Shown here: one piece after another, positions 1-64,000 of the stretch
How positions within the stretch are numbered: position 1 is the first letter of the stretch
How the letters are laid out: each line of letters starts with the position of its first letter
Assembly (NCBI GenBank): GCA_038734275.1
Contig: JAVYOO010000001.1
Span: forward strand, 310,001-374,000
Length of the DNA: 64,000 nucleotides
From: Archaeoglobaceae archaeon
GTDB taxonomy: Archaea; Halobacteriota; Archaeoglobi; Archaeoglobales; Archaeoglobaceae
Direction: 5' to 3'
Notes under the pieces: generated by a model
The model's database searches: none
Seen by the model: only the letters and a program-made list of their open reading frames with translations
Told to the model about the DNA's origin: nothing
Translations under genes and position numbers: made by a program

Positions 1-810
1 GAAAAGGATTAAAAATACTTCTCTCATGGGTTTAAGATATTCGCCCAGCTCCTTATTTTTGGGGTGAGCTGAGAGGGCAACACCTGCAGAGAAGGCACCC
101 AAGGCGGGAGACAGACCAAAAAATTTCGAAATCATTGCGAATAGAAAAGCAGACGCAAGGATTATAGCGACACCCAGCTCGTTTGGTTCAACAACCTTCA
201 CAAAGAACCTTTTAACGATCGTTAGTCCGAATATGATTAGAACCGCAACGATCACAAGCGATAAGGCTCCAAATCTCAAGATCTCCACAATCTCTAATCC
301 TCCAAGCTTGAAACTTGGTAAAATTGCGAGAATTATGAGAGCATAGACGTCCTCAAGGATTGTAACTGTGAGTATTTGCTTCTTAACTTCTTGAGGAAAA
401 TTGAAGTTCTCCAACAAACTGTAAAGTATGGCTGTGCTGCTAAAGGAAGCAATGATCGCCAAGATCAGGATCTCTAAAATGTCCAGCTTCAAAAGATAAC
501 CAAAGATCATGGCGAGGATCAGGGCGAAAAAGACCTCAAATCCCAAGATCGTAAGGGGGATCAGATCCATTTTTCTTACTCTTTCAATTCCGATCTCTCT
601 TCCAATTTCGAAAACCAGCAAAGTGATGGCAATCTGTGAGAAAAAGCCAAGCAACTCTTTATTTGCCTCTATACTTCCTGAAAAGATCAGGCTGATCAAA
701 AATCCCGTCATTATATATCCAGCAATTCGAGATAACCCAATTCTCTCAAATAATAACGCCAATAATGCAGAAATACCAAGAAATATGGTAAGAAGCAGGT
801 ATACATCCAT
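1..810 (-). CDS. Kef-type cation/proton antiporter (CPA2 family), 3' end cut by the window edge
   Basis: Reading the minus strand from the ATG at 808-810 gives 270 open codons running off the window edge, so the protein continues beyond it. The translation is a string of hydrophobic segments, with an early stretch reading ALLFERIGLSRIAGYIMTG and a later FGLSPALGAFSAGVALS, typical of the Na+/H+ exchanger domain of Kef/NapA-like antiporters. The family exchanges monovalent cations for protons across the cytoplasmic membrane. Whether a C-terminal TrkA-N regulatory domain follows cannot be seen. It is divergent from the aIF2-beta gene. Confidence 0.8.
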   Translation of the reverse strand, partial: MDVYLLLTIFLGISALLALLFERIGLSRIAGYIMTGFLISLIFSGSIEANKELLGFFSQIAITLLVFEIGREIGIERVRKMDLIPLTILGFEVFFALILAMIFGYLLKLDILEILILAIIASFSSTAILYSLLENFNFPQEVKKQILTVTILEDVYALIILAILPSFKLGGLEIVEILRFGALSLVIVAVLIIFGLTIVKRFFVKVVEPNELGVAIILASAFLFAMISKFFGLSPALGAFSAGVALSAHPKNKELGEYLKPMREVFLILF

Positions 811-852
811 TCTTTATAAGCTTCAAAACCGAGAATTTAACTTTTTCGAGAA

Positions 853-862
853 CTTTTAAATA
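853..862 (+). promoter_or_regulatory. TATA box for the aIF2-beta gene
   Basis: CTTTTAAATA lies about 27 nt upstream of the ATG at 885, the distance at which archaeal transcription usually starts. The mRNA would therefore be leaderless or nearly so, and no Shine-Dalgarno match is seen next to the ATG. Confidence 0.6.
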
Positions 863-884
863 CTTCATCCTCCTATTTTCTACA

Positions 885-1292
885 ATGGAGGAATATCTTA
901 GATTGCTGGATCGTGCGATGGAGAAGTTATCTCAGAAGCCCATATTGAGGAAAGATCGCTTTGAAATACCGAAGGTGAGTGTTACAAGGGAAGGAGTTAG
1001 AACAATCCTGAGAAATCTATCGCAAATCGCAAAAACACTTAACAGAAGTGAGGATCATATCTATAAATACCTTGTGAAGTCTCTGGGGACTGCTGGCTTC
1101 ATCGACAATGGGAGGCTAATATTCCAGGGAAAGTTCTCGGAAGAGGAGATTCAGAAGGAGATAGATGAATACGTAAAGACATATGTTTTGTGCAAGGAGT
1201 GCAACGCTCCGGATACGGAACTGTTAAAAGAGGAGAGGGTCACTTTCCTGCGCTGTTTGGCCTGTGGGGCTAAGCAACCTGTAAAAGGATGA
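885..1292 (+). CDS. Translation initiation factor aIF2 subunit beta
   Basis: 135 residues, the usual size of aIF2-beta. The central region (about residues 25-95) is the IF2B/IF5 alpha-beta fold with the recognisable run LVKSLGTAGFID. The C-terminus carries a four-cysteine zinc ribbon (CKEC near residue 103 and CLAC near 126). The protein is part of the aIF2 heterotrimer that brings initiator Met-tRNA to the small ribosomal subunit. The stop overlaps the ATG of the next gene (ATGA), indicating translational coupling. Confidence 0.95.
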   Translation: MEEYLRLLDRAMEKLSQKPILRKDRFEIPKVSVTREGVRTILRNLSQIAKTLNRSEDHIYKYLVKSLGTAGFIDNGRLIFQGKFSEEEIQKEIDEYVKTYVLCKECNAPDTELLKEERVTFLRCLACGAKQPVKG

Positions 1293-1585
1293 AATTCAGG
1301 ATGAAAATATATCGGGTTAGGGGTGAAGTGCTCGTTGCTGTGTGCGATGCCGATATAGTTGGAAAAGTTTTTAGAGAGGGGAATTTGAAAATAGAGGTAA
1401 AGGAGGAATTTTACGGGACTGAGGAATTCGAAGAAAAAGATGTGGAAGAAGCACTTAGAAAGGCTACGATTGCGAATATTACTGGAAAAATGGCAGTTGA
1501 CCTGGCCATAAAGATAGGAATCGTGGATAAAGATAAGGTTTTAAGAATAGAAAATTGCCCCCATGCTCAAATGGTCTTAATTTAG
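1289..1585 (+). CDS. DUF424 family protein
   Basis: 98 residues. The translation matches the archaeal DUF424 family by its MKIYRVRGEVLVAVCDADI start and conserved KVFREGNLKIEV and ANITG segments. Its biochemical role is not established. The four-base overlap with aIF2-beta points to a translation-linked role, which is inference. The 3' end overlaps the end of convergent cobS by 9 bp. Confidence 0.8.
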   Translation: MKFRMKIYRVRGEVLVAVCDADIVGKVFREGNLKIEVKEEFYGTEEFEEKDVEEALRKATIANITGKMAVDLAIKIGIVDKDKVLRIENCPHAQMVLI

Positions 1586-2257
1586 AGATAAAATGCCAAG
1601 CATCGAAGCAAATGCTATACAGTTCGCCGATCCGATCACGTCGCCGTTTATCCCTCCAAATCTCGAGTGAGCGTATTTTTTTAAACAAAATATCATAAAA
1701 ATAGTTGAAATTGCAGCGATCAAACTTTCGATATTAATAATTACAAGTATTAATGGGATCGAACCAATTATTAAATCTCTTTTGGTTGCAAATTCCATAA
1801 AGTAGGCCCCCATCCCTTCCCAACTTGGTTTTGATGTGGTAAGAAGCAACAACATCGAGAATTTTGCTGTTATTTGCGAGATCACTATATCAAAAGCAGT
1901 TACGCTTAAAAAGCTATGGTATAGGACAATAAAATAAACACATAAAAACGCAACACCTCCTGCCCCTAACTGGATGTCTTTGAGAGCTTTGAGCTTTTTA
2001 TCTTTTGGTGCGAAAAATGCGTCTCCAAAATCCGCAAGACCGTCGACGTGATTTATGCCCTCAAGAGCAAGATATAGAAGAAGACAAAGAAGCCCGAATC
2101 CAAAAAATGCTGGAATTGAGATTAAGAATCCTAAAAAAAACCCTACAAACGGAAAAATCCACAGATTTCTCCTTAAAACTTCCACATCTCCTCCCACAGG
2201 GAGAGTTGTTAAGAATCCCAAGCTACTCTTCAAAATTTCTAAACCCGTATTCGCCAT
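1577..2257 (-). CDS. cobS: Adenosylcobinamide-GDP ribazoletransferase (cobalamin synthase)
   Basis: CobS joins adenosylcobinamide-GDP to alpha-ribazole(-phosphate), the last assembly step of cobalamin, in the membrane. The protein is strongly hydrophobic with several membrane segments. It has the family motifs LTTLPVG near the start and EGINHVDGLADFGDAFF (acidic, substrate-binding), followed by LGAGGVAFL. I chose the ATG at 2257; an in-frame TTG at 2269 is the other option. It overlaps pcm, and cobY lies one gene further upstream, so two late cobalamin genes sit together. Confidence 0.93.
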   Translation of the reverse strand: MANTGLEILKSSLGFLTTLPVGGDVEVLRRNLWIFPFVGFFLGFLISIPAFFGFGLLCLLLYLALEGINHVDGLADFGDAFFAPKDKKLKALKDIQLGAGGVAFLCVYFIVLYHSFLSVTAFDIVISQITAKFSMLLLLTTSKPSWEGMGAYFMEFATKRDLIIGSIPLILVIINIESLIAAISTIFMIFCLKKYAHSRFGGINGDVIGSANCIAFASMLGILSLN

Positions 2258-2873
2258 AGAGAAGCACAAATCTTACCGCTCCCCAATTCCTCCTTATTAT
2301 CCCATCTTTTTTCTCTACGATGTAGAGGTTCTGATACGTTTCACCAATCGGGATCACCATCTTTCCACCGGTTCGAAGTTGTTCAATAAGTGGTTTTGGA
2401 ATGTCTGGAGCAGATGCCGTGACATAAATCTTGTCGTAGGGTGCTTTTTCAGCGTATCCTTTACTGCCGTCTCCAACAACCACGATTACATTGTCGTAAC
2501 CAAGTGCATGAAGGTTTTGTTTGGCAATTTCTGCAAGTTCGGGAATTCTTTCAATTGAAATCACGAGTCCATCTTTACCAACTATCTCCGCAGTTACAGC
2601 CGCGTGATATCCACACCCTGTTCCAATCTCAAGAACTCTCTCCCCTTCTTTTAATTCCAGCAATTCGCACATTATTGCAACCATATGTGGTGCGCTAATA
2701 GTTTGTCCATGGCCAATTGGCAGGGGAGTATCGATATATGCTTCAGCACGATATCTTTCTGGAACAAAAAGATGTCTCGGAACCTTTTTTATTGCATTGT
2801 ATACCTTTTCACTGAGATTTAGCTCCTCTTTCAATCTATCTGCAAGTCTTTGCCTTTTTTCTTCATAGTCCAT
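2223..2873 (-). CDS. pcm: Protein-L-isoaspartate O-methyltransferase
   Basis: 216 residues, normal for PCMT. It contains the SAM-binding signature VLEIGTGCGYHAAV, the GHGQTISAPHMVA substrate-recognition motif and the C-terminal GGKMVIPIG block. The enzyme methylates isoaspartyl residues that arise by protein ageing so that they can revert to aspartate, a useful repair at high temperature. It overlaps both neighbours (cobY upstream, cobS downstream), so the three genes are probably one transcript. Confidence 0.96.
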   Translation of the reverse strand: MDYEEKRQRLADRLKEELNLSEKVYNAIKKVPRHLFVPERYRAEAYIDTPLPIGHGQTISAPHMVAIMCELLELKEGERVLEIGTGCGYHAAVTAEIVGKDGLVISIERIPELAEIAKQNLHALGYDNVIVVVGDGSKGYAEKAPYDKIYVTASAPDIPKPLIEQLRTGGKMVIPIGETYQNLYIVEKKDGIIRRNWGAVRFVLLYGEYGFRNFEE

Positions 2874-3370
2874 AACTTCTCAGCCTTTTTTACATCTTCC
2901 AATGTGTTGATATTTAAGACGTCATCAACTATATATATTTCCTCTTCCTGTTCACCCTCTTCATCGGCAATTATTATGTTTATTCCAACAGCCTCACCAT
3001 CTTTAACTGCTCTAAGAGCCTTTTTTCCGCAATTCCTGTAGTGTGAGACTATCTCGTCGATTATGCCATCACGCAGGTAAATGAGATCTGAGCATACGAT
3101 CAATATAGCACCCTTTAATGTTAAGATTTTAATAGCTTCACTGTAATCCTCAATGAATCCTCTTCCTTTAGCTCTGAAAAACCTGATCCCAATGCTTTCG
3201 AGATATTTTTCAGTTTTTGGAGTAAATGGTGAAGTGATCGCTATTACATCATGTGAGGACAAAGCTTTTAGGGCATGATCTATAAGTTTTAGACCACAAA
3301 CTTCAAATAGGGGCTTCTCCCCAGACTTTAGCCTTTCTCCCTTACCACCGCACATAAGCAGTGCGAGCAT
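2831..3370 (-). CDS. cobY: Adenosylcobinamide-phosphate guanylyltransferase (archaeal CobY)
   Basis: About 179 residues. The N-terminal LLMCGGKGERLKSGEKPLF is the nucleotidyltransferase motif of CobY/MobA-like enzymes. CobY is the archaeal replacement for the bacterial CobU guanylyltransferase and makes the adenosylcobinamide-GDP that CobS uses, which fits the adjacent cobS. Start taken at the ATG at 3370; a TTG lies one codon earlier. It overlaps pcm by 43 bp and is divergent from the S3Ae operon. Confidence 0.9.
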   Translation of the reverse strand: MLALLMCGGKGERLKSGEKPLFEVCGLKLIDHALKALSSHDVIAITSPFTPKTEKYLESIGIRFFRAKGRGFIEDYSEAIKILTLKGAILIVCSDLIYLRDGIIDEIVSHYRNCGKKALRAVKDGEAVGINIIIADEEGEQEEEIYIVDDVLNINTLEDVKKAEKLWTMKKKGKDLQID

Positions 3371-3415
3371 CAAAAGTTTTATTAATTGTCCGAACTAAAG
3401 CTTTTCCGATCGAAC

Positions 3416-4024
3416 ATGGCGAGAAAGAGGGTTGCAAGAGTAAAGGATAAGTGGGCAAGTAAGAAATGGTTCACACTTCTGGCTCCAGAGTATTTTGGGA
3501 TGACAGAGGTAGGCGAGACTCCAGCAAGCGATCCAGAGTTAGTAGTTGGCAGGACTGTGGAAACGACTTTGGCAGACCTAACGGGAGATGCTTCAAACCA
3601 GAATCCATACAAGAAGTTGGTCTTTAAAGTCCATAGAGTTGCTGGCGAAAAAGCTTACACAAAGTTTCACAGGTTTGAGCTGATGAGAGAGTATCTGAAT
3701 AGTCTCGTAAGGCGGAGAACCAGCAAAGTTGAAGACGTGATAGACATTCAGACTGCGGATGGTTACAGGCTTAGAGTGAAACCTGTTGTCTTCACAGTTA
3801 AGAGGTGCAAGAGCTCTCAGAAGAGAGCTATAAGGGCAATTTCAAGAGAAGTCATAGAAAGCAAGAGTTCATTGAATTTTGTTCAGTTCCTCCAAGAATG
3901 CATTCTTGGAAAAGTCCCATCTGAGATTTACAAGGGCGCCAAGAAGATATACCCAATCAGAAGAGTTGAAATCAGAAAAATAGAATTGCTGAGTGAGCCC
4001 AAAACAGAGGTGGTCGCAGGATGA
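3416..4024 (+). CDS. rps3ae: Small-subunit ribosomal protein eS1 (S3Ae)
   Basis: 202 residues from the ATG at 3416. The start reads [19 protein letters not shown], typical of archaeal S3Ae, followed by the conserved [14 protein letters not shown] and later [18 protein letters not shown]. An upstream in-frame TTG at 3386 would add ten residues with no family support. It begins a run of four overlapping genes for ribosomal proteins and RNA processing. Confidence 0.95.
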
Positions 4025-4596
4025 AGTCCATGTATGCATTCATCGGACAGACTTGGCAAAATGAGGAACTGATGAAGCCTTTGATGTGGAAAAGACTCCA
4101 GCAGTGGCGCAGAGAACCAGCAGTTGTGAGAATTGAAAGACCTACAAGACTTAACAGAGCCAGAGCTTTGGGCTACAAGGCTAAGAGAGGCATAATTGTT
4201 GTGCGGGTCAGAGTTAGAAGAGGTGGAAGACTACCGAGGAGACCAAGTAGAGGAAGGAAGACGAAAAATCAGATGGTAAGCAAGTTAACACCAAAAAAGG
4301 GACTTCAGTGGATTGCTGAAGAGAGAGCAAATAGAAAATATCCGAACATGGAGGTTCTGGGCTCATACTGGGTTGGTGAGGATGCTAAATTCAAGTGGTT
4401 TGAGGTTATCCTCGTTGACAGAAGCTGTCCAGATATTATTGCAGATAAAGATCTCTGCTGGATAACAAGACAGAAGGGAAGGGTTTACAGGGGTTTAACA
4501 CCTGCAGGAAGGAGAGCAAGAGGACTGAGAAGAAGAGGAAGGGGGGCAGAGAAGATTAGACCAAGCTATAGAGCAAATTTCAGGAATGAAAGGTAG
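4021..4596 (+). CDS. rpl15e: Large-subunit ribosomal protein eL15
   Basis: 191 residues, very basic. Conserved blocks include [34 protein letters not shown] and [19 protein letters not shown], then [18 protein letters not shown]. The ATG overlaps the S3Ae stop (ATGA), so the two are translationally coupled. Confidence 0.97.
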
Positions 4597-5020
4597 AATT
4601 GAATGGATTAAAGTTTCGGCAGTTGTTCACTCTACTGAAAGTAGAGAAAAAGTTTCTAAAGCACTTGCAAATCTTTTTCCTTTTGATTTCGAAATTCAGG
4701 TTAGCAAGGCTGAGGGGCACTATGGTAATCCCCTTGAGTATCTTGAAGTAGAACTTAAAAAAAGCTCTGAAATAAAATTATTTTGGAAGAATTTAGTGAA
4801 TTTGCTCAAAGATAAAAGAGAGATCTTATTGAACACACTTGAAGATAGAGTAGATGCGCAGAATGTGTTGCATATAAGGCTTGACAAACAGAAGGCTTAT
4901 CTTGGTGAATTTGAATTATCTGGCACGGACCCCATAGCGGTAAAAGTGAAGCTCGTTGTTTTCCCTGCAAAAAGGGAAAAAGTCTTGGAATTTGCAAGAG
5001 AACTATGTTCGATTTTGTGA
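4586..5020 (+). CDS. COG1325-type RNA-binding protein (exosome-associated, putative)
   Basis: 144 residues. The sequence ([39 protein letters not shown], and a hydrophobic beta-rich end) matches the archaeal COG1325 family, which has an L5-like RNA-binding fold and is predicted to act with the exosome. It overlaps L15e by 11 bp and RNase P p30 by 16 bp. This placement between a ribosomal protein and an RNase P subunit supports a role in RNA processing. Confidence 0.8.
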
Positions 5021-5586
5021 GATTTTCTCCACCTAAAATCGATCTCGGTTTTCGTGGATTTGTCGTTTTAAGCGAAAAACCCATGAAAGATGGGTATTAC
5101 GGCTACATAGTTAGAGCTGAAAGTTCAGAAGAGCTAAAGGAGAAGTTAAAAAGCATTGAAAATTCAATTGTGGCTGTTGACTGCACCCTGGGGCTTTGTA
5201 AAGAAGCGGTGATGAGAAAAAAAGTCGATATCATTCTCGATAACGAGCGAAGAGAACTCGATTACGCGACACTCAAGCTTGCGAAGGAGAAAGATGTAGC
5301 CATAGAATTTGGCCTCTCTAAATTCTTGGTTACCAGAGGTTTAAGAAGATCTCTGTTGTTTTCGAGATTAAAGCAAGAAGCGAAGATTGTTAAAAAATTC
5401 GACACACCTTTCATCATAACTTCTTCTGCAGAGAATGTTTATCAGCTTAGGACAAGGAAGCAAGTGGAAACTTTTTTTTCATATTTTGGTTTTGATGTGA
5501 AAAAGGCAAGGTTTTTTGCGGAAAGAATAGTCAGGAGATACTACGACGATACCTATGTTATGGATGGATTCGTGATTGAGCAATAG
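5005..5586 (+). CDS. rnp3: Ribonuclease P protein component 3 (Rpp30)
   Basis: 193 residues. The middle region has the TIM-barrel-like features of archaeal p30: DIILDNERRELDYATLKLAKEK, followed by AIEFGLSKFLVTRGLRRS and an ITSSAENVYQLRTRK block. It binds the RNase P RNA together with Pop5 and helps mature tRNA 5' ends. It is the last gene of the S3Ae operon. Confidence 0.9.
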   Translation: MFDFVRFSPPKIDLGFRGFVVLSEKPMKDGYYGYIVRAESSEELKEKLKSIENSIVAVDCTLGLCKEAVMRKKVDIILDNERRELDYATLKLAKEKDVAIEFGLSKFLVTRGLRRSLLFSRLKQEAKIVKKFDTPFIITSSAENVYQLRTRKQVETFFSYFGFDVKKARFFAERIVRRYYDDTYVMDGFVIEQ

Positions 5587-5652
5587 GCAATTCTTTTTTA
5601 ATGGTTTTGCGGTTGTGGAAATCTTAAAATACCCGCAGTATAAATTAGGCTA

Positions 5653-7188
5653 ATGAACGAAATTTCATTGCCATATAAAACAAGATCACTCTGTCCTGAA
5701 TGTCTGGCTATAATCGATGCAGAAGTTTACGCTGAAAATGGCAAGGTGATGATAAAGAAGGTTTGCAAAGAACATGGGGAATTCGAAGACGTTTACTGGG
5801 GAGATGTGGAGCTTTTTAAGAGAGCTTCAAGGTTTGCAAGAGACGGTAAAGGAATTGAAAATCCGATTACCCAAAAAGGCAATTGTCCTTTTAGCTGTGG
5901 TCTATGTGGTAACCACAAAAGCCATACCGCACTGCTGAACATTGTCTTAACGAATAGATGTGATCTTGCCTGCTGGTATTGTTTCTTCTACGCAAAAAGA
6001 GCAGGATATGTTTATGAGCCCACAATTGAGCAAATAAGACAAATGGTCAGACTTGCAAGGCAAATTAAACCAGTTCCCTGCAATGCTGTGCAGTTAACTG
6101 GCGGGGAACCAGCTTTAAGAGAAGACCTGCTTGAAATTATCAGGGTGATAAAGGAGGAGGGCTACGATCATGTTCAGCTAAACACAAACGGCATAAGACT
6201 GGCACTTGAAGAAGATTTCGCAAAGAAGGTTAGGGAAGCGGGTGTTAACACAGTATATCTTTCTTATGATGGAGTTGATGAAAAAACGAACCCCAAAAAC
6301 CATCAAGAGATACCAAAGATCCTTGAGAACTGCAGAAAAGCTGATCTGGGCATCGTTCTTGTGCCAACCATAATCAGAAATGTTAACGATCACCAGCTTG
6401 CAGATATAATAAGATTTGCTGCTAAAAACGTAGACATAGTTCGTGGTGTCAACTTCCAGCCAGTGAGCCTTGTAGGGAGCATGCCCAAAAAGGAAAGGGA
6501 GCAGTATAGGATTACGATTCCAGATTGTCTAAAAGCCATAGAAGAGCAAACCGAAGGGGAGATAACCAGAGACGACTTTTATCCAGTTCCAAGTGTAGTC
6601 CCTGTCTCGAAATTCGTTGAGGCGATAACTTCGAGACCACAATACGAGTTAACTGCCCATTTTGCATGTGGAATGGCAACCTACGTCTTCATCGAAGATG
6701 GAAAAATGATCCCTATTACGAGATTTGTAGACATAAACGGATTCCTCGACTTCCTCGACAAAAAGGCGGATTATATACGGGATAGTAAAATTAAATCTGT
6801 CAAGGCTTTGAAGAACCTGATAGACATGCGTAGGTTTATAGATTCGTCTAAGGCTCCAAAGGGAATGAGTTTAAGGAAAATTCTCTTCAACATTCTTCTC
6901 AAGCATGATTACTCTGCGCTGGGAGAATTCCACAAGAAATCTCTCTTCATAGGCTTCATGCACTTCCAAGATCTATACAACTACGACATAGCAAGAGTTG
7001 AGCGTTGCGAAATTCACTATGCAACTCCTGATGGCAGAATAATACCCTTCTGCACATTTAATGTTATTCCTGAATACTACAGGGACAAGATCCAGGAGAA
7101 GTTTGCCATCCCAATTGAGGAGTGGGAGAAAAGGACTGGAAGGAAGCTTAAAGACGACATATACAGAGTTGTGAGGAGACCAAGATGA
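5653..7188 (+). CDS. Radical SAM enzyme of the tetraether lipid synthase (Tes) type
   Basis: 511 residues. The radical SAM cluster motif is CDLACWYC (CX3CX2C) near residue 103, with the SAM-binding LTGGEPALR some 40 residues later. An N-terminal CPEC/CKEHGEFEDVYW module and the CPFSCGLCGNHKSHT motif would hold further iron centres, and more cysteines follow near the C-terminus. This layout matches the COG1964 family, whose characterised members (MJ0619, MA_1486) join archaeol chains into macrocyclic and tetraether lipids. Archaeoglobales make such lipids, so this role is likely, but paralogues with other substrates exist. The end overlaps nadM. TTAAAATAC about 30 nt upstream could be the TATA box. 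Confidence 0.8.
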   Translation: MNEISLPYKTRSLCPECLAIIDAEVYAENGKVMIKKVCKEHGEFEDVYWGDVELFKRASRFARDGKGIENPITQKGNCPFSCGLCGNHKSHTALLNIVLTNRCDLACWYCFFYAKRAGYVYEPTIEQIRQMVRLARQIKPVPCNAVQLTGGEPALREDLLEIIRVIKEEGYDHVQLNTNGIRLALEEDFAKKVREAGVNTVYLSYDGVDEKTNPKNHQEIPKILENCRKADLGIVLVPTIIRNVNDHQLADIIRFAAKNVDIVRGVNFQPVSLVGSMPKKEREQYRITIPDCLKAIEEQTEGEITRDDFYPVPSVVPVSKFVEAITSRPQYELTAHFACGMATYVFIEDGKMIPITRFVDINGFLDFLDKKADYIRDSKIKSVKALKNLIDMRRFIDSSKAPKGMSLRKILFNILLKHDYSALGEFHKKSLFIGFMHFQDLYNYDIARVERCEIHYATPDGRIIPFCTFNVIPEYYRDKIQEKFAIPIEEWEKRTGRKLKDDIYRVVRRPR

Positions 7189-7697
7189 GAGGGCTATTCA
7201 TTGGCAGATTTCAGCCCTACCATTTAGGACATCACGAAGTCGTTAAGAAGATTCTGGAGGAAGTCGATGAACTCATTATAGGAATTGGCAGTGCTCAAGA
7301 AAGCCATACGCTTGAGAACCCATTTACTGCTGGAGAACGAATTATGATGATTTCAAGAGCTATAGATGAGCTCGGAACACGGAAAAAGGTTTACATAATC
7401 CCACTCGAAGACATCTATCGCAATAGCCTATGGGTGACCCACATCTGTTCAATGGTCCCTCCCTTCGAAGTGGTTTACACAAACAACCCTCTCGTGTATC
7501 GGCTTTTCAAGGAGGCGAACTTCAACGTGGTAAAGACGGGTATGATCAACAGACACGAGTATCATGGCACTGAAATAAGGAAGAAGATGCTTGAAGGCGA
7601 TGACTGGGAAAAATTTGTGCCAAAAGCTGTCGTAGAAGTTATAAAGGAGATCGGCGGGATTGAGAGAATAAGAGAGATCGCAGGGAAGGATTTTTGA
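7185..7697 (+). CDS. nadM: Nicotinamide-nucleotide adenylyltransferase, copy 1
   Basis: 170 residues. GRFQPYHLGHHE at the N-terminus is the HxGH nucleotidyltransferase motif, and SHTLENPFTAGERI and the later HGTEIRKKML are the other archaeal NMNAT signatures. It converts NMN (or NaMN) and ATP to NAD(+). It overlaps the Tes-like gene by 4 bp. A second, clearly divergent copy is encoded at 17128-17649. Confidence 0.92.
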   Translation: MRGLFIGRFQPYHLGHHEVVKKILEEVDELIIGIGSAQESHTLENPFTAGERIMMISRAIDELGTRKKVYIIPLEDIYRNSLWVTHICSMVPPFEVVYTNNPLVYRLFKEANFNVVKTGMINRHEYHGTEIRKKMLEGDDWEKFVPKAVVEVIKEIGGIERIREIAGKDF

Positions 7698-7740
7698 TTA
7701 GGCGACTATATTAATTATCGTGGAGCCAATTTGACAAAAT

Positions 7741-7750
7741 TTTTAAATAC
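7741..7750 (+). promoter_or_regulatory. TATA box for the membrane-protein gene at 7769
   Basis: TTTTAAATAC lies about 25 nt upstream of the ATG at 7769, again the spacing for a leaderless transcript. Confidence 0.55.
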
Positions 7751-7768
7751 AAAACTCTTAGAAAATTA

Positions 7769-8905
7769 ATGAAAAAGGTGAGTGGTATGCGAAAAGAAAT
7801 AATTGCAACACCCTTTCTTACTTATTTTGGGATTTTTGGTCTGATTTATGGTTTTCTACTTATGGGAGCCATGCAGTCCCCTTTCGTTTTTATGAACTCA
7901 ATTTTGATTGTTGTGACTGGATCCTTGTCTCTTGCACTTGCAATCGCCTTATTATTAAATCTTGAAAAGCCCATGAAAATTACACTCTCATTAGCTGTTA
8001 TTTGCTTCTTTGTAGCTATTTCAATTTTGTCTCTGCTTGATCTCAGCACGATTGAGAGAACAATCAGAAATCTAAATTCTGGGCAAATTGTAATTTTGAA
8101 CACCTACTTTTTTTACGGATTCTGGATAGCTCTTTTAGCCACGGTTTTGATGATCTTGTTCACAATTTCTGAAAAGGTGAAATTACCAAAAACAGACAAG
8201 ACTTCAAAAGAAATAAAAGAGCTGAAGGGAGGGTTATCTTCGTTTGATTTCACTGTGTTCAAATTGATTTCAGAGGGCGCCACAACCATAGAGAAAATTC
8301 AAGAGAAAATTCCGAGCGTCTCAATGCAAGCGATTCAGAGTTCAATTGATTTGCTGTTGGAAAAAGACTACATTGTGCTGGAAAACGGAGAGTATAAACT
8401 AACGATTCTTGGATTCGAGTTTTTCAGAAGATTAGAAGGAAAAGAGAAATGGGAGGTGAAAGACGGTAAAAAGGAGATCGTAAAACCGACTTTAATCACA
8501 AAAATTTTGAACACAATGGCTCTCTTTCTATTTACAGCTTTTCTTATTTTTCCGTTGGCGAGTCTTGGAGGCTTCGGAGTAAATTCAGTTTACCTTTTCG
8601 AGCTTCTTGGTAAGCTTAATTACCTGACGTTCATCATCTATTTTCTGCTGGTCAGCATCTTTATATTTTCGATTTATGCTCATTACAGGCCAGGATATGC
8701 CTTAGTTAGCGGAGTCTTGGGTATAATTCTCGCATTTATCTTAAATTACTATCTTCTCGCAAATTTAACCCTTGATTTATTTGTAGCAAAAGTAAAACCG
8801 AACTACGAGATCGGGTTTTACCTACTCATTCTCGCCTCATTCCTATGGTTAATATCATATTTTACGGCAAAGAGAATAAATCAGACAGAAGGGGCGAATA
8901 CATGA
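7769..8905 (+). CDS. Membrane protein with an internal winged-helix domain (unknown function)
   Basis: 378 residues. There are about four transmembrane segments in residues 10-135. A soluble middle part (about 155-235) then reads like a winged helix: DFTVFKLISEGATTIEKIQ, a SMQAIQSSIDLLLEKDYIV helix pair and an ENGEYKLTILG wing. About four more membrane segments follow to residue 370. I do not recognise a named family. A DNA-binding-like domain between two membrane bundles suggests a membrane-bound sensor or regulator, which is inference. The next small membrane gene overlaps its stop. Confidence 0.6.
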   Translation: MKKVSGMRKEIIATPFLTYFGIFGLIYGFLLMGAMQSPFVFMNSILIVVTGSLSLALAIALLLNLEKPMKITLSLAVICFFVAISILSLLDLSTIERTIRNLNSGQIVILNTYFFYGFWIALLATVLMILFTISEKVKLPKTDKTSKEIKELKGGLSSFDFTVFKLISEGATTIEKIQEKIPSVSMQAIQSSIDLLLEKDYIVLENGEYKLTILGFEFFRRLEGKEKWEVKDGKKEIVKPTLITKILNTMALFLFTAFLIFPLASLGGFGVNSVYLFELLGKLNYLTFIIYFLLVSIFIFSIYAHYRPGYALVSGVLGIILAFILNYYLLANLTLDLFVAKVKPNYEIGFYLLILASFLWLISYFTAKRINQTEGANT

Positions 8906-9093
8906 AAAAAGAACAACTCGAATTCATTCTCTACAATCGCTATCGAAGCCTGACTGATGACGAAGACAGCTCAGAAAATTTTCCTAAAAACCTTTCAGAA
9001 CTTATAGGAGCGATAATAGGGACAATTCTGGCTTTTGTTTTAGTGTTTATGCTATTTATTGGCATCCTAATTTTGCTTAATGAGATATTTTAG
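8902..9093 (+). CDS. Small single-span membrane protein (63 aa)
   Basis: Start ATG at 8902 overlaps the stop of the preceding gene (ATGA), which supports real coupling. The N-terminal half is charged (MKKEQLEFILYNRYRSL, then DDEDSSENFPKN). The C-terminal half is one long membrane helix (LIGAIIGTILAFVLVFMLFI). It probably works with the winged-helix membrane protein. Family not recognised. Confidence 0.6.
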   Translation: MKKEQLEFILYNRYRSLTDDEDSSENFPKNLSELIGAIIGTILAFVLVFMLFIGILILLNEIF

Positions 9094-9323
9094 TCCAAAT
9101 TCCATCAGAGCTCTTATAGCATTATTTCGCCAAGAAATTTTGAAACAAGCTAAGTCCGACAATGAAATCGACTGAACCTTCTCTCTTTTTTAATTCCTGT
9201 TCAATTAAATCTGCAACAGCCTTTGAAAGTCCCCCTTCTTAAACCGTATTTCTCCGCAACGTATTCCCTAAACTTTTCTGCCAGCCACTTTTGAGGTTCA
9301 ACTTTCAACACTTCTTTTTCCAC
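9067..9323 (-). pseudogene. Frameshifted remnant of a small antitoxin-like gene
   Basis: From a GTG at 9321-9323 the minus strand reads VEKEVLKVEPQKWLAEKF, then REYVAEKYGLRRG. Dropping one G from the G run at 9231-9235 gives LSKAVADLIEQELKKRE, and a second shift near 9130 gives NNAIRALMEFGLKYL to a stop at 9067. The pattern (basic helix, KYGLRRGLSKAVADLIE) resembles short RHH-type antitoxins of thermophilic archaea. No toxin gene is adjacent. The 3' end overlaps the small membrane gene. Confidence 0.5.
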
Positions 9324-9373
9324 ACCCTTAGTTCTTTAGACAAAAGCAAATAAGTATCTCCAGTAGTCTTAGT

Positions 9374-9841
9374 ATGAACAGAATGAAGAATAATGAACTC
9401 AAAAAGAAGACTGGATTCTCGATCCAATGGAATGAACTCTACTTCAACGTTGAAGGTGGAGAAATCGTTAAAAGAGCCTTTTTCTCAAAGTCTCCAGCAT
9501 TCGAGTTCAAAGACTGCGAGCTGGCGAAACAAATTGAAAGATACTTCAAAGGAGAAAAAGTTGAATTTGAATGCGAATTCGAGCTAAATCTGCCAATCTT
9601 CACTAAGAAAGTCCTTGAAAGGGTTTTAAAGATTCCTTACGGGAAAACGATCACATATGGAGAGCTGGCAAAGGACTTAAAAAGCTCTCCAAGGGCTATA
9701 GGACAGGCTTTGAAGAGAAATACTATCGCAGTGCTAATTCCGTGCCACAGAGTCGTGGCTAAAAACAGCATTGGTGGTTATTCTTGGGGAATTGAGATCA
9801 AAAAAGCCCTGCTAAGGCTTGAAGGACTCAAGATCCCTTAA
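9374..9841 (+). CDS. ogt: Methylated-DNA-protein-cysteine S-methyltransferase
   Basis: 155 residues. The active-site motif IPCHRVV is present with its cysteine, preceded by the helix-turn-helix block [18 protein letters not shown] and [12 protein letters not shown]. The enzyme removes methyl groups from O6-methylguanine by transferring them to this cysteine. The 3' end overlaps the end of convergent hel308 by 30 bp, pairing two DNA-repair genes tail to tail. Confidence 0.95.
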
Positions 9842-11872
9842 AACTTTTTCTGCGATTTTTTCTCCGATTAGTTTACCAATTCTTGAGCGATTGGCAATAA
9901 TATCTGCCTTGGTTTTTATCCCTGCATTGTATAGCTTTCTCGCTCTAACTCTGCCTATATTCCTGATCGAAACGAGCTCAAGGAGCTCTTCTTTAATTCC
10001 GTAGCGAATTCTCTCTTCAAGTCTCGGCACATTTCTGCCGAATTCACTTGCAATTCTTGAGAGTGCATGTGCAAGCCATTCAGCGGTTTCGATCAGCCTT
10101 CTTAGATCTCCGGGAGCAATTAAAAATCTACTGCAGATCTCGTTTTCGTCAACTTCATTAATCCAGTCTTTCAAGCATAGAGCGGTCTTCAACTCCTCGA
10201 GGAACCAGTCGTAATCAACAGAGTATTGCGATGGATAGTAAGTAAGCTCATTTCTTAGTTTAAAAGCCATGTCCTCTACCCAGTAATCGTCTTTTCGCAA
10301 GCTAAGTCTTTCCATGTCTGGAGTTCTGCAGATCAGATGCAAAGCTGAGATCTCGCTCAGATTATCGAATTTTTTGAGCGTGTCGTAGAATATGAAGCCA
10401 GTAAGCGGATCTATGTAGAGCTTCGAAACGAGAATTCCAAGCTTTTTGGGAATTATTTCGTCTGATAGCTCGATCATTTCCCAATTTTCGAGTTGCCTTA
10501 AAACCCTCTCAAGCTCGAAATCGTGAAGCTCAGATTGCTTAGCAAAAAGCGTTGAGTTAAAGAACTCCTTAAGACTTTTCAAATCGCTCGCAAATCCATC
10601 GCAGATCAACGAGAGGCAATGAAATCTAAGCTTGCTCTCAACTCCGAGCTTTGAAATGATCTTCTCAGCTTCGCCATTGATGTAGTCTTTCAGCACTATT
10701 TCTTTATCTTTTTTGCTCGCAATAACAATTGCTTCGCCAATCTCATCCATTCCTGGTCTTCCCGCCCTTCCCGCCATCTGCTTGAACTCAGAAACCTTTA
10801 TTCTTCTCGAATAGCCGTCGTAACGGTATATGCTCTTTACTATCACCCTTCTCGCTGGCAAATTAACTCCCGCAGCAAGCGTAGGAGTTGCTACGAGAAC
10901 CTTGATCTTCCCCTTTCTGAAACCCTCCTCAACTATTCTTCTCTGCTCACTCAGCAATCCCGCATGATGAAATGCTGAGCCTTTTTTTACACATTCCGCA
11001 AGCCTTCTGCTCATTTCTCCATCGTTTTCTTCAAGTATTTGGTTTGCGAGTTCATTAGCTTGGCAATATTTTGCTGAAATTTTGGAGAGCTTCTCCGCAA
11101 GTGATTCAGCGTATCTTCTCGTGGACTCAAAGACCAGAACTCCTCCGCCTTCTGAAATGCAGTCCTCTACGATCTCTTCGAAGCTCTTTTTTGCACTGTA
11201 AACTACGCCATCTCTGTAAATCTCAAGCGTTTTCTCGCAGAGAATGCCGTAGTAAAGTGGGACTGGACGCCAAGAGCTTTGAATGAATTTGGCATTAAGC
11301 CATTCAGCAATCTCCGAGACATTTGGAGCTGTTGCAGACAATCCAAGGATCCAGATCTCAGGTTTCATTTTTCTCATCTTCGTTATTAGCACTTCCAGCG
11401 TGTGTCCCCGATCTTCAGAGTCGATCAGGTGAAGCTCGTCAACCACAAGACAGCTAATGTCTTTCAGCCAGTTAGCTCGATTTCGCATAAGTGAATCCGC
11501 TTTCTCAGCAGTTGTGACCACTATATCGCAGTCCGCCAGGTGCATGTCCGTGGATTCATAGTCTCCAGTAGAGATCCCAACTTTGACACCAATTTTCTCC
11601 CATTTCCTGAAACTTTCGAACTTCTCACTTGCCAGAGCTCTCAGCGGGGTAATGTAAAGACACTTTCCACCCTTTATAGTCTCAAGAACCATTGCAAGCT
11701 CAGCAATAAGCGTTTTTCCCGAAGCAGTAGGAACTGCGAGAATTAAATTTTCTCTGTTGAAAATAAAAGGTAAAGCAGACTCCTGAGGGGGAAAAAGTTC
11801 ATAAATTCCGCTCTCTTTCAAAACCTCAACAACATAACTTGAAACCTTATCCGAAAGTTCTTCAACTTTCAC
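9812..11872 (-). CDS. hel308: ATP-dependent DNA helicase Hel308 (Hjm)
   Basis: 686 residues. Superfamily-2 motifs in order: Q-motif PPQESALPF, Walker A PTASGKT, motif Ia [10 protein letters not shown], Walker B DELH, LSATAPN, and motif [12 protein letters not shown]. The C-terminal winged helix, ratchet domain and helix-hairpin-helix ([18 protein letters not shown]) match Hel308. It unwinds lagging strands at stalled forks and handles recombination intermediates. The PIN-domain ATPase PINA, known in Sulfolobus to interact with this helicase, is encoded at 54515-56284. Confidence 0.96.
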
Positions 11873-11917
11873 TAAAAAATTTGGAATTCAGGAGAAATAA
11901 ATTTATCCCATTTTGAA

Positions 11918-13483
11918 TCAGAATCTGTATTTTCTTCTAACTTCAATTGCAACACCTTTCTTTGCTTCCATCATTTCCTTTCCGTGCATTCTCGCAATTC
12001 CAACGCCATAATGTGTTGAGTTGCTGAAAACCACAACGTCGTTTGGTCTGATCTTAGGATCCGCTTCTTCTACTCCCGCTGAGAAGATCGTCGTAGTCGG
12101 TTCGAATTCAGCAATTTTGACAACGTAGTCCCCCCTCTTCAGTAGCTCAATTGCAAACTCAGAGTAAATGTCCAGATTACCGTATCTTAGATCGAATCTC
12201 GCAACTCTGTCCTTTTTTACAAGCTCAATCTCAGGATACTTTCCCTTAACAGTTCCCTCAACCCCAGTTCCGAACTGGTAGCGAGAAGCGTGGGAGAACA
12301 TTTCTGAAAATAGATCGTATCTCTCAAAGCCTTCGAGCTCCTTTTTGAGTCTTCTTAGAGACTCATCGCTCAGAATATCGCCATCAGAAGTGAAAATCAC
12401 ATCGTAATCCTTTAAGGCTCTTTCAACGACTTTTCTGTATCCACCTTCGACGTGTGCGACGACTTTCTCAAAGTTTCCTTTTTCGACAAGCTTAAGAAGC
12501 CAGCTTGCAACGAAGTTGATTTCTTCTTCACTCCAATGCCCAGTCACGGGAGTATCGTAGTTCACCGCAGGATAAATGAGCTCAAATTCCCTCGGCAGAA
12601 CGAGCGGGGAGCTTATTATGATCTCGTTCACGTTTACCTTAACCGCACTTCTTATGATCGTGTGAGTCTTTGAAAGCAAGTAGGGCTTCTTTGCTGTGCA
12701 TGGAAGCAAAAGCAATGCCTTCGTTTTCGGCTTATAGCAATCCACAATTCTGCTTAAGAAGTATCTGACTTCGAATCTGTTCAAACTCTCCTGCGAGTTA
12801 AAGAAACAAGTCGATCTTCTGAATCTAGGAAAACATGGGCTCTGCTCAAGATCAGCGAATCTAAGCAAAGCAGTAAATTCTGGATTTAGTTTCGCCTTAG
12901 CTTCAACGTAATTCCTTAGATTTTCTTCTTCAATGAGAATTCTGCACTTTTCCACTTCCATTCTAAGCTGTTCGGTGTTGTGCATTGCGGTGATTTCAAG
13001 GATCTCGTCTCTACTAAGTTTGCTTAGCTCCTGAGATTTGCAAAACTTGCAGTTGCACGGAAATGCTTTCAGCTTGTCTATCTTTACTTCGAGATCGTTT
13101 AAGAAGTAAATTCCCCTATAGGCTTTGGCAACAGCCATTATGTTGTCAACAAGATCCGTTCCGAGATAGATCAGCAGAGAAACGTTCTTCGGATCTGCAC
13201 AGGCTACTGCGAACAATGGCTTAAGACCTCTTAGCTCTGAAAAAGCTTCAGCGACCTCTCTTGGGGACATTGCTGGTAGTCCCGTGAGTATTTTAATCTC
13301 GCCCTTAGGCTTCAACTTCTCATAAACTTCAGGCAAAATTTTCTTTACAGCATATGGAGCTTTACCAAAGTCTATCTTGTTTAAAATCTCTCCTTCAAGC
13401 ATCGCTGGAGTTTTAATGCTGTAGCCATCGATCTCAATAACTCCAAGTCTTGCAAATCCGTCCCTTTTTTCAGTGTAGAACAT
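11918..13483 (-). CDS. arcS: Archaeosine synthase ArcS (tRNA preQ0 amidinotransferase)
   Basis: The ArcS core motif LPCTAKKPYLLSKTH (PC-X3-KPY-X2-S-X2-H) is present near residue 265. The N-terminal half is a TGT-like domain with a zinc-type CNCKFC cluster that lacks the TGT catalytic aspartates. The last about 80 residues form a PUA domain (KIRPNDVVVFSNSTHYGVG). ArcS converts preQ0 at tRNA position 15 to archaeosine. I prefer the ATG at 13483, which leaves a 14-bp overlap with tgtA; an in-frame start at 13537 would overlap by 68 bp. Confidence 0.93.
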   Translation of the reverse strand: MFYTEKRDGFARLGVIEIDGYSIKTPAMLEGEILNKIDFGKAPYAVKKILPEVYEKLKPKGEIKILTGLPAMSPREVAEAFSELRGLKPLFAVACADPKNVSLLIYLGTDLVDNIMAVAKAYRGIYFLNDLEVKIDKLKAFPCNCKFCKSQELSKLSRDEILEITAMHNTEQLRMEVEKCRILIEEENLRNYVEAKAKLNPEFTALLRFADLEQSPCFPRFRRSTCFFNSQESLNRFEVRYFLSRIVDCYKPKTKALLLLPCTAKKPYLLSKTHTIIRSAVKVNVNEIIISSPLVLPREFELIYPAVNYDTPVTGHWSEEEINFVASWLLKLVEKGNFEKVVAHVEGGYRKVVERALKDYDVIFTSDGDILSDESLRRLKKELEGFERYDLFSEMFSHASRYQFGTGVEGTVKGKYPEIELVKKDRVARFDLRYGNLDIYSEFAIELLKRGDYVVKIAEFEPTTTIFSAGVEEADPKIRPNDVVVFSNSTHYGVGIARMHGKEMMEAKKGVAIEVRRKYRF

Positions 13484-14915
13484 ACTCACATTCCCCGGGC
13501 AGATTCTTAACGAATTCTTTCCATCTACCAGAAACATGGATCACGAATTTTTTGCCCTTCATTGAGCTCATGAAATCCCTCAAATTCTCGACCGCAACTT
13601 CAAGAGCTTCTTTTTCTATAAACTCTGGCTCGGGTATCTCGGCATGTCCTGCAGGATAACTTTCAAGCAGTTCTATTGGCACAGGACCAAAGACTGGACG
13701 AAGGTAGACGTCTGCAAGAATTCCAAAATCTGTCGAGATTACAATCGTTTCCTTGTCGTAATCTATATGCTTAACCGCTTCAGCGTGCCTTTTTACAGCC
13801 GGCCTTAGCAATGTTTCGACACCGCAGTAAAGAAATTTTGTTTTTATCCAAGGATCAGACTTCTCGAAAAGCTCTTGATATTCTTTTATGAGTCTCCAGG
13901 CACTGATAAGATTTGGATGAGCTCTGATCCTCTTTTCGACGAGCTCAAAAAGGGAGTTCTCCTTAATAGCATTTTTTATCGTTCTAATTTCAGAAAAAGT
14001 GACGTAAAGGTTGTGCTCAGCAAGAAAGATCTCTCGTTCATTTTTCTCAAGCTTTCTAACCTCTTCAGGCTCCATTTCTATGCAGTTTGGACAACTGCAA
14101 GGGAAATACTGCAACTCAGAGAGCTTCTTTGTTCCGTAAACTGTAAGGTAGCGATCGTCTTTGGCATACAAAGCATAGGCTGCAGAGTCAAAGAGATCAC
14201 AGCCCATTGCAACAGCCAAGGCAAAAACCATTGGATGTCCACAGCCAAAAAGATGAATTGGCTCCACAGATAACACAGATCTTATTTCAAGGATGATCTT
14301 CGCGAGATCCTTGAATCTGTAAGCATCCATTAAAGGCACCACTGCTCCAATTGCGTAAACGTCGCCACCAATCTCTTTAGCCCTTTTTGCACTCTCACGC
14401 CTTAGTTCAGCATGGGTTGAGCCTTGAATCGGAAGCACAAGCATGGAATCTCCCTTAAGCTCCTTAGCTTCTATTTCTCTTGCGATCGTGATCTCAAGAT
14501 CTTTTTTAGCGGTCTCAAGATCAGCATCAGGCGGAGTTGGAATGTCGAGAGGAACGATAAAATCAGAGCCAATTCTTTGCTGAAAATCAACAATTTCTCT
14601 GTTTGAAACCTCAACATCACCGTAGAGCATTAGCTGATAGCTACCGCTGTCAGTCATTACTGGCAGATCAACACCAAGAACTTTGTGAACACCTTTTTCC
14701 AGAGCTTCCTTTCTAAAGCTTCTGTAGATTATGTAGGCATTTGTAATCAAAGCCTGAGCACCAAAATCCTTCATTTTTTCAGGAGGGATGAATGGGATAT
14801 TTGGATTAATCACAGGGAGCACAGCAGGAGTTTCAATCCTTCCATGCTTTGTTTCGATTCTGCATATTCTCCCGAGGGCATCTTTGGCAATAATTTCGAA
14901 CTCCATGCTTTGCAA
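13470..14915 (-). CDS. tgtA: Archaeosine tRNA-guanine transglycosylase, form without a PUA domain
   Basis: 481 residues. Catalytic motifs MTDSGSYQLM and IVPLDIPTPPDAD hold the two key aspartates, and CSCPNC supplies zinc ligands. The enzyme exchanges G15 of tRNA for preQ0, the step before ArcS. The protein ends after the C2-type domain (FVIHVSGRWKEFV), whereas the well-studied Pyrococcus enzyme (582 aa) has an extra C-terminal PUA domain. Here only the adjacent ArcS carries PUA. tgtA and arcS overlap and are one operon. Confidence 0.95.
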   Translation of the reverse strand: MQSMEFEIIAKDALGRICRIETKHGRIETPAVLPVINPNIPFIPPEKMKDFGAQALITNAYIIYRSFRKEALEKGVHKVLGVDLPVMTDSGSYQLMLYGDVEVSNREIVDFQQRIGSDFIVPLDIPTPPDADLETAKKDLEITIAREIEAKELKGDSMLVLPIQGSTHAELRRESAKRAKEIGGDVYAIGAVVPLMDAYRFKDLAKIILEIRSVLSVEPIHLFGCGHPMVFALAVAMGCDLFDSAAYALYAKDDRYLTVYGTKKLSELQYFPCSCPNCIEMEPEEVRKLEKNEREIFLAEHNLYVTFSEIRTIKNAIKENSLFELVEKRIRAHPNLISAWRLIKEYQELFEKSDPWIKTKFLYCGVETLLRPAVKRHAEAVKHIDYDKETIVISTDFGILADVYLRPVFGPVPIELLESYPAGHAEIPEPEFIEKEALEVAVENLRDFMSSMKGKKFVIHVSGRWKEFVKNLPGECEYVLH

Positions 14916-14969
14916 AAGTCTTTATGGCAGATAATAGTTTCGAATGCAGAAAATTCGGAAAAAATAAAA

Positions 14970-15494
14970 TTAGTAATAATTATTTGGCGGTCCCCAGTCT
15001 CCATTGACTTCGAGCTTCACGGGTTTGCAGGGCTCAACAACTGTTATTTCTTTGAAGACAACCGCTCCATCGAATCTCGGAAGCTTTACAATGTGGAACG
15101 GAGAAGTTATAACTGGCATCGGAATACAATTGTTGCCTGGCTTCTTCTTGACGACAGTGACAACCATCACGTCTTTGTTGTGGGGTTCTGTAGCCTTTGG
15201 AATTATCTTGATACTCCTTATAGTTATATCATAGCCAGAAGTTGATTTCCAGCCGTAGAAGGTTGCTATTACCATTTCTCGATCAAAGTTCACGCTATCA
15301 TTGACAACTAATCCTGCTTTCGCCATGAGCTCCTTGAAACTCGCTTCATCCCTTATAACGTAGTTATCTTCGCCGAGGTAATCGCAGAACTGCCCCTTCG
15401 CAATCGTTTTGAACGGCACTTCGATCGCTCCAGCAATTATTCCAGCGGTTGCAAACACCAAAGTGCAGATTGCGATTCCGAGCAACAACTTCAT
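14970..15494 (-). CDS. Secreted PrcB-like domain protein
   Basis: About 174 residues with a hydrophobic N-terminal signal (MKLLLGIAICTLVFATAGII). The mature part carries the features of the PrcB_C domain: FKTIAKGQF, VIRDEASFKELMAKAG, DREMVIATFYGWKSTSGYDI and SPFHIVKLPRFDGAVVF. The function in archaea is unknown; in treponemes PrcB is part of a protease complex. Start chosen at the ATG at 15494 because GGTGATGGAG lies just upstream; ATG 15500 and GTG 15503 are alternatives. Confidence 0.6.
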   Translation of the reverse strand: MKLLLGIAICTLVFATAGIIAGAIEVPFKTIAKGQFCDYLGEDNYVIRDEASFKELMAKAGLVVNDSVNFDREMVIATFYGWKSTSGYDITIRSIKIIPKATEPHNKDVMVVTVVKKKPGNNCIPMPVITSPFHIVKLPRFDGAVVFKEITVVEPCKPVKLEVNGDWGPPNNYY

Positions 15495-15612
15495 CTCCAT
15501 CACCGATAATGCTATGGCATTGCATGTATATTACTGATTTGTTTTTGTAATAAAAAATATTATCAAATCAAGTTTACATTTTTAATCGGTCCAATGAAAA
15601 GAGTTGGGACAA

Positions 15613-15870
15613 ATGCTTGCAATTGGTGAAATCCTCAAAGCTTTGAAAGATCTCATCGAACGTAATTTTTCGAAGAATGTCAAAATCGTGGAAATGACGT
15701 CGGAAAAGATCGTTTTTCAAGTTTTAAGCCAAGATGAGAAAGATAGAGGAAAAAAGTTACTCAAAATGATAAGAACTCTTGTTGATCGCTACTTTGCTGA
15801 GGTTGAGGTTTCTGAGCATTCACGTGAAAAGTTTGTTTTAAGTCTGAAGAAAAACATAGAGAAAGCTTAA
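15613..15870 (+). CDS. Hypothetical protein (85 aa)
   Basis: An alpha/beta protein with no cysteine: MLAIGEILKALKDLIERNF, a strand (KNVKIVEMTSEKIVFQVL), a long helix and a strand-helix end. I do not recognise it. It sits directly upstream of the RelBE-like remnant and may belong to the same mobile region. A TTG nine bases upstream is an alternative start. Confidence 0.4.
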   Translation: MLAIGEILKALKDLIERNFSKNVKIVEMTSEKIVFQVLSQDEKDRGKKLLKMIRTLVDRYFAEVEVSEHSREKFVLSLKKNIEKA

Positions 15871-15894
15871 AAATAATGCGAGAGTGTTTTAATC

Positions 15895-16050
15895 ATGCAA
15901 AGAGTTTCAATCATAAAAGAGCTTGAGGAGATTAAAGCCCGAATAGAGTCAATCATCGAGACTCTTGAAGTTATGAATGATGAGGAGCTCGCTCAATCTA
16001 TAAAGAAGGGTTTAGAAGAAGCGGATAGGGGAGAACTTAAAGATTTTTGA
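15895..16050 (+). CDS. RelB-like antitoxin (51 aa)
   Basis: ATG at 15895 to TGA at 16050. The peptide (MQRVSIIKELEEIKARIE, then LEVMNDEELAQSIKKGLEEA, ending RGELKDF) is the short helical form of archaeal RelB antitoxins that wrap the RelE toxin. The next ORF is a damaged RelE, which supports the call. It is too short for most gene callers. Confidence 0.65.
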   Translation: MQRVSIIKELEEIKARIESIIETLEVMNDEELAQSIKKGLEEADRGELKDF

Positions 16051-16079
16051 TGAATTCTCGAAGATCTGGGGATCTCAGA

Positions 16080-16338
16080 ATGAGTTATAAAATTAAAGCT
16101 ACTCCAGAATTCGAAAAAGCTTTCAAAGACTTAACGAAAAAGAACTCAGAACTTGCATTGAGGATAGCTAAAGCGATTAAGAAGCTCTCTAAGGATCCAA
16201 ACGCTGGGAACCGCTATCTTAGACTATTCTGGCTTAAGGTCTTTGAGGATAGAAAAATACCGAGTTATTTATCGAATTGTGGAAGAGAAGAAGGAGATTC
16301 ATCTGATCGTTTTGGGGCATAGAAAGAAAGTTTACTGA
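16080..16338 (+). pseudogene. RelE-type toxin broken by frameshifts
   Basis: The N-terminal part (MSYKIKATPEFEKAFKDLTK through LSKDPNAG) is a good RelE start. Around 16205-16225 the frame is lost. In another frame it resumes as DYSGLRSLRIEKYRVIYRIV, then EEKKEIHLIVLGHRKKVY, ending at the TGA at 16336-16338. That is the RelE C-terminus with its basic catalytic residues and aromatic end. Two one-base changes are enough to explain the damage. The toxin is probably inactive. Confidence 0.65.
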
Positions 16339-16341
16339 GAA

Positions 16342-16985
16342 TTAGGATAAAATTCTAAAATCCTTCCAATAACGATCATAGATCTTCCTCAGCTCTTCCT
16401 CATCCTGGAAGTCGTAATGATTCAAATCCACATCTCCTCGAAGAGAATGTCCCATTAAAAGTTTTTTAATCGTTGTTGGCATCCCCAAGCGATCGCTTTG
16501 CTGAGAGAAGAACTTTCGCATGTGCCTAAGCCCAAGGAAAGAATCCAGTTTTCTGAAACATCTTCTTATGCTTGTCTCTGGAAATAGCGTTTTACCACCT
16601 ATGGACAAAATAGCTTTCAAGCCATTCCTTCGCCTCCTCAGAGAAGAAAGTAAAGCGCTCTTCATAGTCTTTGGCGATTCTGAAGTCTATTCTTATCATT
16701 CGCTCTTCCAAATCAATGTTATCTCTTTGCAACTTGTATAGCTCTTCAGCCCTAATTCCTGAGGTTGCAGAGATTAGAATGGCTGTGGTTAACCTTAGCT
16801 TCTGCAACTCGCTAAAATTCTGAAGCTGGTTAAGTGGCTTAAATTAATATGCCGTTAAGATTTGCAGAGTATGAACGAAACTCAGAAAATCGCTTCAATC
16901 TCAGCTTTAAAGCCTTGACGTAGCGTTTATCCCTTGTCCTTAACTCAACTTACGAAACAAGATTGTTGATGATCTCCTCATTCCA
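16342..16985 (-). pseudogene. Decayed tyrosine recombinase (integrase)
   Basis: Pieces of a phage-type integrase are readable in different frames. SATSGIRAEELYKLQ (box I Arg) runs to about 16610. GLRHMRKFFSQQSDRLGMP and KKLLMGHSLRGDVDLNHYDF (HxxR, GH and a tyrosine region) run to 16342. Upstream, about 16800-16985, a degraded piece reads RTRDKRYVKALKLRLKRF. At least one frameshift (about 16600-16660) and stops break it. It lies next to the 3' end of tRNA-Thr, the classical integration target. Confidence 0.7.
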
Positions 16986-17006
16986 AGAAACGGAATTTAA
17001 AAGAAA

Positions 17007-17079
17007 AGCCGCCGGCGGGGTTTGAACCCGCGACCTGGTGATTACAAGTCACCCGCTCTTCCAGCTGAGCCACGGCGGC
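17007..17079 (-). tRNA. tRNA-Thr (anticodon TGT)
   Basis: The minus strand folds as a 73-nt cloverleaf: acceptor GCCGCCG/CGGCGGC, D-arm GCTC...GAGC, anticodon stem GGTGA/TCACC with loop CTTGTAA, T-arm GCGGG TTCAAAC CCCGC and discriminator T. The anticodon TGT reads ACA and related Thr codons. CCA is not encoded. An integrase remnant begins just beyond its 3' end. Confidence 0.95.
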
Positions 17080-17127
17080 TTATCATTTTCACGTTTTCTC
17101 AGATTTTAAGCGTGTCGATAAAAACTT

Positions 17128-17649
17128 TCAATCGGTTGTGTTTATCCTTTTGAGTCTTTCAATACCATTGAGTTCTTTAATGATTCTAACTACTGCTTTT
17201 GGAACACATTCCTCCCAATTACCCCCATTGAGCATCATCTTCCTTATCGTAGTCCCGCGAAGTTTCTCTCTGTTGAAGTTTGGTGGAAGAACAACTTCAA
17301 GTCCCGCATCTTTGAATACTTGAGCGATAACGGGATTTCTCGTGATTATAGCCTGAATCTTGGGGACAAGGTGCTGGATGTAGATTGCATTGCCAACGTA
17401 AACGCTCATTGTCGGAACTGTTGCAGTTATAATTCTGTCGAGACTTATTCCCTCCTCTTTCAAAGACTCTCTGATCATGGTGATCCTCTCTCCCGCAGTG
17501 AACGGATTTCTAAGCGTATGACTCTCGTCAGCCATACCAACGAGTAAAACAAGTTCGTCGAAACGCTCCAGAGCCCATCTGATCACGTTGAGATGCCCGA
17601 GATGGAATGGCTGAAATCTTCCGAAGATCAATGCTCTTTTCACTTGCAT
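17128..17649 (-). CDS. Nicotinamide-nucleotide adenylyltransferase, copy 2
   Basis: 173 residues. FGRFQPFHLGHLN is the HxGH motif, with SHTLRNPFTAGERITMI and LRGTTIRKMML as in NadM. It is a distinct paralogue of the 7185-7697 gene: the two share motifs and length but differ at most other positions. Both retain the catalytic signature, so both could be active; a different nucleotide substrate for one of them is possible. It follows a small membrane protein and iorA on the same strand. Confidence 0.85.
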   Translation of the reverse strand: MQVKRALIFGRFQPFHLGHLNVIRWALERFDELVLLVGMADESHTLRNPFTAGERITMIRESLKEEGISLDRIITATVPTMSVYVGNAIYIQHLVPKIQAIITRNPVIAQVFKDAGLEVVLPPNFNREKLRGTTIRKMMLNGGNWEECVPKAVVRIIKELNGIERLKRINTTD

Positions 17650-17660
17650 AATGACCGCTA

Positions 17661-17855
17661 TTATGGAGGTTTTAAAATCTTGCTCTTCTGGAACTTCATC
17701 AAGATTGCCACTAAGAGACTCAACAGCAATGCTACGAAAATCGAATTCTGAAGACCGAATTTTGCGAGGTAAAATACTGCAAAACTGATAAAAAATACCG
17801 AAACTACTGTAGAGCTAAACGATAGTTTCCAGCTTAGTTCTCTGAGCTCAAGCAT
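17661..17855 (-). CDS. Small membrane protein (64 aa, two predicted spans)
   Basis: Two hydrophobic segments (SSTVVSVFFISFAVFYLA and IFVALLLSLLVAILM) with a basic end KFQKSKILK. The start overlaps the end of iorA by 8 bp and the stop is 11 bp before the second nadM start, so it is probably cotranscribed. Family not recognised. Confidence 0.5.
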   Translation of the reverse strand: MLELRELSWKLSFSSTVVSVFFISFAVFYLAKFGLQNSIFVALLLSLLVAILMKFQKSKILKPP

Positions 17856-19710
17856 TCTCTCTCCTTATTGCTCCCTTTGAGCAAATCTGCGAGCACACTC
17901 CACAGCCCACGCACAAGTCCGGATCGATATTCACTTTGCCATCGAAAGTCAATGCTGGGCAAGTAAATGTCTTTATGCACTCCATGCAGAGATCGCATTT
18001 GTCTGTTACCTTTAAAGGAACTATTTTCGATTTCTTTCTCTTTTCCCTTGCCCATATTATTGCACAGGCTTGTCTTGCAACGATAACAGAAACCCCATTG
18101 TGGGCTATGGCCCTCTTAAGTGTATCGATCATTCTCTTAACGTTGTATGGATTTACAACTTCAACAAACTCTACTCCACAGCCCTTCACGATTTCTTCGA
18201 TCTTCACCCTGCTCCCAATTTCACCGCAAGCCCTTACTCCCGTGCCCGGATGTGGCTGATGTCCAGTCATTGCAGTTGTGGAGTTGTCAAGGATCACGAG
18301 CACAAACTTTGCTCTGTTGTAGACCGCATTAATCAGGGCTGGTATCCCAGCATGCAAAAACGTGGAATCTCCAATGGTGGCGATGATCTTATCACTCAGC
18401 ACATGTGCAAGTCCATTCGACACACCAACGCTTGCTCCCATACAGATCGTTATGTCGACACCTTCGAGAGGTTTGTTAATGCCTAAAGTATAACAGCCAA
18501 TGTCTGAAGGTAAGCAAGCGTTTCCAAGTTCGTTCACGACTTTTCTGATTGCATAAAATGCTGCAGTATGCGGACAGCCTGGACAAAGCACTGGAGGTCT
18601 TGGAGGAGCTAACTTTGAGATTTCTTCAGCTATTTTCAGCTCTTCTGGGTAATTTCTATTTGGCTTAATACCAAGTGCTTTTGCAATCCCAATCTCTACT
18701 CTTGAAGCGTTGTATTCGTAATCCATTGGCATGTAGCCGTTGAGTTTTCCAAAAACCTTAATGCCCATCGCTTTCAAATGGATCTCAGCGAATGGATCGA
18801 CTTCTTCAACAGTAATAACTGCATCGAGATCAGAAACGAACTCCTCTACAAGTTTTTCAGGGATGGGATGAGTTGAAGAGAGCTTGAGAATCGGTAATTC
18901 CACTTTTAGACTTTTCATTGCATCCTTCGCATATGCATAGCCCAATCCACAGGCAACAACGCCAATTTTTCCATTTCCATCTTCAATCCAGTTCATTTCC
19001 CAGCGGTTAAAGAATCTCTCGATATCTGAAAGCTTTTTGTTCAACACTGGCTTAAGCTTTCTTGCAATTGCTGGCAGAACAACATCAGTCTCAGGACGTC
19101 TGGTCCACTTTACTTTATCAAGCTTTTTATATGGAATCCTTCCGAGTTTAACAGCTCCACTCTGGTGGCTCAGCCTTGTGTAGCTTCTAAAAATTATGGG
19201 CAAACCAAATTTTTCGGAAAGTTCGAAACCTTGCTTAGTTATTTCTTTTGCTTCCTGAACACTCGAAGCTTCAAGAACAGGCAATTTAGCAATTTTTCCA
19301 TACCACCTGTTATCCTGTTCATTCTGACTGCTATGCATACTTGGATCGTCTGCAGAAACGAGTAAAAATCCTCCTCTCGTTCCAACGTACGCAAAGCTCA
19401 GCAAAGCATCTGCAGCAACGTTAACGCCCACATGCTTCATACAAGCCATTCCTCTTTTTCCAGCAAGCGAAGCACCGATTGCCACCTCTAAAGCAACTTT
19501 TTCGTTTGTGGAGTATTCAACGTAGAATTCCATCCTGTCCTTTAGCATTCTGCAAGCCTCACTTAATGTATCGAGAATTTCTGAAGAAGGTGTTCCGGGA
19601 TAAGCAGCGCAGACATCTATGCCAGCTTCGATTGCTCCTCGAGCGATGGCTTCGTTACCAAGCAGAAGAACTTTTTCTCCCTCACTGTCCTTGATGACAT
19701 CTTTGAGCAT
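17848..19710 (-). CDS. iorA: Indolepyruvate:ferredoxin oxidoreductase alpha subunit
   Basis: 620 residues from the ATG at 19710. Domains: an N-terminal pyruvate-ferredoxin-oxidoreductase-like domain (ARGAIEAGIDVCAAYPGTP) and a TPP-binding domain with LCPGCPHTAAF and GDSTFLHAGIPALINAVYN. A C-terminal two-cluster ferredoxin part follows (CDLCMECIKTFTC and CVGCGVCSQICSKG). The enzyme decarboxylates arylpyruvates from aromatic amino acids and reduces ferredoxin. Its usual partner IorB is not in this window. Confidence 0.95.
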   Translation of the reverse strand: MLKDVIKDSEGEKVLLLGNEAIARGAIEAGIDVCAAYPGTPSSEILDTLSEACRMLKDRMEFYVEYSTNEKVALEVAIGASLAGKRGMACMKHVGVNVAADALLSFAYVGTRGGFLLVSADDPSMHSSQNEQDNRWYGKIAKLPVLEASSVQEAKEITKQGFELSEKFGLPIIFRSYTRLSHQSGAVKLGRIPYKKLDKVKWTRRPETDVVLPAIARKLKPVLNKKLSDIERFFNRWEMNWIEDGNGKIGVVACGLGYAYAKDAMKSLKVELPILKLSSTHPIPEKLVEEFVSDLDAVITVEEVDPFAEIHLKAMGIKVFGKLNGYMPMDYEYNASRVEIGIAKALGIKPNRNYPEELKIAEEISKLAPPRPPVLCPGCPHTAAFYAIRKVVNELGNACLPSDIGCYTLGINKPLEGVDITICMGASVGVSNGLAHVLSDKIIATIGDSTFLHAGIPALINAVYNRAKFVLVILDNSTTAMTGHQPHPGTGVRACGEIGSRVKIEEIVKGCGVEFVEVVNPYNVKRMIDTLKRAIAHNGVSVIVARQACAIIWAREKRKKSKIVPLKVTDKCDLCMECIKTFTCPALTFDGKVNIDPDLCVGCGVCSQICSKGAIRRENA

Positions 19711-19826
19711 GAAGGGCGTAAGAGAATGGTGGTTAAAATTTTTGCTATGTGAGTTGAGCAAAAACCATAAATGAGGGAGAACACAAATCATTGTCAATTT
19801 AAGGCGAAAAGTTGCCAACTCCACAC

Positions 19827-20231
19827 ATGGGAAGAAAGCCAAGCGGTAGAGTTAACTTCTTGCTCCGTGTGGATAAAGATCTTCTCTCAGAGTTGCAAGA
19901 GATTACTAAAGTTCAAAGCGTTTCCATTTCAGATTTAATCGAGCGGAAAATACTCGAATTGATAAAAGAGTTTGATTCTAAGAAAGGCGAATCTCATATG
20001 CGAAAAAATTTCTCATATGAGATATCCAGCAAAAATAAAGCTCCAAAGCCCTCAAACCGAAAATCGAACAATCCAGAAAAGCAGGAATTTAACAGTGGCC
20101 TTTTAGGCGTCTCCAATCCTGGAAAAACATGGGCTCGCCCGGATTCGAACCGGGGAACTTCGCCGTGTCAAGGCGACGTCATAACCGCTAGACCACGAGC
20201 CCTAAAAAAAGGGGGGTATTCTGACTTATGA
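19827..20231 (+). CDS. RHH-domain ORF running antisense through tRNA-Val (integrase-N-like remnant?)
   Basis: 134 residues from the ATG at 19827 (a TTG 15 bp earlier is possible). Residues 1-45 (MGRKPSGRVNFLLRVDKDL, then SVSISDLIERKILELIKE) look like a ribbon-helix-helix DNA-binding domain. The tail (WARPDSNRGTSPCQGDV and on) is simply the antisense of the tRNA-Val gene at 20130-20202. SSV-type archaeal integrase genes have this layout, because attP lies inside the gene and matches the tRNA 3' half. No catalytic part is present, so this may be the stranded N-terminal fragment. Confidence 0.45.
   Translation: MGRKPSGRVNFLLRVDKDLLSELQEITKVQSVSISDLIERKILELIKEFDSKKGESHMRKNFSYEISSKNKAPKPSNRKSNNPEKQEFNSGLLGVSNPGKTWARPDSNRGTSPCQGDVITARPRALKKGGYSDL
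20130..20202 (-). tRNA. tRNA-Val (anticodon GAC)
   Basis: 73-nt cloverleaf on the minus strand: acceptor GGGCTCG/CGAGCCC, D-arm GTCT...GGTTATGAC region, anticodon stem TCGCC/GGCGA with loop TTGACAC, T-arm CCCGG TTCGAAT CCGGG and discriminator A. Anticodon GAC reads GUC/GUU valine codons. The ORF 19827-20231 overlaps it on the other strand. Confidence 0.94.
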
Positions 20232-22076
20232 ATTTTGCGGTTCGAGTTCTTTCATTTTCTTCGATATCGCTTCTCTAAGCTTCTCTGCAACAACCTTTCC
20301 GTCCACTTTGCCTCTGAATTCGCCCATAACTATACCCATTAATGGCTTGAAAGCATTTTCACCTTTTTCAGCAATCAGGTCTTTCTTTTCTTCAATAAGC
20401 TTTTGAATAAAGCTATCAATGTCGCTCTTCGATCCGAGCGCCACTTTCAATTCATTCCTACTTGCAGATGGTTTCTCGAGTATTGCCCTCAAAGCATTCT
20501 CAGCACCTTCCTTGGCAATTTCTCCATCTCGGATCATCTCCAAAACCATTCTGAAGTGCTTTTCCTCGAGCAAATCAACCTTGCAGTTCTCTCTTCTGAG
20601 CTCAGTCGGAATTACATGCAAAACCCTTGCAACAATCGTTGGTGGAAGCGAATTACAGAATTCTTCGAAAACTCGGTAGTATTTTGAATCTGCAATCTCA
20701 AATGCGAGATCCGCTGGTAGTAGCTTTGCATATCTCTTAGCCCTATCTTCGATCAATTCGGGAATTTCAACATCGAGATAAGCTAAAGAGGTAACTGGAG
20801 GGACATCTGTTTCAGGATACATTCTTGCAGCCCCCGGGAGTGGGCGGAGATAAGAAGTTGTCGCATCCTCGTTAGCCTTCCTAGTCTCTTCTGGAACACC
20901 AACAAAGCAATATTTAGCTCTCTCGATTATCCTCAGCAAAGCTCTCTCAACCCTATCTGGATCTCCAGCTGCGATAACGACTGCGTCCCCTTCAACAGCA
21001 CCAACAACGCTCCTCAGCATTGAAACTTCTTCAGCACTGATACTGTAAGCCGGAAGTTCATCTGTGTGGAATATTCCACCCAAACCGAAAGCTCTCGCTA
21101 TGTCCGCAAACTCACTTCCAAGCCTTCTTCCGGGCTGTAGCTCTTTTCCAACAATTCCAGCAAAGTTTTTAAGCAGTATAGCCTTTACTGTTTTTCCTTT
21201 TAAGATCTTAGACTTAGTATTTCTGAAAACGTCTGTTACATCGAAAACTCTCTCAACTACGTGAGCATTTCTCTTTTGCAACTCTTCCCTTATTTGCAAC
21301 AGATTTAACTGCCTTATAACCTCGTATTCGACAACCTTGTCTATTAGATCGAGCTCCTGAACGCCCTTTATCTCAACTCTCGCACCGTCTCGTATGCTAA
21401 TGTTCACGTCCTGTCTTATCGTCCCTATACCCCTTTTGACTTTTCCTGTTGATCTTAAAATCATTCCAAGCTTTTTTGCAGTTTTTTTTGCCATTTCAGG
21501 AGTTTTAATGTCCGCTTTTGTTCCTATCTCGATTAGAGGAATTCCAAGTCTATCTAAAGAGTAAACTGTAAAACCTTCACCTTCTTCAACTTTCCTGCAT
21601 GCTTCTTCTTCAAGGCAAAGCGTCGCTATCCTAATTTTTTCATCATCAACTTCCAACTCTCCATCCACTGCAACAAGTGCAGTTCTCTGAAATCCGGTTG
21701 TATTACTTCCATCGATCACGATCTTCCTCATCACATGTATTTCGTCAAGAACTGTCATTTTGAGCATTTTAGCAACCTGAATCGCAATTTTTAGGGCTTC
21801 TCTATTCATTTCAGTCGGTGGCTCCTCATCAGCCTCGACAAGACATGTAGACTCATAATATTTGTAAAGAAACTTTTTTTTCCTTTCAACTTCCTCTCTC
21901 GCCGCCCTGTCCTCTTCACCCATTTCGCTCCTTTTAAGTCTTAGATACCTCCTAATTTCGAGCTTCGCATCCTCTGAGGACTCTGTTGGGCATCTGCAGA
22001 ATAGCTTCTCTTTTGTGTCGAGTTGTTGATGAATCTCTATACCAACCTTCAGGCCGTGCCAATTTTCTTCAGACAT
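20226..22076 (-). CDS. gatE: Glutamyl-tRNA(Gln) amidotransferase subunit E
   Basis: 616 residues, normal for archaeal GatE. The N-terminus has GLKVGIEIHQQLDT and the GatB-like cradle with RKIVIDGSNTTGFQRT and GTIRQDVNISI. An AspRS-like insertion is followed by the C-terminal YqeY-like domain (LMGIVMGEFRGKVDG). With GatD it amidates Glu-tRNA(Gln) in archaea. The start overlaps the ThiF-like gene by 28 bp. gatD is not seen here. Confidence 0.96.
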   Translation of the reverse strand: MSEENWHGLKVGIEIHQQLDTKEKLFCRCPTESSEDAKLEIRRYLRLKRSEMGEEDRAAREEVERKKKFLYKYYESTCLVEADEEPPTEMNREALKIAIQVAKMLKMTVLDEIHVMRKIVIDGSNTTGFQRTALVAVDGELEVDDEKIRIATLCLEEEACRKVEEGEGFTVYSLDRLGIPLIEIGTKADIKTPEMAKKTAKKLGMILRSTGKVKRGIGTIRQDVNISIRDGARVEIKGVQELDLIDKVVEYEVIRQLNLLQIREELQKRNAHVVERVFDVTDVFRNTKSKILKGKTVKAILLKNFAGIVGKELQPGRRLGSEFADIARAFGLGGIFHTDELPAYSISAEEVSMLRSVVGAVEGDAVVIAAGDPDRVERALLRIIERAKYCFVGVPEETRKANEDATTSYLRPLPGAARMYPETDVPPVTSLAYLDVEIPELIEDRAKRYAKLLPADLAFEIADSKYYRVFEEFCNSLPPTIVARVLHVIPTELRRENCKVDLLEEKHFRMVLEMIRDGEIAKEGAENALRAILEKPSASRNELKVALGSKSDIDSFIQKLIEEKKDLIAEKGENAFKPLMGIVMGEFRGKVDGKVVAEKLREAISKKMKELEPQNS

Positions 22077-22648
22077 ACTCTTCTAATCCCCTCCTTCATG
22101 TCAACCAGTATGGCATCTGGAGCTAAGATCGGCTTATAACCGCAAAGCGTCTTCATGACCTCCATTGCCTGCAGCCCACATGTAATTGCGTAGCTTATAG
22201 GATTTCTTTCAATTACTGGGTATTCTACTTCCCAGAATTTAACACCGTCTGGAAGAAATGTGGTAACCACATCAGGCACAAAAGGAACGCCTATCTCTTC
22301 AGCAACTTTAGCAACCACTGGAATATGCTTGTGGGCTATTATCATGTCTACTCCTCTCAGTATTTTTCTTAATTCGCCTCTGTCTTCAGGATAGAGATAT
22401 GATATGACGCAACTCTCATCGGATTTTGGATTCACAACATCGTATTGATTTGCCTCGCCTGGGTTGATCGTACAATCAATGAGTGAATCGAGCGGAGTGA
22501 TAAAGTCGGAAACGTATCTAATACATCCAATTCCAGAACGCCATAAAAGTTCAAGCATCATCCTGCTTCCAACAACAGCGATGCTATACTTGCTAAGGTA
22601 GTCAATCTTCTGCTCATCCATTATTGATTTCCAGAATACGTATTTCAT
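22049..22648 (-). CDS. ThiF/MoeB (E1)-superfamily-like protein lacking the ATP-binding glycines
   Basis: 199 residues. The N-terminal Rossmann-like stretch (SIAVVGSRMMLELLWRSGIG) and the C-terminal YAITCGLQAMEVMKTLCGYKP resemble ThiF/MoeB-type E1 enzymes. However, the usual GxGGLG loop reads GSRMML and no CxxC zinc pairs are visible. It is best called a degenerate E1-like protein with an unknown partner. It overlaps gatE and fbp by a few bases, so it is in their operon. Confidence 0.45.
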   Translation of the reverse strand: MKYVFWKSIMDEQKIDYLSKYSIAVVGSRMMLELLWRSGIGCIRYVSDFITPLDSLIDCTINPGEANQYDVVNPKSDESCVISYLYPEDRGELRKILRGVDMIIAHKHIPVVAKVAEEIGVPFVPDVVTTFLPDGVKFWEVEYPVIERNPISYAITCGLQAMEVMKTLCGYKPILAPDAILVDMKEGIRRVCLKKIGTA

Positions 22649-23751
22649 AACTCTTCAAATCTCCCTTTCAGATTTTCAAGCACTTTAGGTAGTGTTGTGT
22701 ATTCCATGTCTTCTGCGGAAAGTCTGTGCGGTTCGAACGGACCATGTCTTCGCATGTATTCTGCAATCTCATTTGCTTTTTGTCTTGCGTAGTCAAAGGC
22801 CGGATCGTCAAACATGTCCACCGGGCCTATGAGTTTACCATTGCAGAGCTGGAATCCTGCACATATGCATCTCGGGGGCCCATCAAAACGGGTGCATTTG
22901 GAATATCTAAAGGGAACTGGCATTATTGGACCATTGTGACTCCCCCGCATCCAGCCACTAACCAAGTGTGGGAAAGCAAAGGCTTCGAGAACTTCCCCCA
23001 CAGCAGGCAAACCACTTTGAGCTCTCACAATCGCTACAGGATCATCTTTACCAACATACTCCCCTGCTACCTGATATAGTTTTTCGGTGCTTACGACCGC
23101 TACGGGTTCGTCTGTCGGCAATTTTCCAGGCTTCGGATAAACTCTTTTTATAACAAATCTGCTCTTTCCTCCAATAAGTGCGAGTATGCTGTAAATTTCT
23201 TCTGGACTTCTCATGAAAACCCTTCTGTGCTCCAGGATATCCCAGATCTCGAATACAAAGCCAGAGTGCATTGAGGGGTCTATCACGAGGCCGGCAGTAT
23301 TAAATGGGTCTGCAAAGATTCTGAATATTGGCAAATTAAACGCACCTGGTTCTGTTTTATCCATCATGAACACAAGTAATGGTTCTGCCTTTCTTTCTGT
23401 GAATTCCATCTCGGCAATACCCGGGCCAAGACCTCTAATGTTTCCAGAAAAAGCATCTTTGAGCAAATCCTGTCCTGCACCATACAATTTCATCTCCTTG
23501 GCTTTTTCTGCGCACTTACTAAAAACATTCCAAGCGAGTTCGTGAATCTTGGCGTTATCAACGCCTTTTTTGTGTGTCATCAGCAATTCGAGATCGTCAC
23601 CAGCGTTAAACACCCGATAGTCCACTATCTCGCCACTCTCCACCGCGTTTCTCAAAAGATCTTCAGCCAACTTTTTTATTTCTTCAGGAACAACGGCATG
23701 CCCCACAACGCTTCCAACATCTGCCTTTATTAACGAGACCGTAATCTTCAT
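22645..23751 (-). CDS. fbp: Bifunctional fructose-1,6-bisphosphate aldolase/phosphatase
   Basis: 368 residues. Diagnostic blocks include MKITVSLIKADVGSVVGH at the N-terminus, metal-binding VFNAGDDLELLMTH, and FADPFNTAGLVIDPSMHSGF. The catalytic lysine region is PVPFRYSKCTRFDGPPR. This archaeal enzyme makes fructose-1,6-bisphosphate from triose phosphates and then dephosphorylates it, pulling gluconeogenesis forward. It is divergent from the KaiC-like gene, with only about 45 bp between them. GAPDH and ApgM of the same pathway lie elsewhere in the window. Confidence 0.97.
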   Translation of the reverse strand: MKITVSLIKADVGSVVGHAVVPEEIKKLAEDLLRNAVESGEIVDYRVFNAGDDLELLMTHKKGVDNAKIHELAWNVFSKCAEKAKEMKLYGAGQDLLKDAFSGNIRGLGPGIAEMEFTERKAEPLLVFMMDKTEPGAFNLPIFRIFADPFNTAGLVIDPSMHSGFVFEIWDILEHRRVFMRSPEEIYSILALIGGKSRFVIKRVYPKPGKLPTDEPVAVVSTEKLYQVAGEYVGKDDPVAIVRAQSGLPAVGEVLEAFAFPHLVSGWMRGSHNGPIMPVPFRYSKCTRFDGPPRCICAGFQLCNGKLIGPVDMFDDPAFDYARQKANEIAEYMRRHGPFEPHRLSAEDMEYTTLPKVLENLKGRFEEL

Positions 23752-23795
23752 AAGACTGAATTTTGCGTAAATAATTTAAACTTTAAGGTTTTGAA

Positions 23796-24548
23796 ATGGT
23801 TAGTGTGATGATTATGCTTGAAAGAGTGCCTACGGGTATACCCGGTTTTGATGAACTCTGTGAGGGCGGACTTTTAAGGGATAGAAGTTACCTGATTTCT
23901 GGAACGTCAGGATCCGGAAAGACTGTGTTCGCAATGCAGTATCTGGTAAATGGCGCAAAACAATTTAATGAGCCAGGAATATTCGTGGCTACAGAAGAGA
24001 GGCCTCAACACCTTAGAGAGCACTTTATGAGTTTTGGTTGGGATCTTGAAAAACTTGAAGACGAAAACATGCTTGCCATAGTTGATGCCACTTCAACAAA
24101 AATCGGGTTGCCTTCAGAAGAGAGATATATCGATGTTCGGCCGTTTGATACAAGATCCCTTCTGGACCACATAATAACAATCCAAGATGAAATCGGGGCA
24201 AGGAGGGCGGTCTTGGATTCCACGACCTCGATTGGATTTACAATTTCCGATCCAGCCAAGTTTAGAGTTGAATTGCTGAAGATTTCAACCACAATGGAAA
24301 TTTTAGGCTTGACTTCTCTGCTAACCTGTGAAGTGATCGAAGATGGCCCGGACAGAATAAGTAGATTCGGAATCGAGAACTTCGTGGTTGAAGGCACGAT
24401 AGTTCTCTATTACACAAGAGTCGAGAATACAAGAATGCGAAGCCTTGAAATTTTCAAAATGCGCGGCACAAATCATAGTAAGAAAATACATCCGTTTGAG
24501 ATTACGAACAAAGGGATAGTGGTATATTCAAAGGAAGAATTACTTTAA
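23796..24548 (+). CDS. KaiC-like RecA-superfamily ATPase (single domain), copy 1
   Basis: About 245-250 residues. Walker A SGTSGSGKT near residue 37, an acidic pair VATEERPQHLREH, and a Walker B-like strand RRAVLDSTTSIG. The end IVLYYTRVENTRMRSLEIFKMRG and GIVVYSKEE are typical of archaeal KaiC/RadA-related ATPases. The role is probably regulatory or signalling. The start may be any of three ATGs (23796, 23808, 23814). Its 3' end overlaps the convergent VWA gene by 4 bp. Confidence 0.85.
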   Translation: MVSVMIMLERVPTGIPGFDELCEGGLLRDRSYLISGTSGSGKTVFAMQYLVNGAKQFNEPGIFVATEERPQHLREHFMSFGWDLEKLEDENMLAIVDATSTKIGLPSEERYIDVRPFDTRSLLDHIITIQDEIGARRAVLDSTTSIGFTISDPAKFRVELLKISTTMEILGLTSLLTCEVIEDGPDRISRFGIENFVVEGTIVLYYTRVENTRMRSLEIFKMRGTNHSKKIHPFEITNKGIVVYSKEELL

Positions 24549-25771
24549 AACCTTTTCAGGATATATTTTTTGAGATTTAGAGGGTCTGAGAAATGGAAGA
24601 GTCTAGAGTTTCCACATAGTTTGGCCATCAGTGTGCAAAATTCAACAAATCTACCTTCGTTGCTAAACATAACTATTTGAAGCTTGGCACGAACATTCCT
24701 GAGCATCTTAGCTTCTCGCAGTGCACACATCCAGGGGGTGAGTGTTGGATCGAAGCTTGAAGTAGGCTCACCATCGCTAATAAGAAAAACAATGCCGGTT
24801 CCACTCTTTTCGGAAAGAATTTCACGTGCTTTTCTTAAGGCCAGCCCTATATCGGTTCTTCCTTTCGGTTCGAGATTTAAAATGTCTTCTTTCCTAACTC
24901 TTGAAACCCTGTGATTGAAGGCCATTATTACAAGCTCATCGTTGCTCGATTTTCTCTCTATAGCTCTCCTTAATGCGATTCCTGCTTCGATAGCACCTAT
25001 GATCTTTTTACCACGCATAGAGTCGCTTACGTCAATAAGCATTACGTAAACACACTTTTCTGCGTGTTTTGGCTGTCTGACAACGATTTCATCGAGATCG
25101 AGTCTACCCTTTATAGCTGATTTTACGAATGACTCGCAGATATCTATATTATCAAAGGAATGAATTGCAGGGTCAAACTCAACTATGTTTTCGCCGCTAA
25201 AAATCGAAATTCCTTCCTTTTCGGTCAGATGTTCTCCACGATTCTTTTGTTCAAGTTCTTCCAGTGCTATGGAGAGTATTTTGTCTCCGATTATCTTTTC
25301 AGCAATTGCTTTATACTTTACAACTCTTCTATGGAATTTCCCCTCCACGTATTCAATGTACCCAAGTTTCTTGAGATCTTCAACTACTTCATCAAAGAAA
25401 TTCTCTACGAGCTGAGTTGCACTTATATCTTCTCTTTTAAGCTCTCCCCTTTCGAGCATGCTTTTTAGATCTTCCCAAGCCATCTTTTTGGCCATCTGGT
25501 ATTTTTCAAGTTGTTCGGTCCAGTAACCGTCAGAAAAACCTAAATCTCTAACAATTTCCCTGAAAAATGGATTTTGCTCGAATCTCTTCAGTTCATCTCT
25601 TAAATACTTTTTTATAAGCTCTGTCGGGTCAAAATTACCCTTCTCACGATAGTAGGGGTTGAACAGAGAATAAAGAAGATCGTTTACCAAACTTTCTAAT
25701 GGAGAACCTTTTTTGCAGGCTTTGCATTCAGGTTTCTCGATCATATGCTTTGTAAACATAAATACCATCAC
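24545..25771 (-). CDS. VWA-domain protein (partner of the MoxR-type ATPase)
   Basis: About 400 residues. The C-terminal von Willebrand A domain starts near residue 240 with an intact MIDAS motif (LIDVSDSMRGKK). FNHRVSRV and a second acidic site (FLISDGEPTSSF) follow. The N-terminal 200 residues are helical and acidic. Genes of this type pair with MoxR-family AAA+ ATPases and are thought to remodel or mature protein complexes. The start overlaps the upstream MoxR gene by 44 bp; internal ATGs at 25759 and 25744 would reduce this. Confidence 0.85.
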   Translation of the reverse strand: MMVFMFTKHMIEKPECKACKKGSPLESLVNDLLYSLFNPYYREKGNFDPTELIKKYLRDELKRFEQNPFFREIVRDLGFSDGYWTEQLEKYQMAKKMAWEDLKSMLERGELKREDISATQLVENFFDEVVEDLKKLGYIEYVEGKFHRRVVKYKAIAEKIIGDKILSIALEELEQKNRGEHLTEKEGISIFSGENIVEFDPAIHSFDNIDICESFVKSAIKGRLDLDEIVVRQPKHAEKCVYVMLIDVSDSMRGKKIIGAIEAGIALRRAIERKSSNDELVIMAFNHRVSRVRKEDILNLEPKGRTDIGLALRKAREILSEKSGTGIVFLISDGEPTSSFDPTLTPWMCALREAKMLRNVRAKLQIVMFSNEGRFVEFCTLMAKLCGNSRLFHFSDPLNLKKYILKRF

Positions 25772-27149
25772 CGTCTCTTTCTATAAGCCCAGAACATCTT
25801 GCAATCGCTTCAAGAGTTATCTCAACAGCGGATTTAAGCTCTTCTTTCTTTTTACAAAGTGATGACGCGAATCTTTTAAGAACGCTATTTGTCTCGTAAG
25901 CATTTACAACTTTCTGCTCTGCGATCTCCTCAATAATCTCACTGAATGTATTTCTTGGGATCGAAGTGTAAATCGAACTGCAAACGCTGTCAATGGAGTC
26001 GTTCAAAACCCCTTCGATTATTTCATCTTTTGATATTTCTGTCTCATATTCAACTTCAAATCTGCTTTTTAGCGCAAGTTTAACGACTTCAAAGTTTTCA
26101 CCATAATCTGCAAGCATAACCGCTTCATGTCTTTTTCGTATGGCTGAAGCTCTTACATGGTCGAAGAGCTTTATCGTTGCTCTACAGCTGGGTTCAACTT
26201 CAATCCTGTTAGCGTATCTGCATGTCTTGTTCCTCATACAGCGAACAGCATTAGCCAATATCCTTAGATGCCAGTCGGGAATAATTGAGCCGTGTTTTAA
26301 GTTCATATTTCTCAATCCGATTTCAATCTCCTCTTCCAGAGTTTCGGGGGGGCCTATGTCGATTTGCTCCATTCTGTCTAGTAAGGGCTCTTTGATGTCC
26401 GAGACTCCTTTATAATTGGCAGGATTCGTAGATGCAATTACAAGTGTGTCTATCTTCATCGGCACTATGTCCCCTTCAGGGGTAGTGACCTGTTTTTCCT
26501 CAAAAAGTTCATGAAGGAGTGTTTGTAAAGCAGAAGGAATTGATCCAAGTTCATCAAAGTAAGCAATGCCTCTATGTGCCTTTAATACTCTGCCGGGAGT
26601 AAATACTTCTGGATGATCAAGATCATAGCCTTCTTTTATCTTTTGAATGCTAATCCCACCGATTAACTGTCTTGTTGTCATCATCGGGTCTCCTGGAATT
26701 CTAATCCATTTTCTTGGGATAAAGATTAGTTCAACTTTTTCGTTTTCAAGAACCTTTTTCTTACATGAAAAGCATACAGGCTGTGTGGGGTCGTCGTGTA
26801 TTTTACAGCCCTTTATTGCGAGTATTTTCTCCGGCAAAAGTTTTGAAACACTCTTTGAGAATGTTGTCTTTCCGTATCCTTTCTTACCTTTGAATAGAAT
26901 ATTCGAACCACTGAGAAGAGCTGTCTTTACCATCTCTTTCTCAACCGTCTTGCCTACGATTTCACCAAATGGGTCAAGCCCTTTAGATTCATAAAACAGC
27001 AGATTTTCGCGAATGTATTCAGTGATACTCTTGGAGTGATATTTGATAAGCTCTTTACTCCAGATATCAACTTCTTCACCATTGAGGATAAACTTGGGAG
27101 CGTTGCTCGGTTTAATCTTCACGTCTTCGAATATGTATTCAAATTCCAT
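25728..27149 (-). CDS. MoxR/Mg-chelatase-type AAA+ ATPase with a cysteine-rich insert
   Basis: 473 residues. Walker A FKGKKGYGKTT near residue 90, Walker B IAYFDELGSIP, sensor 1 VIASTNPANYKG and LLDRMEQIDIG. Between Walker A and B there is an insert with C-x10-C-x2-C spacing (GCKIHDDPTQPVCFSC) that could bind zinc. The C-terminal about 100 residues are a lid and extra helical domain. It overlaps the VWA gene on the same strand, a classical MoxR-VWA pair. Its substrate is unknown. Confidence 0.85.
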   Translation of the reverse strand: MEFEYIFEDVKIKPSNAPKFILNGEEVDIWSKELIKYHSKSITEYIRENLLFYESKGLDPFGEIVGKTVEKEMVKTALLSGSNILFKGKKGYGKTTFSKSVSKLLPEKILAIKGCKIHDDPTQPVCFSCKKKVLENEKVELIFIPRKWIRIPGDPMMTTRQLIGGISIQKIKEGYDLDHPEVFTPGRVLKAHRGIAYFDELGSIPSALQTLLHELFEEKQVTTPEGDIVPMKIDTLVIASTNPANYKGVSDIKEPLLDRMEQIDIGPPETLEEEIEIGLRNMNLKHGSIIPDWHLRILANAVRCMRNKTCRYANRIEVEPSCRATIKLFDHVRASAIRKRHEAVMLADYGENFEVVKLALKSRFEVEYETEISKDEIIEGVLNDSIDSVCSSIYTSIPRNTFSEIIEEIAEQKVVNAYETNSVLKRFASSLCKKKEELKSAVEITLEAIARCSGLIERDGDGIYVYKAYDRET

Positions 27150-27222
27150 GTAAGAAATTCTCTTTCATGTTATTTTATAATTTTGGTTGTAAAATTTTTG
27201 CAACGAATTTATAAAAAATAAA

Positions 27223-28743
27223 TTATTTTTTCTTCTCCACAAGTGAGATTACTACTGCAGTCAAAAAGCTTGCCAAGAATCCTGGAAACGCTGCATAGCT
27301 CGGAATTCCAAAAATCGGAATTGTCCTTCCATAAGTGGCAAAACAAACTATGGTTACGATGAATCCGACAAGCATGCTGAGCCTTGCGGCATTCTTAGTC
27401 ATTCGATCCCAATAGAGCCCGAGGACGATGGGGAAGAAGAAACAGTTTGCCATCAGTGCAAGGCCTGACCAGATGATCCAAGCGAGCATTTGTTGTGGTG
27501 TCAGCGCAATCAGAAGGGATGAAAAGCCGATAATCGCAACAAGGATTGCATTGAACAATCTCATTTTTCGTTCTCCAATCTCTTTACCCAGAGCATTTTT
27601 TACAATGTCATAGCTTATGCTATTCGTTGCTGTAAGTATAAGTCTGTCCGTGGTGGACATTACGCCCGCAAGTATAGTTGGCAAGAGCAAGAGGAAAAGC
27701 CACTCTGGGAGGAATTTTTGGGCCACGGCAGGATAAGCCATATCAGACCAAGCAACTTTGGTAACTCCAAGATTTAATTCGGGGATATCAAGCTGTCCTT
27801 GAGCCCATGCTACTCTCGCAGCCATCCCAGCGAGTGCTGTTAGGAGGATGATTGCAACTCCCAACACATACATTACCAGTGGGCTCCATCTTATATAGCT
27901 ACGATCTCTGAACGTCAGCATGTTGTTAACGATGTGCGGGGCAACCATCAAGCCAAAGGGCACTGTTATAAAGAACAGCGTTATGTTGTAAACCCAGCCT
28001 ACAAGTGGAACTTCGGCAGGTCCAAAAGGCTTCGATAGATACTCTGCAAACATGTAATTTGGTGCTACACCACGAGTTTCGTTCTGGAGTTGAGGCATGT
28101 TTGACAGTGCGATGTTTAGCTGTTCAAATCCTCCAACTCCTGCTATTATAAATGGAACTGTAAGGTAAACTCCAAACATCATGAGAAGGCTCTGCAAAAA
28201 AGTCGTCCATGCTGTCGAAAACATTCCCCCGCTCATAACGTAGGAGACCACTATTACAGCAGCGATGGTTGCACCAAGCCAGTAAGGAATCCCCAGAATT
28301 ATGTGGCTTGCAACACCAATGGCAGTATACTGCCCTATAAGGTAGATGTAGCATGTAAGGGCAGAAATTGTTCCTGCAAGAATTCTCATAACCTTTGGAT
28401 CGTTGTATCTAAACGAAAGGTAATCCTGAATTGTCAGAATTCCATTTGGTCTAATCTTGTAAAGTCTGCTTGCGATCAGGATTGTGCCAAAGGCAATAGC
28501 AAATGGGGGTCCAATTATGCGTTCCCACATGTTTGCCCAACCGGTTGTAAATCCAAGTCCAGCGACTCCGATTAGAGTCATTCCACTGAAAACACTCCCA
28601 ATCATTAGCAGAGAATAGGTCCAAAAACCAAGCTGACCACTCGCTGCGACGAAATCTGCAACAGTCTTGGTCCTTTTAGCTCCGTAGTAGCCAATTATCG
28701 CCACTGCTACAAGGTAGGCTACAAAGATGACCCAAGCGAGCAT
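27223..28743 (-). CDS. Sodium:solute symporter (SSS family)
   Basis: 506 residues, about 13 membrane helices. The family signature region is recognisable: YLVAVAIIGYYGAKRTKTVADFV at the start, VSYVMSGGMFSTAWTTFLQ in the middle and PTILAGVMSTTDRLILTATNSI later. Substrate cannot be told; SSS members carry sugars, amino acids, carboxylates or pantothenate with sodium. GGAGGTGA, the ribosome-binding site, lies in the end of a 31-codon ORF just upstream. Confidence 0.9.
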   Translation of the reverse strand: MLAWVIFVAYLVAVAIIGYYGAKRTKTVADFVAASGQLGFWTYSLLMIGSVFSGMTLIGVAGLGFTTGWANMWERIIGPPFAIAFGTILIASRLYKIRPNGILTIQDYLSFRYNDPKVMRILAGTISALTCYIYLIGQYTAIGVASHIILGIPYWLGATIAAVIVVSYVMSGGMFSTAWTTFLQSLLMMFGVYLTVPFIIAGVGGFEQLNIALSNMPQLQNETRGVAPNYMFAEYLSKPFGPAEVPLVGWVYNITLFFITVPFGLMVAPHIVNNMLTFRDRSYIRWSPLVMYVLGVAIILLTALAGMAARVAWAQGQLDIPELNLGVTKVAWSDMAYPAVAQKFLPEWLFLLLLPTILAGVMSTTDRLILTATNSISYDIVKNALGKEIGERKMRLFNAILVAIIGFSSLLIALTPQQMLAWIIWSGLALMANCFFFPIVLGLYWDRMTKNAARLSMLVGFIVTIVCFATYGRTIPIFGIPSYAAFPGFLASFLTAVVISLVEKKK

Positions 28744-28747
28744 TTAC

Positions 28748-28843
28748 TCACCTCCATTTCAGAGCCCAGATCAGCAAAACCAAGATCTGGGCGAGCATAG
28801 TTATAGCAAAGCATACAAATGTTTGAAATTCCATTCCGAGCAT
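28748..28843 (-). CDS. Tiny single-span membrane peptide (31 aa) upstream of the symporter
   Basis: ATG at 28841-28843 to TGA at 28748-28750. The translation MLGMEFQTFVCFAITMLAQ then ILVLLIWALKWR is one membrane helix with a basic end. The stop is 4 bp before the symporter ATG. This resembles the small conserved proteins that precede some SSS symporters, but at 31 residues chance cannot be excluded. Confidence 0.45.
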   Translation of the reverse strand: MLGMEFQTFVCFAITMLAQILVLLIWALKWR

Positions 28844-28959
28844 GGCAGTTTGACTCAATTATGCAATATTAAATTTTCGGTCTGCCTTTTTGAATTAATC
28901 ATTTGATAAAATTTAAGTAATTTTTAGATTTAAAATAAAATACCTCATAGAATAGAAGT

Positions 28960-29328
28960 CGAGAAACTTGATCAGATCAAGATCGAGGGAATTCTAAAAA
29001 CAAATCCTCAGGGAGTTGTGAGCTTTTTAGATAGAAGGATCTACTTTGCTTTTTGAAAGAGGGGAGAAAACATAGGTGTCTGGAAAAAAGCAGAAATGTT
29101 TGCTATATCGTGTTGAGTGGGGATTGTTCGTTGATAATAGAAGGCTTTTTGGAAAAAGTGGGAGATGAAGATGAAATTAGAAAAGTTATACCGATTTTCT
29201 GCAGGATGGAAGGGGTCCCTGAAAAGTTGTGCGAGGATTTCATAAAAATATCGCTCAGCCATCCAAAAATCGGGCTATATTTACTTAAGCCAAAAGAAAT
29301 CAGCGGTTGGTTGCTTAGAAGAAGGTAG
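28960..29328 (+). pseudogene. Broken PPOX/FMN-binding-like gene
   Basis: In one frame from about 28960: VEKLDQIKIEGILKTNPQ, then VVSFLDRRIYFAF and a TGA. Adding one base in the T run at about 29050 lets the frame continue as KEGRKHRCLEKSRNVCYIVL, GDCSLIIEGFLEKVGDEDEI, to a stop at 29326-29328. The order (strand, basic CLEKSRNV helix, LIIEGFLEKV strand) resembles pyridoxamine-phosphate-oxidase-like flavin-binding proteins. There is no start codon in frame at the 5' side, so the N-terminus is lost too. Confidence 0.5.
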
Positions 29329-29347
29329 CTAAAAAATTTTAAAAAAG

Positions 29348-30256
29348 TTAGCTTCCGCAGATTTTTCGTAGTTCAGCTGGGGGCTTGTAAGCTTCAGGCT
29401 TCATCATGCTGACTACTTCTTCTGAGTAACCGGCTTGTTTTATTCTCTCTGGAGAACTTATGAACACTGCCTGGCCGTTGCACTGAATTTGAGCAGGGAA
29501 TGGCATTGGAAGGCCCGTATATGAATGTAACCTCGGATCCTTGTATCCGAAATAGACTGCAGAAGGTGGATATAATGTGTGATTCTTGAATTCGATATCC
29601 TCCATTGCTTTTATTACTGAATCTATATTCTTTGGATCTCCAACTTTTTCCATTGCCTCTTTTATGCGATACATCTCTGAGTAGAAGACGTGAGAGGAAA
29701 TGTCAACAGATAAACCTAATGATCTGGCTTTTTCGATGAAAGGTCGCGTTAGTGGGCTAACTGGCGGGATATTGGGAGCATCGTATGCTCCACTAGTTAT
29801 CACACCCAATGCTGCTCCACCGGTTAGATTCCAGAAGACGCTCCAGTGATTCGGACCTCCCCATAGAACGATTGGAATGTCCCTTGCACTGGATGTCGCC
29901 CACTGCTTAACGAGTGTTACTGTGTCAGTATACCAGCTTGAACGCACGAAAATATATTGAGCACCTTTCGATTTGGCCATTTCAAGCATTGGTAGGAAGT
30001 TCTTCTCACCGACAGCTATGTTAACAATGTATACAACTTCCAGTTCGAGTTCATCCCTTATCCAGTCTTTCATAGCTTTTGTTTCAGTAGATCCGAAGGG
30101 TGTTACATATTTGCACCCCTCCCTACTGCAAAGGGTCCAGGCAGCATCTTCAAGGAATAAGGCCACCTTCTTGACACCCATATACAGCTTTGCATCTTCG
30201 AAGAACGGCTTTGTCCAACCGTAGTGATGTTCTGGACTGAAGCGATAAAGAAGCAC
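29348..30256 (-). pseudogene. 5'-truncated ABC substrate-binding protein (branched-chain amino acid type)
   Basis: 302 codons matching the later two thirds of a Peripla_BP_6/LivJ-like binding protein: VKKVALFLEDAAW, KSKGAQYIFVRSSW, IVLWGGPNHWS and a C-terminal DSVIKAMEDIEFKN region. The signal peptide and roughly the first 100-130 residues are missing, and no membrane or ATPase subunit is adjacent. Beyond 30256 the sequence switches to unrelated small genes, so the 5' part was probably deleted or replaced. Confidence 0.65.
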
Positions 30257-30282
30257 ATAGATTGGCTCAGAGGTGAGGATAG

Positions 30283-30453
30283 ATGAACATCAATGACATA
30301 ATAGCAGAGAAAAGAAAGAACGTTGAAGACATCGAAACAAAAATTGCTCAACTCAATAGAAAATTAAGCTTCTCCACCTTGAGCGAAGAAAAGAAGAAAA
30401 TCATGGAAGAGATAACAAAGCTGGAAAAGCAGAAGAGAGAAAGTGAATATTAG
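30283..30453 (+). CDS. Coiled-coil peptide (56 aa) ended by an in-frame amber codon
   Basis: ATG at 30283 preceded by GAGGTGAGG, a good ribosome-binding site. The peptide (MNINDIIAEKRKNVEDIETK, LNRKLSFSTLSEEKKKI, MEEITKLEKQKRESEY) is a strongly charged coiled coil. After TAG at 30451-30453 the same frame stays open with more coiled coil, so this may be the first half of a longer gene. Confidence 0.5.
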   Translation: MNINDIIAEKRKNVEDIETKIAQLNRKLSFSTLSEEKKKIMEEITKLEKQKRESEY

Positions 30454-30771
30454 CTTCAGAAATTACAAGACGAACGTTTAAATGAGCTTGCTGAGCAATT
30501 GAGGAAGAGAAGAGAACAAGAAAAACAAGAAGAACGCTTAAGCACTATATTGCCTCTAGTTGAGGAATTTACACTCAAAGTTTGCTTCAAATGCACTAAA
30601 AAACAAATTGTGAGGCCTTTCTCACGAAAAACAGATAGAAGATGCTTCCATGCATACTTTCAGAGCTACTTAATCACTAATTTTTTAAGAGAGAGTTATG
30701 CAGATCGAGAAAAGAGCAGTAGGATTGAACACCTTCTTTTCGGTTTGCGAGAGATGCAAATTCAAGACTGA
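30454..30771 (+). pseudogene. Continuation of the coiled-coil gene after the amber codon
   Basis: The same frame continues as LQKLQDERLNELAEQLRKR, REQEKQEERLSTILPLVEEF, then CFKCTKKQIVRPFSRKTDRR and ends at 30771. The heptad-like charge pattern runs unbroken across the stop. An independent start could be the TTG at 30499, but it has no Shine-Dalgarno match. The last 74 bp overlap the next gene in another frame. Confidence 0.35.
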
Positions 30772-30883
30772 TAACTGCACAAAAAACATCGATCTATGCA
30801 TACTCTCAGAGACCTGCTTCTATCTCAGAAAAATTGCCATTCTGTTAGAGCACATTCAAAAAAAGCTTGATGACTCGCTGTAA
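30698..30883 (+). CDS. Cysteine-rich small protein (61 aa)
   Basis: ATG at 30698. Five cysteines lie in one stretch (VCERCKFKTDNC, IDLCILSETCFYL), consistent with a small metal-binding domain. A helix LRKIAILLEHIQKKLDD follows. Its 3' end overlaps the next gene by 14 bp, so it is probably part of a small-gene operon. Family not recognised. Confidence 0.45.
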   Translation: MQIEKRAVGLNTFFSVCERCKFKTDNCTKNIDLCILSETCFYLRKIAILLEHIQKKLDDSL

Positions 30884-31313
30884 GATTTGCAGAAGCCCTT
30901 ACAGGGAGCAAATTGATCAAATGCTTGTGGATAATCGAGCATACAACGAGATAATCGCTTCCTTCCCAGAACTTTGCCTAAACAAAGTCAATCTTTCAAA
31001 TCACAAGAGGCACATTTATCCGAGCATGATTGAAGAGGCTCGAAGGAAATACGATTCGCATGTTAATGAACTTGCATCTAAAGTCTTAGATGAGATCACC
31101 GCTCTGGATAGCGTTATAGCCAAGGCTTATTCGATTTTTTCAACTTTCGACTTTGAAACAAAGCCAAGAGTTGTGGAGGTATGGACAAACGCTCTCCTGC
31201 GTGCTATAAAGCTTAAAAACGAGATTTTAGCGCTGAAAAGTCCACAGAATGAATTTGAAAAAATTCTTGAAAATCTGTGGAAGGAGGATGGAAATGAAGA
31301 GGGAAGAATTTAG
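30870..31313 (+). CDS. Zinc-finger protein (147 aa), possibly viral or plasmid
   Basis: MTRCKICRSPYREQIDQML begins with CxxC, and NLSNHKRHIYP supplies two histidines about 40 residues later, giving a CCHH-like finger. A long helical region follows to the C-terminus. Small proteins with this finger plus a helix-turn-helix-like spacing occur in archaeal viruses and plasmids, sometimes as small-terminase-like proteins; that parallel is my inference. It overlaps genes on both sides. Confidence 0.5.
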   Translation: MTRCKICRSPYREQIDQMLVDNRAYNEIIASFPELCLNKVNLSNHKRHIYPSMIEEARRKYDSHVNELASKVLDEITALDSVIAKAYSIFSTFDFETKPRVVEVWTNALLRAIKLKNEILALKSPQNEFEKILENLWKEDGNEEGRI

Positions 31314-31530
31314 AAAATTGAAGAGAGTTTTAAAAGTTGAGAACGCTAAAGACGTTCAAAGAATTTTGAACACGCTTTCAGCTCTCGTGATTACTGAAGC
31401 AATAGATCGAGAAATTGCAGAGACTTTGTTGAAAATTCTCGAGTTACAGGTCAGAATTCTTGAAATTATAGAACTCGAAGATGTTGAGAAGCTCGAAGAT
31501 GCAAAGAAGGATTTCAACCCTCATACTTAG
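31294..31530 (+). CDS. Helical small protein (78 aa)
   Basis: ATG at 31294 follows AAGGAGG by seven bases, a good ribosome-binding site inside the preceding gene. The product (MKREEFRKLKRVLKVENAK, then LSALVITEAIDREIAETLLK, LEIIELEDVEKLEDAKKD) is all helix with no cysteine. Family not recognised. It overlaps the zinc-finger gene by 20 bp. Confidence 0.5.
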   Translation: MKREEFRKLKRVLKVENAKDVQRILNTLSALVITEAIDREIAETLLKILELQVRILEIIELEDVEKLEDAKKDFNPHT

Positions 31531-31571
31531 ATACCAGAAAAAATCTTATTTTTGAAGGTGAACTTTCTCAC

Positions 31572-31826
31572 ATGTCATTACCAGTAAGGGTGAAGATAAA
31601 GTGTCCAGGATGTGGAGAGTGGTTTGAAACTGGCTACTGGGCTTCTATAAACCTAATGGTTGAACCTCTAAGCGAAGAAGACGTTGAAGAGAGAGTAACA
31701 CATCAATGCCCTCACTGTGGAAAAAAGATCTTTCTACCACCCGATCTCTTGGTGACATCCGAGAAGTGGTTGATTTTTGAAGCGGATCGGGAGCAGGAAA
31801 AGATCGAGATCGAATTTCTCGATTGA
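31572..31826 (+). CDS. Zinc-ribbon small protein (84 aa)
   Basis: Two CxxC pairs (IKCPGCGEWFETGYW and HQCPHCGKKIFLPPD) about 35 residues apart form a probable zinc ribbon. An acidic C-terminus follows. It is the last gene of the small-gene run from 30283 to 31826. Possible roles are nucleic-acid binding or transcriptional regulation of an integrated element. Confidence 0.5.
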   Translation: MSLPVRVKIKCPGCGEWFETGYWASINLMVEPLSEEDVEERVTHQCPHCGKKIFLPPDLLVTSEKWLIFEADREQEKIEIEFLD

Positions 31827-31941
31827 TTTCTTTTTTAGTTTACTCTAATCAAATCTTTTTTGGTTTATTTCCACAGTATTTTTCGATTTTTGTAATAAAA
31901 GCATAAATAATGTTGTGCGGTAGTTTGCTATAGATAGTATT

Positions 31942-31955
31942 AGTTTATATAAATA
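31942..31955 (+). promoter_or_regulatory. TATA box for the RHH gene at 31972
   Basis: AGTTTATATAAATA is a near-ideal archaeal TATA element about 25 nt upstream of GGTGATAAA, the likely ribosome-binding site of the next gene. Confidence 0.5.
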
Positions 31956-31971
31956 CAAGAATGGTGATAAA

Positions 31972-32262
31972 ATGAAGAAGAGAACTTCAGTCTATATCGA
32001 TGAGGCTTTGCTGGATTTTGCAAAGAAAGAAGGTATTAACTTGCCAAACTTACTCGAAGAAGCGATTAAATCTTGTAGAAACGGTAAAAAACTGGCAGAG
32101 CGGGTGACTCGTAATCATCAGGTTGCAGGTTCAAACCCTGCCCATGGCTTGTCTATTTTTGAAATTAGGATAAAAGCTGGCTGTATTTGGTCTTTTATGG
32201 CTTTAATGGACTTTTCTACAAAAGAAGAGATATTTGAGACGTTTTGTTTTAGCCAGTCGTAA
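31972..32262 (+). CDS. RHH-domain protein whose frame runs into a tRNA fragment
   Basis: The first 40 residues (MKKRTSVYIDEALLDFAKKE, NLPNLLEEAIKS) form a good ribbon-helix-helix domain. From residue 41 (RVTRNHQVAGSNPAHG) the frame is merely the sense reading of the tRNA-Thr 3' fragment at 32091-32149. The remaining tail has no protein character. The original gene was probably cut by recombination at this site. Confidence 0.5.
   Translation: MKKRTSVYIDEALLDFAKKEGINLPNLLEEAIKSCRNGKKLAERVTRNHQVAGSNPAHGLSIFEIRIKAGCIWSFMALMDFSTKEEIFETFCFSQS
32091..32149 (+). repeat. 3' fragment of a tRNA-Thr(CGT) gene: probable attachment-site scar
   Basis: The stretch reads as the 3' three quarters of a tRNA: end of the D-arm (ACTGGCAGAGC), anticodon stem GGTGA/TCATC with loop CTCGTAA (anticodon CGT), T-arm GCAGG TTCAAAC CCTGC, acceptor 3' strand CCATGGC and T. 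The 5' acceptor strand and the first half of the D-arm are missing; an RHH gene is there instead. Such fragments are left at the far end of elements integrated into tRNA genes. Confidence 0.75.
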
Positions 32263-32385
32263 AGCTCCTTATCTATGGTCAGATGCAATCGAGGTCGTAA
32301 GCGGTTCGTTTGGCTTTCTGAGCCTTCTGAAGACTTTTTCTTGTGTCCGGATATGGAAAATGTTGCAGAAAAGAGACAATACGGA
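32118..32385 (-). pseudogene. N-terminal fragment of an SSV-type integrase (probable)
   Basis: The minus strand is open from about 32385 to a TGA at 32118-32120 without a clear ATG. It reads ISGHKKKSSEGSESQTNRLR, PRLHLTIDKELYDWLKQN, VSNISSFVEKSIKAIKDQ, then KIDKPWAGFEPAT, where the last part is antisense to the tRNA-Thr fragment. An RHH-like DNA-binding domain followed by a frame through a tRNA 3' end is the arrangement in archaeal SSV-type integrases with internal attP. No catalytic domain is present. Confidence 0.5.
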
Positions 32386-32512
32386 AGAAAAGAAGTGGAA
32401 ATTCGGGGGAAAATATGTTGTGGTGAATCTTTCTTTTCTGAAATTGGTCTAAAATAAGTTGTCCTTATAGTAAATGGCCGATGTAGACGGATCCAACTTT
32501 AAAATAGGAAAA

Positions 32513-32521
32513 ACTTATATA
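32513..32521 (+). promoter_or_regulatory. TATA box for the spoVG-like gene
   Basis: ACTTATATA, preceded by GGAAAA (BRE-like), lies about 50 nt upstream of the TTG start, leaving a short leader that contains AAGGAGGG. Confidence 0.55.
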
Positions 32522-32564
32522 CTGCCCTACTAATGGAAAAGAAAACTTAAAAGGAGGGTTTGAA

Positions 32565-32822
32565 TTGGCGGAAATTACAGAAGTTAGAATATACAAGTCG
32601 AAGGGAGACGGAAACGTAAAGGCGTATGCCTCTGTAAGCTTGGACAATGAATTCGTTGTGAAGGGTTTGAAAGTTATAGAGGGTGAAAAGGGGCTTTGGG
32701 TTAGCATGCCCAGCAAAAAAGGAAAAGATGGGAGCTATCAGGATCTGTTCCATCCGGTAAGTAAGGAAGCCAGAGATAAGATTGTTGATGCTGTGCTAAA
32801 AGCCTACCATAATCAGGAGTAA
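32565..32822 (+). CDS. SpoVG family protein
   Basis: 85 residues from a TTG at 32565 placed six bases after AAGGAGGGT. The sequence AEITEVRIYKSKGDGNVKAY, ASVSLDNEFVVKGLKVI, KGLWVSMPSKKGKDG and LFHPVSKEARDKIVDAVL follows bacterial SpoVG end to end. SpoVG proteins bind DNA or RNA and regulate gene expression in bacteria. In this archaeon it has its own strong promoter and sits at the right end of the accessory island, so acquisition by transfer is possible. Confidence 0.8.
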   Translation: MAEITEVRIYKSKGDGNVKAYASVSLDNEFVVKGLKVIEGEKGLWVSMPSKKGKDGSYQDLFHPVSKEARDKIVDAVLKAYHNQE

Positions 32823-32953
32823 ACATCGAATTTAGATTTTTGAGAAAATTTTTTATCGTTTTATTTTAATCTAATGGGGTTATTTAGGAAATTCGTAGAA
32901 TAACAATTCGGAAAACAAGTTGTGCTTAAACTAAAAAATTAAAAAATTAAAAA

Positions 32954-33304
32954 TCAAATCGGGACGAACTTTGTTCCGTAGTAGATTATCCCTGCTTCCC
33001 CCTCTTCGCCGTATCTCCTGAATGCCTTTTTGACTTTCATTCCAATCTCAACTTTGTCCGCACAGACTTCTGCAAGGGTCTTTGCACCATTGTTTAATCC
33101 AATCATCGCAATGATCCTACTATTAACAACTGTGTAGCTCAAAATAATTCCCTCATCTGGAAACTTCTCGTCCCTTAGCTTACTTCTTCTTCTGCATCTC
33201 GGACAAATTTCCCTCTTGGGATAATAGTAGCTTCCACAGTTTTCGCAATAGCTACCAACAACATCGTAGCGATATTTGATTTTCCGCCAAAATCTCGGAA
33301 CCAT
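32954..33304 (-). CDS. DUF35 OB-fold/zinc-ribbon protein of the thiolase-HMGCS complex
   Basis: 116 residues. The rubredoxin-like zinc ribbon has two CxxC pairs (SYCENCGSYYYPKREICPRC). The rest is an OB-fold (GIILSYTVVNSRI). In methanogenic archaea this protein bridges acetyl-CoA thiolase and HMG-CoA synthase so that acetoacetyl-CoA passes directly between them. It is the last gene of the four-gene operon 32954-36162. Confidence 0.9.
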   Translation of the reverse strand: MVPRFWRKIKYRYDVVGSYCENCGSYYYPKREICPRCRRRSKLRDEKFPDEGIILSYTVVNSRIIAMIGLNNGAKTLAEVCADKVEIGMKVKKAFRRYGEEGEAGIIYYGTKFVPI

Positions 33305-33308
33305 AAGA

Positions 33309-34460
33309 TCACCTCGAAAGGATCGTAACTACTGCAGTCGCGCCCGTGCCACCAACATTCAAAGCGAGAGCTTTTTCAGCATCAACCTGTCTTTTTCCAG
33401 CTTCTCCACGCAACTGCAAAACCAATTCTACAATTTGTCTTATTCCAGTTGCCCCTACAGCGTGTCCACAGGCTTTAAGACCTCCTGAAGGATTTACTGG
33501 AATCTTTCCGCCAATCTCCACCTCACCTTCCCTTATAAGCTTCGCTCCCTCCCCCTTTTTTGCAAATCCAAGATCCTCATAAGCCAATAGCTCTGCAATC
33601 GTGAAAGAATCATGCACTTCTGCAACGTCTATTTGCTCTGGCCCTATTTTAGCAATTCTATAAGCATCTCTTGAAGCTTTTGAAACGGCTCTCATTGTCA
33701 AAAGATCCTTGCGACACTGCAAAGCCAAGTAATCACTCGCTTGAGTGCATGCCTCCACGAATACTGGGGTGTCACAGAGTTTTCTTGCTATATTCTCATT
33801 AGCCAAGATCACCGCTGAAGCTCCATCGCTCAATGGAGCGCAATCTAAAACCTTCAGGGGTTCTGCAACGAATTCGGAAGATAGGACATCTTCAACCTTG
33901 ATCTCCTTTCTGAATTGAGCCTTCGGGTTGTGCACAGCGTTTTTATGATTTTTAACCGCGATTCTTGCCAAGTCCTCCTCAGTTGTGCCAAATTTATGCA
34001 TATGGAGCCTTGCAATGATTGCATAAAGCGCTGGAAGATTTGCACCAACAAATCTCTCCCATTCCTGATCGATAGAAGTAGAAAGAACACCCATAGGATC
34101 AACGGAGTCCGTGACCTTCTCCACTCCTGCGGCAATCACAACATCGTGCATTCCTGAGGCAACAGCCATGAAAGCTTGCCTAAATGCAGAGCCACCGCTT
34201 GCATCTGCATTTTCTACCCTAACAGCTGGGATTCCAAATTCAGCCAAGCCAGCGTGATCTGCAATTAAAGCGGCGATGTGTTCTTGATCTATGAATTTCC
34301 CTCCGCTCATATTTCCGACATAGATTGCTCCAATTTCTTTGCCTTCGATCCCACAATCGTTCAAAGCCTCAATTCCCGCTTCGAGGAATATGCTTCTAAA
34401 GCTTTTGTCCCATAGCTCACCGAATTCGGTGCATCCGACTCCAACAACCGCGACTTTCAT
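33309..34460 (-). CDS. Acetyl-CoA acetyltransferase-like thiolase (archaeal), nucleophile position is Asp
   Basis: 383 residues with the thiolase fold: [35 protein letters not shown], the histidine motif [17 protein letters not shown] and a C-terminal [15 protein letters not shown]. The usual nucleophilic cysteine in xCASG is replaced by aspartate (codon GAT, clear on the minus strand). The gene overlaps HMG-CoA synthase by 4 bp and precedes DUF35, so it should supply acetoacetyl-CoA for mevalonate synthesis. Either the condensation uses other residues or another thiolase provides the chemistry. Confidence 0.88.
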
Positions 34461-35485
34461 TTTATCATCCTCCTATGCTTCAGGTAAAGTGCATAATCCA
34501 AGTAAACTCCGTTGTTCGCCTTGTCCCAGACTGTGGCATTTCTAGGATACTCCAGAATCTTGTCAGTAACCCTTATTGCAAAGGCGTCACTTCCCGCTCC
34601 AGAGCCAAATGAAACAAGAAGAATTCTCTGATCCGGCTTTGCTATATCCAAAATTCCACAAAGTCCAAGCAATGAAGAGGCAGAATAAGTGTTTCCAATC
34701 GCTCTTACAAGCATTCCCTGAGCAATATTCTCCTCTTTGAAACCAAGCATACTTGCCGCTCTCACGGGGAATTTAGCGTTCGGCTGATGAAAGACTGCGT
34801 AATCAAAATCCTTCTCGCTGTAGCCACAAATCTCCATCAATTTCCTTGCTGCAGAAATTACATGTCTAAAGTAAGCAGGAGCACCAGTAAACCTACCGCC
34901 ATGGCTTGGATATGGCTGTAGATCTCTTCTCCAGAAGTCCGGTGTGTCGCTTGTGTAAGAAACTGTTGCCTCTATCTCTGCAATTGGATCCTTACCGATT
35001 ATGATCGCTGCTGCTCCAGCTCCTGCAGTATATTCAAGGGCATCCCCTGGCTTCGCCTGAGCTGTGTCGGAACCAATTGACATTCCGTATTCGATCATTC
35101 CGGCCTTAACCATGGCAAAGCAAAACTGCATGCCAGCAGTTGCAGCTTTGCAGGCAAATTCGAGATCTGCACAGAAGTAATAGTTCCCTATACCAAGAGC
35201 TTCGCCAACAATTGTCGCTGTTGGTTTTACAGCATAAGGATGACTTTCAGACCCGACAAAAACTGCACCAATTTTTTCTGGTTTGATTTTCGCTCTACTT
35301 AACGCCTCTCGTCCAGCTTCAACTGCCATCGTTGCAGTATCCTCATCCAAATCCGGAACAGACTTCTCTTTAACCCCTAAACCGTTTTTTATGGCTTCAG
35401 GATCCTCTTTCCAGATCCTGGCTATTTCTTCAACCTTTATCCTGTATTTTGGAATATAGGTGCCGTAAGATACTATCCCAATCAC
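34457..35485 (-). CDS. mvaS: Hydroxymethylglutaryl-CoA synthase
   Basis: 342 residues. Catalytic cysteine in [14 protein letters not shown], histidine in [14 protein letters not shown], and [13 protein letters not shown] near the C-terminus. It condenses acetyl-CoA with acetoacetyl-CoA in the mevalonate pathway that makes archaeal isoprenoid lipids. It overlaps its neighbours by 4 bp at each end. Confidence 0.96.
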
Positions 35486-36162
35486 AGAAAATCCCTCCTT
35501 AGCCTACCTATCATCTCACCAACCTCAAGTTCCGTGCGAATAAGCGGAACTTTTTCTGCTTCCGCAATTCTAACCGCCATCTCATCAACTTTCTGGATCC
35601 CATGGAGAACTACAGCCGAAGGCTTCAAACTTGAAACTCTTACAGCTACCATTGGAGATCTTCCACTCGTCACTTTTGTGAACACCAGTGCCCTTTCACT
35701 TGTGAAGCCAAAAAGTCTGTAAAAGTCGTATGCATTAAACATCAAAATTGCGTTAAGGCTGTCTATTACAGTATGACCGTTTATAGTCTTTTCAAAGTTG
35801 TTCAACCTTTCTCCTTCAATTTTTGCACAGAATTCCTCAACACTTACACCCCTAAAATACTCTGCAAGGTCAATAATTGCTGAAGAGAGGTCAGGTAATT
35901 CCCGATACTTGGAAATTATTGGATTAGCTCTCTGGGAATCAAGCTCTATCAATGCTAAAACAAATTTTTTTATAAACGTAACACCCGGATTTCTCCTTCC
36001 AGCTTCGTAATCGCTTATAACAGACGGAGATATTCCGAGCTTTCTTGCAAGCTCGCTCTGAGAAATAGAAAATATTTGCCTCCACTTCTTCATCGCTTCT
36101 CCATGATGTTCTGCCAAAACTATCTCGCCACAAACTCGCTCTGCAAATCTTCTGTGCTCCAC
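35482..36162 (-). CDS. HTH (XRE-type) transcriptional regulator of the mevalonate operon
   Basis: 226 residues. The helix-turn-helix at about 25-75 reads [34 protein letters not shown]. The C-terminal about 130 residues form a sensor-like domain with [11 protein letters not shown] and [20 protein letters not shown]. This gene commonly heads the archaeal HMGCS-thiolase-DUF35 operon and probably controls it, perhaps sensing a pathway metabolite. It overlaps mvaS by 4 bp. Confidence 0.88.
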
Positions 36163-36209
36163 AAGACTAATTTTCCACTCTGCTTATAAATTTAACTAAT
36201 TGACTATAA

Positions 36210-37508
36210 TTATTTCGACAATTGTCTAACTTTTTCCCACTTGTAAAGCTCCACGACGTCTGCAAGCGTCCTGCCCTTTTCCTCTATTTCACCCCTAATT
36301 CGATCTTCAGACTTTTTAACTTCAAATGCTCTCCTCGCAATCTCGTAAGCTCTCTGCTTTGGAATTACCATCACTCCGTTATCGTCCGCAATTATCCAGT
36401 CTCCTGGATTTACCTCTATGCCCCCGCAAATTATCCTGACGTTGATCTCTCCAAAACCTTTGGGCTCACCTGCATTTGGAACTTCTCTTTTTGCAAAAAG
36501 TGGAAAGCCCAAAGCCCTTATGTCGTCAACATCTCTAACAGCACCATCAATAATAACCCCTGCAATCTTCCTGTTGAGACAACTTCTTGTCGCAAGTTCC
36601 CCCCAAACTGCTGCAGTATCACCGGAACATTTTATTACAATCACATCCCCCTCACCAGCTACGTTTATAGCTTCCACTGGCTTGGCCCAGTCTCCATCCA
36701 TCGTGCTTACAGTTACTGCCTTGCCAACAATTTTTTTACCGCGAACCAGTGGATAGATTCCGCTCATAGCTCTTGCCCGATGCATCGCATCGCTCACGTT
36801 TGGTGTTGAAACTTTCATTAAAAGCTCTCGTGTCTCTTCATCCATGCTCTTTTTAACGTAAGTACCGGCCTTTTTGTCAATTGCTTCCCTAACCCTTCTG
36901 GCGGATTCAACGACATTTCTCGACTTTACTATGTTGCTACCAACTATAACAATCTTTGCCCCCAAAGAAACGCAAACTGATGCTCTTTCTGCATCAAGTC
37001 CGCCAGCTACAGCAATGGGAAGGTTAACACTTCCAACAACATTCTTTAAAACTTCGAGCGGATCGATTCCGATCATCTGCTGATCAATGCCAACGTGAAC
37101 ATTCAGGTAATCTACACCAATTTCCTCAAGCTCCTTAGCTCTTTTTACTGGATCAGGATGATTTATCAGATCTGCCATGATCTCACAGCCATACTTTCTA
37201 CCTGCGCGAATGGCTTCGGCGATAGTTGCATCATTTGATAGTCCAAGAATTATCACAATATCCGCACCGCTTTTTGCGGCCATCTCTACCTCAACCGCTC
37301 CTGTATCGATGGTCTTCATGTCCGCAACGATTTTATGATCTTTAAAAGCTCTCTTGAGCTCTCTAACCGCGTTCATACCTTCACTTTTAATTAATGGTGT
37401 TCCAGCCTCGACCCAGTCTGCCCCACCCTTAATCGCCTCATCGGCAATCTCAATCGCCCTCTTTAGCTCCAGTAGATCCAGTGCAACTTGGAGTATTGGT
37501 TTATCCAT
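36210..37508 (-). CDS. 3-hexulose-6-phosphate synthase fused to an RraA-like domain
   Basis: 432 residues. The N-terminal half (1-215) is a decarboxylase-like TIM barrel with ALDLLELKRAIEIADEAI, IVADMKTIDTGAVEVEMA and AVAGGLDAERAS, as in HPS. The C-terminal half (225-420) is RraA-like: STPNVSDAMHRARAMSGI, VIKCSGDTAAVWGELA and IAGVIIDGAVRDVDD. HPS here probably runs toward ribulose-5-phosphate and formaldehyde to make pentoses in an organism without the oxidative pentose pathway. The role of the RraA domain is unclear. Divergent from the triple-DUF22 gene. Confidence 0.9.
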   Translation of the reverse strand: MDKPILQVALDLLELKRAIEIADEAIKGGADWVEAGTPLIKSEGMNAVRELKRAFKDHKIVADMKTIDTGAVEVEMAAKSGADIVIILGLSNDATIAEAIRAGRKYGCEIMADLINHPDPVKRAKELEEIGVDYLNVHVGIDQQMIGIDPLEVLKNVVGSVNLPIAVAGGLDAERASVCVSLGAKIVIVGSNIVKSRNVVESARRVREAIDKKAGTYVKKSMDEETRELLMKVSTPNVSDAMHRARAMSGIYPLVRGKKIVGKAVTVSTMDGDWAKPVEAINVAGEGDVIVIKCSGDTAAVWGELATRSCLNRKIAGVIIDGAVRDVDDIRALGFPLFAKREVPNAGEPKGFGEINVRIICGGIEVNPGDWIIADDNGVMVIPKQRAYEIARRAFEVKKSEDRIRGEIEEKGRTLADVVELYKWEKVRQLSK

Positions 37509-37590
37509 AATATTATTAAAACAGGAAGGATTTAGTCTTTTCTATGAATTGCAGAAAAGTTTATAGAGAGTAACGTTTAATAGTTATAGT

Positions 37591-38895
37591 ATGAGACTGA
37601 AAATGAGATACTGGTCTGGGCTTGTTGGAGATAAAATTGAAACAATTGAAGTTGATTTAAAAAATTCAGAGTTTAGAATGGTCCCTTTCACCCAGCTCAA
37701 GCCCCTTATAGCTGAAAAAGATACTCCCGTGGAAAAGGGTAAACCCGCAATTATTGATGTCCAGAGGATTTCGCTTCCACCAAACACAATGATTGGCTGT
37801 CTAAACGAAGCCCGCCATGCACTTGGGACTACGATAAGCGTTATCGAATACGGAAGACCCTCAATGATTGAGGAAGACAAATGCATCAGCCAAGCAGTTT
37901 TTATTCCGGTAGAGAATGGTATTATTAAGAAGTGTGACTTAATTGGGGTTATTAAAGTGTTTTTTATTAAAACTGGATTTGTAGGTAAAACTCTTGGATT
38001 GGGTCAGCAGAAATTTGAGGTTATCAGCGAACAGAGAACTGGTAGAATTACTTGGAAAGAAAATGGAAACCTGATCAGAAAAACCCAAAAGATGACTGAC
38101 ACACTATACAGAAGGGTCCACATCGCTCTGCTGGAACCCGTAATTGCAGATGAAAGCATAATAATTAGAAAGAATGAATTGACAAAAGTCAAAATCCGGT
38201 GTCTCGCTCTGCCACCGAACACAGTTGCGACGCTAACGGGCTTTATGGGCAACGCATATGGTTCTCTTATAGATGTTATCCAGAAAGGAAAACCAAAGAA
38301 GGTCGAACAGGAGAGAAAACTGACTCATGCGATATTTTTACCAATCGAAGACGGTAAAATCGAAGAAGGGGACATGCTCGGAGCCCTTGCAATATACTTT
38401 GTTGACCTTGAAGACCTAAAAGCAATTGTAAAGGGGGAAGAGAGGTCATTTACTACCGTTTACAGGAGCGGAAAAGGTGTGATAAGAACAACTGTAAAAC
38501 TACCACCCTATGGTTTCAGAAGATCCCCCGTAGCGAGATGGGAGCTACTAATTGCGAACGAGAACAAAAGGGTTAAAGCTGGGGAGGTCTGTATAGTTTC
38601 GATCAAAAAGATAAAACTCCCGAAAAATACCATAATTTCAACCTTCGGTATGATGAGACATCCATTTGGTGTAGTCATAGATACGATTCAAAGGAGAATG
38701 GCCAAAGTAGAGGAGGAAAAAGAGATTGAAAAAGCCGTGTTTTTACCTATATCAGATGGCGAAATTCGAATGGGCGAACTTCTCGGCATCCTTAACATAT
38801 ACGACGTGGAAGTGAAAACAACAGAGAAATTGAAGAGCTGGCTAAAAGAATGGATCGAGCATAAAGAAGTGACTTCTCCAGCTTTGCAACCTTAA
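37591..38895 (+). CDS. Triple-DUF22 protein
   Basis: 434 residues made of three copies of about 135-140 residues. Each has the sequence ..LPPNT.I.. followed by a G.[IV]ID.I..G block, AVFIP...DG.I..G[DE]L.G and a final hydrophobic strand: ISLPPNTMIGCLNEARHALG, LALPPNTVATLTGFMGNAYG and IKLPKNTIISTFGMMRHPFG. This is the archaeal DUF22 family, function unknown. The divergent neighbour is the HPS-RraA fusion. Confidence 0.75.
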   Translation: MRLKMRYWSGLVGDKIETIEVDLKNSEFRMVPFTQLKPLIAEKDTPVEKGKPAIIDVQRISLPPNTMIGCLNEARHALGTTISVIEYGRPSMIEEDKCISQAVFIPVENGIIKKCDLIGVIKVFFIKTGFVGKTLGLGQQKFEVISEQRTGRITWKENGNLIRKTQKMTDTLYRRVHIALLEPVIADESIIIRKNELTKVKIRCLALPPNTVATLTGFMGNAYGSLIDVIQKGKPKKVEQERKLTHAIFLPIEDGKIEEGDMLGALAIYFVDLEDLKAIVKGEERSFTTVYRSGKGVIRTTVKLPPYGFRRSPVARWELLIANENKRVKAGEVCIVSIKKIKLPKNTIISTFGMMRHPFGVVIDTIQRRMAKVEEEKEIEKAVFLPISDGEIRMGELLGILNIYDVEVKTTEKLKSWLKEWIEHKEVTSPALQP

Positions 38896-39043
38896 TTTAA
38901 TATCTCTGCTGAGAAGATCACGAAAAGAGAGAATAGAACAGGTAATGACCTTCGAAAATTCCCATAGAATGCCAAATTTCTTAAATTTCAAAACCAAAAA
39001 GACTTACATGGCTCGCATTTTACTAAAAATAAAAGAAGTGTCA

Positions 39044-39142
39044 TCCCGCCTCCCGGATTTGAACCGGGGACACCGGGATCTCCGCTTGCCAGCGGAGTGG
39101 CAAACTACAGTCCCGCGCTCTCCCAGGCTGAGCTAAGGCGGG
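39044..39142 (-). tRNA. tRNA-Tyr (anticodon GTA) with a 25-nt intron
   Basis: The minus strand folds with acceptor CCCGCCT/AGGCGGG, the C1-G72 pair typical of archaeal tRNA-Tyr. D-arm GCTC...GAGC, anticodon stem CGGGA/TCCCG and T-arm CCCGG TTCAAAT CCGGG complete the fold. The 25-nt insert after position 37 is removed to give the 74-nt tRNA with loop CTGTAGA. The splicing endonuclease EndA is encoded at 49266-50180. Confidence 0.93.
39080..39104 (-). other. Intron of tRNA-Tyr
   Basis: The intron TTTGCCACTCCGCTGGCAAG plus CGGAG (25 nt) lies at the canonical site after base 37. TTGCCA and TGGCAA can pair as a 6-bp hairpin, and CTCCGC with GCGGAG offers an alternative pairing. With the anticodon stem it can form the bulge-helix-bulge recognised by archaeal EndA. 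Confidence 0.85.
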
Positions 39143-39238
39143 TAATAAGAGTTGAACTTTTTGCTTAAAAATATTACGCTCCAAGCTTGATTGTTTTCTC
39201 CGAAGAATTTATATTCATCTCAACGAAAAAAGCAGAGG

Positions 39239-39994
39239 ATGGAGGCGGAAATAACGAAAGCAATAATTGAAGAGGCCACAAAGGACTGGTTGAACTATGC
39301 AAAAAGTGATGTAGTCATAGTTGGCGCAGGGCCAGCAGGACTTACAGCTGGAGCTTATCTTGCAGAAAAAGGCTTAAAGACTATAATTTTCGAACGAAGA
39401 CTTAGCTTTGGCGGTGGCATTGGGGGAGGTGGAATGCTTTTCCACAAGATTGCGCTTGAAAAAGATACAAAGGATATCCTTGAGTATTTTAACATACGGA
39501 CTGTTGAAAAATCCGGGCTATTAATCTGCGACTCTTCAGAATTCATGGCAAAACTTGCCTCGAAATGTATTGACTGTGGAGCAAAGATCATTCCTGGAGT
39601 GTCGGTTGACGATGTCATATTCAGAGAGAATCCACTTAGAATTACTGGAGTCTGCCTACAATGGAGTGCGGTCGAATTAGCTGGATTGCACGTGGATCCG
39701 ATCTTTGTGGAGTCAAAAGCTGTTGTAGATTCCACCGGGCATGATGCAGAAGTTATTGCGGTCGCATCAAGAAAGGTTCCGTTAAAAATTGCTGTTCCTG
39801 GCGAAAGATCTGCGTTTTGTGAAGTTAGTGAATCTCTAGTAGTTGAAAAAACTGGCAAAGTTGTTGAGGGGCTTTATGTTGCTGGAATGGCAGTAGCGAG
39901 TGTTTATAATTTGCCCAGAATGGGGCCCATATTTGGCGGAATGCTGAAGAGTGGAAAAAAAGTTGCAGAAGTCATTGCAAGAGACCTTAAATGA
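39239..39994 (+). CDS. thi4: Thi4-family thiazole synthase (sulfide-dependent type likely)
   Basis: 251 residues from the ATG at 39239. FAD/NAD-binding [20 protein letters not shown], the glycine-rich [14 protein letters not shown] and a closing [14 protein letters not shown] are Thi4 signatures. Yeast Thi4 donates sulfur from a cysteine just before its MDP motif. Here the matching position is histidine (GLHVDP), as in methanogen Thi4, which uses free sulfide. It makes the thiazole precursor of thiamine. The stop overlaps the next small gene. Confidence 0.92.
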
Positions 39995-40110
39995 AATGTA
40001 GCTGTGGAAGAATTGCAGAGTTTAAATGTAGAAGATGCGGTAGGGAAATTTGTAAAAAATGTTACTTCGACCATGGTCTATGCGTTGAATGCTATAAGAA
40101 GCTTCGCTAA
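39991..40110 (+). CDS. Mini zinc-finger protein (39 aa)
   Basis: ATG at 39991 overlaps the Thi4 stop (ATGA). In 39 residues there are eight cysteines and one histidine ([39 protein letters not shown]), a B-box-like double zinc site. Proteins of this kind are common in archaea but uncharacterised. It is convergent with scpB, overlapping by 4 bp, and is too short for most gene callers. Confidence 0.65.
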
Positions 40111-40610
40111 TCCTTCTGCCCTCTGTAGAATTCTCTGAGCTTTTCTTTTATTTCCTCAGGGTCCTTCGTCTCAAATCCGAAATAGGATGCAAATGCTTCT
40201 GTTGTAGTAAGAATTGTTGATCTTCCTTTCTTCTCAACATTTATCAGCTTTAGCTCACTCAGCTTCTTCACGTGATCGTAGCATTTATTTCCTCTAATCT
40301 TTGCAAGCTTTGCAAGCGTTATAGGCTGTTTAAGCGCAATAACAGCGAGTGTTCTTAGAGTTCCACGATCCAATTCTCTTTCGGTGAATCTCTCAACTAT
40401 TTCCATGAATTCTGGCCTAACTCTCATTAAATATCTCTCTCCGACTTTTACTATCTCTATCGCGGAGCCCATTTCTGCATATTTCTTTGCAATGGACTCA
40501 ATAGCCTTTTCAACTACTTCCGGTTTCTCTTTCAAAATTTTGCAAATTTCAGAAATCTCCAAAGCCTCAGGAGAAGAAAAAAGAATTGCTTCAACAGCTT
40601 TTTCCAGCAT
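40107..40610 (-). CDS. scpB: Segregation and condensation protein B
   Basis: About 167 residues of paired winged-helix domains: MLEKAVEAILFSSPEALEIS, GERYLMRVRPEFMEIVERF, GTLRTLAVIALKQPITLAK. ScpB binds ScpA/SMC and helps compact and separate chromosomes. ATG at 40610 chosen; a TTG at 40622 would overlap apgM. No scpA or smc is visible in the window. Confidence 0.9.
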   Translation of the reverse strand: MLEKAVEAILFSSPEALEISEICKILKEKPEVVEKAIESIAKKYAEMGSAIEIVKVGERYLMRVRPEFMEIVERFTERELDRGTLRTLAVIALKQPITLAKLAKIRGNKCYDHVKKLSELKLINVEKKGRSTILTTTEAFASYFGFETKDPEEIKEKLREFYRGQKD

Positions 40611-40611
40611 A

Positions 40612-41829
40612 CTACGCCCCAAATTTCTTTGAAAGATTTAGCAAGTCAAAAGCTACGTTCAGAAGATCCATTCCTCTGATCCTGCAAAGTCCACCTTTCG
40701 GAGCGTCAAACTCGGTGTATCTCTTAACGTCATCGACCCTAACACCTTCATGCACAATTGAAACCACGACTGGATCGGCAGTATGCTCACCCACGCTGAC
40801 GGGAGTTGAGTGATCTGATGTGACGATCAAACAGTTCTTCGAGAAATCCAGCTCTAAAAGTTTGCCCAAGTGTGTGTCAAGCTTTTCAATAAACTCCACT
40901 TTCCCATCAAAGTCCTTATCGTGCCCAATTTCGTCTGGAGCCTTTATGTGAAGCAGCACTACATCGTAACTCTTTAGCAAATCCAAAGCAGTGCGTATTT
41001 TTGAACCTATGTCCGTCCTTTTATTTCCCGTCGCCCCATATGGAGTTATGGCTTCTCCACCAACTATTTTACCAACCCCCTTGATGAGGGCCGTTGCAGA
41101 AACGACCGCAAGTCTTAAACCATACTTATCCCTAAAGGTTGGAATTTCTTTCATAAGGCCTGCGCCTCTTAAAAGAATGGCATTCGCCTTGGGTAATCCT
41201 CTTTTTTCCCTTTCAGCGTTTAATGGATGGTTTTCGAGAACCTCGTGAGCCTTCTGCATGAACTCATTTACAACCTCAGCTATATCTTTTGCGTGTTCAT
41301 TGAGAGGTATGCATTTTTTCACTTTCTCGCCAACAACCTTTGGATCCGTCTCAGTAACATCTGCAGATAAATTTCCTCTAAAAACTACAACCGCTCTGTG
41401 TCCCGTAGCCTTTGCAACTTCAAAATCCAAGGACAGGTCTATTTCGTTCAGAGCCTTAACAAGATCTTCAGTTTGTTCTATTCTTCCCGCTCTTCTGTCC
41501 ACGACTACTTTATCAAAAACACTGCCATTGCCAACGACTGTTGCGAAATTTGCTCTGAAAGCAACGTCACCTGGCTTAAGAGATATTCCTACTCCTGCAG
41601 CCTCAATAGGTCCCCTTCCCGTATAAAATTTAAATGGATCGTAGCCAAGCAAAGCCAGATGGCTCGTATCACTTCCTGGCCTTACGCCCGGGGAGATCGT
41701 ATCCATTATTCCGTTTACACCAAACTCTGCAATCTTATCTAAATTTGGCTTCTTTGCCACCGACAAAGGAGTCTTACCTCTAATCGGCCTATCCGGTAGT
41801 CCGTCTAATATGAACATCAGAAGTGGCAA
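40612..41829 (-). CDS. apgM: 2,3-bisphosphoglycerate-independent phosphoglycerate mutase (archaeal)
   Basis: 405 residues. Alkaline-phosphatase-superfamily metal motifs: FILDGLPDRPIRGKTPL, PGSDTSHLALLGYDP (serine), LLHIKAPDEIGHDKD and VTSDHSTPV. It interconverts 3- and 2-phosphoglycerate. The start is probably the TTG at 41829, because GGGGTGATC lies just before it; the first ATG is 12 bp further in. Confidence 0.95.
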   Translation of the reverse strand: MPLLMFILDGLPDRPIRGKTPLSVAKKPNLDKIAEFGVNGIMDTISPGVRPGSDTSHLALLGYDPFKFYTGRGPIEAAGVGISLKPGDVAFRANFATVVGNGSVFDKVVVDRRAGRIEQTEDLVKALNEIDLSLDFEVAKATGHRAVVVFRGNLSADVTETDPKVVGEKVKKCIPLNEHAKDIAEVVNEFMQKAHEVLENHPLNAEREKRGLPKANAILLRGAGLMKEIPTFRDKYGLRLAVVSATALIKGVGKIVGGEAITPYGATGNKRTDIGSKIRTALDLLKSYDVVLLHIKAPDEIGHDKDFDGKVEFIEKLDTHLGKLLELDFSKNCLIVTSDHSTPVSVGEHTADPVVVSIVHEGVRVDDVKRYTEFDAPKGGLCRIRGMDLLNVAFDLLNLSKKFGA

Positions 41830-41944
41830 ACGATCACCCCCCGTAGAGATTAGAAAAAAGAATTTATAAAATCATCGTTTGCATAAAGTCCCATCAACTT
41901 GGGAATGCGAAAAGCTATAAACAGAAATGAAAAAAGTATAAAAA

Positions 41945-42871
41945 ATGAGATTATTAACTGTTGGGATCGGTTTGAGGGGGGCAAAGATAGCGGAGCTTTT
42001 CTACAAACACGGAGTAAAAGTCAATAGAGTCCCTCTATTCAAATGCTTTGCCGTGCTAAGTGATGAATCGCAGATAAGAAGTGTCTCAATTGGAGATGAT
42101 CGAAAGTATTATCTAAGAGATCGAAGAGGAGTTCCGGGTTTTATCAATGCTCTGACAAAGCATTATGAAATATGGGAGGGAAATTTGGTTATAACATCCC
42201 TTGAAGACGATTTTGCTTTCGAAGTTTCTGTTGAGTTCTGTGAAAGATTAAAGTCCTTTTCGGAAGACCCTGTCATTTATCTCACCTTGATCCCAAGTCT
42301 TGGAGATATCGACATACGCGAGATAAAGAAAAAAGTGAGGGCAATTCAGAGAATATCAGATATAATTATTGCATTTGAAGGAAAGGCTGAATCGGACTCA
42401 AAAATTCTCAACGCTCTAAATCTGCTCGCTTTAGCCGGGGAAGTGGACATCAAGAGAAGAATTGCCGGAGAAGTGGTTGTTGATACCTCAGACGTTTTCA
42501 ATGCCCTTAAATCGGATGGATTTTCAGTTGTAGGCTTTGCAGAACAGAAGATATCAAATCTGAACACATTTAAAAAGGGTAGCGAACTGAAGGCTATAAG
42601 GACGAGAAGAATGCTAGAACTACTCGACAAAGCAATGGAGAATCTGAGCATAAATGGAGATTTGGCTGGAGCAAAATCGTCCTTGATACTCTTTTGCGGT
42701 CCAAAGGATGAAATAACCATGGAAGGTATTTTTGAAGCCATAAACAAGGTTGAAAAACTCAATAAAGATATGGCAATAAGATATGGCGACTGTCCGATTT
42801 CCCCTTCGATGATATCGAAAAAATTAGCAGTAGTAGTTCTATTTTCCGGACTCAGAAGCTTCAAGTTTTAG
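41945..42871 (+). CDS. Degenerate FtsZ/tubulin-superfamily protein
   Basis: 308 residues. The order of segments follows FtsZ: a short N-terminal LLTVGIGLRGAKIAELFYKH and a mid-region EVDIKRRIAGEVVVDTSDVF followed by FSVVGFAE. The C-terminal domain reads LILFCGPKDEITMEGIFEAI, RYGDCPISPSM, LAVVVLFSGL. The GTP-binding glycine loop GGGTGTG is absent. It could be an FtsZ-like protein of the archaeal non-canonical groups that no longer hydrolyses GTP. The identification rests on this pattern only. Confidence 0.5.
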   Translation: MRLLTVGIGLRGAKIAELFYKHGVKVNRVPLFKCFAVLSDESQIRSVSIGDDRKYYLRDRRGVPGFINALTKHYEIWEGNLVITSLEDDFAFEVSVEFCERLKSFSEDPVIYLTLIPSLGDIDIREIKKKVRAIQRISDIIIAFEGKAESDSKILNALNLLALAGEVDIKRRIAGEVVVDTSDVFNALKSDGFSVVGFAEQKISNLNTFKKGSELKAIRTRRMLELLDKAMENLSINGDLAGAKSSLILFCGPKDEITMEGIFEAINKVEKLNKDMAIRYGDCPISPSMISKKLAVVVLFSGLRSFKF

Positions 42872-43624
42872 TGAGAAAAGTTTATACAAAACCCCAGTTT
42901 CGACCAATTTTCGCTTGATCCTGAACTTAAGCAGTTGCAATGCTTTCTCATCAACCACAAATTCTATATCTCTATATTTCACATCCTTAAGCAGAAGACC
43001 GTATGGTGGAGATGGATGAACTCTTTCCCGATGTTGTTCTGGTATCAGCATTTTTTTAAACCAATCCAAGTCCCTTGTTTTTCCAACTTGCTTTAGTGCT
43101 GTTACTATGCAACGGACCATGTTCCAAGTAAAAGCGTTACCCTCGATTTCAAAGATTAAAAAGTCCCCATCTTTTATTATTTCTGCTTTATAAATTGTTC
43201 TTTTTCCACCTTTATAACCCCTCGTGAAATTCGAAAAATCCCATGTTCCATGAAGGAGCTTTACAGCCTCTTCAATCGTGGAAAGATCGAAATCGTCATC
43301 ATAAAAAACGTATGTGTATACTCTGCTTGTCGCTTTTCTCGGGTTAAAATTTTCTGAAACCTCCGCAGATGCCCAAGCAGTTATATCGGATGGCAGTTCT
43401 GAATTAAGCATTCTTGGAGTTATTTTCTGTTCACTATTAAATGCCACTACCTGACCAAGAGCATGAACTCCCGCATCAGTTCTGCCTGCAAAACTCAATT
43501 TCGATTCAATTCCAAAATTTTTTAAAGCTTTCAGAACTTCTCCCGCAACAGTCCTACGATCTGGCTGATATTGACTGCCAAAAAAATTATCACCGAAGTA
43601 TGCGATTTTTATCGCATACTTCAT
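42839..43624 (-). CDS. truA: tRNA pseudouridine synthase A
   Basis: 261 residues. Active-site motif SFAGRTDAGVHALGQV with the catalytic aspartate, plus FSNFTRGYKGGKRTIYKAEI and NAFTWNMVRCIV. It isomerises uridines 38-40 in tRNA anticodon arms. The 3' end overlaps the FtsZ-like gene end to end by 33 bp; the 5' end overlaps the next small gene by 4 bp. Confidence 0.96.
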   Translation of the reverse strand: MKYAIKIAYFGDNFFGSQYQPDRRTVAGEVLKALKNFGIESKLSFAGRTDAGVHALGQVVAFNSEQKITPRMLNSELPSDITAWASAEVSENFNPRKATSRVYTYVFYDDDFDLSTIEEAVKLLHGTWDFSNFTRGYKGGKRTIYKAEIIKDGDFLIFEIEGNAFTWNMVRCIVTALKQVGKTRDLDWFKKMLIPEQHRERVHPSPPYGLLLKDVKYRDIEFVVDEKALQLLKFRIKRKLVETGVLYKLFSLKLEASESGK

Positions 43625-43929
43625 GCCCTTCTTAAGAAAGTATTCACGACTTCATTTACACTGTGAAGCATTTCACGAACAACGTTCTTAACGTTCTTTT
43701 GACCCTGATAAAATCCCACTGCCGCTCCAACAAGGAAAACGAAACCAATTTCATCGAGTTTATACTTTTCCTTCAATTGAAGTAAGTCATTTACCTTGCT
43801 TTCCGGCAGACCTTCTACAGTGCTCGGTTCTTCTTCCTTGGAGCTCAAAAATCTCTCATCAACAGACCACTTTGCTTTCAACTCTTCAAATGCATCCATC
43901 AATATCGATTTTCTCGTTTCCACGTCCAT
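43621..43929 (-). CDS. Hypothetical protein (102 aa)
   Basis: Acidic N-terminus (MDVETRKSILMDAFEELKAK) and a C-terminal region with one hydrophobic stretch (LDEIGFVFLVGAAVGFYQG) followed by a helix to the end. It overlaps truA by 4 bp and is 20 bp after gap, so it is likely part of that transcript. I do not recognise a family. Confidence 0.5.
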   Translation of the reverse strand: MDVETRKSILMDAFEELKAKWSVDERFLSSKEEEPSTVEGLPESKVNDLLQLKEKYKLDEIGFVFLVGAAVGFYQGQKNVKNVVREMLHSVNEVVNTFLRRA

Positions 43930-43949
43930 GATCTAAGTAATCATAAAGT

Positions 43950-44966
43950 TTAAAAATTTTTCTCTCCAATGTGGAGAGATTTGTTCGTTTTTTCTATACT
44001 TAGCTTCTTTTCAACTCCAAAAATAGCTCTTATGGCATCAACGTTTTCTGGAACGACTATAGCCTCCTGATGCACTGCCTGAGTGACAAAAAGATCATTT
44101 CCGTCAATGGCTATTGATTCAAGCCATACGACGTTTTCAAATAAGTCATACCTCATTCTAAGCTCTCTTGCAAACTCTATTATTTTTGCTGTTGATGTAA
44201 ACCCGTCCTTTTCAGATACAAGCATAATTCTTGGTTCCTTTTCCAGTGCTGAGATAATGTCCTCTCTGTTAACTTTTTCCTTCATCTCAATGGAAAGTGA
44301 GTGAACATGCATCAGAGTCGTTGGAAGCTTAAAAGCTGTGGTAACTATGTCGACATCCGGGAGAACAGTCTTTACATCTTTGGCGTGATGCGATGGTAAA
44401 GAGATCGGATCAGGCATTATAGCGTTTGTTAAACCTCTTGCATCTTCCTTAGGATCTGCTATTCTTCGCAATATTGTTGCCCTAACCCTGCCGATCCTGA
44501 AATTCGTCTTTAGCTGATAAATCAGTCTTGCCAATGCAGTGGTATTACAGCTGACAACCCTCACAAATCTTTTGCCTTTAGCCTGATCGTAATTGGCAAG
44601 AGCATTAAAAGAAACTTCTGCAACTTCTTTTTTCTCTCCTCCCTGGAATATTCCTTTTATTCCAATCTTCTCGTAGATTTTTTTATTCTCAGCTCCAACC
44701 TTATCTGGGCTACAGTCAACAACAATGTCTGCCTTTGCAAGAAGATCATCGATCGTCCCACAAATCTCAATCCCTGCTTTCTCAAAAGCATCAATGTTAT
44801 CCTTCTTTGCTACATAGAGATCAAACTTCTTTGATGCGATTTTTGCTTCAAAGTCTGGTTTTGTCTTTGTAACCCCAACAACCTCCATATCGTCCTGAAG
44901 AGCGATTGCATCCGCCACTCTTTTACCTATAGTTCCATATCCATTTACTGCTACCCTGATCTTCAT
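43950..44966 (-). CDS. gap: Glyceraldehyde-3-phosphate dehydrogenase (phosphorylating, archaeal)
   Basis: 338 residues. Rossmann start VAVNGYGTIGKRVADAI, the active-site cysteine in VVSCNTTALARLIYQL and the archaeal ADPKEDARGLTNAIMPDP block. It catalyses the reversible, phosphate-dependent oxidation, mainly for gluconeogenesis in such organisms. ATG at 44966 chosen over a TTG one codon upstream; the ATG overlaps the CooT-like stop by one base (TGATG). Confidence 0.95.
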   Translation of the reverse strand: MKIRVAVNGYGTIGKRVADAIALQDDMEVVGVTKTKPDFEAKIASKKFDLYVAKKDNIDAFEKAGIEICGTIDDLLAKADIVVDCSPDKVGAENKKIYEKIGIKGIFQGGEKKEVAEVSFNALANYDQAKGKRFVRVVSCNTTALARLIYQLKTNFRIGRVRATILRRIADPKEDARGLTNAIMPDPISLPSHHAKDVKTVLPDVDIVTTAFKLPTTLMHVHSLSIEMKEKVNREDIISALEKEPRIMLVSEKDGFTSTAKIIEFARELRMRYDLFENVVWLESIAIDGNDLFVTQAVHQEAIVVPENVDAIRAIFGVEKKLSIEKTNKSLHIGEKNF

Positions 44967-45145
44967 CAAAACACCTCCATTACTGCCTTGTGAGCTACAA
45001 GATCTATTTCCAAAATTTTCCCTCTAATTTCCTTCAAACCTCCAAGAATATCCCAAATTTTAACAAGTTCTCCATCAACCTTTATTCTGACCACATCTTC
45101 CATTAGAAGTTCACCTCTGGCTGAGAAGACCTTCGATTCGCACAT
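44966..45145 (-). CDS. CooT-like small protein (59 aa)
   Basis: ATG at 45143-45145 to TGA at 44966-44968. The peptide starts MCESKVFSARGELLMEDVVR and continues IKVDGELVKIWDILGGLKE, RGKILEIDLVAHKAVMEV. The MCE start with cysteine at position 2, VMEDV and GKI.EIDL patterns match the CooT family of small nickel-binding proteins. Its role beside GAPDH is unknown, and the adjoining stop and start suggest coupled translation. Confidence 0.65.
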   Translation of the reverse strand: MCESKVFSARGELLMEDVVRIKVDGELVKIWDILGGLKEIRGKILEIDLVAHKAVMEVF

Positions 45146-45204
45146 GAACTCCGTGAGGCAAAAGGTAAATAAAAACTTAGCGGAGGATAAATTTTTTGGA
45201 GTTA

Positions 45205-45214
45205 AATTTATATT
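45205..45214 (+). promoter_or_regulatory. TATA box for the second KaiC-like gene
   Basis: AATTTATATT lies about 27 nt upstream of the ATG at 45236, predicting a nearly leaderless mRNA for the KaiC/HTH pair. Confidence 0.5.
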
Positions 45215-45235
45215 TTAATTTTGCACCATAAACTC

Positions 45236-45958
45236 ATGAAATTAAAGACAGGTATACCCGGAATGGATGAAATCCTCAACGGCGGAATACCAGAAAGAAA
45301 CGTTGTCTTGCTGAGCGGTGGTCCTGGAACTGGAAAAACGATATTCGGACAGCAATTTTTGTGGTATGGACTTCAAAATAACGAATCCGGAATTTATGTT
45401 GCTTTAGAAGAGCATCCTGTTCAAATTCGACATAATATGGCCACTTTTGGCTGGAATGTGAAAAATTTTGAAGAAGAAGGGAAGTTTGCTCTTGTTGATG
45501 CTTTCACCGCAGGTGTTGGGAGATCAAAAGAGCTTGAAAAATACATAGTGCAGGACTTAGGAGATGTAAGAGAGCTAGTAGACGTTTTGAGAACAGCTAT
45601 AAAGGATACAAACGCAAAAAGAGTTGTTGTAGATTCAGTAACCACCCTTTATATTACCAAACCGACTCTTGCAAGAAGTATAATTCTGCAGCTGAAGAGA
45701 TTCCTCGCTGGTATGGGATGCACCTCAATATTTGTAAGTCAGATTAGCGTTGAGGAACGTGGTTTTGGCGGTCCAGGCGTTGAACACGGGGTTGATGGAA
45801 TAATAAGACTTGATCTTGACGAAATCGATGGAGAACTTAAAAGATCTGTTATAGTATGGAAAATGAGGGGGACAAGTCATTCGATGAAGAGACATCTGTT
45901 CGAGATCACTTCCAAGGGAATCGTTGTTTACCCGGACAGAATTTTAAAGTTGAGGTGA
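45236..45958 (+). CDS. KaiC-like RecA-superfamily ATPase (single domain), copy 2
   Basis: 240 residues from the ATG at 45236. Walker [13 protein letters not shown], the acidic [14 protein letters not shown] motif and Walker [28 protein letters not shown] and GIVVYPDRI follow. It is a paralogue of the ATPase at 23796-24548. It is followed after six bases by an HTH/coiled-coil gene on the same strand, so the two products probably work together in regulation. Confidence 0.88.
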
Positions 45959-45964
45959 TAAAAA

Positions 45965-46495
45965 ATGACCGAATTAGAAATTCCGCTTAATCCAATTGGA
46001 AGAGAAGACATCCACAAACTCGAGAGCACCTTGTTATTTGCGACCCTATTCAGACAAGAAGTTCTGGAATTGATAAGGGATCCAGCTGAAAGGCTAACAT
46101 GGGTTGACAGTTTAGCTGTAGCTGCGGGTTCAATTGCACGGGAGAAGGCAAGAATGAGTGTAAGCGAGATTGCAAGAGAGCTTGGAAGAACTGAGACAAC
46201 AATAAGGAAGCATTTAAAAGGTGAGAGCAAAGCGGGACAGCTTGTAAGAGAAACCTACGAATTACTAAAGCAGGGAAAGCTGAATGAGATCTTAAGCTTC
46301 ATTGAAAATTTCCAAGAGATTGGAAAAATGAGAGAGGAGATCCAAAAATTAAAAGATGAGAAGCAAAGAATCGAGCAGGTAGTTTTTGAGTTAAATAAGT
46401 TCAAACTGGAGTTGGAAGAACTATCAAAGAGAATTTCCGAGTTGAAAGAGAAAATAGAGAGAATCGTTGCTGGAGCTGAGGGAAAATCTAATTAA
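45965..46495 (+). CDS. HTH and coiled-coil regulator paired with KaiC-like protein
   Basis: 176 residues. A helix-turn-helix lies at about 65-95 (RMSVSEIARELGRTETTIRK, HLKGESKAGQ). From residue 115 to the end there is a long heptad-rich coiled coil (MREEIQKLKDEKQRIEQVV, ELEELSKRISELKEKIER). A DNA-binding protein cotranscribed with a KaiC ATPase suggests an ATP-controlled transcription regulator, which is inference. Confidence 0.75.
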   Translation: MTELEIPLNPIGREDIHKLESTLLFATLFRQEVLELIRDPAERLTWVDSLAVAAGSIAREKARMSVSEIARELGRTETTIRKHLKGESKAGQLVRETYELLKQGKLNEILSFIENFQEIGKMREEIQKLKDEKQRIEQVVFELNKFKLELEELSKRISELKEKIERIVAGAEGKSN

Positions 46496-46529
46496 AAAAT
46501 TTTAAAATCAACACAAAATCACGAGGTAT

Positions 46530-47027
46530 ATGTGCGTTCTGAATTCGAACGAAATTAGACAGAGGATTGAAAATGGGCTTATAAGAGACTTCATAGACCT
46601 AAATGTCCAGCTACAGCCAAATGGATTTGATTGCACTTTAAGAGCTGTGAAAAAACTGCGATCTGCCGGAAAAATCGATTTTGATAACAGTGAAAGAGTG
46701 TTATCTGAAAGCGAGGAAATTCAGTTTAAAGATTGGGTCTTTTTGCCCCCGGGGGTTTATAAAGCTGTCCTCAATGAAATTATAAAACTTGACGAAGATC
46801 TAATGGCAATAGCAAGACCGAGATCAAGCCTTGTGCGATGCGGGGTGGACGTTATAACCGCGGTATGGGATGCTGGTTACGAAGGTAGGAGTGAAGTCGC
46901 AATTGCAGTGCTAAATCCCTACGGAGTTTGGTTAAAAAGAAACGCAAGAATAGTTCAGCTTGTTTTCATGAAACTCTGTGCAAAAACAAATAGGTATTCA
47001 GGTAAATATATACAAGAAAATATTTAA
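46530..47027 (+). CDS. dcd: dCTP deaminase / dUTPase family protein
   Basis: 165 residues. NVQLQPNGFDCTLRAV, IARPRSSLVRCGVDVITAVW, DAGYEGRSEVAIAVLN match the Dcd fold with the RSS.R motif. Some archaeal members act as dCTP deaminase and others as dUTP diphosphatase; which one cannot be settled by eye. The stop overlaps the convergent peptidase gene by 4 bp. Confidence 0.85.
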   Translation: MCVLNSNEIRQRIENGLIRDFIDLNVQLQPNGFDCTLRAVKKLRSAGKIDFDNSERVLSESEEIQFKDWVFLPPGVYKAVLNEIIKLDEDLMAIARPRSSLVRCGVDVITAVWDAGYEGRSEVAIAVLNPYGVWLKRNARIVQLVFMKLCAKTNRYSGKYIQENI

Positions 47028-48229
47028 TATTTTGGATCAAAAAAGAGCGAGAAAAATACCTTTGCGTCCTCAACCATGTTTTCGATTTTACAGTATTCAT
47101 TTGGCTTATGAGCTGTTGAGTCTGTGGTGCACCAGGCAACAGCCTCTCTAAATCCCTCTTTCCTTAAGAAAGAGGCGCAGGTATTCCCACCAATCCCAAA
47201 GAGTTTTGGTTTGAAACCTCGAAGTCTCGAGATAGTTTCAGAGAGTCTCAATACTATCTCAGCGTTTTCAGGTGTTTTCGGTGAACTCGAACTCTGAACA
47301 ATTTCAACATTTATTTTTTCCTTATCTTTGATCTCGTAGAATCTCCTTACGCTTTCAACATAATCTATGACTTCCTCAAGCGAATACTGAGGTAGAATTC
47401 TGCAGTCCATATAGCTAACGTCAACGCCCGGAATTGTGTTCACATTATCAACGTTTTTCTCCCTTTTTGTAGGTTCAAATGTCGAATATGGGGGATCAAA
47501 GAGTTCATCCCTACCATTGAACTTGGAATGTAATTTTTCGTCCAAGTCAAGAATGAACTTCATTGCCCTCCTCGAAGCGTTCTTTACTGGTCTGCTTGCA
47601 TGGGATTGAACTCCAAAAACTTCGAACTTAAGCCAGAGAATGTTCTTCTCTGCAATCTCTATAAGTTCTCCCTTTGGAGATCCAACGTCAGGAACAATAA
47701 AAAGATCTTCCTTTGAAAAAATTCCCTGCTTTATAAGATATTTAACCCCATAGTTGCTTCCACTCTCCTCATCAGAGACGAAAGCAAGTCCAAGATTATA
47801 CTTTGGTTTAATATTGGAATTCAAAACTGCAATTCCTGCAAAAAGAGATGAGACTATGCTTTGCCCGTTATCTTCACTTCCCCTACCATATACCTTTCCG
47901 TTTTCAACCACTGCCTTGAAGGGTGGAGTTCTCCAAAGTCTTTTGTCACCTTCTGGAACAACATCCAAATGCGTAATTATCCAGATTGTCTTATCCAAGA
48001 CACCCTTAACCTTGGCCACTATGTTCGGTCTTACTCCACCCTTGGCACGATCGTCTCTCGCATCAAATCTTTCAACGTAGTCGAAGTCTTTTAAATACTT
48101 CATGAGCAACTCCGCCTTATCCAACTCTCCGTCTCCACCAAAGTCTGGCGAAATTGCCTTTATCTCAACTAATTTGCACAGAAGCTCAACCATTTCTTCT
48201 TTCATTTCTTCTAAGCTCTGCATAGGCAT
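47024..48229 (-). CDS. M20 family metallopeptidase (ArgE/DapE-like)
   Basis: 401 residues. Metal-binding WIITHLDVVPEGDK, VYGRGSEDNGQSIV and VSDEESGSNYGVKY. A dimerisation domain and the C-terminal WCTTDSTAHKPNEY with a metal-binding histidine follow. Members hydrolyse N-acyl amino acids or small peptides; the exact substrate is unknown. Start ATG at 48229 or 48223. It overlaps the regulator gene upstream. Confidence 0.85.
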   Translation of the reverse strand: MPMQSLEEMKEEMVELLCKLVEIKAISPDFGGDGELDKAELLMKYLKDFDYVERFDARDDRAKGGVRPNIVAKVKGVLDKTIWIITHLDVVPEGDKRLWRTPPFKAVVENGKVYGRGSEDNGQSIVSSLFAGIAVLNSNIKPKYNLGLAFVSDEESGSNYGVKYLIKQGIFSKEDLFIVPDVGSPKGELIEIAEKNILWLKFEVFGVQSHASRPVKNASRRAMKFILDLDEKLHSKFNGRDELFDPPYSTFEPTKREKNVDNVNTIPGVDVSYMDCRILPQYSLEEVIDYVESVRRFYEIKDKEKINVEIVQSSSSPKTPENAEIVLRLSETISRLRGFKPKLFGIGGNTCASFLRKEGFREAVAWCTTDSTAHKPNEYCKIENMVEDAKVFFSLFFDPKY

Positions 48230-48681
48230 TCGCTCTCTAAGCGTTTTTTCAAGTTCTTCGCCACTTCAAGAGCGTTAACATCCTTTGTTGAGGAAATCAG
48301 AATTTCGAGTTCTGCAATAATAGGAGCTATATAATAAAAATCCTTCTTAGAAGTTTTGTATATCTCTTCCAGCCTTTTAACCTTCATAATAGAGACAAAG
48401 TCCTTTGAAAGCTCATTTTTTAGTTCCCGGAGCAAAATCGCAATTTTTTTACCGCACTCAGTAAGCTTTATCACTCTGGTTCTGCCCTCAAGTTTGCTTT
48501 CGATTATGCAATTCCTCTCAAATTCGCTGATGACTCTCGAAATGTGGCTATAGGGGGAGTTCAATGAGTTGGAAATCTGAAGTGGATAAACTTTTTCTCC
48601 TTTCTCTTCAGCTTCGAGAATATTAAGCAAAATTTCTACCGTCTTCTCATGGAGAAATAGTCTGGACAGCATCCCGACCAC
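48211..48681 (-). CDS. Winged-helix transcriptional regulator
   Basis: 156 residues. The winged helix spans about 10-75: TVEILLNILEAEEKGEKVYP, LQISNSLNSPYSHISRVIS, IIESKLEGRTRVIKLTECGK. A helical C-terminal region follows (SKDFVSIMKVKRLEEIYKTS). It resembles archaeal MarR-like regulators. It overlaps the M20 gene by 19 bp. Confidence 0.8.
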   Translation of the reverse strand: MVGMLSRLFLHEKTVEILLNILEAEEKGEKVYPLQISNSLNSPYSHISRVISEFERNCIIESKLEGRTRVIKLTECGKKIAILLRELKNELSKDFVSIMKVKRLEEIYKTSKKDFYYIAPIIAELEILISSTKDVNALEVAKNLKKRLESECLCRA

Positions 48682-48750
48682 ATAAACTCCAAAACTACCG
48701 ATATTTTAAGTTTATCACCATTATAAAAGATTGCGGTTGTTCAGCATGAT

Positions 48751-49269
48751 TCATATGTAGAGCCCTGAATTCAGCCAAGGAATCAGAGCCATGGTAACTG
48801 CGAGTCTTGAAAGTTCTGTTCTTGAAACTGCCCCTCTGCTCAGGTAATACACTGCCCCGAATTTCTTGCCCAAATTCTTTATTCCTGAAATTTTTTCCAT
48901 TGTTTCTCCAACTTCCACACCATTTAGAGCTTTCTCAACGACTTCCTTAGGATACTCAAAACCTGGTCCAAACCCGAGTGTGAACCGTTCGCCATTGTAA
49001 ACTGCTGCTACCTGAAAATCCATATAACCAGTGATTGTGTGCTTTATTGCCATAAGCCCGGCTTCAATTCCAACAGAAAAGTCAAATTCTGGTGAATAAC
49101 TCTTTAAAGCTCTTTCTATAGCTCCAGCGATCGTTTGCTCGTTAAAAGGTTGTCTGAAAGGGGTTGAGACCTTTACACTCACAACTTCGACTTCATTAAA
49201 GAATTGTCGAAAAGCAAGCCTCGTGCCTTCTATTTTTGTTGGATTTCTTGAACCAACTACAACCTTCAT
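48751..49269 (-). CDS. Inosine/xanthosine triphosphatase (YjjX type)
   Basis: 172 residues. KVVVGSRNPTKIEGTRLAF, QTIAGAIERALKSY, FSVGIEAGLMAIK and GFGPGFEYPKEV are the YjjX/DUF84 signatures. The enzyme removes deaminated purine nucleotides from the pool. It overlaps endA by 4 bp. Confidence 0.9.
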   Translation of the reverse strand: MKVVVGSRNPTKIEGTRLAFRQFFNEVEVVSVKVSTPFRQPFNEQTIAGAIERALKSYSPEFDFSVGIEAGLMAIKHTITGYMDFQVAAVYNGERFTLGFGPGFEYPKEVVEKALNGVEVGETMEKISGIKNLGKKFGAVYYLSRGAVSRTELSRLAVTMALIPWLNSGLYI

Positions 49270-50180
49270 ACTTTCACCCTATCAAAAAGGAGATAAACGC
49301 CTTTGTACGCCAATATGAGCTTTTTTCTTACACTATTTGACAGTCTAACCGCTCTTGCCAACTCTCTCGGAACCAAATCTGAATTAACTATCCAGACAAG
49401 AAATTCTGAGTGAGGCAGGTCTTCAGCTGACTCAACCTTACGGTATATCCTGAAATCGCTTCCAAATTTAAAACCTGTCTTAACAACAAACCTTCTTCTC
49501 TTTAAATCTTTGTAAACACTGTATTTTTCTTGGAAATCGCTTATTTCTTTTATCGCTTCATAAAGCTTCTCTATAGAATTGAGCTCAAGAAAACCAGACT
49601 CCAGCAAATAAAGACTTTCGAAAAGGGAGAGAACAACTTTACCCCCAACTTCACTGCCATAGAAATACTTTCTGAAGATTTCAACGTTTTCCGTTATAAC
49701 TCTATCCTTCAAAATTCTTCCACGAATCTTTGGCAACTCCTCCAGCTGTTCTCCATGCAATTCAGGTTCAGAAACAAGGTAATACGTGATTTCGCTTTCC
49801 TCATCTACGATCGCAAGAACAATTTCACGATATTTGCGAAGCTCCTCCACTAATTTATCAAGCTTAATAATATTTTTCTCTGAAATCGGATAAAAAACTC
49901 TTTTTGCAAATATGAACTCGTTTTCTAACTTTGGTCTGTAGCCTTTGCTTCTTAAGTCCTCGTAAACGAAGTAAAATTCCGGATAAGACGCCAATTTTTC
50001 TTCAATCCATTTTTTCAGCTCTTCCATTTCCGCAAAAAAAGCTTTTCCCTTCATTTGGAGGTAAAAAGCCTCTATTGGGTGTAAGTAGATCTTTTCTCCT
50101 CTTTTGACTCCAAAGCCCTGTCGTTCGATCTCTGGATTAGCGTTGAGTTCAGCAAAATCTTCAAGAAGCTTCCCTCTCAT
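49266..50180 (-). CDS. endA: tRNA-splicing endonuclease EndA (tandem-repeat homodimer type)
   Basis: 304 residues, the length of the Archaeoglobus-type enzyme in which an inactive N-terminal repeat is fused to an active C-terminal one. Near the end are the catalytic tyrosine region YSVYKDLKRRRFVVKTGFKF, a histidine in AEDLPHSEFLVW, and a lysine in SNSVRKKLILAYK. It cuts bulge-helix-bulge introns such as the one in tRNA-Tyr at 39044-39142. Confidence 0.95.
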   Translation of the reverse strand: MRGKLLEDFAELNANPEIERQGFGVKRGEKIYLHPIEAFYLQMKGKAFFAEMEELKKWIEEKLASYPEFYFVYEDLRSKGYRPKLENEFIFAKRVFYPISEKNIIKLDKLVEELRKYREIVLAIVDEESEITYYLVSEPELHGEQLEELPKIRGRILKDRVITENVEIFRKYFYGSEVGGKVVLSLFESLYLLESGFLELNSIEKLYEAIKEISDFQEKYSVYKDLKRRRFVVKTGFKFGSDFRIYRKVESAEDLPHSEFLVWIVNSDLVPRELARAVRLSNSVRKKLILAYKGVYLLFDRVKV

Positions 50181-50998
50181 AGCTCAACTCCATAAATCTT
50201 CTCTATATTCTCCTTGCAAATTTTGTATATAAAATCCTCGCCAAAACCATGCTCAAGCAGTTCTTTAACCTTTTTTGGAACAGTCTTAGGACCGAGCACC
50301 GCTCCAGGACGTTTTGGATCATCTATGTAATCCGTTTCAAGCACAAAGCGGTCTCCTTCTTTTGCAGCTGTGAGAACTTTATCGTCTCCAGCAAGAACCG
50401 ACGGAAATATTCCTATTTGCTCAAACTCTTTCACTTTCGGAGGACTGAAATGCTTCACAACTTTATCTCTCTTTAGTCCAACCCCATCAGCCATCTTTGC
50501 AATTTCCATTCCCATTTCGAAGTTATAGCTTTCTGTGTGTAGCTGAACCGCACAGCCAACTTCTTTCGCGATTTCGAAAGCATGCTTCATCACTTCATTG
50601 CTCAGCCTCCATACGTGGGCATCGACACGATAATGCGGTCTACCACTCTTGATTGCAATCGCTTCACCTTTAGCAACATACTCGCCTGCGATTGTTAGGG
50701 CTTCCTTCATGATCTCGGCAGCTTTTTCAAAGCCAAGTCTTGGACCAATGATTGTAATCTCCGCTGGATGAACACCAAGGACCGCATAGGCTTTCACAAT
50801 TTTGTTAGCCTTTCTTACCAAGCTGAGATGCTCTTCAAAGACCTTTACAAAATCTTTTCCAGTTTTTGGCACAACATCGTAGTGATGCGCTAATAGCGAT
50901 ACAAGAAGAACATGAGTGCCTCCTGCTTGCTTGAATTGCTCCAGAGCTTTGAGCTTGAGATGCTTGTATATGTGCATGTGGTTGTCGGTTATGATCAT
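50177..50998 (-). CDS. TatD-like metal-dependent hydrolase
   Basis: 273 residues from the ATG at 50998; an upstream in-frame start at 51064 adds an unsupported extension. The N-terminal ITDNHMHIYKHL supplies the HxH metal site, with VLGVHPAEITI, AVQLHTESYNF and FVLETDYIDDPKRPG. It belongs to the archaeal COG1099 branch of the TatD/amidohydrolase superfamily. Substrate unknown. It overlaps endA by 4 bp. Confidence 0.85.
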   Translation of the reverse strand: MIITDNHMHIYKHLKLKALEQFKQAGGTHVLLVSLLAHHYDVVPKTGKDFVKVFEEHLSLVRKANKIVKAYAVLGVHPAEITIIGPRLGFEKAAEIMKEALTIAGEYVAKGEAIAIKSGRPHYRVDAHVWRLSNEVMKHAFEIAKEVGCAVQLHTESYNFEMGMEIAKMADGVGLKRDKVVKHFSPPKVKEFEQIGIFPSVLAGDDKVLTAAKEGDRFVLETDYIDDPKRPGAVLGPKTVPKKVKELLEHGFGEDFIYKICKENIEKIYGVEL

Positions 50999-51095
50999 AA
51001 AAAGAAACCCATTTTGGATATTTTTAAATTTTTCTGGGATATTCGACGTTAGTGCCAGCCCCAAGTGTATTCTAATTTCTAAATCTTTTTTTCAA

Positions 51096-51818
51096 TCACA
51101 ATTCTCTACCAAGTTTTTTACCGAGATCCCTCACTGTGCTGAGTGTTGTAGCATCCAGCTTTTGAGCTCTCTCAAGTTCCTTGATTATCGTATGGATCTT
51201 CTCAAACATAACTATGGCTTTTTCGGGTTTTTTAACTCGGATGTAAACACTGCAAATCTGAATTAGAGCACTTAGAAGTTTTAAAATATTGGGAGTTCCA
51301 TAAAAATTCTTCCTTAATTCGTATGCTTCCAGCAGAAATTCTTCGGCTTTTCTGATATCGAAATCAAGATAGTATAAACCAATCTCAAGAGATGCAATTG
51401 CAAGAAGTTCGTTATAATTCGGATCTCTTGCAAGTTTTCTGATCTCTGAATATAGAGCCTGAATGATCTCCTCAAATTTGTCTTCGGAGTAGCCAAGTTC
51501 TCTAACATGCTTTCTCAACCCTTTTAAACCAGACTTTCCGCTTCCAATCAAAGATTCCGTGATTTCGGGATAAACACAGATATTGGAAGAAATACCAAAA
51601 AGAACAGAAGTAAGATCTTTAAAGCAATATTTGGACAAGATAAGACTGTAAGTTTCCTCAGAAAGTCTTCCATTTTTCTCATACTCTTTCAGAATTCTCC
51701 CTTTTTCTTCGCTGCTGAGCTTTTTCTCAACTTCGACTGCAAGCTCTTTGCCAAGTCTGCCTTCAAGGATCTTTATGATCCTGCTTCTGACGATTTCTCT
51801 CATTGTTTCTTCGATCAT
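51096..51818 (-). CDS. Helical (TPR-like) protein of unknown function
   Basis: 240 residues, almost all helical. The second half (ELLAIASLEIGLYYLDFDIR, KAEEFLLEAYELRKNFYG, and the following pairs) looks like two to three TPR-type repeats. The N-terminal half has charged helices and one hydrophobic FKDLTSVLFGISSNICVY stretch. Family not recognised. A stand-alone gene between the TatD-like and COG3357 genes. Confidence 0.55.
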   Translation of the reverse strand: MIEETMREIVRSRIIKILEGRLGKELAVEVEKKLSSEEKGRILKEYEKNGRLSEETYSLILSKYCFKDLTSVLFGISSNICVYPEITESLIGSGKSGLKGLRKHVRELGYSEDKFEEIIQALYSEIRKLARDPNYNELLAIASLEIGLYYLDFDIRKAEEFLLEAYELRKNFYGTPNILKLLSALIQICSVYIRVKKPEKAIVMFEKIHTIIKELERAQKLDATTLSTVRDLGKKLGREL

Positions 51819-51950
51819 CAGATCTCACACCCTTCGAGCATTTAATTAGCTTTGTGTTTTCAGGGTTCCCAAGTTAATGGAATAGAAAAATTCAATAATG
51901 GTGTTGCTGAAGGAAGGGGATCAAAGAACACGTAAAAGATTTAACATTAT

Positions 51951-52259
51951 ATGACGAAAGCTAAAGCTATGAGACTCGAAGAAATAATCTCATTGCTTGA
52001 AAAACAGCCAATGAGTGCAAAAGAAATCTGTATCGCCTTACAGTTTGATCCCTCGCAGGAAAAGAGTGTGGTTGAGGCAATAAAGAAGGCTTCGAGAGTG
52101 CTAAAGAGAAAAGGCAAACAAGTGCTCATGGAACCACCAAAGTGCAAGAAATGTGGCTTTGAATTCGAAAATCCGCATCCAAGCAGATGTCCAAATTGTA
52201 AAAGTGAATGGATCTCTCCAGCGAGGTTTTATGTCCAAAAAATTGGTGAAAAAGCTTAA
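51951..52259 (+). CDS. Winged helix plus zinc ribbon regulator (COG3357)
   Basis: 102 residues. An N-terminal helix-turn-helix (RLEEIISLLEKQPMSAKEIC) is fused to a C-terminal zinc ribbon (PPKCKKCGFEFENPHPSRCP, NCKSEW). This is the archaeal COG3357 layout, predicted to be a transcription regulator. Confidence 0.8.
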   Translation: MTKAKAMRLEEIISLLEKQPMSAKEICIALQFDPSQEKSVVEAIKKASRVLKRKGKQVLMEPPKCKKCGFEFENPHPSRCPNCKSEWISPARFYVQKIGEKA

Positions 52260-52282
52260 ATGATCTTTTGAGCATTTCTTTT

Positions 52283-52465
52283 ATGAAAAATCTGGAAAAA
52301 GCGAAGCTTTTGGGTGGATTTCAGGCAATAGCGTTTGCATTTTTACCAAGCCATTTTGAGACAAAAATGGCAGATAATCTTCCAAAGATGGGAGTTGACT
52401 ATAGGATCTTAAAGAAAAAGATTTTTAGCTTTGAAATCAAAGGACTCCAGACATTTAGGAAGTGA
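52283..52465 (+). CDS. Hypothetical protein (60 aa)
   Basis: ATG at 52283. The peptide (MKNLEKAKLLGGFQAIAFAF, then PSHFETKMADNLPKMG and KKKIFSFEIKGLQTFRK) has no motif I recognise. It ends six bases before the adenosyltransferase start on the same strand, so it may be cotranscribed. Confidence 0.4.
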   Translation: MKNLEKAKLLGGFQAIAFAFLPSHFETKMADNLPKMGVDYRILKKKIFSFEIKGLQTFRK

Positions 52466-52471
52466 TCCGGG

Positions 52472-52954
52472 ATGAATTTTGGTGAAACCAGAACTCTGAG
52501 TGGAAAAGCATTCAAAGATTCAGCAGTTGTGGAGTGCATTGGGACTATAGATGAAGCAAATGCATTCATAGGGCTTGCAAAGGTTTTTGCAAGAGATAAA
52601 GAAGTTAAAGAAACACTAAGCGAAATTCAGAAGAGACTATTCAGGATCTGTGAGGAATTTGCAGGTGGCAGAAAGGTGGAAGTGACCGAAATCGAATGGA
52701 TAGATTCAGAAATCAGGAAACTCGAAGCTGAAGTTCCTAAGATGAAGTGCTTTGTGATCCTCGAAAAAGATGAGTCCACCGCATTACTGAGCGTTGCAAG
52801 ATCAGTTGTGCGAAGAGCTGAAAGAAGGGCTCTCACTCTATACAGAAACGGACTTGTTTCAGAACAATCGATTGAATGGCTAAACAGGCTTAGCTACCTA
52901 CTTTATCTACTAACACTGAAAGAAGGTAAGAAATTTGAGGAGGTGCACTTCTGA
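52472..52954 (+). CDS. Cob(I)alamin adenosyltransferase (PduO type)
   Basis: 160 residues. VECIGTIDEANAFIGLAKV and VRRAERRALTLYR are the PduO-type ATP- and cobalamin-binding motifs. The N-terminal loop is shorter than the usual TGD..T.. form (here NFGETRTLSGKAF). It attaches the adenosyl group to cobalamin; CobY and CobS of the same pathway are at the start of the window. The next gene follows after two bases. Confidence 0.88.
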   Translation: MNFGETRTLSGKAFKDSAVVECIGTIDEANAFIGLAKVFARDKEVKETLSEIQKRLFRICEEFAGGRKVEVTEIEWIDSEIRKLEAEVPKMKCFVILEKDESTALLSVARSVVRRAERRALTLYRNGLVSEQSIEWLNRLSYLLYLLTLKEGKKFEEVHF

Positions 52955-52956
52955 GA

Positions 52957-53751
52957 ATGCTTGTTAGGAAAAGAGATGGAAGGCTTGAAGAGTTTAGTGA
53001 AGAAAAATTGATCCGAACATTGATCCGAGCAGGGTTGAGTGAAGATAAAGCACTGTTAGTTGCTAAGGAAGTCAAAAATAGAATTTACGACGGAATTGAG
53101 ACTGATAGAATTCTCGATATCGCTCTTGAGATAGTTGGCAAATATTCCAAAAGGGTTTCAGCAACGTATGGGTTAAAGTCTTCACTGCTTCGTTTGGGTC
53201 CGGCAGGATATAGATTCGAGAAGTTCGTTTCTGCTCTCTTGAGGGCATATGGTTATGAAACTGCAACAAATCAGCTGATCGAGGGCAAATGTGCACTCCA
53301 CGAGATCGACGTTATCGCTGAAAAGGAAAAAAGAAGATTTCTTATAGAGTGCAAATTCCACAACATCAGCGTTTATACTGGATTAAAAGACGTTCTCTAC
53401 TCTTACGCCCGTTTTCTTGACATACTCGAAGCTGGAGAAAAGTTCGACGCAATTTGGCTTTTCACCAATACGAAGTTTTCAAGCGAAGCCATAAGATTTG
53501 CTAACTGCAGAGGTATGTTATTAACGGGATGGAGGTATCCTGAGAATGAGGGCATAGAATTCATGCTCGAATCCAAGAAATTATATCCAATCACCGTTTT
53601 GAGTCTAAAGGACTTTGAGATTGAACGACTGCTTAAAGAAGGGTTTGCTTTCTGCAGGGATCTTGTAGAGAATCAAAAAAAGGTAATAGAGATTCTTGGC
53701 AAAAGAGGAGAAAGTATAGTAAATGAAGCGAAGATTGTTCAGGGAGAATGA
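52957..53751 (+). CDS. ATP-cone domain fused to a restriction-endonuclease-like domain
   Basis: 264 residues. The N-terminal part is an ATP-cone (MLVRKRDGRLEEFSEEKLIR, LIRAGLSEDKALLVAKEV). The second part has a PD-(D/E)xK core in the Mrr style: FEKFVSALLRAYGYET, ALHEIDVIAEKEKRRFLIEC, KFHNISV, with E-D-ECK catalytic residues intact. An ATP/dATP sensor attached to a nuclease suggests nucleotide-controlled DNA cleavage; the role is unknown. Its 3' end overlaps the convergent protease gene by 13 bp. Confidence 0.75.
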   Translation: MLVRKRDGRLEEFSEEKLIRTLIRAGLSEDKALLVAKEVKNRIYDGIETDRILDIALEIVGKYSKRVSATYGLKSSLLRLGPAGYRFEKFVSALLRAYGYETATNQLIEGKCALHEIDVIAEKEKRRFLIECKFHNISVYTGLKDVLYSYARFLDILEAGEKFDAIWLFTNTKFSSEAIRFANCRGMLLTGWRYPENEGIEFMLESKKLYPITVLSLKDFEIERLLKEGFAFCRDLVENQKKVIEILGKRGESIVNEAKIVQGE

Positions 53752-54518
53752 ACCGATGTAGCCAGAAGAAATCCTACTATAGCCCCGGTGTTTATAAAAG
53801 GCAATCCAGCATGTGCTCCTTTTCTCTTTTCAACCAGATATAAAAGCAACGCGAGCCCGAAAAACCCACCTATGATTGTAAGCAGAGCAGATAGCTTTAT
53901 AAAAGCAATTTCTGGAGAGTTAGTGAATCTTTGAGCGGAAACAGCAAGTATTGCTGGCATAACAACGTCTCCAACACCCATTAGCATCTTATTTTCCCCC
54001 TTTGGTATTACGAACACCATAGGAGCGTTGATTTTGGTAACCGAATCCGCAAGGCTGAGCATGTGCTTTGTCTTATATACTGAAATTGCATCGTAGACCG
54101 CAAGGATTGCAAGCAGAACCATCACAGGTAAAGGCTCAAGGCTTATTCCAAACATCGCCGATATTCCTACGGAGAGCATGAAGGCTGAAATGTTCACCAA
54201 AAGCCAATTGGGTTTTTTTATTAGCAAAGCGGTAATGACTATTGCTACGAAAATGGCAAATACGTCTAAAAATGGAATGAGAACGTAGAAAATCGAAATA
54301 AGAGTCAAAAAGTAAATAAGCCCCGCCAAAAACTGCTGCGATCTGGCCAATAAAAGGACCAGTGATGTAAATAAAAGTATTAGAATAAAATAAATAAAGG
54401 AGTTTGAGACATCTTCAGGATTTTCAAACACAACCATTCCAGCTGATTCGTATCTATGAGTTGAAAGAACCGCCATAAGATTTGCAGAAATAAATATAAT
54501 AGCAAATATAAATCTCAA
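53739..54518 (-). CDS. Presenilin/SPP-like intramembrane aspartyl protease
   Basis: 259 residues, about eight to nine membrane helices. The catalytic aspartates are in AVYDAISVYKT (YD) and MGVGDVVMPA (GxGD). The usual PAL motif in the last helices reads AGLPFINTGA here. Archaeal homologues cut transmembrane segments within the membrane. It overlaps pina upstream by 4 bp. Confidence 0.82.
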   Translation of the reverse strand: MRFIFAIIFISANLMAVLSTHRYESAGMVVFENPEDVSNSFIYFILILLFTSLVLLLARSQQFLAGLIYFLTLISIFYVLIPFLDVFAIFVAIVITALLIKKPNWLLVNISAFMLSVGISAMFGISLEPLPVMVLLAILAVYDAISVYKTKHMLSLADSVTKINAPMVFVIPKGENKMLMGVGDVVMPAILAVSAQRFTNSPEIAFIKLSALLTIIGGFFGLALLLYLVEKRKGAHAGLPFINTGAIVGFLLATSVHSP

Positions 54519-56284
54519 TCTATCACCTTAATTTTTAGTTTTGCATTTCTTGCTTTTGCGATCTTTAAACTTCTACCGGCTTCTTTGTCTTTTCTAACTT
54601 TTATAACACCCTTAGCGCTCACCACTCCAGAGAAAAGATACTCGTCATCTGCATAAACCTCTACCGTTCTGCCTTCCAAGCCCTCTGCGTATATGAAATA
54701 ATACTTATCTGTTTCCTCTACTCTAAGCTCAGAGATCTCTGGCTCCTTTGGAACGATATCAATGGAAACTTTAAGCTCTTCCTCAAGCTTTTTTATCCTC
54801 TTTCCCTTTTTACCCAGAATCTTTGGAATGCTACTCTCAGGAACCTTGATTATTGCTTTTCTTCCTGAAACTAACACTTCAAAATCGTCAAGAAATTGAG
54901 ATATTCTTTCGCTTACAGCCTTTTTAACTCTCTCATCACTCTCAACAGGCATCACAACTACTTGCTCGCCAAACGTGTAGATTTCGAATTCGACCCTTTT
55001 CGTTTCGAAGTCCTTGACTTCTATCACAGGTCTCGCAAGATCCGCCTCAAACATACCACTTGGAACCTTTACTGTAAAATCTAGCTCATAAACCTTCGCA
55101 ATTTTTCCTGCTTCGATGAAGATCACTGTATCAACAACCTGCGGAATTACACCAAGCTCAACTCTTCCAATCATTCTCTGCACAGCATCAATAGCCCTTG
55201 TTGCATGCGTAACACCGATCATTCCAACTCCTGCCAGTCTCATGTCTGCAAAAACCTGAAAATCGGAAGTCCTGCGTAATTCATCGTAGATCGTGTAATC
55301 TGGACGCACAAGAAGCAGTATATCCGATGTCAAAGTCATGTCACCTTCAAGTGGTGCATACTGCGTTATCTCGTCTCTAACCATTAGATCTCTTGGGCTT
55401 TCCATCGTCTTCACTACGTAGCCGTTCTCAAGCAGGTAGTTGGCAACGCTTGCTGCAAAGGTAGACTTTCCCGCTCCCGGAGGGCCTGCTATTAGAATGC
55501 CACGTTGCTTTTCAACTATTCTTCTTTTTAGCTCCTCGCTGACTCCGTATTCTTCCAGACCCACCTTTGCAATTGGTCTAACCGCGGTTATTTCCAGTCT
55601 ATCTGAAAATGGTCTTTCAGCAATAGCAATTCTAACATCTCGAAGCTGAACGACTGTTGCACCCTTTCGCTCAATCTCTATGCTACTTTCCTCATCCTGT
55701 TTTGCTGCCTCTATTATCTCGTCTGCGATTTCGGAAATTTCTTCGTAACTCATGGGCTTATCTGAAAGTTTGACGAGTTTTAGATTGCCAATCTTCCCCC
55801 TCTTTGCAAAAGGCGGAACACCTTCTCTCAGATGGACACTCGCAGTGTCCGGAGTAAAGAAGCTCATAATTTTCGTTTCTTCAGGCTTTATCACTTTTGG
55901 CTTCACATATATCGTCTCGATTCCCTTTGCTTTGGCTATCATATTCTGAACACGATCAGAAGTGATCAAAATCGCATTGTGAGCCTTTGCTATATCTCTA
56001 ATCATGCTGTCTATTTCCCCACCTTTTGCAAGTTTTATCTCGTCAATACTGGGTCTTCTTCCCACGAATTCAACTTTTATGTTTTTATCCTTGGCTATTT
56101 GAACTATCTTCTCAATTTCAGCCAACCCTCTGAATCCGCTTATACGTCCAAAATTTGCCTGGGCTTCCAATTCGGCAATAACCGCCTCAGGAATAATGAT
56201 TTCGTCGACTTTTTTTTCTTCTAATATTTTTGAAATTCCCCCAGAAACAATTATGCTCGTATCAGGAACAATCCTCATCTTCAA
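54515..56284 (-). CDS. PIN-domain ATPase (PINA)
   Basis: 589 residues. N-terminal PIN domain (residues 1-130; [57 protein letters not shown]). Central PilT-type ATPase ([41 protein letters not shown]). A KH domain ([19 protein letters not shown]) and a TRAM-like end complete it. The Sulfolobus homologue PINA is a helicase that works with Hjm/Hel308 and Hjc at Holliday junctions; Hel308 is at 9812-11872. Confidence 0.9.
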
Positions 56285-56591
56285 TCCTCCTGAAGAAACA
56301 AGTTCTATTTCCAGTATGACAGGCGTTTCCCTTCTGCTCTACAACATATAGCAGAGCGTCGCAATCGCAATCAACCCTTATTTCAACCAGCCTTTGAGTA
56401 TTCCCACTGCTTTCTCCTTTCATCCATAGCTCATTCCTGCTCCTGCTCCAGTAGTGAGCAAAACCGGTTTCAAGACTTTTTTGAATCGCAAGTTCATTCG
56501 CATAAGCAAGCATCAACACTTCTTTGGTGTGCACGTCCTGGGCGATCACTGGAATCAGGCCGTCCTTAAATTTTAGCTTTGATAGATCCAT
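56262..56591 (-). CDS. hisI: Phosphoribosyl-AMP cyclohydrolase
   Basis: 109 residues, the usual length of stand-alone His[56 protein letters not shown] and GNRTCFFR give the zinc- and magnesium-binding residues. It catalyses the third step of histidine synthesis. The end overlaps pina by 23 bp; other his genes are not in the window. Confidence 0.96.
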
Positions 56592-56624
56592 ATATTATAA
56601 AGTTTCGTATCATTTTAAAAGTCT

Positions 56625-57485
56625 TTACATGGATTTTGAAAACCTGCTCCTAATTTTACAGAAAGAGCAGATCTCACCACTTGAAATTTCACCGCATATT
56701 GAGCAATATCTGGTCTCCAGTGATTTCTTAACCCCAACCGTTAGACCTCTAACGAAATTCTTCACAAAACCAGGTTTTTTTAGTTCAATATCATAAACGA
56801 TCTCCTTCCACTCTGGCTTCGGAGCATATGGGCACTCTTCCGACTTAAATGGAAGACCTTTAATTATTGCGTAAAGCATGTTCTCCTTCTCACTGATCTC
56901 GAACAGCGGTCTTGCCCTTGCAACAACCTTCGCATTGAAAGGCTCTATTCTCGGCAAAAGCTTTTCGGCAAAAGCCTGCTGATTACCAGCGATGTTTTTA
57001 AGATAAAAAGAAGCTATGTCCTCAGCGGTGTGTCCTGTGGCAACTACACTGAAGCCATTTTCCCTTGCAAATCTGTTCATAATGTATCTTTTTGCGGTTC
57101 CGCAAACAGAGCAAATCCTTCCCCTTACTTCTGGAATCGTAAAGCCGTAATCTTTTAGTTCAACAACGTTAAGCTTTGCTGAAAGCATTTCAGCGAGTCT
57201 TTTCACCTTTTCCTTAGACTCTTCAGAATATTCACCAATTCCAAGATCTATGTATAACATTTCAAACTCAAAACCGATATCTTTGAGAACAGAAGCCATT
57301 GCAGAGCTGTCTTTGCCACCAGATACTGCCAAAAGAATTTTATCATCTTCTCTAAAAATTTTAAACTTCTTTATAGATCTTTCGACCAGTCTTTTGTAAA
57401 ATTCTAAATAGCAATCCGCACACAAGACGATTCTGTAAGCTCTAAGATTTGCTACCGCTTTTTTACCGCACTTCTTGCATTTCAT
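56625..57485 (-). CDS. tRNA 2-thiolation protein (NcsA/TtuA family)
   Basis: 286 residues. N-terminal zinc site CKKCGKKA...CADC, PP-loop LAVSGGKDSSAMASVL, a central CSVCGTAKR, ATGHTAEDIASFYL and a C-terminal four-cysteine ribbon (YCSICGEISSGEICSFC). The family thiolates uridines in tRNA using an iron-sulfur cluster, and thermophiles rely on it for heat-stable tRNA. It overlaps the site-2 protease gene by 4 bp. Confidence 0.9.
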   Translation of the reverse strand: MKCKKCGKKAVANLRAYRIVLCADCYLEFYKRLVERSIKKFKIFREDDKILLAVSGGKDSSAMASVLKDIGFEFEMLYIDLGIGEYSEESKEKVKRLAEMLSAKLNVVELKDYGFTIPEVRGRICSVCGTAKRYIMNRFARENGFSVVATGHTAEDIASFYLKNIAGNQQAFAEKLLPRIEPFNAKVVARARPLFEISEKENMLYAIIKGLPFKSEECPYAPKPEWKEIVYDIELKKPGFVKNFVRGLTVGVKKSLETRYCSICGEISSGEICSFCKIRSRFSKSM

Positions 57486-58960
57486 ATGCCCAGTAGTTTT
57501 AAGTTTGGAATCAAAATCATCAACGCCAGAGATAAGAAAATGAAGACAGCAAAGAGCTTTGCGATCTGTATTGAGATCTTTTCTGCTCTCTCACCAAATC
57601 TTCTTGAAAGCAACGCTGAAAAAATTTCATGAAACACTCTGCCACCATCGAGTGGAATTGCGGGAAGACAGTTGAAGAGTCCTACCCAGAAATTTATCCA
57701 AGCAACCCAATATAAGGAGTTGAGAACCCAGAAGATGTAAGGCTGATTATCAAAGAGATTCTCAATTCCCGTGAATCCCTGAAAAGCAAATGGCAAGGAG
57801 ATGACCAAAAACCAGCCTACTGGTTCTTTTAGAGATGTCGGAATTCCCCTGAGATCGTCAACAATTTTCTTAGAATCGTAAAAGTTTATCCCTCCTATAC
57901 ATTTTAACTGACCAACGTAGATCCCCATAAATGCCCTTCCATTCTTGTCCACAAGCGTCAGATTGAAGATCTTAAACTCTTTCGTTTCTACATCGTAAAC
58001 CTCAACCGAAATACTCTGCTCGGGCTTTTTCTTCTGCATTTCTCTGTTGAAATCCAATGGATTGCTCACAGGAACACCATCTATTTTTGTGATCATCATT
58101 CCTCCCTTTAAACCGGCAAGTTCTGCTGGATATGTCTTATTGGCTTCTCTATAAATTCCAGATATCTTTACTCCCTCCACACCAATAAAAGTAATTGTAT
58201 GTCTCCCAGATTCATTTTCAAGAATTACGGTGTTCACATCGGGTTTTATTAGCGAAGCAAATTCGCCTTTAACTTCAACGCCATTCAATTCCACAACTTT
58301 TCCGATGAACTTTCCATTATCATCCACTACGCTAATAGTAGGATTCAATAGAGATAAACCCTGAAAGAAAGCTAAAAATGCTATTAAAGCCACTACAAAG
58401 TTGCTGATAACACCTGCTGAGAAGACTCTGATTCTTGAAATTTTCTTCGTTTTCTTGTCAGATAGTTCCGCTTCATCCGGTTCAGCAAATGCTCCAATTG
58501 GAACCAAAGCCAAGATCAATCCAAGAGATTTTACCTTTATTCCTTCGACTCTGCAAAGTATTGCATGGCTTAACTCGTGGACAACAAGGGTAACTATGAG
58601 TCCAATTATTCCCCATACGAGTGGAATGAACGGATTTACACCGGGTATCAGCAGAGCCGCCTGAGGGCTTGTTAATTCTGAGGGTTCTGGTGGAGATACA
58701 ATCATCACATAATCTGCAAGGAGAACAAGGACTACCATGAAACCCATTCCAAAGAAGACAACGGGTAAGCCGAGATCCGAAAAAAGTCTCCAGAACCTTT
58801 TTGCCCTTGAAATTTTTTCAACAGTATTTAGTCCTCTGACTGTTCTTATCATCAAAATTGGCCCATAATTTTTCATTCCATACTTTTGCAGAGTTCCAGT
58901 TTTGTTCAAGACTTCAAGTAGTGTCCAGTATGCCAGAAAGATAACAAGTAACCAGAGCAT
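57482..58960 (-). CDS. Site-2 protease family zinc metalloprotease with PDZ domain
   Basis: 492 residues. HExxH motif VVHELSHAILCRVEG in the third membrane segment, a PDZ-like domain around residues 200-360 (AGLKGGMMITKIDGVPVSNP), and the second metal site NCLPAIPLDGGRVFHE. It is an M50/RseP-type membrane protease. Followed by the NcsA gene. Confidence 0.92.
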   Translation of the reverse strand: MLWLLVIFLAYWTLLEVLNKTGTLQKYGMKNYGPILMIRTVRGLNTVEKISRAKRFWRLFSDLGLPVVFFGMGFMVVLVLLADYVMIVSPPEPSELTSPQAALLIPGVNPFIPLVWGIIGLIVTLVVHELSHAILCRVEGIKVKSLGLILALVPIGAFAEPDEAELSDKKTKKISRIRVFSAGVISNFVVALIAFLAFFQGLSLLNPTISVVDDNGKFIGKVVELNGVEVKGEFASLIKPDVNTVILENESGRHTITFIGVEGVKISGIYREANKTYPAELAGLKGGMMITKIDGVPVSNPLDFNREMQKKKPEQSISVEVYDVETKEFKIFNLTLVDKNGRAFMGIYVGQLKCIGGINFYDSKKIVDDLRGIPTSLKEPVGWFLVISLPFAFQGFTGIENLFDNQPYIFWVLNSLYWVAWINFWVGLFNCLPAIPLDGGRVFHEIFSALLSRRFGERAEKISIQIAKLFAVFIFLSLALMILIPNLKLLGI

Positions 58961-58994
58961 TAAGGTTTGCTAAATTTAATGAATAAAAAGCTTT

Positions 58995-59168
58995 TCAAGT
59001 ATATTCCTTTACAACTTCTGCAAGTATTTCGCCTTTTCCTCCAGAAGGCTTTGCAATTGTTCTGCCACAGATCAAACACTTTACAAGTGTGGAAGGGTGA
59101 TCGAAGATTATTTGCTCATGTTCACAGTCAGGACACTTCACGCGAATGAACTTGCTCCTTGTTCGCAT
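58995..59168 (-). CDS. rps27e: Ribosomal protein eS27
   Basis: 57 residues, ATG at 59168. RTRSKFIRVKCPDCEHEQII, TLVKCLICGRTIAKPSGGKG contain the CxxC pairs of the eS27 zinc ribbon. It lies 4 bp after rpl44e, the conserved archaeal order. Confidence 0.95.
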   Translation of the reverse strand: MRTRSKFIRVKCPDCEHEQIIFDHPSTLVKCLICGRTIAKPSGGKGEILAEVVKEYT

Positions 59169-59172
59169 TCCA

Positions 59173-59454
59173 TCACCTCTCTATAAGCTCGAATCTCTTT
59201 ACCCTCCACGTCGGTCTCGTGTGGGCTTTCTTGCATACTGTACATCTGAACCTTATGTTTACCCTTTTTGTCGGTTTATCTCCTCCGGGGACCTTACTAA
59301 ACTTTCCGAGGTTTCCAACCTTTCCTCTTCTGCGTTTCTGTCGATTAATCCACTTGAGTTGACTTGGTTTCCCTTTACCCACTTTCTCGACTTCATGAAG
59401 AGTGTGCTTCCTGCAGAACCTACAGTAGGTCATTACTTTCTTTGGATACTTCAT
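59173..59454 (-). CDS. rpl44e: Ribosomal protein eL42 (L44e)
   Basis: 93 residues, very basic. YPKKVMTYCRFCRKHTLHEV, QKRRRGKVGNLGKFSKVPGG and FRCTVCKKAHTRPTWRVKRF hold the four zinc cysteines. Overlaps the GINS gene by 4 bp. Confidence 0.96.
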   Translation of the reverse strand: MKYPKKVMTYCRFCRKHTLHEVEKVGKGKPSQLKWINRQKRRRGKVGNLGKFSKVPGGDKPTKRVNIRFRCTVCKKAHTRPTWRVKRFELIER

Positions 59455-59957
59455 CCTTTCACCTCTATCCTTTCCGCAACTCCACTTTTTATGAGCACTT
59501 CAGCATTCTCCGCCGGTAGAGTAGCGACATCTTCCCTTCTCAATTTATATCTTTTTCCATCCACCCCAAGGATTTCCACATCTTTTTTAATTCTGACGAG
59601 AACTTTGTCCACCTTTTCTTTCCTCTCCTCAAAAACCTTTCTACGAAATTCGCTTATAACTTCAACGAGAGTCCTGAAAAATTCTCTTTCTAACGAGCTC
59701 AAATTTTCATCGTTGAAACCAACTTCCTGCCCACAAACTTCGGCCCATGCAGCGTTTATTATCTTTCCAGTTCTTAGCTCAAAAAGTTTCTTTTGCAAAC
59801 GCTTTAAAGCTTTGACTTCGTCTTCGACTCTCTCGCTATCTTCTTTCTGAGTTTCAAGCTCTTCAATTCTTCTTCTAATCTTTTCATAAAGATCTTCATC
59901 AATTTTTGTGAGCTGAGATCTGTTTTTTTCGATGAGCGTCAGAAGTTCTTCGATCAT
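59451..59957 (-). CDS. GINS complex subunit (Gins51-like)
   Basis: 168 residues. A helical A-domain (KINAAWAEVCG-like block at KIINAAWAEVCGQEVGFNDEN and LSSLEREFFRTLVEVISEF) is followed by the small B-domain (VLVRIKKDVEILGVDGKRYK, DVATLPAENAEVLIKSG). Archaeal GINS links MCM helicase and Cdc45/RecJ at the replication fork. Its position before L44e/S27e is conserved in archaea. Confidence 0.85.
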   Translation of the reverse strand: MIEELLTLIEKNRSQLTKIDEDLYEKIRRRIEELETQKEDSERVEDEVKALKRLQKKLFELRTGKIINAAWAEVCGQEVGFNDENLSSLEREFFRTLVEVISEFRRKVFEERKEKVDKVLVRIKKDVEILGVDGKRYKLRREDVATLPAENAEVLIKSGVAERIEVKG

Positions 59958-59980
59958 AGTGATTGGTGAGGTTGATAATC

Positions 59981-60667
59981 TTAAACATTACTTAAATTTG
60001 ATGATTTAAATACTTCAAACATTATAATAGCACTTGCAACCGATAAATTGAGTGAGTTTACTTTTCCTATTCCCGAAATACGGACAACTTCATCACATAG
60101 CTTCTTTACTCCTTTTGAGATTCCTTTGTCCTCACCACCTACTACGATAACCACCGGGGGTTTCAATGAAATCTCTCTAACGTCTTTTCCATCAAGATCT
60201 GCCCCAATAACAAAGAGACCGTATTGCTTTAATTTCCTTATTGCATTTGGCAGATTTTCTTCAGCTGCTATTCTAATATGAAAAACCGCCCCCATTGAGG
60301 CTCTAACAACACCCTCGGTTATTTGAACAGCCCTCCTTCTCTTTATAACTACCCCTGCACAGCCAAAAAATTCAGCGGTCCTTATACATGCTCCAAGATT
60401 TTGAGGATCATTGACATTATCAAGCACAAGTATAAAACTATTTTCAGCTATAGCTTTTTTTGCTATTTCTTCAAGATTTGCATACCTTATAGGGCTAATT
60501 TCTGCACAGATCTTCTCTGGAACTTTTGCTCTGTAAACAGGAATCTTCATTTTTCTGGCAATCTCCACGATCTCGATAATCTTTGGATTCTCTGAGTTAT
60601 AGTAGATCTTAATTACCCTTCCGGACTTCAACGCTTCCAAAACGCTGTTCACACCGCAGATTCTCAT
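59981..60667 (-). CDS. TrmH-family RNA 2'-O-methyltransferase (SpoU)
   Basis: 228 residues from the ATG at 60667 (MRICGVNSVLEALKSGRVIK). The SpoU motifs are present: FILVLDNVNDPQNLGACIRT, AEFFGCAGVVI, VVIVVGGEDKGISKGVKK and VNSLNLSVASAIIMFEVF. Members methylate ribose in rRNA or tRNA; RlmB-type is most similar. The frame stays open upstream to 60796, but that stretch is better explained by an RNA structure, so the later start is used. Confidence 0.87.
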   Translation of the reverse strand: MRICGVNSVLEALKSGRVIKIYYNSENPKIIEIVEIARKMKIPVYRAKVPEKICAEISPIRYANLEEIAKKAIAENSFILVLDNVNDPQNLGACIRTAEFFGCAGVVIKRRRAVQITEGVVRASMGAVFHIRIAAEENLPNAIRKLKQYGLFVIGADLDGKDVREISLKPPVVIVVGGEDKGISKGVKKLCDEVVRISGIGKVNSLNLSVASAIIMFEVFKSSNLSNV

Positions 60668-60679
60668 AAAACCACATAT

Positions 60680-60738
60680 TGTTGCTCCACCAACCGACCC
60701 AGGATCATGCTTTTCACCCGGGTGTGAGAGGTGGAGCA
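60680..60738 (-). ncRNA. Candidate H/ACA guide RNA
   Basis: On the minus strand, GCTCCACC pairs perfectly with GGTGGAGC (9 bp with the flanking T-A), directly followed by ACA. Above an internal pocket (TCTCAC on the 5' side, CGGTT on the 3' side), ACCCGGG pairs with CCTGGGT (7 bp, one wobble) and is capped by TGAAAAGCATGAT with the TGA/TGAT pattern of an archaeal K-loop. The distance from the upper stem to ACA is 14 nt, as H/ACA RNAs require. The lower pocket would guide pseudouridylation of RNA resembling AACCG-UN-GUGAGA; I have not identified a target. Confidence 0.55.
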
Positions 60739-60772
60739 TCATATAATTCACGTAGAAATTAAAAAGCTTTGT

Positions 60773-60783
60773 GCTATATTTAA
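60773..60783 (+). promoter_or_regulatory. Shared TATA element between the MBL gene and the RNA/TrmH transcript
   Basis: CTATATTTAAA reads as TTTAAATATAG on the other strand. On the plus strand it is about 24 nt before the ATG at 60802 (leaderless MBL mRNA). On the minus strand it would start transcription near 60748, just before the candidate H/ACA RNA. Confidence 0.45.
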
Positions 60784-60801
60784 AAACCGCTCCCATTCTT
60801 T

Positions 60802-61680
60802 ATGGAGATCGAGACCCTAAAAATAGAGTTGCCCCTTGGCAACCCTGAATTCGTTTATGTTTATCTCATCGACTCTGAAGTGTTGATAGATGGCGGATTT
60901 TGCTCTCAGGAGAGTGCTGATAAGATTGCGGAACTTGAACCGAAATACGCGCTGATTACACACCACCATGTAGATCACCTTGGATATATTTTCTTTTCAG
61001 AAGTTGATGCGTTCTTTCACCCGATTGAGAAGTCATTGATCTACATCTACGAGACTCCATGGGTTTTTGTTGAAAAGCAATACGCCATATGCGAGAGATA
61101 TGGAATACCCAAAGAATACGTGAAACCTCTTGAAGTTCTTTCATATCTCAAGTTGCGTCTTCGGGCAAAAGTCGGGGATATAACAAAGGATATTCTCGGA
61201 TTTAAGGCTCTCCACGTTCCCGGACACTCTCCGGGGCATATGTGCTTCTACCGAGATAACGTCCTCTTCTCTGGGGATGCAATTCTCAGCGATACGACGC
61301 CGAATTTGAGCTATTATCCCGAATTCCCTTATGGTCTTAAAGACTATCTAAACGCTCTTGAAAGGCTCAAGGAACTGGAAGTTGAGGTCGTTTATCCCGC
61401 TCACGAGAGAAAGATATACGACTTGTCAGACAGGATTGACTACTTAATCCAGCATTACCGCCAGAGAACCGCAGAAGTTCTCGAACTGATAGGGGGCAAA
61501 CCGATGACCTTGGAAGAAATAGCCAAAAGTATTAAGTGGAGCCATGGAGATTATAGGCGGCTTAACAGTTTCGACAAATATCTCGCTTTACTTGAAACTC
61601 TGTCTTATTTGAGATTTCTGAAAGAAGAGGGAAAAGCTAAGGAGACAGAAACTATCCCAGCAAGATTTTGCAAAATTTAG
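60802..61680 (+). CDS. Metallo-beta-lactamase-fold hydrolase
   Basis: 292 residues. The metal motif THHHVDHLG near residue 55, HVPGHSPGHMCFY, FSGDAILSD and VVYPAHERK are complete. A C-terminal helical domain (about 225-290) is like that of the archaeal glyoxalase-II-related group. Substrate unknown. The stop overlaps the convergent sensor gene by 4 bp. Confidence 0.88.
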   Translation: MEIETLKIELPLGNPEFVYVYLIDSEVLIDGGFCSQESADKIAELEPKYALITHHHVDHLGYIFFSEVDAFFHPIEKSLIYIYETPWVFVEKQYAICERYGIPKEYVKPLEVLSYLKLRLRAKVGDITKDILGFKALHVPGHSPGHMCFYRDNVLFSGDAILSDTTPNLSYYPEFPYGLKDYLNALERLKELEVEVVYPAHERKIYDLSDRIDYLIQHYRQRTAEVLELIGGKPMTLEEIAKSIKWSHGDYRRLNSFDKYLALLETLSYLRFLKEEGKAKETETIPARFCKI

Positions 61681-62324
61681 ATTTTTCTTCCAAAAAGCAG
61701 ATTTCGAAGTCTTTCCGATTCAACCCATGCTTTGTCAAGATCTCGAAGAAGGTCTATAACGACGTCTATTTCCTGAATTGCCTTTTCAATGCCCTCATCC
61801 CCAACTTTCTCATGGAGTTCGCAGAATGCTCTTGCCACAGTTAGAGGATTCTTTATCTTATCCACCAGATGAGCCATTGCCAACATGTTTCTTTCGAGCT
61901 GCTCTATCAGTTTCTTTTTCTCGGTGATATCCCTCGCAATAACATGCATCCCAACGATTTCCCCATCCTTCAATACTGGAGAAGCAACAACCTCGATCCA
62001 AATCTCTTTACCGTCTTTCGATCTTAATAGAAGTTCAAAAGGTTCTGTTGCTTTTTTAGTGTTCAAAACTTCCTGCATTTTGCTTTTAGCAATTTCTTGA
62101 TATTTTGAATCAAAGAGTTCTGATAAGGAGATTTTTGAGCCAACTTCATAACCAACAATTTCTCGAGCCTTCCTGTTCATTTTCACATAGCCTTCTCTAA
62201 AATCGTGATACACCAAGATATCATTGGAGTTCTCCCAAACGTTATCGTAGAGCTCATAGGCTTCCTTTAGCTTCTCTTCAGCGATCTTTTTCTCTGTAAT
62301 GTCTTCCATGAACAGAACAGACAT
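61677..62324 (-). CDS. PAS plus HisKA-like half of a split sensor (3' part)
   Basis: 215 codons. The start completes a PAS/PAC domain (MSVLFMEDITEKKIAEEKL). A second PAS domain follows (VWENSNDILVYHDFREGYVK, EVVASPVLKDGEIVGMHVI). The last 65 residues are a HisKA-like dimerisation helix pair (LAMAHLVDKIKNPLTVARAF, VIDLLRDLDKAWVESER), with no HATPase domain after it. It joins the upstream half through a one-base frameshift at the run of six Gs (62392-62397, + strand). Confidence 0.75.
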   Translation of the reverse strand: MSVLFMEDITEKKIAEEKLKEAYELYDNVWENSNDILVYHDFREGYVKMNRKAREIVGYEVGSKISLSELFDSKYQEIAKSKMQEVLNTKKATEPFELLLRSKDGKEIWIEVVASPVLKDGEIVGMHVIARDITEKKKLIEQLERNMLAMAHLVDKIKNPLTVARAFCELHEKVGDEGIEKAIQEIDVVIDLLRDLDKAWVESERLRNLLFGRKI

Positions 62325-62326
62325 TT

Positions 62327-63469
62327 TTAAATTCCCTCTTTCATCGAAAATAGGACTGCTAAAGACTTCAAGCCAATAAACCTGATGACCTGGGGGGTGG
62401 CAATTACTGCCTTCTCAACTTTTCTGCTTTTCATAGCTTTAATCGATGGGCAGTTTTCACATTGAGAGGCACGGTTTTGGAAAATTTCAAAGCATTTCTT
62501 GCCAACGATTGATTGCTCCTTCCCAAACCATTTTTCAAGCGTTTTATTAATAGAAATGATTTTCATGTTTGGATCTATGACACAAATACCCTCAGGAGTG
62601 ACATCAAAAATCGCTCTCAAAAATTTCTCCTCTTCCGCAATTTTTTCAGTTCTTTTTCTGATCTCTCTGCCGAGGTAGACATTGCCAATCAATAGAGCAA
62701 TAAAAATAATAGCCCCGATAGCAATTACCTGATACAACCAGCTTGAGATAAATTCTGGTTTTACACCGAACCACTTATCAAGTGAGCGGTAGTAAACAGA
62801 GTTGCTGTCCGCTTTCATTTCTGCCAAGTGTCTGTCTATGACCGAGAGCAATTCTCTGTTTTTGGAGGCGAACTTCAGACTTATGGGCGAAAATATTATA
62901 TTTGTAGTCTCTAAACCATAGTCTTTAGCATAGAAGGAGCCATAGATTCTTGAAACTATTCCTACATCAGCGTAGCCATCTCTAACCGCTTCAAAAACTT
63001 GCTTATAATCTCCATCTATCTCTATTATCTCGCAACTCAGCTCGAAATCTTTTGAGATTTTCTTAAAACCCTCCGTATATACGTCTGCCTTAACCCCTGC
63101 AACCTTAAGCCCATGGAGCTCTAAAATCGAATCATATGTCTGCTTTGCAACAATCACCCCCCAGTTTGAGATAACCGTCTCGTTTGTAAAGTTAAAAAGC
63201 CTCGCTCTCTCTTCAGTGAAAGCTATTGCAGTCATCAGATCGATCTCGCCATTTTCAAGCTTTTTTATTAAGTTTGGAAAGTGATCGTATACATAAACAA
63301 TTTTCCAGCCTTCCTTATCTGCAATATGTTCAATCAGATCTATGTATAGACCTTCGTAATTCAGACCTTCTTGACTCACGAGCGGAGGGTTATCATAAAC
63401 GCCTACTCTCAGCTCTAATGCAAGAACCTGCGGTATAAGAATTAGCAGTAAAACTACGAGATATCTCAT
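62327..63469 (-). CDS. SBP-domain/PAS half of a split sensor (5' part)
   Basis: 380 codons. A signal peptide (MRYLVVLLLILIPQVLAL) is followed by an extracellular SBP_bac_3 ligand-binding domain (LRVGVYDNPPLVSQEGLNYE, LENGEIDLMTAIAFTEERAR), a membrane span near 248-270 and a first PAS domain (FDVTPEGICVIDPNMKI, NRASQCENCPSIKAM). After ATP the frame degenerates; shifting one base at the six-G run restores HQVYWLEVFSSPIFDERGN and leads into the next gene. Together they would be one membrane sensor for a small ligand. Confidence 0.8.
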   Translation of the reverse strand: MRYLVVLLLILIPQVLALELRVGVYDNPPLVSQEGLNYEGLYIDLIEHIADKEGWKIVYVYDHFPNLIKKLENGEIDLMTAIAFTEERARLFNFTNETVISNWGVIVAKQTYDSILELHGLKVAGVKADVYTEGFKKISKDFELSCEIIEIDGDYKQVFEAVRDGYADVGIVSRIYGSFYAKDYGLETTNIIFSPISLKFASKNRELLSVIDRHLAEMKADSNSVYYRSLDKWFGVKPEFISSWLYQVIAIGAIIFIALLIGNVYLGREIRKRTEKIAEEEKFLRAIFDVTPEGICVIDPNMKIISINKTLEKWFGKEQSIVGKKCFEIFQNRASQCENCPSIKAMKSRKVEKAVIATPQVIRFIGLKSLAVLFSMKEGI

Positions 63470-63616
63470 TGAAAAAAATGTTTCAATTTGACACTATATA
63501 AAATTTTCCTTGGGAAATGTTGAACTGACCCGAATGCATCCTATATTGTATTTTTCTGTTTTACCGCCCTGCGGATAAAAGGTAAGATTTTTATTTCCTT
63601 TTTTAAACCAAAGCTT

Positions 63617-64000
63617 ATGAATTCGAAATGCTGTGGAAGATCCGAAAATTTTCTTACGATTACGTGGCAAAGGCTAATCGAAGATGGAAAGACCTGCAGT
63701 AGATGTGAGTCCACTGAAATCGAGATTCTAAAGGCGGTTTCAACTTTAAGAGAAATCCTGAGACCATTTGGCATTAAAGTTCTGCTTGAAAAAAAGGAGA
63801 TTTCTGCAGAGCAGTTCAAAAAAGATCCGCTGAGTTCAAATCAGATTCTTATAAACGGTCTTCCTCTCGAGGACTGGCTCAACGCAAAGCTCGGACATAC
63901 TCCTTGCTGTGATCTCTGTGCCCCGTATGAGTGCAGAACTCTCGAGATCGGCGGCAAGATTTTTGAAGTCCCCACTGCTGATCTGATCGTTCAGGCGGGA
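63617..64000 (+). CDS. DUF2703 family protein, 3' end cut by the window edge
   Basis: 128 open codons from the ATG at 63617 without a stop. TWQRLIEDGKTCSRCESTEI, GIKVLLEKKEISAEQFKKDP, QILINGLPLEDWLNAKLG and TPCCDLCAPYECRT match DUF2703 proteins, which carry conserved cysteine pairs and may bind a metal. The function is not established. An AT-rich spacer of about 150 bp separates it from the sensor gene. Confidence 0.75.
   Translation, partial: MNSKCCGRSENFLTITWQRLIEDGKTCSRCESTEIEILKAVSTLREILRPFGIKVLLEKKEISAEQFKKDPLSSNQILINGLPLEDWLNAKLGHTPCCDLCAPYECRTLEIGGKIFEVPTADLIVQAG

Follow-up and report, generated by a model that had tools for sequence, protein, structure and literature searches.

Suicidal, or SSV-type, integrases (SSV1, pTN3, pT26-2; PMC8371274) carry attP within the integrase gene, so that recombination with a tRNA gene cuts the integrase gene into int(N) and int(C). 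They have been tied to the PF16795 domain (SSV, pTN3, pT26-2) and to a single origin (PMC8371274). A switch in specificity has been proposed to proceed through chimeric genes that arise by recombination between integrated elements, and target switching keeps to tRNAs with, or to tRNAs without, an extra loop (PMC8371274). Inversions between related integrated elements are described for Thermococcus kodakarensis (PMC8371274). XerA is a stand-alone chromosomal enzyme of dimer resolution with an HxxR motif.

The locus described here lies in a 64,000-nucleotide stretch, hereafter the window (G000:C1:310001-374000), of an Archaeoglobaceae genome sampled as 1.73 Mb in 12 contigs. Its central integrase family, which we name Int-I, consists of an RHH domain, an in-frame tRNA fragment and a tyrosine integrase. 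Like the SSV-type integrases, Int-I has attP in the gene, an int(N)/int(C) split, a KxxR motif, many tRNA targets per family and inversions between related elements; it differs from them in its RHH N-terminus, its sense-oriented att and a catalytic domain closest to XerA and classical archaeal integrases. With the pT26-2 family (Thermococcales, Archaeoglobales) it shares several tRNA targets and a proposed switch of specificity via chimeric integrase genes, a likeness drawn by description. The XerA and classical archaeal integrases resemble it in the catalytic and core-binding domains; unlike XerA, Int-I is element-borne and split, with KxxR, the RHH domain and an attP in its coding sequence. 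Judged from its domains, Int-I is a variant suicidal integrase with an RHH N-terminus, a sense att and a XerA-like catalytic domain, the type of scar itself being known. A literature search, thin on subscription sources (e.g. Badel et al. 2020), found no paper describing RHH-headed suicidal integrases.

The tRNA fragment and the Int-I remnant

The scar and its surroundings comprise the following features:

31943–31955, plus strand: TATA-like sequence 5′ of int(N), similar to those before the copies L077, L078, L080 and L092–L096
31972–32091, plus strand: int(N), the N-terminal RHH (CcdA-like) domain of the putative Int-I integrase (Pfam CcdA, 22.9 bits, above cut-off)
32092–32150, plus strand: putative att site, a 59-nt tRNA-Thr 3′ fragment, CGT-like in its 5′ part and GGT-like at its 3′ end
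32157–32294, minus strand: putative int(N) of Int-II, the RHH N-terminus of an SSV-type integrase and probable relic of an older insertion in the same tRNA
32565–32822, plus strand: spoVG (Pfam SpoVG, 1.7e-32), host gene downstream of the proposed original integration site

The fragment at 32092–32150 corresponds to the D-loop-to-3′-end part of a tRNA-Thr with anticodon CGT and matches the tRNA-Thr(CGT) of its own genome at 90% over 51 nt (E 7e-16). As the sequence-only reading had noticed, its 5′ half is absent, and ARAGORN and Rfam both report no tRNA at this position. That reading took the left RHH gene to be cut at the fragment; the frame instead continues through it in sense (MKKRTSVYID...NGKKLAERVTRNHQVAGSNPAHGL), as in the Int-I family. 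Over 40 aa, the left RHH domain shares 62.5% identity with the N-terminal part of an intact integrase (L093, genome G019), whose unbroken 325-aa frame joins a CcdA RHH domain, an in-frame tRNA-Arg(TCG) fragment and a Phage_integrase domain, placing the attP of Int-I inside the integrase reading frame.

The family was searched for in 55 genomes, and the relatives with Int-I are named Archaeoglobales and Archaeoglobaceae. What comes after the Int-I RHH start, which has a similar TATA-like sequence upstream, varies from genome to genome: a fragment of a Thr, Lys, Arg, Gly, Gln or Leu tRNA. At no fewer than 20 loci, an intact tRNA is followed immediately, on its own strand, by the int(C) of Int-I. 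In five proviruses the opposite end of the element bears int(N) and a piece of this tRNA (97–100% identical), so that the two parts of the split gene mark the element ends, one with the intact tRNA and the other with the fragment:

G007: Lys(CTT), about 12 kb
G010: Thr(CGT), about 12 kb
G014: Gly(GCC), about 39 kb
G023: Leu(CAG), about 2.6 kb
G051: Leu(CAG), about 2.6 kb

Related Int-I elements carry tape-measure, primase or virion(-like) genes. Among free-virus records, int(C) occurs in five IMG/VR contigs, in which the RHH half was not found; plasmid and phage collections yielded only distant integrases, the plasmid matches being distant bacterial XerA-like enzymes.

Because relatives show the order RHH, tRNA fragment, integrase and the pairing of int(N), int(C) and tRNA, the left side of the scar reads as an attR made of int(N) and att. 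With high confidence, we thus regard 32092–32150 as the attR left by a provirus with attP inside its integrase gene. The earlier proposal of an attachment-site scar from an integrase gene with internal attP is upheld by the intact L093 gene and the five paired proviruses, and the odd tRNA fragment is accounted for as a provirus end.

Three integrase families in the window

All 12 Int-I members carry PF00589, and the active-site residues R129, K156, K207, R210, H233 and Y243 (R...K...KxxR...H...Y) are invariant in the 12 sequences. Int-I scores 50 bits with PF00589 and 22 bits with PF16795, below the 27-bit cut-off of the latter, which both Int-II and Int-III exceed. Against the SSV1 catalytic domain (PDB 3vcf), Int-I gave no match at E<=0.01 as a single sequence or at E<=1 as a profile; Int-III matched with E 1.3e-4. 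The best PDB matches of Int-I are XerC-like and XerA structures (4a8e, 5hxy), with likeness in the catalytic and core-binding parts. In hhalign comparisons, which rest on small alignments, Int-I matches classical Archaeoglobales integrases at 99.2% (E 2e-19) and SSV-type integrases with E 5e-6. The suggestion of an SSV-type integrase therefore stands for the attP within the gene and the split on integration; by sequence, the main integrase is XerA-like and not SSV1-like. A true descent of Int-I from XerA-like enzymes would call for a revision of the view that suicidal integrases had one origin.

The RHH frame to the right of the fragment (32157–32294) runs on the minus strand, antisense into the fragment, as had been described. 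Its RHH block is present in 36 distinct copies in the loci examined. Most of these (27 of 36) lie antisense within about 50 nt, mostly 3–20 nt, of the 3′ end of intact tRNAs of many kinds, and two further copies adjoin Int-I tRNA fragments (in the window and in G007). At locus L209, an antisense tRNA-Phe att comes next after the block, and then a 333-aa frame with PF16795 (102.7 bits). Since copies sit at tRNA 3′ ends and L209 reads on into a PF16795 domain, the right RHH is best described as int(N) of a separate SSV-type integrase, Int-II. The sequence-only reading had assigned this RHH to the scar as its int(N); that part is played by the left RHH, and the right one would be separate and older. 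Its view that element-derived sequence lies on both sides holds, as successive insertions, Int-I on the left and Int-II on the right.

A third family is represented elsewhere in the window:

19812–20129, plus strand: putative int(N) of Int-III, a further SSV-type integrase; this RHH N-terminus runs antisense into tRNA-Val(GAC) at 20130–20202

This int(N) is 73–77% identical to two intact integrases of the same genome (L160:4066-5238 and L161:3302-4504; 391 and 406 aa; PF16795), which carry tRNA-Val(TAC) and tRNA-Ala(CGC) att sites inside. Candidate explanations for the unsplit state of both genes are an unintegrated, a tandem or a resurrected element. Copies related to the Int-III int(N) also occur at several other tRNAs of the genome.

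Integration site and element halves

The tRNA fragment is composite. Over its first 45 nt it has 3–4 mismatches to CGT-type tRNA-Thr and 14 to tRNA-Thr(GGT), and over its last 14 nt it has 4 to CGT and 2 to GGT. None of the tRNA-Thr(CGT) genes examined ends in these 14 nt, and no intact gene with exactly this 3′ end was found in the genome itself or in 54 family relatives. By these counts the fragment is a hybrid of a CGT-type front and a GGT-type tail. As the assignment of its 3′ end to tRNA-Thr(GGT) is carried by two informative bases and by synteny, we consider it probable, with somewhat less assurance than the attR itself; decay of a released fragment could mimic a GGT-like tail.

The order hef, tRNA-Thr(GGT), spoVG, DUF35, thiolase is unbroken in a relative (G046), which presents the unoccupied site. 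In the genome under study, hef and tRNA-Thr(GGT), 77% identical to the G046 locus, occupy one end of contig C4, an int(C) following some 2.1 kb further downstream, and spoVG sits 3′ of the tRNA fragment in the window. These arrangements agree with the GGT-type tail, and the gene entered was most likely tRNA-Thr(GGT), rather than the tRNA-Thr(CGT) named at first. The search for these in the genome, which the sequence-only reading had suggested, recovered an intact tRNA-Thr(CGT) and int(C), the latter at tRNA-Thr(TGT) and on C4, not at CGT. Pairing of the scar with tRNA-Thr(CGT) at G000:C2:107633 was rejected, as no integrase lies beside it.

Several side observations concern these neighbourhoods. 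A SpoVG homologue is kept in nearly all family genomes searched and adjoins acetyl-CoA/HMG-CoA genes in the genus. The stretch of about 2.1 kb between tRNA-Thr(GGT) and int(C) on C4 (L097:640-2761) resembles, by eye, a second integrase remnant with a zinc-ribbon tail, and closes with 18 nt of tRNA-Thr 3′ end, such as repair of the tRNA by yet another insertion might leave. The tRNA-Thr(TGT) of the window (17006–17080) adjoins a gene for NMN adenylyltransferase, where five relatives have tRNA-Thr(CGT). The dCMP deaminase locus (G000:C2:107633-107705) holds CGT in this genome, G046 and G052, and TGT in G053 and G050; the two isoacceptors appear to have swapped places.

Integrase activity, the order of events and the path of rearrangement are reconstructed from these sequences as follows. 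The Int-I gene would encode the RHH domain, then the in-frame sense tRNA 3′ fragment serving as attP, then the XerA-like catalytic domain. Recombination of attP with a tRNA gene would restore a whole tRNA, with int(C) behind it, at one end of the element; int(N) and the tRNA 3′ fragment would remain at the other. We postulate that a virus with a tRNA-Thr(CGT)-type attP most likely entered tRNA-Thr(GGT) between hef and spoVG, yielding the hybrid fragment, in which attR would have kept the 3′ end of the host. This tRNA-Thr(GGT) would already have borne the SSV-type int(N) of an earlier insertion, the right RHH, and the older Int-II int(N) would thereby have been pushed away from the intact tRNA. 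A later rearrangement, probably between two element copies, would have parted attL and attR, which now lie on different contigs.

The remaining parts of the element are distributed over the window as follows:

15733–16350: left-hand part of the element, with a relBE-like pair and part of ORF 15616–15870
16351–16990, minus strand: decayed int(C) of a putative second Int-I element copy, immediately behind the 3′ end of tRNA-Thr(TGT)
16409–16587, minus strand: 179-nt perfect repeat between int(C) copies, with the other copy at the contig ends C4:1/C1:1
17006–17080, minus strand: intact tRNA-Thr(TGT) (ARAGORN and Rfam), putative attL of the second copy
30206–30240: rearrangement junction, an N-truncated substrate-binding-protein gene joined to the element interior
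30235–31971, plus strand: right-hand part of the provirus, with ORFs 30867–31313 and 31249–31530 and a zinc-finger ORF at 31572–31826

The two halves lie on opposite strands (REARRANGEMENT), int(C) and the left-hand part being on the strand opposite to attR. The right-hand ORFs have homologues in the G007 and G010 proviruses, and 31086–31971 matches the G051 element with 96.9% identity over 878 nt. The left-hand part, 15733–16350, is 96.7% identical to the same element over 610 nt and is contiguous with int(C) there. Its relBE-like toxin-antitoxin pair (15896–16323), named by eye, has broken frames; the corresponding region of G051 is 97% identical. The int(C) at 16351–16990 is recognisable by tblastn in two pieces (71% and 51%), and its frame is broken. 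Joining the 5′ part on C4 to the 3′ part in the window gives an open int(C) frame, whereas the copy as assembled in the window is broken; the assembly may be crossed at the 179-nt repeat, and we claim no single path. At the junction, the binding-protein gene and its neighbour, also a binding-protein gene, are intact and adjacent in G052; here the pair is split, with one gene truncated at 30235 and the other at C1:322-1200 beside an int(C) remnant.

An alternative account of this layout has just one element, integrated at tRNA-Thr(TGT) (17006–17080) with the fragment as its attR; a 14-kb inversion (about 15.7–30.2 kb) would have flipped one half of the element, and the sequence differences of the fragment would be decay. 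The window does contain both halves, oppositely oriented, and in G051 their counterparts form one continuous element; tRNA-Thr(TGT), expected partner if only one element was ever present, adjoins the window int(C) and is one base apart from tRNA-Thr(CGT) in this genome. Against this, spoVG adjoins tRNA-Thr(GGT) in G046, the right RHH directly follows tRNA-Thr(GGT) in two relatives (G051 and G053), the 3′ end of the fragment fits GGT, and tRNA-Thr(GGT) has a second int(C) some 2 kb downstream. A simple inversion would also bring the gene at 14970–15503 beside the truncated binding-protein gene, whose neighbour in G052 is a different gene. The inversion explains orientation and leaves over the hybrid fragment and the spoVG synteny, and we consider a single element unlikely. 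The ancestral neighbour of gene 14970–15503 is at G000:C2:315 kb, where the lost right half of the second copy was sought and no element material was found.

Two further accounts were weighed. That both RHH genes are ordinary antitoxin-like genes abutting tRNA debris by chance might be suggested by the Pfam name CcdA for the left one, yet both RHH families form the N-terminus of complete integrases with att between, and their copies recur at tRNA 3′ ends or tRNA fragments, which makes coincidence very improbable. Still less credible is a functional split or permuted tRNA, which had been named as the finding that would overturn the scar. The missing adjoining 5′ half would suit it, but intact tRNA-Thr(GGT), (TGT) and (CGT) are all present in the genome, and the layout of RHH and fragment recurs with Lys, Leu, Gly, Arg, Gln and Thr at provirus ends.

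Apparent exchange of the targeting cassette

The comparison with G051 sets a Thr att against a Leu att in nearly the same element. The 878-nt match extends up to the int(N) start codon and the 610-nt match follows int(C). Between them, int(N) is 63–72% identical and the att sites derive from different tRNAs. For int(C), taken for the window as the crossed C4/window join, identity is about 60–68% over the first two-thirds, with 76% in one short gapped bin, and 85–88% over the last 180 nt.

The same element body with both kinds of tRNA, Leu and Thr, fits recombinational replacement of the whole specificity unit, and the route proposed through chimeric genes (PMC8371274) can be seen in this pair. 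The targeting unit, comprising the RHH domain, att and the core-binding part of int(C), thus appears to have been exchanged between near-identical viruses. Read as a cassette, the swap would lead from a tRNA with a long variable arm (Leu) to one without it (Thr), and the scar in the window would be a natural test of target change by integrases that destroy their own gene. The combined proposition, that self-splitting integrases have a second origin, in Archaeoglobales viruses and from a XerA-like enzyme, and that their targeting cassette moves between proviruses of ~97% identity, is tentative, and we lean slightly against it as a whole. The cassette would here be bordered on one side by the start codon of int(N) and on the other by a point some two-thirds of the way into int(C).
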